From contig JALHRF010000012.1 of NCBI GenBank assembly GCA_022841545.1, positions 1-48,961 of the forward strand: DNA of 48,961 bases, written 5' to 3'. Below, piece after piece: positions 1 through 48,961 of the stretch (its first letter is position 1; each line of letters starts with the position of its first letter). The notes below the pieces were generated by a model. That model worked only from the letters and a program-made list of their open reading frames with translations, ran no database searches and was not told where the DNA came from. The stretch is from Bauldia sp. Lineage in GTDB: Bacteria > Pseudomonadota > Alphaproteobacteria > Rhizobiales > Kaistiaceae. A program made the position numbers and the translations under genes.

Positions 1-820
1 CGCGCAGCACGGCCGCGCGCAGGTCGGGCGTCACCTCGGGCATCCGTCCGAACCAGTGTGCAAAACCCGGCGCCGCCTGGTGGAGCAGCATGCCGAGGCC
101 ATCGACCGTGCGCAGCCCCCGCCCGCGCGCGGCAGCGAGAAGCCCGGTCTCCAGCGGCACATAGACGATGTCGGTGACGAGGCAGTCCTCGCGGAGCGGC
201 CCGAGATCGATCTCGAGCGGCGGCTGCCCCTCCATGCCGAGCGAGGTCGCGTTGACGAGGACACGCGCCTCGCGGAGCAGGCCGGGCAGCGCATCCCATC
301 CCGCCGGCCGGACATTTCGGCCGAACCGGTCCGCGAGCGCTTCGGCGCGGCCGGCGGTGCGGTTGACGACATGGACCGGTGCGAAGCCGCGCTCGAGAAG
401 CGCCCAGATGACGGCGCGTGCCGCCCCGCCGGCGCCGAGGATGACGGCCGGGCCCGGCACGCCATCCCAGCCCGGCGCGCCTTCGTCGAGATTGGCGAGA
501 AACCCGACGCCATCGGTCGAGGTCGCGACCAGACGATGCCCGTCGCGCCAGATCGTGTTGATGGCGCCGATGGCTCGTCCTGCCTCCTCCACCTCGTCAA
601 CCGCGGCAAAGGCTGCCTCCTTGTGCGGCACGGTGACATTGCAGCCGACGAAGGGACCCTCGCGGAAGCCGGCGAAGAACGCCGCGATCCTGTCGGGTTC
701 GACGGGATGAATGACGTAATCGCCCTCAATTCCGTACCGTTTCAGCCAATAGCGGTGGATGACGGGCGAGCGCGAGTGCTTGACCGGCCAGCCAATGACA
801 CAGGCGGTAGGGACAGTCAT
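1..820 (-). CDS. aroE: Shikimate dehydrogenase, 3' end cut by window edge
   Basis: Reduces 3-dehydroshikimate to shikimate with NADPH in aromatic amino acid synthesis; cytosolic. Read on the minus strand from the ATG at 820, 273 codons are visible. The shikimate-binding SRSPVIH is at about residues 16-22, NVTVPHK carries the catalytic lysine near residue 65, STDGVGF matches the usual NTDGxGF, and GAGGAARA is the nucleotide-binding glycine loop. A late GLGMLLHQA motif near residue 245 is also typical. The family is about 275-285 residues, so only a few C-terminal residues are missing. The start overlaps the maf stop by 4 bp (817-820), which suggests translational coupling. Two more shikimate genes, aroK and aroB, lie in this window at about 35-37 kb. 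Confidence 0.95.
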   Translation of the reverse strand, partial: MTVPTACVIGWPVKHSRSPVIHRYWLKRYGIEGDYVIHPVEPDRIAAFFAGFREGPFVGCNVTVPHKEAAFAAVDEVEEAGRAIGAINTIWRDGHRLVATSTDGVGFLANLDEGAPGWDGVPGPAVILGAGGAARAVIWALLERGFAPVHVVNRTAGRAEALADRFGRNVRPAGWDALPGLLREARVLVNATSLGMEGQPPLEIDLGPLREDCLVTDIVYVPLETGLLAAARGRGLRTVDGLGMLLHQAAPGFAHWFGRMPEVTPDLRAAVLR

Positions 821-1437
821 CCGGTCGAACTCCCGTGCGGTGTCCACGTCAGTATCCCCTCGCGCCGCAGCCACTCGAGGAGCGGCAGGAGCGGCAGGCC
901 GAGGATGGTGAAATAGTCGCCTTCGATCCGTTCGAAGAGTTGGATGCCGGGCCCCTCGATCTGATAGGCGCCGACGCTCTCAGCGGCCTTGTCGCCGACG
1001 CGTCCGAGATACGCGTCGATCTCGGACGGCGTCAGGCGCCGCATGGTGAGCGTTGCAGTATCGAGATGACGCCAGGGCGCAGCATCCCCATGCAGACCGA
1101 CCACCGCCGAGTGAAGGAGGTGACTGCGGCCCGCGAGCGCGGTGAGCTGTCGCCGGGCCTCTTCCAGGGTAGCGGGCTTGTGCCAGCGTCCTCCGCCTGC
1201 CTCCAGCGTCTGGTCGGCGCCGATGACATGCGCCCCGGCATCCGCCTGCGCGCAGGCCCTTGCCTTCGCCTCGGCGAGCGCAAGAGCGATGTCGCCGGGC
1301 GAGGCTCCGGCGGCTGCAAGCGGGGCCTCGACACGCCGCTCATCGACCCCTGACGGCAACGCTTCGAAATCCACGCCGGCGTTCCGCAGTATCGCGACCC
1401 GGGTCGTGCTTTGCGAAGCCAGGACGAGCCGCGCCAT
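817..1437 (-). CDS. maf: Maf-family nucleotide pyrophosphatase
   Basis: Maf proteins hydrolyse non-canonical or modified nucleoside triphosphates to monophosphates, a house-cleaning role that some members combine with septum control. The 206-residue product begins MARLVLASQSTTRVAIL, the family's usual S-x-S/T-x-R N-terminal loop. GADQTLE in the middle is the conserved acidic GADQ/T motif, and ESVGAYQIEG near residue 165 matches the conserved E-x-x-G-x-Y segment. A longer in-frame start at 1560 would run into the upstream gene and lacks similarity, so the ATG at 1437 was chosen. It sits 8 bp after the PPSR gene and overlaps aroE by 4 bp, so the three genes probably form one operon reading away from the origin candidate. 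Confidence 0.92.
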   Translation of the reverse strand: MARLVLASQSTTRVAILRNAGVDFEALPSGVDERRVEAPLAAAGASPGDIALALAEAKARACAQADAGAHVIGADQTLEAGGGRWHKPATLEEARRQLTALAGRSHLLHSAVVGLHGDAAPWRHLDTATLTMRRLTPSEIDAYLGRVGDKAAESVGAYQIEGPGIQLFERIEGDYFTILGLPLLPLLEWLRREGILTWTPHGSSTG

Positions 1438-1445
1438 GGCTCGTT

Positions 1446-2285
1446 TCACGTCGGAGCGGCGGCGCGCGCCCGTTCGTCGCGGAGCGCCAGAATCGCCGCA
1501 GCCGTCTCCTCGATCGAGCGGCGGGTGACGTCGATGATCGGCCAGCCATGGCGCGCGCACAGCTTACGGGCAAAGGCGATCTCGGCGGCGATCGCCGCCT
1601 TGTCGACATACGTCTCGCTATGCGCGGCGGCGTTGAGCGACAGCACCCGGTTTTCGCGAAGCTGCACGATCCGTTCCGCGCTCGCGGTAAGCCCCACGAC
1701 CAGCGGGCCCTTGACGCGCTCAAGATCCGCGGGCGGCGGAATGCCGGGCACGATCGGGACGTTGGCGACTTTGACCCCGCGATTGGCCAGATAGATGCTT
1801 GTCGGAGTCTTCGATGTTCGGCTCACTCCGACCAGCACCACATCCGCCTCCTCGAGCGAGCCGGCGAGTTGCCCGTCGTCATGGATCATGGTGAAGTTGA
1901 GGGCGTCGATCCGGCGGAAGTACTCCGCGTCGAGAATGTGCTGAGCGCCGACGCGACGCGCGCCCGGGGCGCCGAGATAAGCCTGGAGCATCTGCAGCAC
2001 CGGCTCGAGCACCGAAGCGCACGGAATGCCGATGCGACGGCAGGCCGTCTCGAGTCTTCCCCCCAGCGTGCCGTCGACCAGTGTGTAGAGGACGATCCCG
2101 GGCTTCTCCTCGAGCGCCGCGATCACGCGGTCGAGATGGGCCGTGGAACGGACCATGGAATGCACATGCTCGACTGCCCGTACCTCGGTGTACTGCGCCG
2201 CCGCGGCGCGGGCGACGGTGATGAGGGTCTCGCCCGTCGCATCGGAAATCATATGGAGATGGAAGAAGCCCTCACGGTTCTTCAC
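1446..2285 (-). CDS. Pyruvate,phosphate dikinase regulatory protein (DUF299/PPSR family)
   Basis: Bifunctional Ser/Thr kinase and Pi-dependent phosphorylase that inactivates or reactivates pyruvate phosphate dikinase or PEP synthase. The 279-residue product starts with [14 protein letters not shown], the family's hallmark N-terminus, and carries the P-loop-like GVSRTSKT at residues 153-160 followed by a [15 protein letters not shown] segment. The start codon is GTG at 2285; no better ATG lies upstream. Whether the partner is PPDK or PEP synthase cannot be told here; PPDK is usual in alphaproteobacteria (inference). It is the first gene on one side of the oriC candidate, with hemE on the other, an arrangement described around Caulobacter and Rickettsia origins. 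Confidence 0.9.
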
Positions 2286-2289
2286 TGAA

Positions 2290-2298
2290 TTATCCCCA
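2290..2298 (+). promoter_or_regulatory. DnaA-box-like site
   Basis: TTATCCCCA differs at one position from the TTATCCACA consensus. Its last six bases are the TCCCCA core of a Caulobacter-type W-box. With the site at 2303-2311 it forms an inverted pair separated by four bases. Confidence 0.55.
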
Positions 2299-2302
2299 GG
2301 CC

Positions 2303-2311
2303 TGTGGATGA
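2303..2311 (-). promoter_or_regulatory. DnaA-box-like site, head-to-head with the previous one
   Basis: On the minus strand this reads TCATCCACA, one mismatch from both TTATCCACA and the Caulobacter G-box TGATCCACA. It lies 18 bp upstream of the PPSR start codon. Confidence 0.55.
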
Positions 2312-2501
2312 GAACGGGAGCAAATCGATCAGCGAGCGACCATGGGCCGGACAGTCCCCAGGGACGGGAAATTCCTCAACACTCAAATCATGCCTCGGTC
2401 GATTCCGGATCGTGGGTTGGAATCGCGCAATTCCATCTTGTCCCGAACCCATGCCGTGGACGACCTGTGAAACCTCATCGAGGGACGCAACGAGACAAGC
2501 A

Positions 2502-2516
2502 TTAAGGAAGTGTTAA
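2502..2516. promoter_or_regulatory. CtrA-type binding site, TTAA-N7-TTAA
   Basis: TTAA GGAAGTG TTAA is an exact match to the full CtrA recognition pattern. TTAA is rare in this GC-rich window, and I found no other pair with this spacing. In Caulobacter, CtrA binds such sites within the origin and blocks initiation; that role here is inferred from position. Confidence 0.65.
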
Positions 2517-2607
2517 CACTCATGGTTTGGGTTTGTCCCCGTTCATACCACTCTTCCTCCCCCGGAGCGCTTCGAACAGCAAGATCGACCGGTGTCGTGA
2601 CCCCATT

Positions 2608-2616
2608 TGTGGATCG
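2608..2616 (-). promoter_or_regulatory. DnaA G-box-like site near hemE
   Basis: On the minus strand this reads CGATCCACA, one mismatch from the Caulobacter G-box TGATCCACA and two from the E. coli consensus. A poorer copy, AATCCACC, follows at about 2631. The AT-rich tract begins 25 bp further on. Confidence 0.5.
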
Positions 2617-2640
2617 CGCTGTTCCGCGCTAATCCACCCC

Positions 2641-2682
2641 CTAAAAGAAGAAGAAGAAAGAAGATTCTCTTTTATTTTGTGA
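2641..2682. other. AT-rich purine/pyrimidine tract, possible DNA unwinding element
   Basis: Roughly 70% A+T: a run of GAA repeats on the plus strand followed by a T-rich stretch, in a neighbourhood that is otherwise GC-rich. It lies directly upstream of the hemE GTG. It could be the unwinding element of the origin, part of the hemE promoter, or both. It contains one GANTC site (2673-2677). Confidence 0.45.
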
Positions 2683-2688
2683 GGGCCT

Positions 2689-3738
2689 GTGAACACGGCG
2701 CACCCCCAATTCCGCTCGCGATCCATGATGGCGGTACTCGACGGAGGAGCAGCCAATCCCCCACCGATCTGGCTGATGCGACAGGCAGGCCGTTACCTTC
2801 CTGAGTATCGCGCCATCCGGTCAAAGGTTCCCTCGTTTCTCGATCTCTGCCTCGATCCGGACCTTGCGACGGAGGTCACGCTCCAGCCCATCCGTCGGTT
2901 CGGATTCGATGCAGCGATCGTGTTTTCCGACATCCTGATGACCCCGTTTGCGCTCGGCCGAAGCGTTCGCTTCGTTGAAGGCGAAGGCCCGCGACTCGAT
3001 CCTATCGACGAGCCCGGAATCGCGGGTCTCGCGGTCGATCGGGTTGAAACGGCGCTTGCGCCTCTGTTCGCCACCGTTTCGAAGGTTCGGGAATCACTCG
3101 ATCCGGACAAGGCGCTGATTGGTTTCTGCGGGGCACCCTGGACCGTAGCCACCTACATGGTCGCCGGGAGGGGGACACCGGACCAAGCCCCCGCCCGTAC
3201 CCTTGCCGCCCGCAAGACGGCATCTTTCCAACGGCTGATCGACCGCCTGGTAGACGCGTCGGTGACATCCCTCATCGGTCAGTTGCACGCCGGCGCTGAT
3301 GCGGTCCAGATTTTCGATAGCTGGGCCGGGATTCTGAACGAGAGGGACTTCGGCCGCTGGTCCATCGGCCCGACCGTAGAGATCGTTCGCCGGGTCCGTG
3401 AGGCCGTTCCAGGGGCACGGATCATCGGCTTTCCGAAAGGTGCGGGCTTACGGCTTGAACGCTACGCTCGGGAAACAGGCGTCGATGCGGTTGGCCTCGA
3501 TTGGACCGTGCCGCTTGACTATGCGCGTGAACGACTTCAGCCGCATGTCGCGGTGCAGGGCAACCTCGACCCGATCGTGCTCCTGGCGGGCGGCGATGGG
3601 CTCGATCGGGCGATCGACGGCCTGATCGAAGGCCTTGCGGGAGGCAGGTTCATCTTCAATCTCGGCCATGGGATCCTTCCCGAGACCCCGATCGCACATG
3701 TCGAGCGCCTGGTTGGGCGCGTGCATGGAACATCCTGA
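2689..3738 (+). CDS. hemE: Uroporphyrinogen decarboxylase
   Basis: Removes four carboxyl groups from uroporphyrinogen III to give coproporphyrinogen III in haem synthesis; cytosolic, cofactor-free. The 349-residue product has the signature [14 protein letters not shown] at residues 28-41, which holds the substrate-contacting arginines, the aspartate-bearing [11 protein letters not shown], and the second signature [25 protein letters not shown] near the end is also typical. The start is GTG at 2689. Its stop overlaps the hemJ start (TGATG at 3736-3740), so two haem-pathway genes are translationally coupled. Its promoter must lie within the oriC candidate, as in Caulobacter, where hemE transcription and origin activity are linked. 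Confidence 0.97.
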
Positions 3739-4259
3739 TGCAGGTGGAGACCCGGTTCAGGATCATTCGGGCGGGCGCCGGCCTTGCGATCGCGGCCGCG
3801 ATCTTCGGTGCGCTCGTGCTTTGGGGCCCATCGTGGCTCTATCTGTGGTTCAAGGCCTTCCACATCATCGCGGTCATCGCCTGGATGGCGGGTATGCTCT
3901 ACCTGCCGCGGCTGTTCGTCTACCACTGCGAGGCGGCGCCGGGATCGGTCCAGTCGGAGACGTTCAAGGTAATGGAGCGGCGGCTGCTCCGCGCCATCAT
4001 CAACCCGGCGATGATCGCGACCTGGGCGCTGGGGCTGTGGTTGGCATGGGATGCCGGCTTCTTTTCGGACGGCTGGTTACACGCCAAGCTCGCTCTGGTC
4101 GTGGTTCTCTCCGGGGTCCACGGTTTCATGGCGCGCTGCGTTCGGGACTTTGCCAACGACCAGAACGTTCGGTCGCAGCGCTACTACCGGATCCTCAACG
4201 AGGTGCCGACGCTTCTGATGATCCTCATCGTCATTCTCGTGGTGGTCAAACCATTCTGA
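3738..4259 (+). CDS. hemJ: Protoporphyrinogen oxidase HemJ (UPF0093 membrane protein)
   Basis: Oxidises protoporphyrinogen IX to protoporphyrin IX in the inner membrane, in bacteria lacking HemY or HemG. The 173-residue product has about four membrane segments (roughly residues 12-30, 36-60, 90-108 and 150-171) and the family pattern WFKAFHIIAVIAWMAGMLYLPRLFVYH, split by conserved H42 and H63, plus a WLHAKL segment with the conserved lysine. Length is close to other alphaproteobacterial HemJ proteins, which often have an N-terminal extension. It overlaps the hemE stop by one base. This slot beside hemE, with rho next, is common in Rhizobiales. Confidence 0.9.
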   Translation: MQVETRFRIIRAGAGLAIAAAIFGALVLWGPSWLYLWFKAFHIIAVIAWMAGMLYLPRLFVYHCEAAPGSVQSETFKVMERRLLRAIINPAMIATWALGLWLAWDAGFFSDGWLHAKLALVVVLSGVHGFMARCVRDFANDQNVRSQRYYRILNEVPTLLMILIVILVVVKPF

Positions 4260-4576
4260 CGAAGGCGTTCCGAGCGTCGTAACCCTGCCGCTGGCAATGG
4301 CAAGGGCGTGGCTTCCTCGTCATCCGAGCGTCCCTGACCGGTGGGCCATGGTTTTCGACAGCCGGCTGGCGTTGCCGGTATCGCGACAGTATTCAACCCT
4401 CTTGCCGTTCCATATCCGAACGACTATCTTGCCGGTCACCGCACTGAAAGCAGACAGGCTTGGGTGTTCTCGTTTGACACCATGGAGCCGTGCCCGGGCG
4501 ACGAGCCGGGGCGTCAAGTTCTGCAATTCTTCCCCTCGCCTGCCACATTCCCGTTTCCCAAAGAGATTCCCCGTAT
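4260..4576. other. Intergenic leader between hemJ and rho
   Basis: A 317-bp gap with no gene I can support. One small GC stem (CCGGC 4362-4366 with GCCGG 4374-4378) was seen, without a T-run. In E. coli rho is autoregulated by attenuation in its long leader, and the length here would permit the same, but no specific element is visible. Confidence 0.5.
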
Positions 4577-5842
4577 ATGCCCGAAATGAAACTGCAGGAC
4601 CTCAAGGCCAAGTCGGCCGTCGAGCTGCTGGCGTTCGCCGAAGAGGTTGAGGTCGAGAACGCATCCACGCTCCGCAAGCAGGAGCTGATGTTCGCGATCC
4701 TGAAGCAGCTCGCCGCCCGGGACACCGACATCATCGGTGAAGGCGTCGTCGAGGTTCTCCAGGACGGATTCGGCTTCCTTCGCTCGCCGGACGCCAATTA
4801 CCTCGCGGGGCCGGACGACATCTACGTCTCGCCGTCGCAGATTCGGCGGTTCTCGCTGCGCACCGGCGACACCGTCGAAGGCCAGATCCGGAGCCCCAAG
4901 GACGGCGAGCGCTATTTCGCCCTCCTCAAGGTCAACACCATCAACTTCGAGGATCCGGACAAGGCGCGGCACAAGGTGCACTTCGACAACCTGACGCCGC
5001 TCTATCCCGACAAGAAGTTCAAGATGGAGATCGAGGATCCGACGATAAAGGATCTGACGCACCGGGTCATCGACCTGGTCGCCCCGCTCGGCAAGGGCCA
5101 GCGCGCGCTGATCACCGCGCAGCCGCGGACCGGCAAGACCGTGATCCTCCAGAACATCGCCCGTTCGATCACCCACAATCACCCGGAGTGCTACCTGATT
5201 GTGCTCCTCATCGACGAGCGGCCGGAGGAAGTGACCGACATGCAGCGCTCGGTGAAGGGCGAGGTCATCTCCTCGACCTTCGACGAGCCGGCGTCACGCC
5301 ACGTGGCAGTCGCCGAGATGGTGATCGAGAAGGCCAAGCGCCTCGTCGAGCACGGACGCGACGTGGTGATTCTGCTCGATTCGATCACCCGGCTCGGCCG
5401 CGCCTACAACACGGTGGTGCCGTCGTCCGGCAAGGTGTTGACGGGCGGCGTCGACGCCAATGCGCTGCAGCGCCCGAAGCGCTTCTTCGGCGCGGCGCGC
5501 AACATCGAGGAGGGTGGGTCGCTCACCATCATCTCGACGGCGCTGATCGACACCGGCAGCCGCATGGACGAGGTGATCTTCGAGGAGTTCAAGGGCACCG
5601 GCAACTCCGAGCTCATCCTCGACCGCAAGGTCGCCGACAAGCGCGTGTTCCCCGCGATCGACATCACCCGCTCCGGCACGCGGAAGGAAGAGCTTCTCGT
5701 TCCGCCGGACGTCCTCAAGAAGATGTATGTGCTCCGCCGTATCCTGATGCCGATGGGCACCGTCGACGCGATCGAGTTCCTGCTCGACAAGCTCAAGGCG
5801 ACCAAGAGCAACGCCGATTTCTTCGAGTCGATGAACACCTGA
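4577..5842 (+). CDS. rho: Transcription termination factor Rho
   Basis: Hexameric RNA helicase that terminates transcription at rut sites. The 421-residue product has the N-terminal helical domain (to about residue 47), the cold-shock-like RNA-binding fold with DGFGFLRS at 63-70 and YFALLKV near 113-119, then the RecA-type ATPase: Walker A AQPRTGKT ending at residue 188, Walker [11 protein letters not shown] at 263-272, and the R-loop [17 protein letters not shown]. The ATG at 4577 was chosen because it gives [13 protein letters not shown], matching other alphaproteobacterial Rho starts and the family length of about 420; an upstream in-frame ATG at 4490 adds unrelated residues. It converges on vapC across 57 bp. 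Confidence 0.97.
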
Positions 5843-5854
5843 CGACGGTGGGCT

Positions 5855-5890
5855 GGCCACGAGGCTGGTCGTCCAGCGGCCCGAGTGGCC
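5855..5890. terminator. Nested hairpin between convergent rho and vapC
   Basis: GGCCAC (5855-5860) pairs with GTGGCC (5885-5890), enclosing a second stem GCTGG / TCGT / CCAGC (5864-5877). It lies between two genes that end towards each other, so it could act in both directions. No T-run follows on either strand, so termination is an inference from structure and place. Confidence 0.4.
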
Positions 5891-5899
5891 GAGAACGAA

Positions 5900-6274
5900 T
5901 TATGCCAGTTTCAGTCCGCCGTGCGTGACGAAGTGGCGGAAATCGTCTTCGCGCGTGATCAGCATCACGCTGTGGTCGATGCACGACTGGGCGATGAGGG
6001 AATCGGCCAGTCGAGCCCGGAGACCTTTCGCCAGGAGCTTCGCGCGTCCTTCGCCCGCACGAAGCCAATAGTCCGGCAGGAGTTCCAGCAGCGGCAATGC
6101 CATCGCTATGGCGCGGTGGTTTGGTGGCAGTTGCGGCTCGGACAGGAATTCGGTGAGCACGACCGGGGGAAGTGCGACGTCGCTTGTTGCAAGGGCAGCG
6201 TCGAGCTGATCGACATCCGCGCCATGCTGCCCGCCGATGAAAGCGATCAGCGTGGATGTGTCGACTGCGATCAC
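5900..6274 (-). CDS. vapC: VapC-like PIN-domain ribonuclease toxin
   Basis: PIN-domain toxins of type II toxin-antitoxin pairs cut RNA, often tRNA. The 124-residue product starts MIAVDTSTLIAF with the first acidic residue D5, has E42 in VVLTEF, D91 in RARLADSLIAQ and D110/D111 in TREDDF, so the usual acidic quartet is complete. Length is typical for VapC. Its ATG overlaps the stop of the upstream antitoxin by 4 bp, the usual antitoxin-toxin order. The pair sits in a minus-strand block between rho and mnmE, genes often adjacent in related genomes, which suggests later insertion. The RNA target cannot be predicted from sequence. Confidence 0.85.
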   Translation of the reverse strand: MIAVDTSTLIAFIGGQHGADVDQLDAALATSDVALPPVVLTEFLSEPQLPPNHRAIAMALPLLELLPDYWLRAGEGRAKLLAKGLRARLADSLIAQSCIDHSVMLITREDDFRHFVTHGGLKLA

Positions 6275-6477
6275 CTGCGGTCTTCCCGCAGGTCGTCAAG
6301 GTCGATTGAGAACTTGAAGGTACCCTTGAGCCGCCGGAAGTCCTGCTGCGCGCGCATGTTCGCGAGCTTCTTGAGCGCCGCCCTCACGGTCTCTGTGACG
6401 CCCTCCCCGGTATAGGCCTGCGCCATCTCGAGATCCTCCTCGCTGACTTGGACAGTGATCTTGCGGAGGGCGGTCAT
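6271..6477 (-). CDS. vapB: VapB-like antitoxin, partner of the PIN toxin
   Basis: A 68-residue protein, ATG at 6477, directly upstream of vapC with a 4-bp overlap. The first part, RKITVQVSEEDLEMAQ, followed by GVTETVRAALKKLANMRA, fits a ribbon-helix-helix DNA-binding fold (beta strand, then two helices). The charged tail FRRLKGTFKFSIDLDDLREDRR is the likely toxin-binding part. By analogy with VapBC pairs it should neutralise the toxin and, as a complex, repress its own promoter in the 152-bp gap upstream (6478-6629). I could not identify the operator with confidence. Confidence 0.8.
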   Translation of the reverse strand: MTALRKITVQVSEEDLEMAQAYTGEGVTETVRAALKKLANMRAQQDFRRLKGTFKFSIDLDDLREDRR

Positions 6478-6607
6478 CTGGCTTCACGAGCTGGGCGGTC
6501 AGCCCAGCGAACGTACCATCATCGAAGCCAGCGTCAATACTGGTGGCGGGCTGGCAGGTTGATCGGTGGTGGCAGACCACGTGGCAGACGAGCTATGCTC
6601 TCTGAGA

Positions 6608-6629
6608 GCCGTGCCCTTTCCGGCACGGC
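6608..6629. terminator. Hairpin after the SnoaL-like gene
   Basis: A perfect 8-bp stem GCCGTGCC / CTTTCC / GGCACGGC abuts the stop codon of the minus-strand gene that ends at 6630. There is no T-run on its far side, so it may be a Rho-assisted or processing signal and not a classical intrinsic terminator. Confidence 0.4.
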
Positions 6630-7130
6630 CTATTCCGTGAGTTGCCGGTTTCGTGAAAGGGCATCGACCTCGGACCAGACTTCAGCGATTCGGCCGCATG
6701 TCACGCGGAAGATGTTGACGCCGGTCCAGGTCGCCTTGTTGCCGGTGGCGGGGAGCGCTCCGAGCGGTCCGTCATGCGTACCCGTCGCGGTATAGCGCTC
6801 GACGACGAGGTCGCGGTCGGCAACCCAAAGGTCGAAGCTGTAGGACAGGTCGGAGAAGGCGCCGAGGAAGTCGGTCATCATCGCCTTCACGCCTGATACA
6901 TCCATCGCCTCGGGGTAGCCGCCGGCCGCATGGTGGACCACCGAGTCCGCGAGGATCGTCTCCAGGACCGCCGGGTTGCGGCGGTTGATCACCTCCTCAT
7001 GCCACTGTCGGGCGATGGCGATGTTCTGATCGCGTGTCGTGATCTGGCACTCGTCCTGGGCAAGGGCTGGAAATGCGATGGCGCCGACAGCGGTCACAAG
7101 CGTGACGGCGATCAGGAAGGGCTTGCACAT
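6630..7130 (-). CDS. Secreted SnoaL-like (ester cyclase/NTF2-fold) protein
   Basis: The 166-residue product has a Sec signal peptide (MCKPFLIAVTLVTAVGAIAF, likely cleaved after PALA near residue 24). The mature part resembles SnoaL-type polyketide cyclases and related ester cyclases: ARQWHEEVINRRN, then a DSVVHHAAGG segment with paired histidines, then FLGAFSDLSYSFD, VVERYTATGTHDG and NIFRVTCGRIAEVWSEVD. This fold binds small hydrophobic molecules in a cone-shaped pocket; many members have no assigned activity. Being exported, a role in polyketide synthesis is unlikely. It is followed by a hairpin at 6608-6629, and 114 bp separate it from the YyaL-type gene upstream. Confidence 0.75.
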   Translation of the reverse strand: MCKPFLIAVTLVTAVGAIAFPALAQDECQITTRDQNIAIARQWHEEVINRRNPAVLETILADSVVHHAAGGYPEAMDVSGVKAMMTDFLGAFSDLSYSFDLWVADRDLVVERYTATGTHDGPLGALPATGNKATWTGVNIFRVTCGRIAEVWSEVDALSRNRQLTE

Positions 7131-7244
7131 GATCGTGTCTTCCCTTGGTCGGGTGGTCGGACAGGGTATCGCGAGTATGGGTATTGCGAAAACGTTGTCT
7201 GCGCACCCCGTGGCGCTCCTGTGCTCTGGACGTGCGTCGGCCCG

Positions 7245-9257
7245 TCAGCGCGTCGCGGCCAGCAGGCTCGCCAATGCGTTCGCGTCGATGACGGGCAGCG
7301 AGCACGTCTCGCCGCGGCAGACATAGGCGGTTGCCATCCCGGCCAGGGCGGTCTTGTCGGCGGCGGGGTGTCCTGAAGGAAGCGCGGCGGTGTCCTCGTG
7401 GAGCGTGAGGATGACATTGGGCGTAGAGGCGCCGCGGGCGGAGGAGATCAGGCCGGCCGGATCGACGCCCTTGGGATGCACGATCACGACGTCGATGGCG
7501 CCGAGACGAAGGTCGAGCGCGGAGAGCATCGCAGTGGCCGCAAAGAGATTTTCTGTGATCGGCGCAGCGGCGATGATGGCGTCGGCATCGGCGCGATAGG
7601 TGTCGTCACCGGTTAGCCGCCAAAGTCGTATGTTGTTGGCAGCCATGACGGAAGTAGCGCTGGGTGTCGCCTCGTCGGTGATCGAGCGGGGGCGGAGGAT
7701 GAGGGCTTCGGCGTCGTCGGCCGCCAGGAAGTAACCCGGTGAGGACGTGTCCCAATGGTGGCGACGCAGGGAGCCGGCCAGGCGGGTTGCATCGGCGATG
7801 AAGCTGTTGTCGTGCGTCGCCGCTTGGAGCGCCAGCGCGGCCTTGATCATCGCGGCATAGTCCGTGGCGAGGCCGGGATAAACCGACTTGCCTTCGCGCC
7901 AGGCGTGCGCCAGGCGGTCGCCGCGGGACATGGTGTCGAGGATGAACCGGTAGGCGCCGGTGGCGGCGTTGATCCAGTCGGGGCGGGAGAAGGTTTGGCC
8001 GGCGAGGGCGAGCGCTGCGATCATGAGGCCGTTCCAGTCGGCGAGGACCTTGTCGTCGGTCATGGGGCGAACCCGCGTCTCGCGCCGGGCGAGCAACAGG
8101 GTGCGGTCTACGGCGAGGCGCTCCTCGTCGGCAGGAGACAAGAGGTCCATGTGAGCGAGGCGGTTGAGGATCGAGGCGCCCTCGAAGTTGCCTCCGGGCG
8201 TGATGTCGTAGACAGGTTCGAAGAAGGTGGCCTCGTCTTCGCCCAGCACTTCGCGGACTTCCTCGCTCCGCCAGACGTAAAACTTGCCTTCGTGGCCTTC
8301 GGAGTCCGCGTCGATGCTGGCGGCAAAGGCTCCGCCGGGGAGGCGCATTTCGCGAAAGAGCCAGCTGACGGTCTCCTCGATTCGGTTCCGGAACAACGTG
8401 TCCCCGGTGGCGAGGAAGGCATGGGTCATGAGTTCCACGAGCTGCGCATTGTCGTAGAGCATCTTCTCGAAGTGCGGGACCAGCCACCGGGCGTCGACGG
8501 AGTAGCGGGCGAAACCGCCGCCGAGATGATCGTAGATGCCGCCTTGCGCGATGTTGCGGAGGGAGACCAACACCGCTTCGCGGTAGCGCTCATCGGCCGT
8601 ACGGCGTCCGGCGCGCCAGAGCATGTCGAGAAGGCTGGGTTGGGGAAATTTGGGGGCGCCACGAATGCCGCCGTGGGTGAGATCCATGAAGCCTAGGAGA
8701 CGCTCGGCGGCTTGATCGAGCAGCGCACGGTCAACTGGCGCCGCCGGGCCGCCGGGCCGTTTGCGAAGCGCACCGAGTAGATGTGAGCGGTTCTGCTCGA
8801 TCTTCTCGGGCTCCTCACGGAAGATGCGGGCCACCTCTTCGAGGATTGAGACGAAGGAAGGTCGGCCGTAGCGGGCGGTGGGGGGGAAGTAGGTCCCGCC
8901 CCAGATGGGCTCACCCTCGGCGGTCAGGAACATGGTGAGAGGCCATCCGCCCTGTTCGCCGAGGGCATGGAGCGCCGCCATGTAGATTTGATCGATGTCC
9001 GGGCGTTCCTCGCGATCGACCTTGATGTTCACGAAGAGCCGGTTCATCACGCTTGCGGTTTCAGGATCCTCGAAGCTCTCATGCGCCATCACATGACACC
9101 AATGGCAGGCGGCGTACCCGACCGAGAGGAGGATCGGTTTGTTGTCGCGGCGGGCCTCGGCCAAGGCATCCGGCCCCCAGGCGCGCCAATGGACGGGGTT
9201 GTCCCTGTGCTGAAGCAGGTAGGGGCTGGCTTCGTGGCGGAGAAGGTTTTCGCTCAT
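7245..9257 (-). CDS. YyaL/DUF255-type thioredoxin-domain protein
   Basis: A 670-residue cytosolic protein of the DUF255 family (YyaL; mammalian SPATA20). The N-terminal thioredoxin-like domain carries AACHWCHVM with the redox pair C51/C54 and continues with [13 protein letters not shown] and [12 protein letters not shown]. The remainder is an alpha/alpha barrel like that of N-acylglucosamine epimerases and cellulases, for example [17 protein letters not shown] and [13 protein letters not shown]. Its reaction is not established. The ATG at 9257 was chosen because [17 protein letters not shown] is the standard start; a longer reading frame would run antisense through mnmE. It starts only 36 bp from the divergent mnmE start. 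Confidence 0.88.
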
Positions 9258-9293
9258 GTTGCTGAATGTAGGGAATAGCCGGAGTCGGCGACA

Positions 9294-10622
9294 GTGACAG
9301 GGTCGACAATCTTCGCGCTTTCGAGTGGGGCTGTTCCTTCGGGGATCGCCATTGTCCGGATAAGTGGGCCGAGCGTTCGGGTCGCCCTCGAAACATTGAT
9401 CGATTCGGTTCCGGAACCACGAAGGGCGATCCTTGCGTCCCTGCACGGTGCTGACGGCTCGGTGATTGATCGCGGCCTTGTGCTGTTTTTTCCGGCCCCC
9501 AGGAGTTTCACGGGCGAGGACCTCGCGGAGCTCCACGTCCATGGCGGGCGAGCGGTTGTGTCGGCAGTCCTGGCGCGGCTCGGTCAGTTGCCAGCGCTTC
9601 GGCCTGCCGAGCCGGGGGAGTTTACCCGCCGCGCTTTCCTGAACGGTCGGGTCGACCTCACGGAGGTGGAGGGACTGGCAGACCTCATACAAGCGGAGAC
9701 GGAGGCCCAGCGTCGGCAGGCGTTGCGCCAGTCGTCGGGGCGTCTGAGGCACGTATTTGATGGTTGGAGGGCGCGTCTGATTGGAGCCCGAGCGATGGTG
9801 GAGGCGGAGCTCGACTTCGCGGACGAGGAGGACGTCCCGGGGTCGGTGTCTGATCTGGGCTGGGCAAAGGCGATGGAGATCGCCGAGGAAATCGGGCGTC
9901 AGCTCGATGACCAGGGTCGCGGTGAACGCATTCGGGAGGGGGCGGAGGTCGTCCTTCTAGGGCCGGTGAACGCCGGTAAGTCAAGTCTGATCAATGCTCT
10001 ATCGAAGCGGGACGTCGCGATCGCATCGCCGGAGCCCGGCACGACCCGAGACATCATTGAGGTCCGGATGGATATTGGTGGATATCCGTTCACCCTCGTG
10101 GATACCGCGGGCCTTCGCGAGGCCGAGGGATTGGTGGAACGCGAAGGCATGCGTCGCGCGCGGGTGCGGGCGCAAGGCGCAGACCTGATTCTAGCCGTGG
10201 AAGACGTGACCGATGCGATCCCGGGGGTGGTCGTTGAAGGAGATGCGGTCGTCGTTCGGGTGGGCGCGAAGGTCGACCTGGTTGATTCGGTGCAGGAACG
10301 AGCCCGGCTTTCTGCGATCTTCGACGTCCTCGTTTCCGCCGACACGGGCGAGGGCCTCGACATCCTTCTGAACCGGCTCTTGATATTCGCACGGGAGCGC
10401 ATGGAGCCGGGTGAGTCCTCCGTGATCACTCGCGCCCGCCATCGTGCGTCTCTGGAGAAATGCCGCGCAGCGCTCGTGCAGTCTGGTGATCCGACGCTGC
10501 CGATTGAACTCCGGGCGGAGGAGTTGCGGCGCGCGTCGGATGAATTGGGGCGGCTGACCGGGCGCATCGACGTCGAGGATCTGCTCGACGTGATTTTCCG
10601 GGACTTCTGCATCGGCAAGTAG
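9294..10622 (+). CDS. mnmE: tRNA uridine-5-carboxymethylaminomethyl synthesis GTPase MnmE
   Basis: With MnmG it modifies the wobble uridine of certain tRNAs (cmnm5U), using GTP, a tetrahydrofolate C1 unit and glycine. The 442-residue product has the N-terminal folate-binding domain (to about residue 120, with [16 protein letters not shown] and [17 protein letters not shown]), the helical domain, an inserted G domain with G1 [10 protein letters not shown]2 EPGTTRD and G3 DTAG, and the conserved C-terminal FCIGK whose cysteine is functionally important. G4 reads AKVD in place of NKxD. Start is GTG at 9294 with GGAG nine bases upstream. mnmG follows after a parS site. Confidence 0.95.
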
Positions 10623-10627
10623 GGGCC

Positions 10628-10643
10628 TGTTTCACGTGAAACA
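10628..10643. promoter_or_regulatory. parS: parS centromere site, perfect 16-bp palindrome
   Basis: TGTTTCACGTGAAACA matches the conserved chromosomal parS consensus exactly. It lies between mnmE and mnmG, about 2.6 kb from parA. ParB loads here, spreads using CTP, and ParA moves the complex to segregate the origin. Function is inferred from the exact match and context. Confidence 0.92.
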
Positions 10644-10687
10644 CCAACGCTTTGACCGGAGCTCCCGGTTCCGCTAGGGAGTTTCCG

Positions 10688-12547
10688 ATGCGGACATTCG
10701 ACGTCATTGTCGTTGGCGGGGGCCATGCCGGCACGGAGGCTGCCGCGGCAGCCGCACGCCTGGGCGCGCGGACGGCACTCGTGACGCACAGCTTCGCCAC
10801 GGTCGGCGCCATGTCGTGCAACCCCGCCATAGGCGGGCTGGGGAAGGGTCACCTCGTCCGTGAAGTCGATGCACTCGACGGGATCATGGGAATTGCCGCC
10901 GACCGGGCCGGCATCCAGTTCCGCATGCTCAATCGCCGGAAGGGTCCCGCGGTGCGCGGACCCCGTGCCCAGGCCGACCGCAAGCTCTACAAATCGGCGG
11001 TGCAGGATCTGCTCCGCGCGTTACCGCTCCTCACCGTCGTCGAGGCGGAGGTCGACGACCTCACCATCGCCGATGGGCGGGTGTCGGGTGCGCGGCTGGG
11101 CAATGGCGAAGAGCTTGCCGCCGCCGCCGTGGTCATCACGACCGGCACGTTCCTTCGGGGCCTGATTCATATCGGCGACACCCGGATCCCGGCCGGCCGT
11201 GCCGGCGAGGGCCCGGCGGTGGGGCTCGCGGAGACGCTTGCGCGGCTGGGGTTCGCGCTTGGGCGGCTCAAGACCGGGACGCCGCCGCGGATCGACGGTC
11301 GCACGATCGACTGGGGTGCGGTCGACATGCAGGCCGGGGACGAGGCGCCGACGCCGTTTTCGTTCATGACGAATCGGATCACAACGCCGCAGATTTCGTG
11401 TGGAGTTACCCGGACGACGGGCGAGACGCACCGGATCATCACGGACAACCTGCATCGTTCGGCGATGTATTCGGGACGGATCGAGAGCCGGGGTCCACGC
11501 TATTGCCCCTCGATCGAGGACAAGGTCGTCCGCTTCGGCGAGCGTGACGGGCACCAGATCTTCCTCGAGCCGGAGGGCCTGGACGACGACACGGTATACC
11601 CGAACGGTATCTCGACCTCGCTCCCCGAGGAGGTCCAGCTTGCGGTGGTGGCGTCGATTCCCGGGCTCGAGAACGCGCGGGTGATACGTCCCGGCTACGC
11701 CATCGAGTATGACCATGTGGACCCGCGGGAACTGGACGCGACGCTGGAATGCCGGCGCCTGCCTGGCCTCTTCCTGGCCGGGCAGATCAATGGCACGACG
11801 GGCTACGAGGAGGCGGCGGGACAGGGGCTGGTCGCCGGCCTCAATGCGGCGCGCCGCGCCGGTGGCAGGGAGGGGATCGCACTGTCGCGGACCGAGGCCT
11901 ATATCGGAGTGATGATCGACGACCTCGTTACCCGCGGCGTCAGCGAACCGTACCGGATGTTCACGTCGCGGGCCGAGTACCGGCTATCGCTCAGGGCCGA
12001 CAACGCCGACCGGCGTTTGACGCCGCAGGGCGTGGAACTCGGGCTGGTTGGGCGTGCCCGGCGGGACGCCTTCCAGGCGGCGGCGGAACGACTCGAGGCA
12101 GCGGCGACGCAGATGAACGCGCTGTCGCTCACGCCGAGCGAGGCCGGTCGGGTCGGGCTCCACCTCAACGCCGACGGCGTGCGGCGGAACGCGCACGAGC
12201 TCCTGGCGCGCCCGGACGTGACGATGGAGACGCTGGCCGGCATCTGGCCGCACCTCGCCGAGTTCGGCCGATTTGTTTCCGAACAGGTGGAGATCGATGC
12301 GAAGTATGCGGTCTACCTGGATAGGCAGACCTCGGACATCGACGCGATCCGCAAGGAGGAGGGCATCCAGCTACCGGCTGATCTGGACATCGCGGGAATC
12401 GCCGGATTGTCCAATGAGATCAAGGAGAAGCTTCAACGGGTAAGACCCGCCACGCTGGCGCAGGCGAGCCGCATCGACGGCATGACGCCCGCGGCGATCG
12501 CCCTCCTGCTCGCGCGCGTCAAGCGCCACCCGCGCAATGCGGCCTGA
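10688..12547 (+). CDS. mnmG: tRNA uridine-5-carboxymethylaminomethyl modification FAD enzyme MnmG
   Basis: FAD- and NADH-dependent partner of MnmE in wobble-uridine modification (formerly GidA). The 619-residue product opens with [16 protein letters not shown], the dinucleotide-binding loop, and has [15 protein letters not shown], the signature [11 protein letters not shown], and [27 protein letters not shown]. The C-terminal helical domain that contacts MnmE is complete. The ATG at 10688 gives the standard [12 protein letters not shown] start; an in-frame codon at 10652 would add 12 residues without similarity and lie close to parS. Its last 11 bases overlap the rsmG start, so the two are probably cotranslated. 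Confidence 0.96.
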
Positions 12548-13205
12548 CGCGTCGCCGGGCCTCGCGGCCCTGCAGGCGCTGCTTCCGGTTTCACGTGAAA
12601 CATATGACCGTCTCGCCACGCTGGTCGGGCTGGTGAAGAAGTGGCAACGGGTGGAGAACCTCGTCGCGGCGAGCACGCTCGATGCAATCTGGACCCGTCA
12701 TGTTGCGGATAGCGCGCAACTGGTCGCCCTTTTGCCGACGGCAAGGCAATGGCTCGATCTCGGCAGCGGCGGCGGCTTTCCGGGCCTGGTGACCGCCATC
12801 CTGCTCAGCGGCGGCCGTGATGGCGGGCAGGTGCATCTCGTCGAGAGCAACACCCGGAAATGCGCCTTCCTCCGGGCCGCCGCGCGGGAAACGGGGGCGC
12901 CGGCGACCATCCATCAAGGGCGGATCGAGGACGTATTGGCGGCCTGGACGGCGCCGACCGACGCCATATCGGCGCGGGCGCTGGCCCCGTTGCCAGTTCT
13001 GCTCCGCCAGTCGGGCCACCTGATCAGCTCCGACCGGCCTGCGGCCTTCTTTAAAGGCGTGGATTATCGACGCGAGGTCGACGAAGCCGCTCAATCCTGG
13101 GACTTCGATCTGGTAATACATCCCAGCCGAATCAGCGAAGGCTCGGTGATTCTCGAAGTCAGCCGAGCCGTTCCGAAGGCTGACGGCCGGACATCGAGGC
13201 CATGA
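12537..13205 (+). CDS. rsmG: 16S rRNA (guanine-527-N7)-methyltransferase
   Basis: Methylates N7 of G527 in the decoding region of 16S rRNA using SAM (formerly GidB). The 222-residue product has [22 protein letters not shown], the SAM-binding [13 protein letters not shown] near residues 73-85 and [15 protein letters not shown]. The VSRETYD segment near residue 18 is encoded by a parS site inside the gene; a similar VSRET string occurs in many alphaproteobacterial RsmG proteins for the same reason. The ATG overlaps the mnmG stop by 11 bp, and its own stop overlaps the parA start by 4 bp, giving an mnmG-rsmG-parA-parB run. Confidence 0.95.
12587..12602. promoter_or_regulatory. parS: parS site within rsmG (one mismatch)
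   Basis: GGTTTCACGTGAAACA matches the parS consensus at 15 of 16 positions, with the TTTCACGTGAAA core intact. It lies about 600 bp upstream of parA and inside the rsmG coding sequence, so it is under both coding and ParB-binding constraint. Confidence 0.85.
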
Positions 13206-14011
13206 GCCTGCCAGCCACTCCGCGCGTCATTGCCCTCGCCAACCAGAAGGGCGGCGTCGGCAAGACCACGACGGCGATCAATCTCGGGACGGCGCTCGCC
13301 GCGACCGGAGAGGAAGTGCTGGTCGTCGACCTCGACCCACAAGGCAATGCCTCGACGGGACTGGGGATCGACCGGAAGAGCCGTACCGTATCGACCTACG
13401 ACCTGCTGCTCGGCGAAGCGCCGCTTGACGAAATCGCCCTGCCGACGGCGGTCCCGCAAGTCTCGGTCGCGCCGTCGACCCTCGATCTTCTCGGCGTGGA
13501 ACTCGAGATCGCCGCGATGCCGGACCGGGCATACCGGCTTCGCCAGGCGCTGGCTGCGGCCAAGGAATCGAGTCGGGGCCGAAACTACACGTATGTTCTG
13601 GTCGATTGCCCGCCGTCCCTCAACCTCCTCACCATCAACGCCATGGCCGCCTCGCATTCGGTGCTGGTCCCGCTCCAGTGCGAGTTCTTCGCGCTCGAAG
13701 GTCTCAGCCAGCTCCTGCACACCGTCGAGCAGGTGAAGCAATCGCTCAATCCGGAGCTCACCATCCACGGTATCGTGCTCACCATGTTCGACAGCCGGAA
13801 CTCCCTGTCCGGCCAGGTGGTCGCCGATGTGCGCGCGCATATGGGGGCGGCCGTCTACGAGACCGTCATCCCGCGAAACGTAAGGGTTTCCGAGGCACCG
13901 TCGCACGGCAAGCCGGTGCTCCTCTACGACTTCAAGAGCTCCGGTAGCCAGGCCTATCTCCGGCTTGCGGCCGAGATCATCCAGCGCGAGCGGACGCTTC
14001 GCGCGGCATGA
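13202..14011 (+). CDS. parA: Chromosome partitioning ATPase ParA
   Basis: Walker-type ATPase that forms a nucleoid gradient pulling ParB-parS complexes apart. The 269-residue product has the deviant Walker A ANQKGGVGKTTT at about residues 13-24, VVDLDPQGNAS, the Walker B region VLVDCPPSL, and SRNSLSGQV in the second half. There is no N-terminal helix-turn-helix domain, so it is the short chromosomal (Soj) type. The start overlaps the rsmG stop (ATGA, 13202-13205). A palindromic GGTTAACC lies in the 73-bp gap before parB but is too short to assign. Confidence 0.96.
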   Translation: MSLPATPRVIALANQKGGVGKTTTAINLGTALAATGEEVLVVDLDPQGNASTGLGIDRKSRTVSTYDLLLGEAPLDEIALPTAVPQVSVAPSTLDLLGVELEIAAMPDRAYRLRQALAAAKESSRGRNYTYVLVDCPPSLNLLTINAMAASHSVLVPLQCEFFALEGLSQLLHTVEQVKQSLNPELTIHGIVLTMFDSRNSLSGQVVADVRAHMGAAVYETVIPRNVRVSEAPSHGKPVLLYDFKSSGSQAYLRLAAEIIQRERTLRAA

Positions 14012-14084
14012 CGATTCGGACTCGAAACGGCCTTTGTAACGGTTGGTTAACCATAATTTCAGGCATGAACAAAAGGAGCCTCTG

Positions 14085-14945
14085 ATGGCGGACGAAGCAT
14101 CGCGGCGGCGTCTCGGGCGTGGCCTCGCGGCGCTGATCGGCGAGACCGGGGGCGAGGTGGCGTCGCCCGACCGGCGCGCCCCGCGGCGCCTGCCGGTGGC
14201 GATGTTGCGCCCCAACCCGCGCAACCCGCGCAAGAACTTCGATGATGGCGATCTGGCCGATCTCGCAGCCTCGATCCGCGAGCGGGGCGTGGTGCAGGCC
14301 ATCCTCGTCCGCCCGGCACCCGGCGGCGGCGACGGCTACGAAATCATCGCCGGGGAGCGGCGATGGCGGGCGGCGCAGCGCGCCGGGCTGCACGAGGTGC
14401 CGATCGTCGTCCATGACGTGAGCGACCGCGAGGCGCTGGAGCTCGCGATCATCGAGAACGTCCAGCGGGCCGACCTCAATCCGCTGGAGGAGGCGATCGG
14501 CTACCAGCAACTGATCGACGAGCACGGCTACAGCCAGGGCCAGCTCGGCGACGTGATCGGCAAGAGCCGACCGCATATCGCCAACACGCTTCGCCTGCTC
14601 AAGCTGCCCGAGCCGGTGCAGGCCTATGTGCGGGCTGGGCAGCTCTCCGCCGGCCATGCCCGCGCGCTGGTGACGCTGGACGACCCGGAGGCCGCGGCGC
14701 GGCGGATCGTCGAGGCAGGCATGAGCGTCCGCGAGGCGGAGGCGATGGGAGAGACCGCCCGCCGGAAGGCCGGCAAGCGGGCGCCGGAGACCAAGAGCGC
14801 CGATACCAAGGCGGTCGAGAAGCAGCTCGCCGACGTGCTCGGGCTCGATGTCGCGATCAAGTATGGGCCGAAGGGGGGCGATGTCCGCATCCGCTACCGG
14901 ACGCTGGAGCAGCTCGACGACATCGTGCGGCGGCTGCGCGGCTGA
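14085..14945 (+). CDS. parB: Chromosome partitioning CTPase ParB
   Basis: Binds parS, slides along DNA as a CTP-dependent clamp and stimulates ParA. The 286-residue product starts MADEASRRRLGRGLAALIG, the positively charged N-terminal segment that contacts ParA. It has LRPNPRNPRKNFDD, the CTP-binding GERRWRAAQRAG near residues 90-101, IENVQRADLNPLEEA, the helix-turn-helix region YSQGQLGDVIGKSRPHIANTLRLLKL and a C-terminal dimerisation domain. AGGAG at 14074-14078 precedes the ATG at a good distance, which favours it over an in-frame codon at 14043. The two parS sites upstream are its expected targets. Confidence 0.96.
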   Translation: MADEASRRRLGRGLAALIGETGGEVASPDRRAPRRLPVAMLRPNPRNPRKNFDDGDLADLAASIRERGVVQAILVRPAPGGGDGYEIIAGERRWRAAQRAGLHEVPIVVHDVSDREALELAIIENVQRADLNPLEEAIGYQQLIDEHGYSQGQLGDVIGKSRPHIANTLRLLKLPEPVQAYVRAGQLSAGHARALVTLDDPEAAARRIVEAGMSVREAEAMGETARRKAGKRAPETKSADTKAVEKQLADVLGLDVAIKYGPKGGDVRIRYRTLEQLDDIVRRLRG

Positions 14946-14970
14946 GCGGCCGGCCTTTCGGCAAGTGGCG

Positions 14971-16278
14971 TCACGCCGCGACTGCGTCGAGGAATTCGGA
15001 GAACGCGTCTGCCCCGTGCTCCGGTTCGCTGCCGGCCATGACCGACAGCGCAAAGGACAGCGCCGAGATGGCCGGCGAGCGCCCCGCCGTCGCGCCGTGG
15101 GCCGCGCCGGCGCCGAGGTTCATGACCAGCGTCGGGCAGCAGAACAGCGCCAGGCGCACCACGCGGCGCCAGTCGGGCGGGAGCCCGTCACGGGCCGCGA
15201 GGGCTGCGACCAGCGGCCGCCACACATGCTCGACCTTGAGGTCGAGAAACCCCCGGCGGAGCGGTGGCAGCGCCCAGTCGTGATCGACGACGATGCAGCC
15301 GTCTTCCACGGCGACACTCACCGTGAACCTCTGGTCTGCCTCGCCGGGGTGATAGAGCCAGAACGGGTGGGCGAAGACGTTGTGGAAGGTGGCCTTCACG
15401 TCGGCGAGAAGCGCGGGAACGTGCTCTCCGGCGAAGGCGGGGTCAAACATCACCAGCCGGCTGTCGCCGTCGCGCGCCTCGATCCAGACATTGGCGTTGT
15501 GCGCGTCGCCGTGGGCGGTGGCCGCGCCGCCGGCGAGGCGGTGCGGGGCAAGGCGGTGGAGGCTCGCGTCGAACAGGGCGGCGAGGGTGTCGGCATAGTC
15601 GACGCCGTTGATGCGCCAGCGAAGCGCGGCGAAGTCGGCCCAGGGGAGGGTGAGGCCCGGCAGGGCGATATCGCGGCCGAGATAGAAGCGGGCGGCCCGG
15701 CCGGCGAGACGCGAAGCGTCCGAAGCGTCGCACAGGCGGTTGTGGAAGAGCTGGTGGATGGCCTCGGCGCGGACATCGGCGGCGGATGCCGTGTGCAGCG
15801 TCTCGAGGTAGACCGCGCCCACCCGGCGGTCGAGTTCCGCCTGTAAACGCAAGAGGTTAGGGACGTCCTGCGGGTCGCCGCCGCGCTCGATGTCGAGGCA
15901 GGCGGAGGCGAGCTGGCGGTCGCGGCGATAGGCGTAGAGGAGGATCTGGTGGCCGGGTTTTCGCGAGATCATCGCCGGCATGTCCACCGGTAGTCCGGCG
16001 CGCTGGAGGAGTTCGGCGCGGTAGTATTCCTCGACGGTGCCTTCCTCGCCCTCCTCCTGGTGGAACTTGAAGAAGAAGCGGCGGCCGTCGGCGACGTCGA
16101 CCAGCCCGTTGAGGGAGTTGAGGCTGCTCCAGTCGGCGGTGATGGTGACGCCGACGACGTCAAGACCGAAGCTGCCGACGACGAGACGGGCGACGACAGC
16201 CTCCGCGTCATGCAGACGACGTTCGGCGACAAGCCGACGCGCGAGCGCCGTCGGCGCGAGGTCGTCGGCAGCGGTCAC
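14971..16278 (-). CDS. Aminoglycoside-phosphotransferase-fold kinase, substrate unknown
   Basis: A 435-residue cytosolic protein with the APH/choline-kinase catalytic core: AHGDAHNANVW gives H256, D258 and N263 of the catalytic loop, MFDPAF gives the metal-binding D279, and FFFKFHQEE offers a candidate ATP-binding K71. Long flanking segments on both sides are unlike typical antibiotic kinases, so a metabolic or small-molecule substrate is more likely than drug resistance. Start is GTG at 16278. In several related genomes holA-region genes follow parB; here this minus-strand gene occupies the slot. It diverges from the M20 gene, with a palindromic operator candidate between them. I cannot assign a substrate. 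Confidence 0.72.
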   Translation of the reverse strand: MTAADDLAPTALARRLVAERRLHDAEAVVARLVVGSFGLDVVGVTITADWSSLNSLNGLVDVADGRRFFFKFHQEEGEEGTVEEYYRAELLQRAGLPVDMPAMISRKPGHQILLYAYRRDRQLASACLDIERGGDPQDVPNLLRLQAELDRRVGAVYLETLHTASAADVRAEAIHQLFHNRLCDASDASRLAGRAARFYLGRDIALPGLTLPWADFAALRWRINGVDYADTLAALFDASLHRLAPHRLAGGAATAHGDAHNANVWIEARDGDSRLVMFDPAFAGEHVPALLADVKATFHNVFAHPFWLYHPGEADQRFTVSVAVEDGCIVVDHDWALPPLRRGFLDLKVEHVWRPLVAALAARDGLPPDWRRVVRLALFCCPTLVMNLGAGAAHGATAGRSPAISALSFALSVMAGSEPEHGADAFSEFLDAVAA

Positions 16279-16369
16279 GATGACCGCCCGCTATCCGGAA
16301 AGGACATAACCATGCGCCTGCCGTGCAGCTCCTTTGACACGCGCCGCCAGCCTCGCGTCTTCGTCGCTG

Positions 16370-16385
16370 TTCGTCAACTGACGAA
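16370..16385. promoter_or_regulatory. Palindromic operator candidate, copy 1
   Basis: TTCGTCA AC TGACGAA has two perfect 7-bp arms around a 2-bp spacer. It lies between the divergent kinase (start 16278) and M20 gene (start 16457). A closely matching site lies upstream of the ABC importer at 18617-18630; both are followed by (A/G)TAG. It is a likely binding site for the TetR regulator at 17645. Confidence 0.6.
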
Positions 16386-16456
16386 TAGGGATGGACGCGA
16401 CGGCGCGGCGGGGGATATCTTCGCCCCAAATCCGGCCGAGCGAGGTGCGCGCGGAC

Positions 16457-17617
16457 ATGACCGTCCCCAACCAGATCGAAGCGGGGCTCCCCGACATGAT
16501 CGCCTGGCGGCGGGCGTTCCATCGCCATCCCGAGCTGGCCTATGAGGAGCACCGGACCGCGGCGACGGTGGCGGACCTCCTCCGCGGCTTCGGCGTCGAC
16601 GAGATCGCGACCGGCATCGGCGGCACCGGCGTGGTCGGGATCATCCGGAACGGCGACGGGCCGCGGGTCGCGCTCCGCGCCGACATGGATGCGCTGCCGA
16701 TCGCCGAGACCGGGTCGCCGCCATGGCGCTCCGAGATCGCCGGGAAAATGCATGCCTGCGGTCATGACGGCCACATGACGATGCTCCTCGGCGCGGCACG
16801 GTACCTTGCGACCGCGCGCCGCTTCGCCGGAACCGTGGTGCTGATCTTCCAGCCGGCCGAAGAGGGACGCGCCGGCGCCAAGGCAATGATCGCCGACGGC
16901 GTGCTCGACCGCTTCCCCTTCGAGCGCGTCTTCGCGCTCCACAATGTCCCCGGCATGACGGTAGCCGAGATCGCGGTGTCCGCCGGCGCGGTCATGGCGG
17001 CGGTCGACAAGTTCGACGTTCTGGTCACCGGCAAGGGCGGCCATGCTGCGATGCCGCACCTCAACCGCGACCCGGTGCTCGCCGCCTCGGCGCTGGTGGT
17101 GGCGCTCCAGAGCATCGTGTCGCGGAGCCGCGATCCCGGCCGCCCGGCGGTGGTCACCATCACGCGCTTCAATGCCGGCGAGGCCGACAATGCGACGCCC
17201 GGCGCGGCGGCGCTCCGCGGCAATGTCCGCTTCCTCGAGGCCGACGGGAGCCCGGTCTTCCGCGACCATATCGAGCGCGTCGCCCGCGGCGTCGCCGAGA
17301 CCTACGGCGTGTCGATCGACGTCGACTACAAGACCGGGCGGCCGCCGACGGTGAACGCCGAGCTGGAGGCCGCAATTGCCCGCGAAGCCGCGGCCACGCT
17401 GGCGCCGCTCGCCACGCTCGGCGCGCTGCAGACGCCGATCATGGCGTCCGAGGACTTCTCCTATTTCCTCGAGGCGCGGCCCGGCGCCTTCGCCTTTCTC
17501 GGCGCGGGCGAAGGCCGGCCGTCGCTGCACAGCTCCGACTACGACTTCAACGACGCGATCCTCGTGCCGGGCGCGGCGTTCCTGGCCCGGCTTGCCGAGC
17601 GGGCGCTCCGGGGCTAA
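16457..17617 (+). CDS. M20-family amidohydrolase (hippurate/N-acyl-amino-acid hydrolase type)
   Basis: Metal-dependent hydrolase that would cleave an N-acyl or similar amide bond to release a carboxylate and an amine. The 386-residue product has RRAFHRHPELAYEE at 18-31, ALRADMDALPI, MHACGHDGHMTM with metal ligands C101, H103 and H106, and QPAEEG with the catalytic glutamate E135 and adjacent metal-binding E136. GKGGHAAMPHLNRDP in the dimerisation domain and MASEDFSYF near the end complete the pattern. The ATG at 16457 fits the family length; an in-frame ATG at 16391 would add 22 residues. The natural substrate is unknown. A palindromic operator lies 72 bp upstream, and a TetR gene follows after 27 bp. 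Confidence 0.88.
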   Translation: MTVPNQIEAGLPDMIAWRRAFHRHPELAYEEHRTAATVADLLRGFGVDEIATGIGGTGVVGIIRNGDGPRVALRADMDALPIAETGSPPWRSEIAGKMHACGHDGHMTMLLGAARYLATARRFAGTVVLIFQPAEEGRAGAKAMIADGVLDRFPFERVFALHNVPGMTVAEIAVSAGAVMAAVDKFDVLVTGKGGHAAMPHLNRDPVLAASALVVALQSIVSRSRDPGRPAVVTITRFNAGEADNATPGAAALRGNVRFLEADGSPVFRDHIERVARGVAETYGVSIDVDYKTGRPPTVNAELEAAIAREAAATLAPLATLGALQTPIMASEDFSYFLEARPGAFAFLGAGEGRPSLHSSDYDFNDAILVPGAAFLARLAERALRG

Positions 17618-17644
17618 GCGTCGCCATTTCGGGGACGACCGGCT

Positions 17645-18322
17645 TTGCAGAAGCGCAAGACGCCACGGAAGCGATTGACGCATGACGAGCGGAAGGCGCT
17701 GATCCTCGATCGCGCCGCCGACTACCTGTCGGAGAACGGGTTTCCGGTGCGGACGCGGAAGCTCGCCGCCGCGGCCGGCATATCGCAGCGGCTCATCTAT
17801 TATTTCTTCCCCAACAAGTCGGCGCTGATCGACGAGATCTACAACAGCGCGATCGAGGGGCCGTTCAAGGCGATCTGGTTCGTCGACCTGACCGACCGCT
17901 CGAAGCCGATGGCGGAGCGCCTCCGCGCCTTCTACCGGGACTACTTCGACACGCTCCTCACCCGGCGCTGGACACGGCTCCTGCTCTATTCGTCCTTCTC
18001 GGCGCAGAACATGGCGCCGCGCTACATCTCCGGCATCATCCTCCGCCTGCTCGAGACGATCGTCGAGGAGGTCGCGGCCGAGCGCGGCGTGACCGTCCCT
18101 CCGGAGAAGCCGGTGGTTCACGAGATCGGCTGGATCCTGCACGGCGCGGTCTCGCATCTCGCCATCCGCCGGCATCTCTTCCACGCCAACCTGACGGTGC
18201 CGGTCGAGCGCGTGCTCGACGCGCAGATCGACTCTTTTCTGGCCGGCTTCGAGCCCATGATCGAGCGGCTCCGGAAGGAGAAGCCGTCCGGCCCGCGCGG
18301 AAAGTCGACGCGGAAGGGATGA
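17645..18322 (+). CDS. TetR/AcrR-family transcriptional regulator
   Basis: A 225-residue regulator with an N-terminal helix-turn-helix at about residues 36-58 ([22 protein letters not shown]), preceded by the usual first helix ERKALILDRAADYLSENGF. The C-terminal two thirds is helical and would bind an inducer. The predicted start is TTG at 17645, 27 bp after the M20 stop, so the two genes may be cotranscribed. A matching palindrome lies upstream of both the M20 gene and the ABC operon, and this is the only dedicated regulator in the cluster, so it is the obvious candidate to bind it. The inducer is unknown. Confidence 0.86.
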   Translation: MQKRKTPRKRLTHDERKALILDRAADYLSENGFPVRTRKLAAAAGISQRLIYYFFPNKSALIDEIYNSAIEGPFKAIWFVDLTDRSKPMAERLRAFYRDYFDTLLTRRWTRLLLYSSFSAQNMAPRYISGIILRLLETIVEEVAAERGVTVPPEKPVVHEIGWILHGAVSHLAIRRHLFHANLTVPVERVLDAQIDSFLAGFEPMIERLRKEKPSGPRGKSTRKG

Positions 18323-18771
18323 GGTGATCTGGCGTGGCGTCTGGATTCAATGGACTCTCTGATGCACCTGCCGCCGCTGCTCCCCGGCGCACGCGGGGAT
18401 GAGCGGGTGGGGATGTACGTGTTCCGTCGTTTCGGATGACGGGGCGTTTGCCACCCCTTCGCCGGACCGAAATCCCCGATTCCTTTACAGTATCCCAGCA
18501 TGAGGAAGCCGAAGTTTCCCGCTGGTGGCGAAATGTCCCGGGCTGCCCGGAGGCAGATCAGCCCCGATCCCCGCCCCGGACTGCTTGCGTGCTTTTGGGG
18601 CAGGGCTGCACAAAAGTCGTCAATTGACGAGTAGCGGCGCACGGGAATAGCATCGGCAGTGTCGGGGGTGGGCAGGCCTTTCGGGGATCGGTGCTGCCCA
18701 AGTCCCGAAGCGAAGCTTGCCGGCGGTCGCCGGTTCGCCGCGACCGGGCCGGCCACCAAGGAGGGGGACCA
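18323..18771. other. Regulatory gap upstream of the first ABC operon
   Basis: A 449-bp gap with no supported gene. It carries the second copy of the TCGTCA-N2-TGACGA palindrome (18617-18630) about 140 bp before the transporter start, and a strong ribosome-binding site at 18758-18767. Small GC-rich inverted repeats are present but no known riboswitch was recognised. Confidence 0.5.
18617..18630. promoter_or_regulatory. Palindromic operator candidate, copy 2
   Basis: TCGTCAATTGACGA is a perfect 14-bp palindrome. It matches copy 1 (TCGTCAACTGACGA at 16371-16384) at 13 of 14 positions, and the similarity continues into TAG on the right. This links the ABC operon with the M20/TetR genes. Confidence 0.62.
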
Positions 18772-19767
18772 ATGCGCACTCTCGACAAGCTGGGGCTGGG
18801 TAGACTGGGCCTTGCCGCCGTCGCGGTAGCGGCGATGGGATTTGCCGGAGCGGCCGAGGCCGGGCCGGTTCGCGTCGGGCATTCGACCTGGGTCGGCAAC
18901 GGGCCGCTCTACATCGCCCGCGACAAGGGCTATTTCGCCGAAGAGGGCGTCGAGTTCGAGGACATCAATATCGGCGACCTCAAGCTCCGCTTCGCCGCCG
19001 CCGCGGCCGGCGAGATCGACATCATCCTCACCACCATCGATGCCATGGTGCTCTACCTCAAGAACGGCGACGAATACGTCCTCCTCACCGGAGCCGACAC
19101 CTCGGCCGGCGGCGACGGTATCGTCGCCACCAAGGACATCGCCTCGATCAAGGATCTCAAGGGCAAGAAGGTCGCCTTCAACGAGGGCTCGACCTCGCAG
19201 TTCCTGCTCGACGTGCTCCTGTCGGAGAACGGCATGTCGGAAGCCGACCTTGTGCCGGTCAACATGGATCCGGGCGACGCCGGTGCGGCGCTGATCGCCG
19301 GCCAGGTCGACGCAGCGGTCACCTGGGAGCCGTGGCTGACCAAGGCCAAGAACAGCGAGAACGCCCACATCCTGTTCGACACCACCAACCGGCAGGACTT
19401 CATCACCGACTTCGTCATGGTGCGGAAGGAGTTCCTCGAGGAGCACCCGGAGGACGTCGCCGGCTTCGTCAAGGCCTGGTACAAGGCGGTCGACTTCTAC
19501 CTCGCCAATCCGAAGGAGGCGGTCGACATCATGGCGCAGGGCAGCGGCGACTGGCTCTCCGACCCCGCCGTCTTCGCCGAGACCATGGCCGGCGTCAAAT
19601 TCTATGACCGCGCCCGCTCGATGGAGATCTTCGGCACCAAGGAGAAGCCCGGCCCGATCGTGGCGCTGACCCAGTCGGCACTCGATGTGTGGAAGCCGCT
19701 CGGCATGCTCCAGACCGACGTCGATCCCATGAAGATCATTAGCTGGGACTACGTCGCCGCCGAATGA
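18772..19767 (+). CDS. NitT/TauT-type ABC transporter substrate-binding protein
   Basis: Periplasmic solute receptor of the SsuA/TauA/NMT1-like class. The 331-residue product has a signal peptide (MRTLDKLGLGRLGLAAVAVA onward, cleaved after AAEA at residue 30). The mature part follows the family pattern: VRVGHSTWVGNGPLYIARDKGYFAEEGVE, FAAAAAGEIDIILTTIDAM, DLKGKKVAFNEGSTS and AGQVDAAVTWEPW. The class imports nitrate, sulfonates, taurine, pyrimidine precursors and others; the residues seen do not settle the substrate. The ATG at 18772 has AAGGAGGGGG just upstream and gives a proper signal peptide. It overlaps the permease by 4 bp. A palindromic operator lies about 140 bp upstream. Confidence 0.9.
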   Translation: MRTLDKLGLGRLGLAAVAVAAMGFAGAAEAGPVRVGHSTWVGNGPLYIARDKGYFAEEGVEFEDINIGDLKLRFAAAAAGEIDIILTTIDAMVLYLKNGDEYVLLTGADTSAGGDGIVATKDIASIKDLKGKKVAFNEGSTSQFLLDVLLSENGMSEADLVPVNMDPGDAGAALIAGQVDAAVTWEPWLTKAKNSENAHILFDTTNRQDFITDFVMVRKEFLEEHPEDVAGFVKAWYKAVDFYLANPKEAVDIMAQGSGDWLSDPAVFAETMAGVKFYDRARSMEIFGTKEKPGPIVALTQSALDVWKPLGMLQTDVDPMKIISWDYVAAE

Positions 19768-20564
19768 CGAGACGCCTTGGCGACTACTTCGTCCCCAAGG
19801 AAGAGATCCCGGCCAGGGTCTACCTCGCGGTAAGCATCCTGGCCGGCGTCTTCGTGATCGGGCTGTGGTGCCTGCTCACCTATGCCGGGCTGGTCCGGGA
19901 CGACTTCCTGCCGCCTCCGCACCGGGTGATCGCCACCGCGGGCAAGCTGATAAACGACGGCTCGCTCCTCAAGCACACGCTGGCGAGCGTCACCGTCATC
20001 CTGGTCGGCTTCATCCTGTCGTCGCTGGTCGCGGTGCCGATCGGGATCATCTCGGGCAGCTTCAGGGTGGTCGAGGCCTTCGTCGAGCCGATCGTCAACT
20101 TCACCCGCTACCTGCCGGTGAGCGCCCTCATCCCGCTCCTCATCCTCTGGGTCGGCATCGGCATGGAGGAGAAGATCGCCGTCATCATCATCGGCACCTT
20201 CTTCCAGCAGATCCTGATGGTCTCCGACGTCTCGGCGCAGGTGCCGAAGGATCTCCTCGATGCGTCCTACACGCTCGGCGCCTCCCGCCGCCAGGTGATC
20301 ACCCGCGTCCTCCTGCCGGCCGTGCTCCCGGGCGTTATCGACACGCTCCGCGTCACCATGGGCCTCGCCTGGACCTACCTCGTGGTGGCGGAACTGGTCG
20401 GCGCCTTCCAGGGCCTCGGCTACCTGATCATGAGTTCGATGCGCGGCCTCGCCACCGACATTATCTTCGTCGCGATCATCACCATCGGCCTGCTCGGCCT
20501 GTTCTTCGACCAGCTCTTCAAGCTCCTGCGCCGGCTGGTCGTCCCCTGGGCGACGGTGCGCTGA
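19764..20564 (+). CDS. NitT/TauT-type ABC transporter permease
   Basis: Inner-membrane channel of the first importer, 266 residues with about six membrane helices (for example at residues 19-41, 70-95, 110-130 and 210-245). The cytoplasmic coupling loop, DLLDASYTLGASRRQVITRVLLPAVLPG, is the EAA-type motif that docks with the ATPase. The N-terminal IPARVYLAVSILAG and the ending match SsuC/TauC relatives. The ATG overlaps the binding-protein stop by 4 bp (19764-19767), and the ATPase gene follows after 2 bp, so the three genes are one translational unit. Only one permease gene is present, so it presumably works as a homodimer. Confidence 0.9.
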   Translation: MTRRLGDYFVPKEEIPARVYLAVSILAGVFVIGLWCLLTYAGLVRDDFLPPPHRVIATAGKLINDGSLLKHTLASVTVILVGFILSSLVAVPIGIISGSFRVVEAFVEPIVNFTRYLPVSALIPLLILWVGIGMEEKIAVIIIGTFFQQILMVSDVSAQVPKDLLDASYTLGASRRQVITRVLLPAVLPGVIDTLRVTMGLAWTYLVVAELVGAFQGLGYLIMSSMRGLATDIIFVAIITIGLLGLFFDQLFKLLRRLVVPWATVR

Positions 20565-20566
20565 CC

Positions 20567-21349
20567 ATGCCGTCGCTCGGCGTCGAGGATGTCAGCCTTC
20601 AGTTCCGTCTCAAGGGCGGCCGCGAGGTGACGGCGCTCGACAAGGTATCGCTCACGGTCCGCGACCGGGAGTTCGCGGTGATCGTCGGGCCGTCGGGCTG
20701 CGGCAAGTCGAGCCTTCTGCGCATGGTCGCCGGTCTCCAGCGGCCGACCGCGGGGACGATCCGTGTCGACGACCGGCTGGTGACTGCACCCGGTCGCGAC
20801 CGGGGCATGGTGTTCCAGTCCTACACACTCTTCCCGTGGCTTTCGGTGCGGAAGAACGTCGCGTTCGGACCGTCGCTGGCGGGGGTGCCCGAGGCCGAGC
20901 GGAGCAGGATCGCCGGCGAGTTCATCCGCCAGGTTGGACTCACCGGCTATGAGGACGCCTATCCCCGACAGCTCTCCGGCGGGATGATGCAGCGCGTCGC
21001 GCTGGCCCGGGCGCTCGCCAACGATCCCGAGGTGCTGCTGATGGACGAGCCCTTCGGCGCGCTCGACAGCCAGACCCGCTCGCTGATGCAGGAGCTCCTC
21101 CTGTCGGTGTGGGAGGCGAGCCACAAGACGGTGCTGTTCGTGACGCACGATGTGGACGAGGCGATCCTCCTCGGCGACCGGGTGTTCGTGATGACCGCAC
21201 AACCTGGGCGCATCAAGGCCGAGATCGAAATCGACCTGCCGCGGCCGCGCCATGTCGAGGCGGCGTTCACGTCGGAGCGCTTCATCGACTTCAAGCGGGA
21301 GATCCACGGCCTGATCCGGAACGAGGCGCGGAAGGCGATGGAACATTGA
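20567..21349 (+). CDS. NitT/TauT-type ABC transporter ATPase
   Basis: Energy-coupling subunit of the first importer, 260 residues. Walker A GPSGCGKSS is at residues 41-49, the Q-loop in GMVFQSYTLFPW, the signature LSGGMMQRVALARAL and Walker B VLLMDEPFGALD follow, with FVTHDVDEA as the H-loop. The order and spacing match SsuB/TauB. The ATG at 20567 is 2 bp after the permease stop and gives MPSLGVEDVSLQF; the same frame stays open far upstream inside the permease gene, but that part is out-of-frame coding shadow. A 91-bp gap separates it from the next ATPase gene. Confidence 0.92.
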   Translation: MPSLGVEDVSLQFRLKGGREVTALDKVSLTVRDREFAVIVGPSGCGKSSLLRMVAGLQRPTAGTIRVDDRLVTAPGRDRGMVFQSYTLFPWLSVRKNVAFGPSLAGVPEAERSRIAGEFIRQVGLTGYEDAYPRQLSGGMMQRVALARALANDPEVLLMDEPFGALDSQTRSLMQELLLSVWEASHKTVLFVTHDVDEAILLGDRVFVMTAQPGRIKAEIEIDLPRPRHVEAAFTSERFIDFKREIHGLIRNEARKAMEH

Positions 21350-21440
21350 ACGCTGGGCGTCTGGCGCGCGAACGGCTTGACTCGTTGGACGAATTTGTAT
21401 GCGCTTGGGGACAACGCAAATGAGGGAGGATGGCGTCTCC

Positions 21441-22580
21441 ATGGCTGGGGTGGCCGTCCTCGGTCGGACCACGGTGCGCGAAGCGGCGGTTCCGGTCGCC
21501 GTTTCCGTGCGCCACGTCGAGATGGCCTATCCGGACCTCAAGGCGGTCGACGACGTCTCCTTCGAGCTCAGCGAAGGCGCCTTCCTCACCATCCTCGGGC
21601 CGTCGGGCTCGGGCAAGACGACTCTCCTGCGCATGATCGCCGGGTTCCAGACGCCGACGGCGGGCGACATCCTGATCGCCGGCGAGGCGGTGCGGGCGGT
21701 GCCGCCGTGGCGGCGGTCCATCGGCATGGTGTTCCAGCGGCTGGCGCTCTTTCCGCATCTCACCGCCGCCGCCAATGTCGCCTTTCCGCTCCGCATGCGG
21801 CGATTCGATGCGCGGACGATTCATGAGCGGGTCGAGCGCTACCTGGAGCTGGTGCGGCTCGGGGGCCTCGGTGGCCGGCGCATCAACGAGCTGTCCGGCG
21901 GCCAGCAGCAGCGGGTGGCGATCGCCCGCGCGCTGGTCTTCGAGCCCGACCTCCTCCTCCTCGACGAGCCGCTCGCCTCGCTCGACCGGAAGCTTCGCGA
22001 GGAGATGCAGCTCGAGTTCCGCCGCATCCAGCGCGAGCTCGGCGTCACCACCATCAACGTCACCCACGACCAGCGCGAGGCGCTGATCATGTCCGACGAG
22101 ATCATCGTCATGGACAAGGGGCGCGTCCAGCAGATGGGCGCCCCGGCGGCCACCTATCGCACGCCCGCCAACCCGTTCGTCGCCGGCTTCATCGGCGTCA
22201 CGAATTTTCTTGCCGGCACGGTCCGCGCGTCGGACGGCGATGCTGTGATGCTCGCCGTCGGCGACACGGAGATGGCGGGGCGGCCGGGAGCCGGACCGGT
22301 GGCCGCGGGCGCTGGCGCCGACGCGGCGCTTCGCGCCGAGCAGATCCGCATCGCCGCAAGCGCGGAGGCGCTCGCCGGTCTCGCGACCGTGCTCGAGGGC
22401 GTGGTCGCCGACGTCATCTTCGAAGGGGAGCGCGTCGTCTACGAGGTGAAACTCGATCCGCTCGGCGGCATGACGCTCCGCGTCTTCGACCACGATCCTC
22501 AAGAGCATGCCGGCTTCGCCGCCGGCGCACGCGTGTTCCTGGGCTGGAATCCGCGCGACCTACTGGTGTTTGCCCGTTGA
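21441..22580 (+). CDS. PotA-like ABC transporter ATPase of the second importer
   Basis: ATPase of a spermidine/putrescine/iron-type (PotABCD-like) importer, 379 residues. Walker A GPSGSGKTT is at residues 53-61, with MVFQRLALFPH, LSGGQQQRVAIARAL, LLLLDEPLASLD and NVTHDQREAL; the C-terminal third is a TOBE regulatory domain (QIRIAASAEAL to LGWNPRDLLVF). The ATG at 21441 is preceded by GGGAGGA at 21424-21430 and is preferred; ATG codons at 21399 and 21420 are also in frame. It heads the second operon: ATPase, binding protein, permease, permease, HisD-like enzyme. The solute class is not fixed by sequence. Confidence 0.9.
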   Translation: MAGVAVLGRTTVREAAVPVAVSVRHVEMAYPDLKAVDDVSFELSEGAFLTILGPSGSGKTTLLRMIAGFQTPTAGDILIAGEAVRAVPPWRRSIGMVFQRLALFPHLTAAANVAFPLRMRRFDARTIHERVERYLELVRLGGLGGRRINELSGGQQQRVAIARALVFEPDLLLLDEPLASLDRKLREEMQLEFRRIQRELGVTTINVTHDQREALIMSDEIIVMDKGRVQQMGAPAATYRTPANPFVAGFIGVTNFLAGTVRASDGDAVMLAVGDTEMAGRPGAGPVAAGAGADAALRAEQIRIAASAEALAGLATVLEGVVADVIFEGERVVYEVKLDPLGGMTLRVFDHDPQEHAGFAAGARVFLGWNPRDLLVFAR

Positions 22581-22617
22581 CCCGGCCGTGGCGCCGGCAT
22601 TTCAGGAGGGAAGGACA

Positions 22618-23736
22618 ATGAGCTTAATTCGGAATCCGTCGGGCCTCTCGCTTTCACGTCGGAAGTTCATGGGCGGAGCGGCCGGCCTCGGCGCCGCGGC
22701 CGGCCTGTCGAGCCTCGGGCTGACCCGGGCGTTCGCGCAGGAGCCGGCCAAGCCGGCCGAGATCATCGTCCGCGCCTGGGGCGGCGTCTGGGACTCCTCG
22801 CTCCGCACCGGGATATCGGATCCCTTCACCGCGGCGACCGGTATTGCCGTGCGCCACGACCTCACCGAGGACAACGAGATCCAGCCCAAGGTATGGGCGG
22901 CGGTCGAGCAGGGCCGGGTGCCGCCGATCAACGTCAACTGGGACACCACGGTCAACGCCACCAAGTCGGCGCTCCGCGGCGTGACCGAGGACCTGTCCGA
23001 CCTCTCCAACCTCGCCGGCACCCTCCCCTTCGCCAAGCCCACCGGATTCGAGGGCATCCCGCTCATCAACACCTATGCCTATGTCTACGTCCTCGCCTAT
23101 CGCGAGGAAGCCTTCCCGGACGGTCCGCCGACCTCGTGGAACGTGCTCCTCGACCCGAAGTTCAAGGGCCGCGTCGCGATCTACAATGACGGCATCGGCA
23201 TGCACTTCCCGGCGGTGATCGCCGGCGGCGGCACCTTCGCCGATATCCCCAACAACATGCAGCCGGCGTGGGACTGGTTCACCAAGCTCAAGGCCAACTC
23301 GCCGCTCCTCGGCGAGGACCCGGACTTCACCGCCTGGTTCCAGAACGGCGAGATCGACGTCGCCTGCACCATCTCGTCCAACGCCCGCGAGGCCCGCAAC
23401 AACGGCATCAAGGTCGACTGGACGGTGCCGACCGAGGGCGCCAAGATGGACACCGACTGCATGTGGATCCCGAAGGGCCTGCCCGAGGGCGACCTCTACT
23501 GGACCAAGCAGTACATCAACTACGCGATCAGCAAGGAGGGCCAGCAGGCCTGGCTCGACCCGCTCGGCCTGCCCGGCGTCGTCCCCGGCCTCAAGCCGCC
23601 GGCCGACCTCGTCGGCGACCTGTCCTATCCCACCACCGATGAGGAGTTCGCCAAGCTGATCTTCGTGCCGCCGCGCGTGCAGGCCGAGTTCCAGTCGGAC
23701 TGGTTCGCCAAGGTCAAGGAGATCATGCAGAGCTAG
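22618..23736 (+). CDS. PotD-like extracellular solute-binding protein, Tat-exported
   Basis: Receptor of the second importer, 372 residues. The N-terminus has a twin-arginine signal, LSRRKFMGGAAG at about 12-23, with a likely cleavage after AFA at residue 40; Tat export implies folding or cofactor binding before export. The mature part fits the spermidine/putrescine or iron-type receptors: IIVRAWGGVWDSSLR, SWNVLLDPKFKGRVAIYND, and CMWIPKGLPEGDLYWTKQYINY. AGGAGGG at 22604-22610 precedes the ATG. Between its stop and the next permease lies a pair of inverted palindromic repeats (23758-23909). Confidence 0.9.
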   Translation: MSLIRNPSGLSLSRRKFMGGAAGLGAAAGLSSLGLTRAFAQEPAKPAEIIVRAWGGVWDSSLRTGISDPFTAATGIAVRHDLTEDNEIQPKVWAAVEQGRVPPINVNWDTTVNATKSALRGVTEDLSDLSNLAGTLPFAKPTGFEGIPLINTYAYVYVLAYREEAFPDGPPTSWNVLLDPKFKGRVAIYNDGIGMHFPAVIAGGGTFADIPNNMQPAWDWFTKLKANSPLLGEDPDFTAWFQNGEIDVACTISSNAREARNNGIKVDWTVPTEGAKMDTDCMWIPKGLPEGDLYWTKQYINYAISKEGQQAWLDPLGLPGVVPGLKPPADLVGDLSYPTTDEEFAKLIFVPPRVQAEFQSDWFAKVKEIMQS

Positions 23737-23757
23737 GTTGCCTGGATAAGCAAAAAT

Positions 23758-23805
23758 GCGTCCTTCGAGGCTCGCCGCTTGAGCGGCGAGCACCTCAGGA
23801 TGAGG
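23758..23805 (+). repeat. Dispersed palindromic repeat, copy A1
   Basis: Arms TCCTTCGAGG and ACCTCAGGATGAGG flank a perfect stem CTCGCCGC / TTGA / GCGGCGAG. The same arms occur in three further copies with different but self-complementary stems. Similar GC-rich intergenic palindromes are common in Rhizobiales genomes. It is 21 bp past the binding-protein stop. Confidence 0.85.
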
Positions 23806-23866
23806 GAAGTGGGTTGGCTCCACGACAGTCGTGCGCGCAAGCGACCATGGCGGAGCGCACCGACCT

Positions 23867-23909
23867 CCTCATCCTGAGGTGCTTCGCAAAGCGAAGCCTC
23901 GAAGGACGC
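23867..23909 (-). repeat. Dispersed palindromic repeat, copy A2 (inverted relative to A1)
   Basis: Begins CCTCATCCTGAGGT and ends CCTCGAAGGACGC, the reverse complement of the A1 arms, around the stem GCTTCGC / AAA / GCGAAGC. A1 and A2 are about 60 bp apart in opposite orientation, like paired REP elements. A2 ends 49 bp before the permease ATG. Confidence 0.85.
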
Positions 23910-23958
23910 AGTGACGCCGATCCAGACTCGAGACCAGCGTTCCGCCGAACGATCGACG

Positions 23959-24906
23959 ATGCGCACCTACCGCACCGCATATCCCTTCACCTGGCGCATC
24001 ATGGATGCGCTGGAGGGGGCGGTCGCGTGGCTGTGGCCGGCGCGGTTCGCGCCGGCCCTCCCCTATCTTCTGTTGCTGCCGGCGGTGCTGCTCACCGGGC
24101 TGCTCGTGCTCGGCCTGGTCGAGATCGCCGACACCAGCCTCCGCGTCCTCGACCGGACCACCTTCCGCCTGTCCGAGACCTGGACGCTCGACAACTACTG
24201 GAAGGCGCTGACCCAGCCGCTCTTCCGCAACATCTCGGTCCGCAGCCTGATCGGCGCGGCCATCGTCACCGTGGCGACGCTGGCGCTGGCCTTCCCCTAC
24301 GCGTACCTCATGGTGCGGACCTCGTCGTCGGCGCTTCGGAGACTCCTGCTCATCGCGCTCTTCCTGCCGTTCTTCATCGGCCAGGTGGTGCGCGCCTATG
24401 GCTGGCTGATCATCCTCGGCAACGAGGGACTCGTGAACCAGCTCTTCGGCCTGGTCGGGCTCGGTCCGTTCCGGATGATCTACAATTACCCCGCCGTGCT
24501 GTTCGGGCTGGTGCAGTACATGCTGCCCTTCGCGGTGCTGATGCTCGCCCCGGCGCTGACGGCGATTCCCGCCGAGATCGAGCGCGCGGCGGAGTCGCTG
24601 GGCGCCAACCGATTCCGCACGATCCGCCATGTCGTGCTGCCGATGGCGCGGCCGGGGCTGATCGGCGCCGGCATCGTCGTCTTCACCCTCACCCTCACCG
24701 ATTTCGCCATGCCCGCGATCCTCGGCGGCGGCACCAACGATTTCATCGCCAACGCCATCTACGACCAGTTCTTCCGCACCTCCGACCAGGGGCTCGGGGC
24801 GACGCTCACCATGCTCCTCATCGTCCTCGGCTCGGCGATGGTCGGCATCATCTTCGCGGTCCTCGGCACCGGCACGCTCGGCCTGACGCGGAGGCTGGCG
24901 CGGTGA
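23959..24906 (+). CDS. PotB-like ABC transporter permease
   Basis: First permease of the second importer, 315 residues with about six to seven membrane helices, beginning at residues 30-60 (FAPALPYLLLLPAVLLTGLL). The large periplasmic region TTFRLSETWTLDNYWKAL is typical of PotB/FbpB relatives, and the coupling motif EIERAAESLGANRFRTIRHVVLPMARPG is intact. The ATG at 23959 (MRTYRTAYPF) was chosen; a GTG at 23911 is in frame but would start within 2 bp of palindromic repeat A2. The stop overlaps the next permease start (GTGA, 24903-24906). Confidence 0.88.
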   Translation: MRTYRTAYPFTWRIMDALEGAVAWLWPARFAPALPYLLLLPAVLLTGLLVLGLVEIADTSLRVLDRTTFRLSETWTLDNYWKALTQPLFRNISVRSLIGAAIVTVATLALAFPYAYLMVRTSSSALRRLLLIALFLPFFIGQVVRAYGWLIILGNEGLVNQLFGLVGLGPFRMIYNYPAVLFGLVQYMLPFAVLMLAPALTAIPAEIERAAESLGANRFRTIRHVVLPMARPGLIGAGIVVFTLTLTDFAMPAILGGGTNDFIANAIYDQFFRTSDQGLGATLTMLLIVLGSAMVGIIFAVLGTGTLGLTRRLAR

Positions 24907-25697
24907 GCGGACGGACGCACTGGGTGCTGTGGCTGGTGGTCGGCTTCACGCTGATCACGCTGTCGCTGCCGACGCTGGTGATCGTCGGCGCCTCGTTCAC
25001 CGCGGGCAAGATCATCGCCTTCCCGCCCGACGGCCTGTCGCTCAAATGGTATGCGGCGATCGCCGGCGCCTCCGACCTCCGCGCCGCCTTCCTTCGCTCG
25101 CTCTACGTGGCGACGGTGTGCACGCTGGTCGCGATCCCGCTCGGCACGCTTGCCGGCGTGGCGCTCGCCAAGTACCGCCTCCGCGCCGAAAAGACGATCC
25201 AGCTCTACCTGCTCCTCCCCTTCACCATCCCGCTGATCGGATCGGGCATCGGCCTGATGCTGGTTTTCGGGTCGGCCGGGGTGCTCGGCCAGCTCTGGCC
25301 GATCGGCATCGCGGTCTGCGCGATCAACCTCCCCTTCATGATCTGGGCGGTGACCGGCAGCGTCAACGCGCTCGACCCCGACCTCGAGAATGCGGCGGCG
25401 AATTGCGGCGCGCCGCCGGTGCAGGCCTTCTTCGCCGTCACGCTCCCGGCGGTGATGCCGGGGGTGATCACCGGGGCGTTGCTCATGTTCATTCTCGCGC
25501 TCAACGAGTTCCTGGTGAGCCTCCTCCTCGTCGATGCGCGGATCATGACGCTGCCGGTGCAGATCTATAATTCGATCCGCTCGATCATCACGCCCGACCT
25601 CGCGGCGATCTCGGTGGTGTTCGTCGTCGTCGCCGCTCTCGCGGTGGCGGCGCTCGACCGGCTGGTCGGGCTCGACATTTTCCTCAAGTCGAAATGA
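24903..25697 (+). CDS. PotC-like ABC transporter permease
   Basis: Second permease of the same importer, 264 residues with about six membrane helices. The start is GTG at 24903, overlapping the upstream stop by 4 bp; it yields MSGRTHWVLWLVVGFTLITL. PTLVIVGASFTAGKIIAFPPDGLSLKWY is the typical N-terminal periplasmic entry, and DPDLENAAANCGAPPVQAFFAVTLPAVMPG is the coupling loop, slightly degenerate at the usual EAA glutamate-alanine-alanine. Length matches PotC. The HisD-like gene begins 12 bp further on. Longer readings of this frame extend upstream into unrelated sequence and were ignored. Confidence 0.88.
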   Translation: MSGRTHWVLWLVVGFTLITLSLPTLVIVGASFTAGKIIAFPPDGLSLKWYAAIAGASDLRAAFLRSLYVATVCTLVAIPLGTLAGVALAKYRLRAEKTIQLYLLLPFTIPLIGSGIGLMLVFGSAGVLGQLWPIGIAVCAINLPFMIWAVTGSVNALDPDLENAAANCGAPPVQAFFAVTLPAVMPGVITGALLMFILALNEFLVSLLLVDARIMTLPVQIYNSIRSIITPDLAAISVVFVVVAALAVAALDRLVGLDIFLKSK

Positions 25698-25709
25698 ACG
25701 GAATGACCC

Positions 25710-27041
25710 ATGGCCGACCCCTGCAACTTCCATGACCTCGCCACGCTCTCGCCGGAGGGGCGCGCGGCGCTGATGAAGCGGGCCGATTCCGACATCGGCC
25801 CGTTCCTCGACAAGGTGCGGCCGATCCTCGCGGCGGTGAAGGCCGAGGGGGACAAGGCGCTGTCGCGCTTCGAGAAGGAATTCGACCACGCCGACATTCC
25901 GCCGGACCGCCTCCTCGTCACCGAGGCCGAGTTCGATGCGGCATTCGACGCGCTTGACGGGCAAGTGCGCGAGGCGATCGAGTTCGCGGTGAAGGCGATC
26001 CGCAGCTTCCACGAGGAGCAGCTGCCCGAGCCGATGTGGCTCAAGGAAGTGAGCCCCGGCGCCTTTGCCGGCGACCGCTGGCACCCGATCCCCTCGGTCG
26101 GCCTCTACGTGCCGCGGGGCAAGGGCTCGTTCCCGTCGGTGACGATGATGACGGCGGTGCCGGCGGTGGTCGCGGGCGTGCCGGAGATCGCGATCTTCAC
26201 GCCGCCGGCTCCCGACGGCACGATGGATGCGGGCGTGCTGGTCGCGGCGCGGACGGTCGGCGTGTCGCGCATCTACAAGGTCGGCGGCAGCCAGGCGATC
26301 GCGGCCGCCGCCTACGGCACCGAGACGGTCAAGCGCGTGAACAAGATCGTCGGGCCGGGCAGCCCGTGGATCGTCGCCGCCAAGCGGCTATTGGCCGATG
26401 TCGTCGATGTCGGGCTGCCGGCCGGGCCCTCGGAGGCGATCGTCTTCGCCGACGGCTCGGTCGACGGGCGCATCGCCGGGCTCGACCTGCTGATCGAGGC
26501 GGAGCACGGGCCGGATTCGTCGGCCTATCTGGTGACCGCGAGCCGGAAGGTGGCGGAGGAGGCGATGGCCTCGCTCCCCGGTCACTGGGCGGCGATGACA
26601 CTGCCGCAGCGGGTGGAATTTTCCCGCGCCGTGCTCACCGGGCCGCGCGGCGGCATCGTGCTCGCGCCGTCGGCCGAGGAGGCCTACCGCTTCATCAACG
26701 ACTACGCGCCGGAGCATCTGGAGCTGCTCTCGACCGAGCCGTTCGCCCATCTCGGCCACATCACCAACGCGGCCGAAGTGCTGATGGGGCCGCACACGCC
26801 GATCGTCATCGCCAACTTCGTGCTCGGGCCGAACGGCGTGCTTCCCACCGGCGGGTGGGCGCGCTCCTACGGCCCGCTGTCGGTGACCGACTACATGAAG
26901 CGATCGTCGGTCGGGTATGTGACGTCGGCCGCGTATCCGGGGCTGGCGCGGCGCGCGAAGCTCTTGTCGGAATACGAGGGCTTCTCGTCGCATGCCAACG
27001 CGGTGTCGGGGATCAGGGACAGGCTGCTGGGGTCGGGTTAG
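25710..27041 (+). CDS. Histidinol-dehydrogenase-family protein with altered zinc and substrate positions
   Basis: A 443-residue member of the HisD family, NAD-dependent alcohol oxidoreductases. Conserved: VGLYVPRGKGSFPS, KIVGPGSPWIVAAKR, GLPAGPSEAIVFAD, the base pair E335/H336 in YAPEHLEL, H266, E423 and H428. Changed relative to E. coli HisD numbering: Gln259 is E263, Asp360 is N369 and His367 is G376, so two of four zinc ligands and one substrate contact differ. This, and its place at the end of an ABC importer operon, argue against histidine synthesis. A known non-histidine relative is HpsN, the sulfopropanediol 3-dehydrogenase; a similar role on an imported hydroxyl compound is a plausible inference. 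Confidence 0.82.
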   Translation: MADPCNFHDLATLSPEGRAALMKRADSDIGPFLDKVRPILAAVKAEGDKALSRFEKEFDHADIPPDRLLVTEAEFDAAFDALDGQVREAIEFAVKAIRSFHEEQLPEPMWLKEVSPGAFAGDRWHPIPSVGLYVPRGKGSFPSVTMMTAVPAVVAGVPEIAIFTPPAPDGTMDAGVLVAARTVGVSRIYKVGGSQAIAAAAYGTETVKRVNKIVGPGSPWIVAAKRLLADVVDVGLPAGPSEAIVFADGSVDGRIAGLDLLIEAEHGPDSSAYLVTASRKVAEEAMASLPGHWAAMTLPQRVEFSRAVLTGPRGGIVLAPSAEEAYRFINDYAPEHLELLSTEPFAHLGHITNAAEVLMGPHTPIVIANFVLGPNGVLPTGGWARSYGPLSVTDYMKRSSVGYVTSAAYPGLARRAKLLSEYEGFSSHANAVSGIRDRLLGSG

Positions 27042-27187
27042 ACGTCGATTGAAGTGCTGCACGGCACCTCCGTTCCATCACGCTGGAGATCGCCGGGTCC
27101 ATCCCCGACGTGCGTCCGGGAGGGCAACACCCAGCTGGCGACTTCGGGCCTTCAGGGTCGGGGACGAATGTCCTGGACTTGCGTCCT

Positions 27188-27234
27188 GCGTCCTTCGAGG
27201 CCCGCGCAAGAAGCGCGGGCACCTCAGGATGAGG
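27188..27234 (+). repeat. Dispersed palindromic repeat, copy B1
   Basis: The same arms as A1 (TCCTTCGAGG and CACCTCAGGATGAGG) around the stem CCCGCGC / AAGAA / GCGCGGG. The stem sequence differs from A1 but remains fully self-complementary. Confidence 0.85.
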
Positions 27235-27294
27235 AGATTTGTGTTTTCCACAAGCAGTGCAATGGCTTGTGCCATCCATGGAGCTAACCCACGC

Positions 27295-27342
27295 CCTCAT
27301 CCTGAGGTGCTCGCCGTGTTTGCGGCGAGCCTCGAAGGACGC
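27295..27342 (-). repeat. Dispersed palindromic repeat, copy B2 (inverted relative to B1)
   Basis: Begins CCTCATCCTGAGGT and ends CCTCGAAGGACGC around the stem GCTCGCCG / TGTTTG / CGGCGAGC. It is paired with B1 in the same inverted arrangement and at the same spacing (about 60 bp) as A1 and A2. Confidence 0.85.
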
Positions 27343-27422
27343 ACGACGCGACTCCCGATCTCCAATCCTTTAGGGACTCGCCCGTTTGCACGCGCGCGAA
27401 ACTATGGTGAGCCGGCTAACCA

Positions 27423-29495
27423 TCATCGCCACATCCCCCTCATCCGAGCGCCGATGTCGATGCGGGGGGCGTCTTCGATGGGGCGGGGGCGGGGGGCGCC
27501 GGCGGGGAACCAGGTGACCTCCGCGAAGAGCGAGAGCAGCCGGTCGGGGATGAAGCGGGTGCGGGCGGCGTAGAGGTGGCGGTCGCCGCTGGCGCCGCCG
27601 CGCTGCTGGTGCACGTAGAAGCGCTGCGGGATCATGATCGCGAGCCGGTCGCGGGCGCGGGTCATGGCGACGTAGAGGAGGCGGCGCTCCTCCTCGATCT
27701 CGTCGCTGGTGCCGGTGCCCATGTCGCTCGGGATGCAGCCGTCGACGGCGTTCAGGAGGAACACGGCGTTCCACTCCTGGCCCTTGGCGGAGTGAATGGT
27801 GGAGAGGATCAGGTAGTCCTCGTCGAGGAGCGGCGGGCCGGCCTCGTCGCTGGTCGCGTCCGGCGGGTCGAGGGTGAGGTCGGTGAGGAAGCGCTCGCGG
27901 GAGGGATAGGTCTCGGCGATGCGCTGGAGCTGGACGAGGTCGGCGCCGCGGACCGCCGCGTCATCGTGGACGCGCTCGAGATGGGGCTGGTACCAGCCGC
28001 GCACCCGCTCGACCTCGGCCGGCCAGGGCGAGGCCTTGTCCATCGCCGCGTAGAGCGACGCGAAGGGCGACCAGTCCTCGGCCGCGCGGGCCGGCGGCGC
28101 GAAGCCGGACACGACACTCCGCCCGTCGGCGGCTTCGGCGACCGCGTCGAGGAGGCGCCCGGCGATGGTCGGGCCGATGCCGGGGATGAGCTGCAGCAGC
28201 CGGAAGCCGGCGATGCGGTCGCGCGGGTTCTCGGCGAAGCGGAGACAGGCGAGCACGTCCTTGACGTGGGCGGCATCGAGGAATTTCAGGCCGCCGTATT
28301 TGACGAAGGGGATATTGCGGCGGGTCAGCTCAAGCTCCAGCGCGGCGCTGTGGTGCGAGGTGCGGAACAGCACGGCCTGCTTCTTGAGGAGCATGCCGGC
28401 CTCGCGGTTCTCCAGCACCCGCTCGGCGATGCAGCGCGCCTGGTCGGTCTCGTCGCGCACGCTCACCAGCTCGGGCAGGTCGGAGGACAGGCGGGAGGAG
28501 CGGAGGTTCTTCGTGAAGCGCTCGGCGGCGAGGCCGATGACGGCGTTGGCGGCGGCGAGCACGGCTTGGGTCGAGCGGTAGTTCTGTTCGAGCGTCACGA
28601 TCTCGGCGGCCGGCGAGAACGCGGTGGGGAAATCGAGGATGTTCCGCACCCGCGCGGCGCGGAAGGAATAGATCGACTGCGCGTCGTCGCCGACCACCGT
28701 CAGGCCGCGGCCGTCGGGCTTGAGGCGCAGCAGGATCGAGGATTGCAGGCGGTTGGTGTCCTGGTACTCGTCGCCCAGCACATGGTCGAAGCGGTCGGAG
28801 AGATCGGCGGCGATGGCCGCGTCCTCCATCATCCCCGCCCAGTAGAGGAGGAGGTCGTCATAATCCAGGACGGCCTGGCGCTGCTTCGCCTCGACATAGG
28901 CGGCGAAGAGATCGCGCAGGCCCGCCTCGACCTTGAGGCACCAGGGGAAGGCCTCCTTAAGGACCTCGGCGAGCGGCGCTTCGGCATTGACGGCGCGGGA
29001 ATAGATCGAGAGGCAGGTGCCCTTCTGGGGGAAGCGGGCCTCGGTCTTCGACAGGCCGAGCTCGTGGCGGACGATGGCCATGAGGTCCGCCGAATCCTCG
29101 CGGTCGAGGATGGTGAAGTCCGGCAACAGGCCGATGGCGGGCGCGTATTCGCGTAGGAGCCGCGCGCCGACGGCGTGGAAGGTGCCCGACCACGGAAGCT
29201 GCGGCGGGCGGGCGCCGGAGAGCGCGACGCCGACGATCCGCTCGACCCGGCGGCCCATCTCGGCGGCGGCGCGGCGGGAAAAGGTCAGGAGCAGGATGCG
29301 GTTGGGGTCGGCGCCGGAGACGATGGCGTGGGCGACGCGGTGGGCGAGGGTCGCGGTCTTGCCGGTGCCGGCCCCGGCGATGATGAGGAGGGGGCCGCCG
29401 GCTGCCGCCCCGCCATGGGTCGCGGCCCGGCGCTGCTCCTCGTTGAGCGCATCGAGCCAGTGGGAGTTCGGCGGCGAATCGGTCTGCGGGAGCAT
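27423..29495 (-). CDS. UvrD/PcrA-like superfamily 1 DNA helicase
   Basis: ATP-dependent 3'-5' DNA helicase of the UvrD/Rep/PcrA group, 690 residues. Motif I (Walker A) IIAGAGTGKT is at about residues 38-47, followed by LTFSRRAAAEM, motif II GDEYQDTN, motif III VVGDDAQSIYSFRAA, motif IV EQNYRST, motif V STIHSAKGQEW and motif VI YVAMTRARDRL. The ATG at 29495 gives MLPQTDSPPNSHWLDALNEEQ, whose Q-motif-like end precedes Walker A at the usual distance; a longer start at 29636 adds 47 residues without similarity. It is shorter than full UvrD, so the main repair helicase may be encoded elsewhere. It is divergent from the amidohydrolase gene. Confidence 0.88.
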   Translation of the reverse strand: MLPQTDSPPNSHWLDALNEEQRRAATHGGAAAGGPLLIIAGAGTGKTATLAHRVAHAIVSGADPNRILLLTFSRRAAAEMGRRVERIVGVALSGARPPQLPWSGTFHAVGARLLREYAPAIGLLPDFTILDREDSADLMAIVRHELGLSKTEARFPQKGTCLSIYSRAVNAEAPLAEVLKEAFPWCLKVEAGLRDLFAAYVEAKQRQAVLDYDDLLLYWAGMMEDAAIAADLSDRFDHVLGDEYQDTNRLQSSILLRLKPDGRGLTVVGDDAQSIYSFRAARVRNILDFPTAFSPAAEIVTLEQNYRSTQAVLAAANAVIGLAAERFTKNLRSSRLSSDLPELVSVRDETDQARCIAERVLENREAGMLLKKQAVLFRTSHHSAALELELTRRNIPFVKYGGLKFLDAAHVKDVLACLRFAENPRDRIAGFRLLQLIPGIGPTIAGRLLDAVAEAADGRSVVSGFAPPARAAEDWSPFASLYAAMDKASPWPAEVERVRGWYQPHLERVHDDAAVRGADLVQLQRIAETYPSRERFLTDLTLDPPDATSDEAGPPLLDEDYLILSTIHSAKGQEWNAVFLLNAVDGCIPSDMGTGTSDEIEEERRLLYVAMTRARDRLAIMIPQRFYVHQQRGGASGDRHLYAARTRFIPDRLLSLFAEVTWFPAGAPRPRPIEDAPRIDIGARMRGMWR

Positions 29496-29683
29496 GACCC
29501 GCAGGGAATCACGTTTCCTGTTTTGTTCGCAATGAGGATCGGCCGGCGTCAGGGTGGGGTCCTGATTGGACCCGACTGTCCGCTGAACACGCTTTGATCG
29601 TGAAGAACGAAATCGCTTGTTGATCGACTTCGGCATTGGCCTCGACTAATCTCGCATCGTGAAAATTGTCAGGGGTTAGTGTC

Positions 29684-31597
29684 ATGATGCGTCGAGGGGT
29701 GCTCGCAGCGGTGACTTGCTCGGTGTTTGCCGTGCCTTGCGTTGACGCCTCCGCACAGGAGGTTGCCGACCGAATTTTCACTGGCGGGCCGGTTCTGACT
29801 ATGAGCGACATTCAGCCCCGCGCGGATGCGGTCGCCGTCAAGGGCGGCAAGATCATCGCCGTCGGTTCCGCTCAGGACATCATGGCCTATCGCGGCGATG
29901 CGACCGAGATAACCGATCTCGCCGGCCGCGCTCTCATCCCCGGGTTCGTCGACGCGCACGGCCATGTGATGATGGGCGGTCTGCAGGCGCTGTCCGCGAA
30001 CCTGCTCGCGCCACCAGACGGTGGCGTGACCGACATCGCCTCCTTGCAGCAGACATTGCGCGACTGGATGGCGGCCAACGAGGACACCGTCAGAGACGTG
30101 AACCTGATCGTGGGCTTCGGGTACGATAATGCCCAGCTCGCCGAATTGCGCCACCCGACGCGGGACGACCTTGACGCCGTTTCCACGGAAGTCCCGATTG
30201 TCGTGGTGCACCAATCCGGTCACCTTGGTGCGTTGAACTCGAAGGCACTTGAGATCGCCGGTATCACGAGTGGGACGGCGGCGCCGGCGGGCGGGGTGAT
30301 AAGGCATGACGCCAACGGCGTGCCTGATGGCGTTCTCGAGGAGAACGCGTTCATAATGGCCCTCCCGAAGCTTCTCGGGAACATCGACCGCGATGGTTTC
30401 AAGGCCATGGCCATTGCCGGAGCCGAGCTCTGGGCTCGCTTCGGCTATACGACCGCCGACGAAGGCCGAGCGACACCAGCCACCGCCGCGATCCTCCAAG
30501 AAGCCGGGAAGGAAGGCCGATTCAAGATCGACGTGGCCATCTATCCGGACGTGCTGATTGACCGTGACTGGATCAAGGCCAACGTGTCGGACGGCTATAC
30601 CGGGCATGTTCGGGTTGCCGGTGCGAAGCTAACCATCGATGGGTCGCCACAGGGGTTCACGGCTCTTCGGGACCGACCCTATTATGCACCGGTCGGTAGC
30701 TATCCCCCCGGCTACCGAGGCTATGCCTCCGCCAACGATGATCAGGTGCTGGATGCGGTCAATTGGGCATACGCCAATGGCCTGCAAATCCTGACGCACG
30801 CCAATGGGGAGGGGGCATCGGACACGCTCATTGCGGCTATCGGTGCTGCAGAAGGCAAATACGGAAACGGCACGGACCTCCGGCCCGTCCTTATCCATGG
30901 ACAGTTCCTGCGAGACGATCAGGTGGTCAGCTTCAAGGCTCTCCACATCTTTCCCTCGCTATTCCCGATGCACACCTTCTACTGGGGGGACTGGCATCGC
31001 GAGCATACGGTCGGGCCGGTCAACGCCGAGAACATCTCGCCCACCGGCTGGATGGTCGAACGCGATATGATCTTTTCCTCCCACCATGACGCACCGGTGG
31101 CGTTCCCCGATTCGATGAGAGTGCTTGATGCTACGGTCACCCGACGCACGCGTTCGGGCGACATCCTCGGACCGGCGCAGCGGGTGGATGTGATCACCGC
31201 GCTCAAGGCCATGACGATCTGGCCCGCGTGGTCGCATCATGAGGAGGACACGAAGGGATCGATCGAGGTTGGCAAACTGGCCGATCTCGTGATCCTGTCC
31301 GGAGATCCGACGGCGATCGACCCCGAAACGCTCGATACGCTCAGGGTCGATCTGACGATCAAGGAAGGCGAGACGGTCTTCGATCGGTCAAGCGTGAAGG
31401 AGGGGACCCTTCGCTATTCGCCGAAGCAGAACGGCGACGACCCTTATGCCGACTTCCTGCGGCTCGCGACGGTTGGGCACGAGGCGTCCCGCAGCTGGCC
31501 GAAAGTGCCCATGACTGCTTTACTTGCAGGCGGGCCGCATTCCGGAGCCTGCGTCGCCGGGTACCTATCGCGGATCGCCGATGCCGCAATAGACTGA
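29684..31597 (+). CDS. Secreted YtcJ-type amidohydrolase
   Basis: A metal-dependent amidohydrolase of the YtcJ/NfdA group, 637 residues, with a signal peptide (MMRRGVLAAVTCSVFAVPCV, cleaved near ASA-QE). The metal-binding DAHGHVMM lies near residue 93, followed by VVVHQSGHLGALNSKAL, LEENAFI, ILTHANGEGASD, LIHGQFL and SSHHDAPVAFPD. Near the C-terminus, GSIEVGKLADLVILSGDP is the composite beta-sandwich motif common to amidohydrolases. Characterised relatives remove formyl groups from N-substituted formamides, but the group is broad and the substrate here is unknown. The ATG at 29684 is preceded by AGGGG and gives the signal peptide. Confidence 0.85.
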   Translation: MMRRGVLAAVTCSVFAVPCVDASAQEVADRIFTGGPVLTMSDIQPRADAVAVKGGKIIAVGSAQDIMAYRGDATEITDLAGRALIPGFVDAHGHVMMGGLQALSANLLAPPDGGVTDIASLQQTLRDWMAANEDTVRDVNLIVGFGYDNAQLAELRHPTRDDLDAVSTEVPIVVVHQSGHLGALNSKALEIAGITSGTAAPAGGVIRHDANGVPDGVLEENAFIMALPKLLGNIDRDGFKAMAIAGAELWARFGYTTADEGRATPATAAILQEAGKEGRFKIDVAIYPDVLIDRDWIKANVSDGYTGHVRVAGAKLTIDGSPQGFTALRDRPYYAPVGSYPPGYRGYASANDDQVLDAVNWAYANGLQILTHANGEGASDTLIAAIGAAEGKYGNGTDLRPVLIHGQFLRDDQVVSFKALHIFPSLFPMHTFYWGDWHREHTVGPVNAENISPTGWMVERDMIFSSHHDAPVAFPDSMRVLDATVTRRTRSGDILGPAQRVDVITALKAMTIWPAWSHHEEDTKGSIEVGKLADLVILSGDPTAIDPETLDTLRVDLTIKEGETVFDRSSVKEGTLRYSPKQNGDDPYADFLRLATVGHEASRSWPKVPMTALLAGGPHSGACVAGYLSRIADAAID

Positions 31598-31638
31598 GGT
31601 GGGACGGTACCTGACATCGGCGGCCGGCGGCCAGCGCC

Positions 31639-32013
31639 TCAGAGCGGCGCGATGTACTTGCCGTAGACCCAGGCGGTGCGGAACGTGCCGCTGCCGTTCG
31701 GGTCGATCCAGGCTTCGCACCACTGATAGCGGACCGCATCGCGCTGCTGCCACTTGGGCAGGCCGTTGATGGTGTCGAGCGTGACGCCGCCGGTGCATTT
31801 TCCCGTCATCGACAGGATGACGCCGTTCGGGTAGGCGACGAGAATCTTCGAGCTGCTGCTCGGCCAGGCGCGGACGTTCAGCGTGTCCCACTGCGGCACG
31901 TCGCTGACGCGCCAGGCGAAGAAGGCGGCGGCGTTTCCCGGCGCGACCGAGGCGGCGATGCCGGCGGCGGCGACGAGGGCGGCCATCAGGCCCTTCACGA
32001 TTCTATTCAGCAT
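31639..32013 (-). CDS. Small exported SH3-like domain protein
   Basis: A 124-residue protein with a signal peptide (MLNRIVKGLMAALVAAAGIA, cleaved around GNA-AA near residue 29). The mature part, VPQWDTLNVRAWPSSSSKIL followed by NGVILSMTGKC and WCEAWIDPNGSGTFRTAWVYGKYI, matches bacterial SH3-type (SH3b/YraI-like) domains: LNVRxxPS start, then a W-V-GxY ending. Such domains often bind peptidoglycan or act as small adaptors in the periplasm. Two cysteines (in GKC and WCE) could form a disulphide. It is convergent with the amidohydrolase gene, 41 bp away. A specific function cannot be assigned. Confidence 0.75.
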   Translation of the reverse strand: MLNRIVKGLMAALVAAAGIAASVAPGNAAAFFAWRVSDVPQWDTLNVRAWPSSSSKILVAYPNGVILSMTGKCTGGVTLDTINGLPKWQQRDAVRYQWCEAWIDPNGSGTFRTAWVYGKYIAPL

Positions 32014-32342
32014 CTCACATCTCCATTCATTGGCGCCGTCTCCCCCGAGACGGCAACGACATGAGCCAACCCTTGCCCGCGAGAATGGGGCGGGCCGGCT
32101 GAATGCTGACTGAATGACGCCGCCTCCGATGTGGCGGAGGTCACAGTGCCGGGAAGCGAAGCCGCGCCCCGTGCTTCCCGCGCGTGCCTTGAGCAGCGAT
32201 TAGAACCGCGGGTGCGTTCGCGCGAGGGGTTCCGGTCTCATGGCCATGCCCAGCACCCCTCCCCGGAACCGCAAGAACGGTTCCGACTCTCCCTCAAGGA
32301 GCCCTCTCAAGGGGAGGGTTCGGGCGCGTGGCTGGTGACGGG
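32014..32342. other. Intergenic region with hairpins
   Basis: A 329-bp gap between two minus-strand genes. It has one perfect hairpin (32264-32285) and, just after it, short complementary runs CTCC...GGAG and CCCTC...GGGG up to about 32325. No gene was supported. The promoter of the SH3-like gene must lie in the lower part. Confidence 0.5.
32264..32285. terminator. Perfect 8-bp hairpin downstream of the MBL-fold gene
   Basis: CGGAACCG / CAAGAA / CGGTTCCG, about 58 bp beyond the minus-strand stop at 32343. There is no T-run, so it may end transcription with Rho or stabilise the 3' end; it could also be an operator. Confidence 0.4.
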
Positions 32343-33164
32343 TCAGTAGCCCGGCAGGACCAGCACCGTGGGTTCGCGGGGCAGGGTCGCGCGGGAGAGG
32401 GTGACGACCGGAAGCGGGTTCATCTCGATGGCGTAGTGCTCCTCGAGCCGGGCGAGGAAGCGCAGGAGCGTCGACTGGCCGAAATAGTGCATCGGGATGA
32501 CCAGCGGCGCGTTGATCTGCCCGAGCACCGCGACCATGTCGTCGACGTTCAGCGTGTAGCCGCCGTCGACCGGGGCGAGCACCACGTCGATCCGCCCCAG
32601 CGCATCGAGATGATCCTTCGTCAAGGTGTGGTGGAGGTGGCCGAGATGGGCGATGCAAAGGCCCGACACCTCGAAGACGAACATCGAGTTCATGTCGCGC
32701 TGGAGGTCGCCGGACATGCCAAACCCGCCGCGGACATTGGTGGTGACGTTGCGAATCCAGACGTCGTCGACCGTCACGTCGTGCTGTGCCGGCGCGCCGT
32801 CCTCGCCCCAGCCATGCAGCACGTAGCGGATTTGGGGGTCGGGGTTGTAGGTGTAGTGGGTGATGTGGGCGCGGTTCATGGTGGCGATGGTCGGCGTCTG
32901 CGGCGGCCGCGTCGCGTCGCTGTAGTCGGTGACGATCGAGATGCCGAGCGGGCTCTCGATCAGGAAGCTGGCGTGGCCGATGAAGGTGAGCCGGACCTCG
33001 CCGCCCTGGAGCTGGGCGACCTCGAAGGAGGCCGGGATGATGCGCGCCTCGTTGCCGGCGATGAAGCGCGGGCATCGCTCGGGTTCGACCTGGGCGTGGG
33101 CGGGCGCCGCGATCGTCATTACGGCGGCAGCGGCAAAGGCGAGCGGCAGGGCATGAGGCATCAT
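32343..33164 (-). CDS. Secreted MBL-fold-like protein lacking the usual HxHxDH metal motif
   Basis: A 273-residue exported protein (signal peptide MMPHALPLAFAAAAVMTIAA, cleaved at AHA-Q). It resembles UlaG-like beta-lactamase-fold hydrolases: LTFIGHASFLIES at about 59-71, then VTDYSD, IAHLGHLHHTLTKDHLDALGRIDVVLAPVDGG and LVIPMHYFG. Where active members have HxHxDH, this one reads ITHYTYNPDP (about 101-110), so that metal site is altered, although other histidines (H64, H173, H176, H236) remain. It may bind metal in another way or have lost catalysis. The ATG at 33164 is used; a TTG two codons earlier is also in frame. It ends the aroK-aroB-corC-DUF1697 run, 44 bp after the previous gene. Confidence 0.7.
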   Translation of the reverse strand: MMPHALPLAFAAAAVMTIAAPAHAQVEPERCPRFIAGNEARIIPASFEVAQLQGGEVRLTFIGHASFLIESPLGISIVTDYSDATRPPQTPTIATMNRAHITHYTYNPDPQIRYVLHGWGEDGAPAQHDVTVDDVWIRNVTTNVRGGFGMSGDLQRDMNSMFVFEVSGLCIAHLGHLHHTLTKDHLDALGRIDVVLAPVDGGYTLNVDDMVAVLGQINAPLVIPMHYFGQSTLLRFLARLEEHYAIEMNPLPVVTLSRATLPREPTVLVLPGY

Positions 33165-33208
33165 CGGCAACTCCCCACGAGACCGGCGCCCCCACGGCGC
33201 CTCTTGGG

Positions 33209-33778
33209 CTACCTAGCGCGGCCGGTTTCGGATTCGAGGGTTCTCGCGAGCGCCGAAATTCTGGTCAGTGTCGTCCAGTTGCGCGCGGTGCCGACGGTGC
33301 CGAGCGCCCTCTCGATGACCGTGCCGGTGAGCTTCGAGCGGCCGATTCCCGGCGGCGGGTAGTAGAGGTAGACGGCCTCGGCGCCGGGATGAACCAGCTC
33401 GCCAGCCATTGGCAGCGCGGCAAGCCTGGCCGTGTCGGCCTTGTCGAGCGGCGCTCTCAGGAACATGACCAGCAGGTGGCTTGGGTCGGCCCCGGCCTCG
33501 GCCGGAAGCGGGTTGGCGGCGCGCACCGCGTCGATTTCGGCCGCCGTCCGGACCAGCACCTCGACCGCGACGCCCATCTCTTCGGCAAGGGAAGCGGCGA
33601 TTCTCGCTTCGAGGGCGGCCCGCTTCTCCCTTCCGGCGGCAAAGACGACGTTGCCGCTTTGGAGAATCGTGTGCGGCGATTCCACCCCGGCGGCGAGATG
33701 GACCGCGCGGAGCCGTTCCATCGCGATCCTGCGGTTGCCGCCGACATTGATGCCCCGGATCAGCGAGACGTGGATCAT
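33209..33778 (-). CDS. DUF1697 family protein
   Basis: A 189-residue cytosolic protein of the DUF1697 family, function unknown. The start MIHVSLIRGINVGGNRRIAM, then SPHTILQSGNVVFAA, HLLVMFLRAP and VYLYYPPPGIGRSKLTG are the family's conserved blocks, and NWTTLTRI near the end is also typical. Members are found singly in many bacteria. The ATG is 12 bp after the stop of the CBS-domain gene, so it is likely in the same transcript as aroK-aroB-corC. No signal peptide or membrane segment is seen. Confidence 0.85.
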   Translation of the reverse strand: MIHVSLIRGINVGGNRRIAMERLRAVHLAAGVESPHTILQSGNVVFAAGREKRAALEARIAASLAEEMGVAVEVLVRTAAEIDAVRAANPLPAEAGADPSHLLVMFLRAPLDKADTARLAALPMAGELVHPGAEAVYLYYPPPGIGRSKLTGTVIERALGTVGTARNWTTLTRISALARTLESETGRAR

Positions 33779-33790
33779 CGGCGCGTCGCT

Positions 33791-35071
33791 TCAGGCGGCT
33801 GCGGCGGTCTTCTCTTTCGCCAGCGGCGTGATGTGGAGGGCGGTGATGCGGTTCTTGTTCTTCCGCAGCACCTGGAAGCGGAAGCCGTGGAAGGTGAAGG
33901 CCTGTCCCGGCTCGGGGATGATCCGCGCCTCGTGGATGACGAGGCCGGCAACGGTGGTCGCCTCCTCGTCGGGCAACGTCCAGCCCATGGCGCGGTTCAG
34001 GTCGCGGATCGGCACCGCGCCGTCGGCATTGACCGAGCCGTCGGGCTGGGGGCGCACACCCTGCACCACGATGTCGTGCTCGTCGGAAATCTCGCCGACG
34101 ATTTCCTCGATGATGTCCTCCAGCGTGAGGAGACCCTGGACCTCGCCATACTCGTCGACGACCAGGGCGAAATGCGACTTCCGCTTGAGAAACGCGTTGA
34201 GCTGGTCGGAGACCTCGGTCGTATCCGGGATGAACCACGGCTTCTTGATGATGCCCCGGATATTCAACTGGCTCATGTCGTCGCCCGCCGCCTTGAGCGC
34301 CCGGATGAGGTCCTTGGTATGAACGACGCCAACGATGTTCTCCGGCTCGCCCTCCCATAGCGGCACACGGGTGTAGGGGCTTGCGAGGATGTCCTCGACG
34401 ATCTTCTCGTTGGGCTCGTCGAGATTCACCGCGTGCATGTCGGTCCGATGGACCATGATGTCGGACACCGCGAGCTCGCCGAGATCGAGGAGCCCGCCCA
34501 GTCGGTCGCGGTCGCTCTTGACCACGCTCCCCTCGGCGTGGAGCAGGTCGACCTGCCCTCGGATCTCGTCGGTTGCCGAGAGCACGGCATCGGATGAGAA
34601 ATGCTGGCCGCCCATTTTCAGGATGAGCCGGACGAAGACCCGGATTCCGTAGACGAGGGGAGAGAGCAGAAGGACGAGTAGGCTCACCGCCGGAGCAACG
34701 GCGCGGGCCACCCGATCGGGGGCGCTGATGGCAAGCGTCTTCGGCAGGATCTCGCCGAAGACCAGCACGAGGATCGTCATGCCGATCGTCGCGTAAGCCA
34801 CGCCGGCCTGGCCGAAGAGGGTGAGGAGCACGCTGGTGGCGAGCGCCGAGGCGAGGATGTTGACGACGTTGTTGCCGAGAAGGATGGTGCCGATCAGGCG
34901 TTCGCGGTCTCCGATGAGCCGCGATACCAGGGCCGCGCGGCGATCGCCGGCCTTTTCGAGCTGATGCATTCGCGCGCGCGAAGCCGCGGTCAAGGCGGTC
35001 TCCGATCCGGAGAAGAAGGCCGACATGGCGACCAGGATCAGAACAGCCGCGAAGATGAGCCAGATGGTCAT
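33791..35071 (-). CDS. HlyC/CorC-family CBS-domain membrane protein
   Basis: A 426-residue inner-membrane protein of the CNNM/CorC group, linked to magnesium or cobalt efflux. Residues 1-150 are the DUF21 domain with three to four membrane helices (first at about 4-24) and the conserved SGSETALTAASRARMH. Two CBS domains follow, at roughly residues 205-265 and 275-325 (VPLWEGEPENIVGVVHTKDLI; FALVVDEYGEVQGLLTLEDIIEEIVGEI), and the CorC/HlyC C-terminal domain covers about 340-422. The ATG overlaps the aroB stop by 4 bp, so it is translationally coupled to the shikimate genes, an arrangement common in Rhizobiales. Confidence 0.9.
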   Translation of the reverse strand: MTIWLIFAAVLILVAMSAFFSGSETALTAASRARMHQLEKAGDRRAALVSRLIGDRERLIGTILLGNNVVNILASALATSVLLTLFGQAGVAYATIGMTILVLVFGEILPKTLAISAPDRVARAVAPAVSLLVLLLSPLVYGIRVFVRLILKMGGQHFSSDAVLSATDEIRGQVDLLHAEGSVVKSDRDRLGGLLDLGELAVSDIMVHRTDMHAVNLDEPNEKIVEDILASPYTRVPLWEGEPENIVGVVHTKDLIRALKAAGDDMSQLNIRGIIKKPWFIPDTTEVSDQLNAFLKRKSHFALVVDEYGEVQGLLTLEDIIEEIVGEISDEHDIVVQGVRPQPDGSVNADGAVPIRDLNRAMGWTLPDEEATTVAGLVIHEARIIPEPGQAFTFHGFRFQVLRKNKNRITALHITPLAKEKTAAAA

Positions 35072-36207
35072 TGCGCCGTCTGTTGCGCGAGGAAGGCCTT
35101 CACCGTATCGGCCGGGACGTCGTTGGCGATGAAGGCGCGGCCGATCCCCTTGACGAGGATGAACGTCAGCTTGCCGCGCTTCACCTTCTTGTCCTGGGCC
35201 ATGAGATTGACCAGGGTCTCGGCGTCGAGACGGTCACCGGGGATCTGGGCGATTCGGGTCGGCAGGCCGACATCGGCGAGATGGGCGACCACCCGCTTGA
35301 CGTCGTCGGGCTTGCAGTGGCCGAGCTTCGCCGACAGGCCGAAGGCGAGCACCATGCCGATCGAGACGCCCTCGCCGTGGAGAAGCCGGCCCGAGTAGCC
35401 GGTGGCGGCTTCCAGCGCATGGCCGAAGGTATGGCCGAGATTGAGGAGGGCGCGGACGCCGCTCTCGCGCTCGTCGGCGGTGACGATCGCGGCCTTGGCC
35501 CGGCAGGCGATGGCGATCGCCTGCTCGCGCTCGGGCCAGCCCGCCGCAACGGCCCGCCAGTTGGTTTCCAGCCAGGAGAAGAAGTCGGGCGCGCCGATCA
35601 GGCCGCACTTGGCGACCTCGGCATAGCCGGCATTGAACTCGCGCTCGGGCAGCGAATCGAGGACGCCCGAATCGGCGAGAACGAAGCTCGGCTGATGGAA
35701 GACCCCGACCAGATTCTTGCCGTGGCCGGTGTTGATGCCGGTCTTGCCGCCAATGGAGGAATCGACCTGGGCGAGGAGCGTCGTCGGCACCTGGACGAAG
35801 CGGATGCCGCGCAGCACCGTTCCGGCAGCGAAGCCGGCGAGATCGCCGACCACGCCCCCGCCAAGCGCGAGCACGGCGTCGCTCCGCTCGATCCGCGCCT
35901 CGAGCAGCGCCTCGATGACGGTCTCAAGGGCGGCGAAGCTCTTCGACCCCTCGCCGGGCGGCACGACGATCGACACGTATTCGACGCCGGCAAAATCCAG
36001 CGACTGGCTCAGGGTGCGGAGGTGATGCTCGGCGACGGTCTGGTCGGTGACGATCGCCATCCGCGCGCCGGGCAGCCGCTCGGCGATCTGATGTCCCGCG
36101 GTATCGATGATGTCGCGGCCGATGACGATGTCATAGGACCGAGCGCCAAGCTCGACCGTGACCGTGGTCGGCGGGCGGCGCGGAGGGCTGGTGGCGGCTT
36201 CGCTCAT
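35068..36207 (-). CDS. aroB: 3-dehydroquinate synthase
   Basis: Converts DAHP to 3-dehydroquinate with NAD and a divalent metal in the shikimate pathway; cytosolic. The 379-residue product has the VTVELGARSYDIVIGRDII start, the NAD-binding ALGGGVVGDLAGFAAG, RFVQVPTTLLAQVDSSIGGKTGIN, NAGYAEVAKCGLI and the metal-ligand region LNLGHTFGHALEAATGYSGRLLHGEGVSIGM. The ATG at 36207 gives MSEAATSPPRRPPT, 4 bp after the aroK stop; an in-frame codon at 36258 would overlap aroK. aroK-aroB order is common across proteobacteria. Together with aroE at the left edge, three shikimate genes are present. Confidence 0.96.
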   Translation of the reverse strand: MSEAATSPPRRPPTTVTVELGARSYDIVIGRDIIDTAGHQIAERLPGARMAIVTDQTVAEHHLRTLSQSLDFAGVEYVSIVVPPGEGSKSFAALETVIEALLEARIERSDAVLALGGGVVGDLAGFAAGTVLRGIRFVQVPTTLLAQVDSSIGGKTGINTGHGKNLVGVFHQPSFVLADSGVLDSLPEREFNAGYAEVAKCGLIGAPDFFSWLETNWRAVAAGWPEREQAIAIACRAKAAIVTADERESGVRALLNLGHTFGHALEAATGYSGRLLHGEGVSIGMVLAFGLSAKLGHCKPDDVKRVVAHLADVGLPTRIAQIPGDRLDAETLVNLMAQDKKVKRGKLTFILVKGIGRAFIANDVPADTVKAFLAQQTAQ

Positions 36208-36211
36208 GACG

Positions 36212-36820
36212 TCACACCGCTTCGACCGCGTGGCGGCTGAGCCAGCCGTCGAGCGCATGGAGAATGTCGCCGATCACGACATCGTGAGCGACGTCGCGGG
36301 ACTGCACATGGATGTCGGCTTCCGCATAGATCGGGTTGCGGTCCGCCAGCAGGCGGTCGATCACGGCGGCGGGATCGGCGGTCTTGAGCAGAGGCCGGTT
36401 GGAGCGGCGCTTGACCCGGTGAAGGATGAGGTCGCGGTCGACCTTGAGCCAGATCGAAACGCCGGCCGTCCGGATCGCCGCCCGTGTCTCGGGGCTGATG
36501 AACGCCCCGCCGCCGGTCGCGAGCACCTTGGGGCTGCCGTCGAGCAGACGCTGGATGACGCGGCGCTCCCCGTCGCGGAAATAGGCCTCGCCGTGGGTGT
36601 CGAAAATCTCGGAAATGGTTGCGTTCGCCGCCTGTTCGATCTCGGTGTCGGCATCGACGAAGGGAAGCCCCAGTCGCGCCGCGAGCCGCCGGCCGACCGA
36701 GGATTTCCCCGCCCCCATCATGCCGACCATGACGATGGTGCGGCCGCCGAGACGGCGCGTCACGCGCGCTTCTTCCGGTTCGGACGCCTCGGTGGATATC
36801 GCTTCTCTGGTTCTCGCCAT
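36212..36820 (-). CDS. aroK: Shikimate kinase
   Basis: Phosphorylates shikimate at the 3-hydroxyl with ATP; cytosolic. The 202-residue product has the P-loop VGMMGAGKSSVGRRLA at about residues 32-47, shikimate-binding DADTEIE (56-62), the FRDGERRV segment near 81-88 with the substrate-contacting arginine, and LATGGGAF near 100-107. RRSNRPLL is the lid arginine region. An N-terminal extension of about 25 residues precedes the core, as in many rhizobial AroK proteins. It heads the aroK-aroB-corC-DUF1697-MBL run. The 202-bp gap to the divergent small membrane protein gene holds both promoters. Confidence 0.95.
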   Translation of the reverse strand: MARTREAISTEASEPEEARVTRRLGGRTIVMVGMMGAGKSSVGRRLAARLGLPFVDADTEIEQAANATISEIFDTHGEAYFRDGERRVIQRLLDGSPKVLATGGGAFISPETRAAIRTAGVSIWLKVDRDLILHRVKRRSNRPLLKTADPAAVIDRLLADRNPIYAEADIHVQSRDVAHDVVIGDILHALDGWLSRHAVEAV

Positions 36821-37022
36821 TTCCGTGCACCCGTGGGCCCCGACCTAGAGCCGTTTTCCGGCCTTGATGTCAAGGCAAGCAAGGCGTCTGCAGGCGTGCG
36901 GGGGCGGCCCCGGCTTGAAACCGGGTTGCGGCTGGACGAAAAATGGCGTGGGCTCGCGGGGTGAGCGAAGCGTCGCGGTCTGCCCGCCGGCACCCGCCGG
37001 GCGTCGGCCCTCAGGAACCGTC

Positions 37023-37259
37023 ATGCCAACGATCATCCGATTCGTCACGACGCTGATCGTCCTCGCCGCCCTCTTCGGGACGGCGGTGTTCATCCTCGGC
37101 AATTTCGTCACGCCACGGACGCGCGACATGACCATCCGCATCCCCCCGAGCCGCCTCGAACCGCGGCCGGTCCCCCGCCCCCCGGCGCCGGCGCCGATAG
37201 CGCCCTCCTCCGCCGCGGCCGGGGACGCGAGCGCCGAAACCGGGACGGTGCCGCAATGA
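37023..37259 (+). CDS. Small single-pass membrane protein
   Basis: A 78-residue protein with one N-terminal membrane segment (about residues 5-28, [20 protein letters not shown]) and a proline/alanine-rich tail ([20 protein letters not shown]), likely anchored in the inner membrane. The ATG at 37023 is chosen since the upstream in-frame part has no similarity. Its stop overlaps the xerD start by 4 bp, so it is probably cotranslated with xerD. Short membrane proteins occur just upstream of xerD in other Rhizobiales, but I know no function for them. Confidence 0.65.
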
Positions 37260-38194
37260 GGCGCGTGGGCGCGGCTCCCGCCGGCTCCCACCACGTCGAA
37301 GCCTTCCTCGAGATGATGAGCGCCGAGCGCGGCGCCGCGCAGAACACGCTGGCCGCCTACCGCCGCGACCTCGAGGACTACGGCGGGTTCGTCGGTTCCT
37401 TTGAACGGGCGAGGATCGGCGACATCCGCGCCTATCTCGTCGATCTCGACGGCCGCGGCTTCGCAGCCCCGTCGGTCGCCCGCCGCCTCTCGGCAATCCG
37501 CCAGTTCCACCGCTTCCTGTTCAGCGAGGGTGTGCGGGGCGACGACCCGACCGGCACGGTCGACGGACCGAGGAAACCGGCGCGGTTGCCGAAGGTGCTG
37601 TCCGAAGCCGAGGTCGACCGCATGATCGAGACGGCGGCGAGCCTCGCCGCGCGGGTTGGCCTCACGACCGTGGAGGCGGCGCGGGGCCACCGGCTCCATG
37701 CGCTGGTCGAACTCCTCTACGCCACCGGGCTCCGCGTCTCGGAACTGGTCGGCCTGAAGGCCACGGTGGTCCGCGGCGACGCACGGTTCTTCGCGATCCG
37801 GGGCAAGGGCGGCCATGAGCGGATCGTGCCGCTCTCCGACAAGGCGCGGGAGGCGACCGCCGCCTATCTCGCGGCGCGGAAGGCGGCGGGAGCGGGCGAC
37901 AGCCCGTGGCTCTTCCCGGCCTTCAGCGAGTCCGGCCACCTCACCCGCCAGGCTTTCGCCCGCGACCTCAAGGGGCTCGCGGCGGCGGCGGGCATCTCGC
38001 CGGCCAAGGTTTCGCCCCATGTGCTTCGCCACGCGTTCGCCAGCCACCTCCTCCAGAACGGCGCCGATCTCAGGGTGGTGCAGCAGCTTCTCGGCCACGC
38101 CGACATCTCGACGACGCAGATCTACACGCATGTGCTGGAGGAGCGGCTCCGGGCAATGGTGGTCGCGAACCACCCGCTGGCGCGGGACGGGTAG
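37256..38194 (+). CDS. xerD: Tyrosine recombinase XerD
   Basis: Site-specific recombinase that with XerC resolves chromosome dimers at dif. The 312-residue product has the N-terminal SAM-like core-binding domain (about 8-95, with [19 protein letters not shown]) and the catalytic domain with R160 (ATGLRVSEL), K184 (GKGGHER), H255 and R258 (HVLRH), H281 (LLGHADIS) and the nucleophile Y290 (TTQIYTHV). All catalytic positions are intact. It is a housekeeping recombinase; no phage or genomic-island boundary is implied. The start is ATG at 37256, overlapping the small membrane protein gene by 4 bp. Confidence 0.93.
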
Positions 38195-38437
38195 CGGGAG
38201 GTCGAGACCGCCTGCTGAGAGCGTATCCGGAGAGGGTGTTCGGGATACTCCCACGGGCTTCAAGCCGCCGGCGTGGGCACATGCGGACATCCACCGTGTG
38301 CCCATGTCCACAGATGCGATCGCAGCAAGGTCGCAGCGCCTTCCCTTGACACGACCCCTGCCCAAGGCCAGTTTGCCGCCGGTTTGGCCGGCCCGAAGGG
38401 CGCGGGCTTCGGCCTGGGCCATAGTTTCGGACGGTGA

Positions 38438-39391
38438 ATGCGCACCTATCTCGACTTCGAAAAGCCGGTTGCCGACCTCCAGGGCAAGGTCCAGGAGCTG
38501 AAGGCGCTCGGCGACCAGGGCGACGCCGTCACCGTCAACGACGAGATCCATCGCCTCGAATCGCGCGCCGAACAGGCCCTTGGCGACATCTATGCCAAAC
38601 TCACGCCCTGGCAGAAGACGCAGGTCGCCCGCCACCCGGACCGGCCGCATTTCGTCGACTACGCCAAACGGCTGATCGAGGATTTCACGCCGCTTGCCGG
38701 CGACCGGAAATTCGCCGAGGACGCGGCGATCGTCGCCGGCGTGGGACGTTTCCGCGGCCGTCGGGTCGCGGTGATCGGCCAGGAAAAGGGCAACGACACC
38801 GAAAGCCGCATCCGGCACAATTTCGGCATGGCGCGGCCGGAGGGCTACCGGAAGGCGGTGCGGATCATGGACTTGGCCGACCGTTTCGGCCTCGCCGTGC
38901 TGGCTCTGGTCGATACCGCCGGGGCCTATCCCGGCATCGGGGCCGAGGAGCGCGGCCAGGCCGAGGCGATCGCCCGCTCGACCGAGGCCTGCCTGAAACT
39001 CGGTGTTCCCAATGTCGCGGTGATCATCGGCGAGGGCGGTTCGGGCGGCGCGGTGGCGATCGCTACCGCGAGCAAGGTGCTGATGCTCGAGCATTCGATC
39101 TACACCGTCGCCTCGCCGGAGGCTTCGGCGTCGATCCTGTGGCATGATTCGAGCCGGGCCCAGGACGCCGCCACCAACATGAAGATCACCGCCCAGGACC
39201 TGATCCGGTTCGGCGTGGTCGACGCGATCATCGAGGAGCCGGTCGGCGGCGCCCATCGCCACCCGGACGAGGCGATCATTGCCACCGGCGACGCGATCGA
39301 GGCGGCGCTCGCCGCGCTTGACAACATGCCGCCGGACGAGGTCCGCCGCCAGCGTCGTGAAAAGTACCTTGCCATCGGGCGATCCCTTTGA
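38438..39391 (+). CDS. accA: Acetyl-CoA carboxylase carboxyltransferase, alpha subunit
   Basis: With AccD it transfers the carboxyl group from biotin carboxyl carrier protein to acetyl-CoA, making malonyl-CoA for fatty acid synthesis. The 317-residue product starts MRTYLDFEKPVADLQGKVQEL, has HPDRPHFVDYAKRLIEDFTPLAGDR, GRRVAVIGQEKG, the oxyanion and CoA-binding VDTAGAYPGIGAEERGQ, and IGEGGSGGAVAIATA. SPEASASILWHDSSRAQDAA near 230 is also conserved. Length matches the family. A 243-bp gap separates it from xerD, enough for its own promoter. The gap also holds short complementary arms at 38275-38309. Confidence 0.95.
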   Translation: MRTYLDFEKPVADLQGKVQELKALGDQGDAVTVNDEIHRLESRAEQALGDIYAKLTPWQKTQVARHPDRPHFVDYAKRLIEDFTPLAGDRKFAEDAAIVAGVGRFRGRRVAVIGQEKGNDTESRIRHNFGMARPEGYRKAVRIMDLADRFGLAVLALVDTAGAYPGIGAEERGQAEAIARSTEACLKLGVPNVAVIIGEGGSGGAVAIATASKVLMLEHSIYTVASPEASASILWHDSSRAQDAATNMKITAQDLIRFGVVDAIIEEPVGGAHRHPDEAIIATGDAIEAALAALDNMPPDEVRRQRREKYLAIGRSL

Positions 39392-39546
39392 AATGACAGG
39401 GTAAGGCTTCGCCTTGCTCTTGCCCAATAGCTGCGGCACGAATCGAGATCGCGTTGCCGGGTGGCGGGGTAACCATCCGTCAAGGTTACCGGGATACGAC
39501 TGCGAAGGGGGCTGGAGGCAAGAGTTCGGGTGCGCGAGGGTGGCGT

Positions 39547-40836
39547 ATGAGGTTCGGTGACTTTTCATTCATCCGTCGCGCCGCGCTGCTCGGAGCGGCG
39601 GCGCTCGCGCTCGCCGCCTGCACCAGCGACGAATCGGGAATCCCCAAGGACATCCGCCCGGTCTCGCAGAAGCTCGTCTACCAGATGAAGGCCGACGGGA
39701 TGAACGAGACGTCGCCCATCTTCGTCCGCATCTTCAAGGAAGAATCGAAGCTCGAAATCTGGAAGCAGCAGGGCACCGGCAAGTACGCGCTGCTCAAGAC
39801 CTACGACATCTGCAAATGGTCAGGGGTTCTCGGCCCGAAGATCAAGGAGGGCGACCGCCAGGCGCCCGAGGGCTTCTACACCGTCACGCCGGCGCAGATG
39901 AACCCCAACTCCAGCTATTACCTCTCCTTCAACATCGGCTATCCCAACAAGTACGATCAGGCCTACGGGCGCACCGGCACGCATATCATGGTGCACGGCG
40001 CCTGCTCGTCGGCGGGCTGCTATTCGATGAGCGATGAGGATGCCGGCGAGATCTTCGCGCTGGCCCGCGACGCCTTCAAGGGCGGCCAGCGCCAGTTCCA
40101 GATCCAGGCCTTTCCGTTCCGCATGACGCCGGAGAACATCGCGAAGCATCGCGGTGACCCGAACATGGACTTCTGGATGAACCTCAAGGTCGGCTACGAC
40201 CATTTCGAGGTCACCCGCCAGGCGCCGAGCGTCGAGGTCTGCAACAAGACCTACGTTTTCAACGCCGACGCCGGCGGCAAGCCGTTCAACGCCGCCGCCG
40301 CCTGCCCGGCCTATGTCGTGCCGGAGTGGATCGCGACCGCGGTCGCGGAGAAGACGGCCTCGGACAATGCGAAGGTTGCCGCGCTATCGGGCAAGCTCGA
40401 GCGCGACGCGAGCCAACTCGCCGCCCAGCAGGAGAAGGTCGCCGAGCAGATTGCCGCCGAGCAGCAGGCGGCTGAAGAAGAGGCGGGGCGGAAGCCGCTG
40501 CTCGGCCGCGTCTTCAAGGGCAAGAAGGGCGATCCCGAGACGGTCACCGAGACCGCGACGGTGACGGTCGAGCCGGCGCCCGCCGCGACCGCGGCCGTCG
40601 AACCCGCTCCGGCCGTCAAGCCCAAGGCAGCGACGCCGGCGCCACCGCCGGCCGCGACCGTTGCAGCCGAGCCGGTCCCGACCGCGGTCGACCAGACCAC
40701 GACGGCCACCACGGCCGCGCCGGAGCCGGCCCGGAAACTCTCGAGCGACTTCGACTGGCCGGAGGACGAGGTCGCAGCGGGCGGCACCAAGTTCCTGCCT
40801 TCCGGGTTCGACGTCGCGCCGCCCACGGCGAACTGA
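39547..40836 (+). CDS. L,D-transpeptidase (YkuD/YafK-type) lipoprotein
   Basis: Periplasmic enzyme expected to cross-link peptidoglycan or attach proteins to it. The 429-residue product has a lipoprotein signal with lipobox LAAC at C25. The YkuD domain follows, with HIMVHGACSSAGCYSM giving H150 and the nucleophile C158. An EK-rich coiled segment (about 285-320) precedes a long low-complexity Ala/Pro/Val/Thr tail, probably a spacer across the envelope, and ends in GGTKFLPSGFDVAPPTAN. The ATG at 39547 yields the proper signal; an earlier in-frame codon at 39454 does not. The last 44 bases have a diverged copy at 42615-42658, beyond the low-GC islet. Confidence 0.88.
   Translation: MRFGDFSFIRRAALLGAAALALAACTSDESGIPKDIRPVSQKLVYQMKADGMNETSPIFVRIFKEESKLEIWKQQGTGKYALLKTYDICKWSGVLGPKIKEGDRQAPEGFYTVTPAQMNPNSSYYLSFNIGYPNKYDQAYGRTGTHIMVHGACSSAGCYSMSDEDAGEIFALARDAFKGGQRQFQIQAFPFRMTPENIAKHRGDPNMDFWMNLKVGYDHFEVTRQAPSVEVCNKTYVFNADAGGKPFNAAAACPAYVVPEWIATAVAEKTASDNAKVAALSGKLERDASQLAAQQEKVAEQIAAEQQAAEEEAGRKPLLGRVFKGKKGDPETVTETATVTVEPAPAATAAVEPAPAVKPKAATPAPPPAATVAAEPVPTAVDQTTTATTAAPEPARKLSSDFDWPEDEVAAGGTKFLPSGFDVAPPTAN
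40777..40820 (+). repeat. End of the transpeptidase gene, left copy of a flanking direct repeat
   Basis: This 44-bp segment encodes the GGTKFLPSGFDV tail and matches 42615-42658 at 37 of 44 positions in the same orientation. The two copies bracket the low-GC islet. Confidence 0.7.
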
Positions 40837-42614
40837 CGAAGCCCGCCACAAGTCCTGCTTTCAAGACCAGACTGCGGCGACCCCTGCACGTCATTGGGGC
40901 GGGGCTGGCAGCGGTTCTAGCCGAAAACCTGGAAGCTAAATATATCCTTGGATCCTAAGCGTAAATCTTGATCGACGAGAAGTGAAGAGCGGTTCTCATC
41001 GGCGAATAAATGGAAAGATATCGGCCCTTTCTCCCTAGTAGCGGTGTTACCGACGCTGGGCCCTTCGGTTTGAGAAAATCCGGGGAGAAATTAATGGGAT
41101 ACATGCTATCAATTGAATAGAACGGTTCATCGCTTACAGACACGAATATATGTCTCGCCCTCTCCTGAAGTCCGTCCAGTCGATTCTTGATCACCAAGTA
41201 CTGTAATGCATAAGACTGTTCCAAGTCGATCGTAATGCTTTGGTCTGCTGCTATCGCTGTATGAAAAAAGAATTTCGGCTGTTCTTCAACCTTACCTTCC
41301 GAGGGGTAATGTCCATGTCCTTGGCTTAGTCGAAATGTCTTGCCTTTCGCAAGGTCGACCCTCGTCTCCAACTCTGAAGATTTCGGCGTCGACGCCGAGC
41401 CGGATTCGATCCGTAACGAGTTGTAGAGATTGCGTATCGCCAGCTGGTTGATTGTATTTGTGTCTACGACCTCGGCGCGCAAAGCCGACCGCTCCCAATC
41501 AGCAAAATCCAAGTTGTCGCGCAAGACTTTAAGTTGGGACTCAATGCTCCTCTGTTTCGTCAACAGCCACTTCTCATTAAGATGGATGGGTGGATTCGCG
41601 CGAATATTCCAACTTATATCCAGCGGATGTGGAAGTTGCGGCTCAAAAAATGAGCCTTCCTCTCCCGCGAATCGATCGCGGCGTAAATACGTCAACTCGA
41701 TTATATTGGGGACGTTCATCCCGGTTGCGTTATCGAGATAGTCTCCACAGCAGTTGTTCGGATGCGCATGTACGCAAATATGCGTTGCCGAAAGTTTCTG
41801 AAGTAGTGGACCGACTTCCTTGTCCAAGAGATTTGGCTGCCTGAATGCGCCGAGCCCGTGCAGTTCGATCACGATAATACGAAAACGATCAATGACGGAG
41901 TCTTTTGCGGATAGAAGATTGCGATACTCCGCGCCCTCGATATCCATTTGGAGAATCAGATCGTCACGCGGGTCTGGAGAATACTGAGCGACCCAGTCTT
42001 CAAGAGAAATACTATTCTCAGCGCCGTCGACATCCAGCCACTTCTTTTGGAATGTCTGCATATTTGCAATGAGTGGTGTCTCGAAATTGTCAAGGTCACT
42101 GGAGTAATCGCACATATGGCATTTAACCCCAAACTGCTTAGTAAGTTCGTCCTCGAAGTGTTTGAAGTTATTGACTCCGGGTGAGAAACACGCGTCGATT
42201 CCGTCGAAATCGTCGGGAATCAAATATGCTCCATCATGTTCACCGCCGATCCGGATGAGTTGGACCGGACTAGCTTTGGGCATCATCGATTTCAGTAGAT
42301 CTGTCGAAGAATGGACGCCCATACTAAGCCTACACCTCTCGCTCTGGCGTTTGTCGTAGGGATTGGTCGCCGAAAAACGTTCGTTGAGCAGCCCTTTTGC
42401 CGCAAGTGTGGCCCTAAGGTATGGGAATTGGCAAGGCCGAACCTGACCAATGGGTCGCCGGCTGCCCTGGAGGTCCACAACATGGCCGAGAGGCGGGCCA
42501 GACGTTGGGACTCGTGGAGCGAGTTTGACATTGGAGTCCCAGTTGGTCTCGGGCAGTTCTCAAATGTCAGATTCAGAAGCTCCAGTAGAAGCATCTAGTT
42601 GCTAGCGGTGGGCC
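40837..42614. other. Low-GC islet, probably acquired
   Basis: Base composition drops from the surrounding GC-rich level to roughly 45-50% by eye between about 40900 and 42600. The islet carries one minus-strand methyltransferase gene (40955-42322) plus about 280 bp of non-coding sequence upstream of it. It is bracketed by the end of the transpeptidase gene and a diverged copy of that end. No integrase, transposase or clear target duplication was found. Acquisition by transfer is inferred from composition and the flanking repeat. Confidence 0.65.
40955..42322 (-). CDS. FkbM-type methyltransferase with C-terminal discoidin-like domain
   Basis: A 455-residue protein in the low-GC islet. Residues 18-190 fit FkbM-type SAM-dependent methyltransferases: VQLIRIGGEHDGAYLIPDDF, ACFSPGVNNFKHFEDEL, LILQMDIEGAEYRNLL (the family's D-x-E-G-A-E at 127-132) and RIIVIELHGL. 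A middle region with charged helices follows (about 240-300). Residues 320-455 resemble an F5/8 type C (discoidin) sugar-binding fold: AADQSITIDLEQSYALQYLVIKN and HIFVSVSDEPFYSIDS. That suggests methylation of a surface glycan, though the acceptor is unknown. The ATG at 42322 removes 52 dissimilar residues. Codon use is less GC-biased than in its neighbours, consistent with transfer. Confidence 0.72.
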   Translation of the reverse strand: MGVHSSTDLLKSMMPKASPVQLIRIGGEHDGAYLIPDDFDGIDACFSPGVNNFKHFEDELTKQFGVKCHMCDYSSDLDNFETPLIANMQTFQKKWLDVDGAENSISLEDWVAQYSPDPRDDLILQMDIEGAEYRNLLSAKDSVIDRFRIIVIELHGLGAFRQPNLLDKEVGPLLQKLSATHICVHAHPNNCCGDYLDNATGMNVPNIIELTYLRRDRFAGEEGSFFEPQLPHPLDISWNIRANPPIHLNEKWLLTKQRSIESQLKVLRDNLDFADWERSALRAEVVDTNTINQLAIRNLYNSLRIESGSASTPKSSELETRVDLAKGKTFRLSQGHGHYPSEGKVEEQPKFFFHTAIAADQSITIDLEQSYALQYLVIKNRLDGLQERARHIFVSVSDEPFYSIDSMYPINFSPDFLKPKGPASVTPLLGRKGRYLSIYSPMRTALHFSSIKIYA

Positions 42615-42684
42615 GCGGGCGGCACCATGTTCCTGCCGAGCGGGCTCGACGTCCCGCGGGGGAGGAGTCGAAGCGGCGCCGGCC
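42323..42684. other. Gap between the islet gene and the GST gene
   Basis: A 362-bp stretch, low-GC until about 42600. Short open frames exist on both strands (one of 95-100 codons each way) but neither resembles a known protein or has good codon bias. The right end holds the diverged copy of the transpeptidase gene end (42615-42658). Confidence 0.45.
42615..42658 (+). repeat. Diverged copy of the transpeptidase gene end, right flank of the islet
   Basis: Read in frame this gives GGTMFLPSGLDVP, against GGTKFLPSGFDVA at the true gene end. 37 of 44 bases match 40777-40820. The copy lacks the stop codon and the rest of the gene, so it is a remnant. Confidence 0.7.
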
Positions 42685-43365
42685 TCACCGCACTGGCGCG
42701 TCGACCTGCCGCTCGGGCAGGCTGTCGGCGAAGGCCGGCATCGCCAGGCATCGCTCGTGGATGCGGGCGAGGGTCGCGAAGGGCTTCACGTCCACACCGA
42801 AGGTCGTCGCGCCGATCAGCTGCGGAAACACCACGCAGTCGGCGAGGCCCGGCGCATCGCCGATGCAGAATGTTCCCGCGTGCCTCGAGACCAGCCGTTC
42901 GAGCTCGGGCAGCGTGGCCTCGAGATGCGCCCTGGTGAACTCCCGACAGGCGCCGTCGGCGCCGAGGGCATGGGTCTCGAGGCCGAAGACCTGGACCATT
43001 CGCCGTCGCGTCACACCAGGCAACTGGAACGGCTGCATGAAGCTCGCGACAAAGGCTGCGATCTCGCGCGCGGCGAAGCGATGCTCGATGGTTCGGGGCA
43101 GCAGGCGGACGCCGCGATCCGGGAAACGCTCGTCGAGATATTCGAGGATGGGGACGGACTGGCTGAGGGTCAGCCCGTCGATCAGCAGCACCGGCACCTG
43201 GGCGCCGGGATGGATGCTGCGAAACGCGTCCGCGGTCTGCTCCGACCGCAAGAGGTCGATCGGACGATACTCGACCTCGATGCCCTTCAGGCCGAGGCCG
43301 ATCCGCACGCGCTGGGACGAACCCGAGCGCCAGTTCCCGTAGAGGATCGGCTTCGAGACGGACAT
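42685..43365 (-). CDS. Zeta-class glutathione S-transferase, maleylacetoacetate isomerase-like
   Basis: A 226-residue GST-fold protein. Residues 1-85 are the thioredoxin-like domain: ILYGNWRSGSSQRVRIGLGLKG has the SxS-x-RVR pattern of zeta-class enzymes with the catalytic serine region at about 14-17, and GAQVPVLLIDG followed by LSQSVPILEYLDERFP is the glutathione-binding part. The helical C-terminal domain includes AREIAAFVASFMQPFQLPGV and GDAPGLADCVVFPQL. Such enzymes isomerise maleylacetoacetate in tyrosine breakdown, but the immediate neighbours are not tyrosine-catabolic genes, so a general GST role is also possible. It is divergent from the GAF-sulfotransferase gene, 183 bp away. Confidence 0.78.
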   Translation of the reverse strand: MSVSKPILYGNWRSGSSQRVRIGLGLKGIEVEYRPIDLLRSEQTADAFRSIHPGAQVPVLLIDGLTLSQSVPILEYLDERFPDRGVRLLPRTIEHRFAAREIAAFVASFMQPFQLPGVTRRRMVQVFGLETHALGADGACREFTRAHLEATLPELERLVSRHAGTFCIGDAPGLADCVVFPQLIGATTFGVDVKPFATLARIHERCLAMPAFADSLPERQVDAPVR

Positions 43366-43548
43366 AGCGGGCTCCCGGACCAGTGAATGGCGCGAGCGAC
43401 AGGGTCATCGTCACGCAGGGCCGGCTCCATCTAGCCGGTCCGCACCGACACGGATGTGTCCCAGTTCACTGACGCGCCGGCGCCGGCAAGCTCATCACTT
43501 GCGGAACAAGGGCCAGCCGGCCCCCCCGCGGATCGGAGGAGTGTCGTC

Positions 43549-45105
43549 ATGTCGTCGGAAGCGCTGCAGCGTCTCAGACAGGCCACCCATCGCCGCGAGG
43601 AGTTGCGCCGCGAATGGGATCAGGCCCGCAATCGCGATCTGCTCGGCCTCCTGCTCCTGACGCTGCCGCCGCTGTTCGGCGCCGAGCGCGGGGGTCTCTT
43701 TGTGCTCGACCCGACGAACCAAAGACTCTGGCTCGAGGCTGGCACCGGCGTGGCGGAGCGTCGGATCGTCGTCGATGTCGACGGCTCGCTGGTCGGCGAG
43801 GCGCTCCGCGAAGGGTCGACGATCGCGCGCGACGGGCTGGAAAGCGCCCCGGGCCAGCACCGATCGGTGGCCGCCGTCACCGGTTTTTCCGTGCGCAACG
43901 CCCTCACCGCACCGGTGTTCGACGTGACGACCGGACAGGCCATCGGCGCCGTCCAGGTGCTCAACAAGGCAGGCGACGCGCCATGGAGCGAGGCGGAGAA
44001 GCTTCGGCTTCGCGACATCGCGCATGTGATCGGCCCGACCGTCAGCCTGATGCATGCGGGGCAGCACCTCCTCACCGCCGCGCGTACGCTCGACGATGAG
44101 ATCCGCAGCCTCGACCGCCAGGAAAGCGCCATCCGCGGCGGGCGGATGCTGCGCACCTTCGATCCGGTGGAGCCGCTCGACGAGCACGGGTTCCTGCATC
44201 ACCGCGTCAACGGCAAGCTCTACCCGCCCTTCATCGACCGGACCGCGATCGACGCGCTCAGGGAAACCTGGGACACCGACGCCGACGATGTCTTCATCGC
44301 CACCCACCAGAAGGTCGGGACCCACCTTGCCAAGAAGTTCGCCGTGGAACTCGTTCGCCAGGCGCTCGACCTGCCGGCCGGCAACGCCTACGAGACCGGC
44401 GACATCGGGCACGACACCGTGCCGTGGCCCGAGGTCATGTACTCGCAGCACGGCCGCGCCTACTGGGAGCGCCATGTCGAGCGGATCAAGGGCTATCCGC
44501 GGATCTGGTACATCCACTGCGCCTACGAGGACCTGCCGGTGCGCCGCATCCATCCCGACACGCGGTTCCTCGTGGTGTTCCGCGATCCGCGCGCGGTCGC
44601 GGTGTCGCAATACTTCTTCTGGAAGAAGCATCCCCTCCTCAAGGTCGACCCGCAGCTCGACCTCGACAGCTTCGTCGAGCGCTTCGTCGACGGCGACCTC
44701 TATTTCGGCGACTACCACCGCCACGTCACCGGCTGGCTGCAGCGCTCCGACCAGCGCATCGCGCCCGACCGGCTGATGGCGCTGCGCTACGAGGATCTGG
44801 TCGAGCGGAAGGAGGATTGCGCGGTCGAGATCAACAGCTTCCTGGGGCAATCCCGCACGCTCTCGCCCGAGCAGTTGCGGGCCGTGGTCGACAGCACCGA
44901 TTTCGACGCCATGAAAACGGAACTCACCGAGAATCCGCAGAGCTTCCACCTCGACCCGAAGGTCTATTTCCGCGCCGGCAAGACGCGGGACTGGGAACAG
45001 CATCTGTCGCCGCTGGCGGTCGAGGCGATCGACCAGAAGACGCGGGCGCTGTGGGGCGGAAGCCTGGACACCCCGCCGCTCGACGGTGCGCGGACGCTCG
45101 CCTGA
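43549..45105 (+). CDS. GAF-domain/sulfotransferase fusion protein
   Basis: A 518-residue cytosolic protein joining two domains rarely seen together. Residues about 30-170 form a GAF sensor domain (GGLFVLDPTNQRLWLEAGTGV, GSLVGEALREGSTI, LTAPVFDVTTGQAIGAVQVLNK). Residues about 230-510 form a PAPS-dependent sulfotransferase domain: the 5'-phosphosulfate loop IATHQKVGTHLAKKF with K245, a catalytic-base candidate H323 in PRIWYIH, the 3'-phosphate loop VVFRDPRAVAVSQYF with R345 and S353, LRYEDLV, and FRAGKTRDWEQHL near 484-496. The ATG at 43549 has a strong GGAGGAG seven bases upstream; a GTG at 43456 is in frame but weaker. Donor-binding motifs look intact, so activity is likely; the acceptor and the GAF ligand are unknown. 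Confidence 0.85.
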   Translation: MSSEALQRLRQATHRREELRREWDQARNRDLLGLLLLTLPPLFGAERGGLFVLDPTNQRLWLEAGTGVAERRIVVDVDGSLVGEALREGSTIARDGLESAPGQHRSVAAVTGFSVRNALTAPVFDVTTGQAIGAVQVLNKAGDAPWSEAEKLRLRDIAHVIGPTVSLMHAGQHLLTAARTLDDEIRSLDRQESAIRGGRMLRTFDPVEPLDEHGFLHHRVNGKLYPPFIDRTAIDALRETWDTDADDVFIATHQKVGTHLAKKFAVELVRQALDLPAGNAYETGDIGHDTVPWPEVMYSQHGRAYWERHVERIKGYPRIWYIHCAYEDLPVRRIHPDTRFLVVFRDPRAVAVSQYFFWKKHPLLKVDPQLDLDSFVERFVDGDLYFGDYHRHVTGWLQRSDQRIAPDRLMALRYEDLVERKEDCAVEINSFLGQSRTLSPEQLRAVVDSTDFDAMKTELTENPQSFHLDPKVYFRAGKTRDWEQHLSPLAVEAIDQKTRALWGGSLDTPPLDGARTLA

Positions 45106-45138
45106 CCCGGCGATGCGCCGCGCCGGCGGAGGATGCCG

Positions 45139-46053
45139 TTAGACGCCTTCGATCTCGCCCGGCGCGAACACCGTCAAAGCGCCCTTGAGCACGGAGAATT
45201 CCGCCGGGGTCTTCGTCGTGACCTCGCCGTCGGTGTTCACCGGCATCGGTTCCGGCGTCTCGATCCGGACCGTCGCGCCGCGGAAGTAGGCGACGTCATC
45301 GAGTTCGACCAGCGTGCCGTCGCGGAGCCGTGGGGCGAGGGCAATCAGCTCGGGGACAGAGGCCGTTTCGATCGCGTAGACGTCGAGTACGCCGTCGTCG
45401 ATGGCCGCCTCGGGGCTGACCGTCAGGCCGCCGCCGAAGTGGATGCCGTTGCCGATCGCGATCTGGTAGGCGCGCACCGACTCCGACCGTTCGCCGCAGG
45501 TGATCCGCGCCTGGAAGGGCTCGGCTTCGTTGAGCGCGCTCGCCGCGGCGACGACATAGCTGAAGATGCCCCACTGGCGCTTGAGTTCCTCGTCCTGCTT
45601 CTCGGCGATGTTCACCGAGAGGCCGATGCTGGCGACATTGAGGAAGTATGCGTCGTTGACCGTGCCGACGTCGATCCGGCGGGTCGCGCCATCGACGATC
45701 ACCCCGGCGGCGGCGACCGGATCGACCGGGATGCCGAGGGTGAGCGCAAGGTCGTTGGCGGTGCCGAAGGGCAGGATGCCGACCGGCTTTCCCGCCTCGA
45801 TCAGCGCCGGGATGGCCCCGTTCACCGTGCCGTCGCCACCGGCCACGACGATCGCGTCGACGCTGCCGGCGCATTCCCGAATGACGTTCGCGAGGGAGTC
45901 GCCGTCGGCGCTCTGGCGGATATCGAGATCGAAGCCGCTCCCCGCGAGGCAGGCGACGGCGCCCCCCAGCGACGCCTTGGCACGGGACGCGTGGAGATTG
46001 ACGACGAGGAGGAGCCGCGGCGGCCGCCGCCCGGCGTCACGTGGCTGCTGCAT
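45139..46053 (-). CDS. Diacylglycerol-kinase-family lipid kinase (YegS-like)
   Basis: A lipid or sphingoid kinase of the DAGK catalytic family, about 304 residues. LLLVVNLHASRAKAS opens the domain, AIVVAGGDGTVNGAIPAL is the nucleotide-binding glycine motif, and GILPFGTANDLALTLGIP is the second conserved block. IGNGIHFGGGLTVSPEAAIDDGVLDV is the C-terminal metal/lipid region and PVNTDGEV carries the late conserved DGE. Its substrate is not fixed by sequence. The ATG at 46053 overlaps the upstream membrane protein gene by 17 bp; a longer in-frame start at 46095 would overlap by 59 bp. It converges on the GAF-sulfotransferase gene across 33 bp. Confidence 0.88.
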   Translation of the reverse strand: MQQPRDAGRRPPRLLLVVNLHASRAKASLGGAVACLAGSGFDLDIRQSADGDSLANVIRECAGSVDAIVVAGGDGTVNGAIPALIEAGKPVGILPFGTANDLALTLGIPVDPVAAAGVIVDGATRRIDVGTVNDAYFLNVASIGLSVNIAEKQDEELKRQWGIFSYVVAAASALNEAEPFQARITCGERSESVRAYQIAIGNGIHFGGGLTVSPEAAIDDGVLDVYAIETASVPELIALAPRLRDGTLVELDDVAYFRGATVRIETPEPMPVNTDGEVTTKTPAEFSVLKGALTVFAPGEIEGV

Positions 46054-47038
46054 GCTTGCCGACCTCCGCCCGGAACTCGCGCTCGTCGCGGGCAAGCGCT
46101 GCCGCGAGGCCGGCGACCCCTTGCCTCAGGTTGCCGACCGACCGCAGGACGGCGTCGCGGGTCGCCGAGGCATTGTCGGCGCCGGTCCTGCCCCGCTGCT
46201 CGATATATTCGATCAGAGCAAGCGCGTTCGCGAGCAGGAGATCGTTGACGCGATAGCAGTCCATCACCCTCAGCGCATTGCCGGGACGCCAGACGGCGCC
46301 GAGCACGGCGTGGATGGAGTGGTAGATGATCTCGGCCGAAAAGCCGGAGACGCGGGCGAACCCGGAGAGACGGACGACGAGGCCGTTCGCCTCGCCGAGC
46401 GCCGCCTCCGGCGCGCCGGCGGCATGGCTGCGCTGGCGTAACCCCGCGAGCAGGCTCTCCAGCTCGCCGGACTTCACGGCGAGCGAGCCGAGCTCGAGTT
46501 GCCAAGCGTAGTAGGCGTCGAGAATGGGCGTGACCTCCGCGAGCGTCAATGGAGGCGCGCTGCCCCACGGCATGGAAACCGAGGACCCGGTCGGCGCGGG
46601 ATCTGTGGAGCGGGAAACCTCGCGGAGCGCGTCGAGGAGCGGCTTCATCATGTGGACCATGGTCTTGATGCATGCGCCGATGCCGGCGAGAAGCACGATA
46701 TTGGCGACGAACTGGTCGCGGAGGGTTTCTTCGATCGCGGCGATCTCGGTCCGCCTCGCCGCCTCGGCGCGGCGGCTTTCGTCCTCCGCCTCGCGACGCC
46801 GCCGCTGCTGCCGGATACGAGCGAGGATCAGGGTCGACAGGATCGTGGTGAAGAACAGGATGACGGCATATTCGAAGATCGCGCCGACCAGGCCGAGCGT
46901 CACCTCGCCTCCCGGCCGGAGCTCGTCCATCCAGAACGGAAACGCATACCAGAGGGCGAATGCGCCTATCGCAGCAAGAAGCGCGACGGTTGCGCCGAGC
47001 AGCGCGTAGTAGAACCAGCCTCCACCGGCGGCCCGCAC
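46037..47038 (-). CDS. Unrecognised membrane protein between secA and the DAGK-like gene
   Basis: A 333-residue protein that I do not recognise. It has two N-terminal membrane helices (about residues 9-34 and 47-74), a highly charged helix (75-105, RIRQQRRRREAEDESRRAEAARR) and a third hydrophobic stretch (about 110-126). The C-terminal two thirds is helical and soluble (YYAWQLELGSLAVKSGELESLL; RVNDLLLANALALIEYIEQRG). The arrangement resembles membrane-anchored signalling or scaffold proteins, but no known catalytic motif was seen. Start is GTG at 47038, 7 bp after the secA stop; its end overlaps the DAGK-like gene, so the three may be cotranscribed. Confidence 0.6.
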   Translation of the reverse strand: MRAAGGGWFYYALLGATVALLAAIGAFALWYAFPFWMDELRPGGEVTLGLVGAIFEYAVILFFTTILSTLILARIRQQRRRREAEDESRRAEAARRTEIAAIEETLRDQFVANIVLLAGIGACIKTMVHMMKPLLDALREVSRSTDPAPTGSSVSMPWGSAPPLTLAEVTPILDAYYAWQLELGSLAVKSGELESLLAGLRQRSHAAGAPEAALGEANGLVVRLSGFARVSGFSAEIIYHSIHAVLGAVWRPGNALRVMDCYRVNDLLLANALALIEYIEQRGRTGADNASATRDAVLRSVGNLRQGVAGLAAALARDEREFRAEVGKHAAAT

Positions 47039-47045
47039 GGGCCGC

Positions 47046-48961
47046 TCAGGCGAAGCGGCCGTGGCAGTGCTTGAACTTCTTGCCCGAGCCGCAGGGGCAG
47101 GGCGCGTTCCGCTGCACCTTGCCCCAGGTCGAGGGATCGTTGGGATCGATCTCGGCGCTTGCCGTCCGCGCGTTCCGCGCCGGCTGGAAGCCGTCGAGCG
47201 CGTCGGGGTCGCTCATCTCGTTGAGCCCGGTGAGCGGATCGAGGTGGGTCTCCTCGAGCGTCGCGAGGTCGTCCTCGGGCACGAGCGGCGGCGGGCGCTG
47301 AACGATCTCGACCCGCATCAGCTGCGACGATACCGCCTCGCGGAGGCGGCCGAGCATCGTCTGGAACAGTTCGAACGCCTCGGTCTTGTACTCGTTCAGC
47401 GGATCACGCTGGGCGTAGCCGCGGAAGCCGATGACCTGGCGGAGATGGTCGAGGGTGACCAGGTGCTCGCGCCAGAGGTGGTCGAGCGTCTGCAGGAGGA
47501 CCGCCTTCTCGACCTGGCGCATGACCTCCGGGCCGAAGCGCACCGCGCGGCTCGCCGCGGCCTCGTCGGCGGCCTTCGTCAGGCGCTCCCTCACCTCGTC
47601 GTCGGCGATGCCCTCTTCCTTCGCCCAGTCCGCGACCGGCAGGTCGAGATTGAGGGCCTGGATCGCGGCGTCATGCAGGCCGGCGGCATCCCACTGCTCG
47701 GGATAGGCCTTCTCGGGGATGTGCTTGGCGACGAGGTCGCCGATCACTTCGTGCCGCATGTCGGCGACCGTCTCGGTGACGGTCTCCTGGCCCATCAGGT
47801 CGATCCGCTGCTCGAAGATGACGCGGCGCTGGTCGTTCATCACGTCGTCGAACTTGAGGAGGTTCTTGCGGATGTCGAAGTTGCGCGCCTCGACCTTCTG
47901 CTGCGCCTTCTCCAGGGCCCGGTTGATCCAGGGATGGATGATCGCTTCATCCTCCTTGAGGCCGAGCTTCTGCAGCATCCCCTCCATGCGCTCGGCCATG
48001 AAGATGCGCATCAGGTCGTCCTGCAGCGACAGGAAGAAGCGCGACTGGCCGGGGTCGCCCTGGCGGCCTGAGCGGCCGCGGAGCTGGTTGTCGATACGCC
48101 GGCTTTCGTGGCGCTCGGTGCCGATAATGCAGAGGCCGCCCGCGGCGAGGGCCTTGTCCTTGAGGCGGGCAACCTCCTCGCGGATTTCCTTTTCCCTGGC
48201 ATCGCGTTCCGGCCCGGCCGGCATGTCGGCGAGCTCGTGGCGCACCCGCATGTCGGCATTGCCGCCGAGCTGGATGTCGGTGCCGCGGCCAGCCATGTTG
48301 GTGGCGATGGTCACCGCGCCCGGAACGCCCGCCTGGGAGACGATGGTCGCCTCCTGCTCGTGGTAGCGGGCATTGAGGATGGTGAAGTTCTTCTCCGTGG
48401 CGTGCCGGTCGGAGAACAGCTCGGCCAGGTCCGTTGCATCGGCAAAGTCGCGCTGGCGCCAGCCCTTACTCCGCAGGAGCGCCGCAAGCTTCTCCGATTT
48501 CTCGATCGAGGTGGTGCCGACGAGGACCGGCTGGCCGCGGGACTTCGCCTCCTCGATGAGGTTGAGGATCGCCTTGAACTTCTCGTCCGCGGTCCGGTAG
48601 ACCTCGTCGTCGGTGTCCTTGCGGATCATCGGGCGATTGGTGGGGACCTCGATCACCTCGAGCCCGTAGATGTTGCCGAACTCCTCGGCCTCGGTGGACG
48701 CGGTGCCGGTCATCCCGCCGAGTTTCTTGTACATGCGGAAGTAGTTCTGGAACGTGATCGAGGCCAGAGTCTGGTTCTCGGGCTGGATCTGGACGTGCTC
48801 CTTGGCCTCGAGCGCCTGGTGCAGCCCCTCCGAATAGCGCCGTCCGGGCATCATGCGGCCGGTGAATTCGTCGATGATCACCACCTCGCCGTTCCGCACG
48901 ATGTAGTCCTTGTCGCGCTGGAACAGGCGATGGGCGCGGAGCCCCTGGTTGATGTGGTGGA
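47046..48961 (-). CDS. secA: Preprotein translocase ATPase SecA, 5' part cut by window edge
   Basis: Motor ATPase of the Sec export pathway. The visible C-terminal part (about 638 residues) starts inside the protein at [20 protein letters not shown] and runs to the stop at 47046. It has [43 protein letters not shown], the second ATPase half with [17 protein letters not shown] and [30 protein letters not shown] of the helical scaffold, and the zinc-binding SEC-C tail [16 protein letters not shown], which binds SecB and lipids. The first part of the protein lies beyond the right edge. The internal GTG at 48899 is not the start. Confidence 0.97.

Follow-up and report, generated by a model that had tools for sequence, protein, structure and literature searches.

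The usual view is that bacterial sulfotransferases are regulated through gene expression and the supply of PAPS. In the window, which here means the whole analysed stretch of 48,961 nucleotides from a Bauldia sp. genome, a GAF domain and a sulfotransferase domain are encoded by a single reading frame, raising the question whether this enzyme is governed by a sensor domain on its own polypeptide chain. The following features were assigned.

43549..45105, plus strand: GAF-sulfotransferase fusion gene (P0001), 518 aa (open reading frame, Pfam, 55% identical full-length relative)
43535..43541, plus strand: ribosome-binding site GGAGGAG, read from the sequence, 7 nt before the ATG at 43549
43636..44040, plus strand: GAF domain, residues 30-164 (Pfam, AlphaFold2, VIA-align)
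43990..44136, plus strand: long connecting helix, residues 148-196, running from the last GAF helix into the linker (both AlphaFold2 models)
44284..45045, plus strand: sulfotransferase domain, residues 246-499 (Pfam Sulfotransfer_1, Foldseek, invariant residues)

The open reading frame is a real gene. Its 518 codons coincide exactly with the coordinates given by an earlier sequence-only reading, which had also cited a strong ribosome-binding site and a normal composition; both were confirmed, by the GGAGGAG motif and by a host-like GC3 of 0.888 compared with 0.85-0.93 in most neighbours. No sigma-70 promoter-like site was found near the gene, which says little. A divergent composition was obtained for a gene at 40955-42478 of the window (minus strand), encoding an FkbM-type methyltransferase whose C-terminal part weakly matches a galactose-binding-like domain: its GC content of 49.5% and GC3 of 55% (0.55), against 85-93% GC3 in other nearby genes, make it look recently acquired and foreign, which the fusion gene does not.

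Pfam, AlphaFold2 and Foldseek were concordant on both domains. Two AlphaFold2 models were generated, the first from an alignment dominated by GAF relatives (A3), the second from a sulfotransferase-rich alignment (A4). The pTM values were 0.43 and 0.57, interdomain placement being without confident prediction, and the linker (residues 191-227) had a pLDDT below 50 and an unreliable position.

Residues 246-499 matched Sulfotransfer_1 with an E-value of 1.8e-36 and 126.3 bits (curated cut-off 22), and pLDDT in the A4 model was mostly 74-93 with some weaker stretches. Foldseek retrieved SULT2A1 with the sulfotransferase half (E 1.1e-13, TM(target) 0.74) and SULTs generally at about 1e-13 and TM(target) 0.7-0.8; the VIA-align list was filled by GAF matches and held no sulfotransferase structures, so that the fold rests on Foldseek. 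The PAPS-binding and catalytic residues K255, H323, R345, S353, R475 and G477 are present and match those of SULTs; among 12 aligned sulfotransferases the histidine, both arginines, the serine and the glycine were invariant, and the lysine was replaced by arginine in several others. The sequence-only reading had rightly noted H323, R345, S353 and FRAGKTRDW (474-482) but misnumbered the lysine of the 5'-phosphosulfate loop as K245; it is K255, within THQKVGT (252-258). By profile, residues and predicted fold, the domain is a PAPS-type sulfotransferase.

With the cytosolic SULT2A1/SULT1 type the fusion protein shares the common fold, the 5'-phosphosulfate loop with K255, H323, R345/S353 and R475/G477, but it is only about 20-25% identical and carries a GAF domain. 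In addition, the SULT dimer motif KxxxTVxxxE, located after RKGxxGDW, is not kept (EQHLSPLAVE, residues 483-492, stands instead), and the first lysine of RKGxxGDWK is absent. TPR-sulfotransferase fusions of Proteobacteria, listed in a 2005 survey (PMC554113), likewise join Sulfotransfer_1 to another module, although TPR is a protein-interaction repeat whereas GAF is a ligand-binding sensor domain. The nearest unfused relatives of the sulfotransferase half were found at E of about 1e-15, partly in Pseudomonadota families that also have related GAF modules (f240, f235). Two of the nearest unfused sulfotransferases in other families lie in possible natural-product settings, one near an ABC transporter, a thioesterase and an outer-membrane efflux gene (L080:3787-9297) and the other near an acyl-CoA dehydrogenase and a HAD hydrolase (L082:2655-6395).

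One full-length relative was detected, in a Devosia equisanguinis MAG (L013), with both Pfam domains above cut-off; the concern that the fusion might be absent in all relatives is thereby removed. The two proteins share 279 of 506 residues (55%) without a gap and with linkers of equal length. Identity amounts to 44% in the GAF core, the least conserved part, 56% in helix residues 165-200 and 62% in the sulfotransferase domain. Over the 506 codons, the differences number 163 at first, 148 at second and 339 at third positions, so that 67% of third positions but only about 31% of the first two have changed; dS is saturated between the two, and no dN/dS ratio is given. This concentration at third positions shows purifying selection at the protein level, and the fusion, shared without a gap by the Devosia relative, is not an accident. 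The Devosia gene lies beside transposase genes and adjoins a nitric-oxide synthase (NOS) gene fused to cyclic-nucleotide-binding domains. The product of the latter (L013:2440-5592, minus strand, 1051 aa) is an unusual bacterial NOS, in which the nitric-oxide-synthase oxygenase domain is accompanied by two cyclic-nucleotide-binding domains, a BFD-like [2Fe-2S] domain and a weak match to an FAD-binding domain. No NOS turned up in either the window genome or those of its congeners, and a link to nitric oxide was rejected on this ground.

Relatives were sought by a pattern scan with exact short peptides in one genome per species (GTDB 220), by which distant fusions could be missed, and two members only were obtained, from the window genome and the Devosia MAG. 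No further fusion was found in overlapping samples of 100 relatives and of genomes from the order (397), the class (385) and the phylum (398), nor in likewise overlapping samples of 19 genomes of the Devosia MAG's genus and 136 of its family; it is thus absent from more than 1,000 other sampled genomes. The full-length protein had no match in the plasmid collection, where the sulfotransferase domain alone gave only a 27% partial match, and no match was present in viral contigs, PHROGs or PADLOC; a plasmid, viral or defence origin was rejected on these searches. The fusion may possibly have arisen in one of the Pseudomonadota lineages that carry related GAF modules and nearest unfused sulfotransferases, and been transferred afterwards.

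In the window the gene order is ykuD - fkbM - maiA - fusion - yegS - a gene without assignment - secA, while at the same locus two congeners lack the fusion and have ykuD - an anion-permease-like gene - yegS - secA. This marks the fusion as an accessory gene, placed in a variable interval that conserved genes bound on either side, an arrangement that also speaks against a chimeric contig. The gene without assignment (46037-47038, minus strand, 333 aa) has no Pfam match, overlaps the start of yegS and did not turn up in the corresponding yegS-secA region when the congeners G002 and G003 were compared. The direct neighbours of the fusion encode a maleylacetoacetate isomerase (NCBIfam), previously taken for a GST-like enzyme, and a YegS-type lipid kinase, recognized as such before. 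As both are on the minus strand, the fusion does not form an operon with them. The suggestion that these neighbours hint at a sulfated lipid did not hold: they are encoded on the opposite strand, their known functions are unrelated, and different genes surround the Devosia copy. A function deduced from operon or neighbourhood was rejected accordingly.

The PAPS synthesis genes, whose presence had been proposed as a check (cysDNC), were found as cysD and a cysN-cysC fusion (cysNC), so PAPS can be made in the window genome. Given these genes and twelve Sulfotransfer_1 matches in the same genome, the organism probably carries out sulfation routinely. Two tandem pairs of sulfotransferase genes also occur there (G000 contigs C39 and C101; L084, L085).

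The GAF domain was matched by Pfam at residues 32-162 (E 1.1e-7, 32.9 bits, cut-off 22.4), and residues 31-170 had pLDDT values of mostly 78-95 in the A3 model. A check whether this part is predicted to fold as a GAF domain came out positive, the model matching PDE10A GAF-B best (2zmf; Z 20.2 by VIA-align, with an rmsd of 2.2 across 154 residues). The GAF family profile retrieved from PDB sequences mainly PDE2, CyaB2, PDE5, PDE6, PDE10, Lcd1 and the HD-GYP protein 4mcw. Among the closest solved GAFs (PDE10A GAF-B, CyaB2, PDE2A, Lcd1 and 4mcw), 4mcw has the same order of GAF, helix and enzyme, but the fusion differs from all of them in altered NKFDE and contact residues and in an unrelated downstream enzyme. 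A profile of the two fusions detected GAF modules with the same N-terminal helix in other Pseudomonadota families (E 1e-22 to 1e-34); their partners there are sigma54 activator domains or a hydrophobic C-terminal helix. These GAF-sigma54 activators and GAF-membrane proteins of about 230 aa (L016-L044) share the module including the N-terminal helix and W23 at 27-32% identity; their outputs are a sigma54-interaction AAA+ domain with HTH_8 or the hydrophobic helix, and they keep the cNMP-type pocket residues and NKF-D, where the fusions are changed. The module belongs to the clade of cyclic-nucleotide PDEs and cyclases and resembles that of GAF-sigma54 activators.

The pocket was compared between 29 sister GAF modules and the two fusions. 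The sister modules hardly vary in columns 49 (S), 115 (T), 146 (F) and 150 (D), and all except two of them have D or E in column 108. Both fusions carry S49G, T115V and F146W, and D108 is changed to A or S. The NKFDE motif reads N139 K140 W146 E150 K151 in the window protein and N, R, W, D, A in the Devosia protein; in PDE2 GAF-B, single alanine changes in this motif abolish cGMP binding (PMC11977230). The cAMP contacts of CyaB2 include R291, T293, D356 and N359 (PMC4411481), and here R47 is kept, while T293, D356 and N359 correspond to G49, A108 and T111. Pocket-edge residues R47, G65, T66, H104, N117 and N139 are retained by both fusions. Because conserved pocket positions are changed in both, a canonical cAMP/cGMP site is doubtful. 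The occurrence of the same changes in two proteins of 55% identity suggests a retuned pocket more than random decay, two sequences being no proof; equally, the lost residues may signify that the pocket no longer binds a ligand.

Taken together, we favour, with a probability of roughly 55%, a PAPS-dependent sulfotransferase, probably dimeric, in which an N-terminal GAF domain with an altered pocket controls activity in cis; regulation, dimerisation and the changed ligand are what we infer. From the earlier proposal of a regulated sulfotransferase, the fusion, both predicted folds, its conservation and the PAPS genes stand, and the word regulated belongs to these inferred parts. The GAF domain, derived from the clade of cyclic-nucleotide PDE, adenylate cyclase and GAF-sigma54 activator GAFs, would probably answer to a ligand that is neither cAMP nor cGMP, the long helix 148-196 would relay the binding, and the sulfotransferase domain would transfer sulfate to an acceptor from the PAPS that CysD and CysNC make. 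A regulatory role agrees with the use of the same module as input domain of sigma54 activators elsewhere; the lower conservation of the GAF core (44% versus 62%), the lost pocket residues, the small number of members (two) and the uncertain interdomain arrangement were counted against the favoured reading.

This low conservation, together with the change in both fusions of pocket residues nearly invariant in sister GAFs and the missing KxxxTVxxxE, in whose place another dimer interface may serve, would also fit a ligand-free dimerisation scaffold in which GAF and long helix hold two sulfotransferase domains without sensing. We regard this as rather unlikely, as the six pocket-edge residues kept in both proteins are more than a bare scaffold needs. 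A normal cyclic-nucleotide receptor gating the enzyme by cAMP or cGMP could be read from the PDE10A GAF-B match, the chiefly cyclic-nucleotide GAFs retrieved by the profile, the retained R47, T111, N139 and K140 of the window protein and the Devosia copy beside an NOS with cyclic-nucleotide-binding domains. However, the window genome has no NOS, and G49 and A108 at two CyaB2 contacts and the changed NKFDE motif in both fusions make such gating improbable. That the fusion is decaying or accidental, without maintained function, is very improbable: its distribution is rare and patchy and congeners lack it, but a gap-free 55% identity, changes concentrated at third positions, intact catalytic residues and a good ribosome-binding site speak against this.

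The sequence-only reading considered the fusion possibly undescribed, and no description of a GAF domain joined to a sulfotransferase was found in the open-licence literature, although databases may well contain proteins of the same architecture. It appears to combine known domains in a new way that, within the literature searched, is undescribed. Since bacteria commonly fuse GAF domains to new outputs, the combination is unsurprising in kind. A sensor fused to the enzyme would mean direct control of sulfation and would help to trace the signal that calls for it. Somewhat below even odds, and thus tentatively, we propose a sulfotransferase family switched by a GAF-bound small molecule other than cAMP or cGMP; if true, this would be a first instance of a sensor domain gating sulfation in cis.
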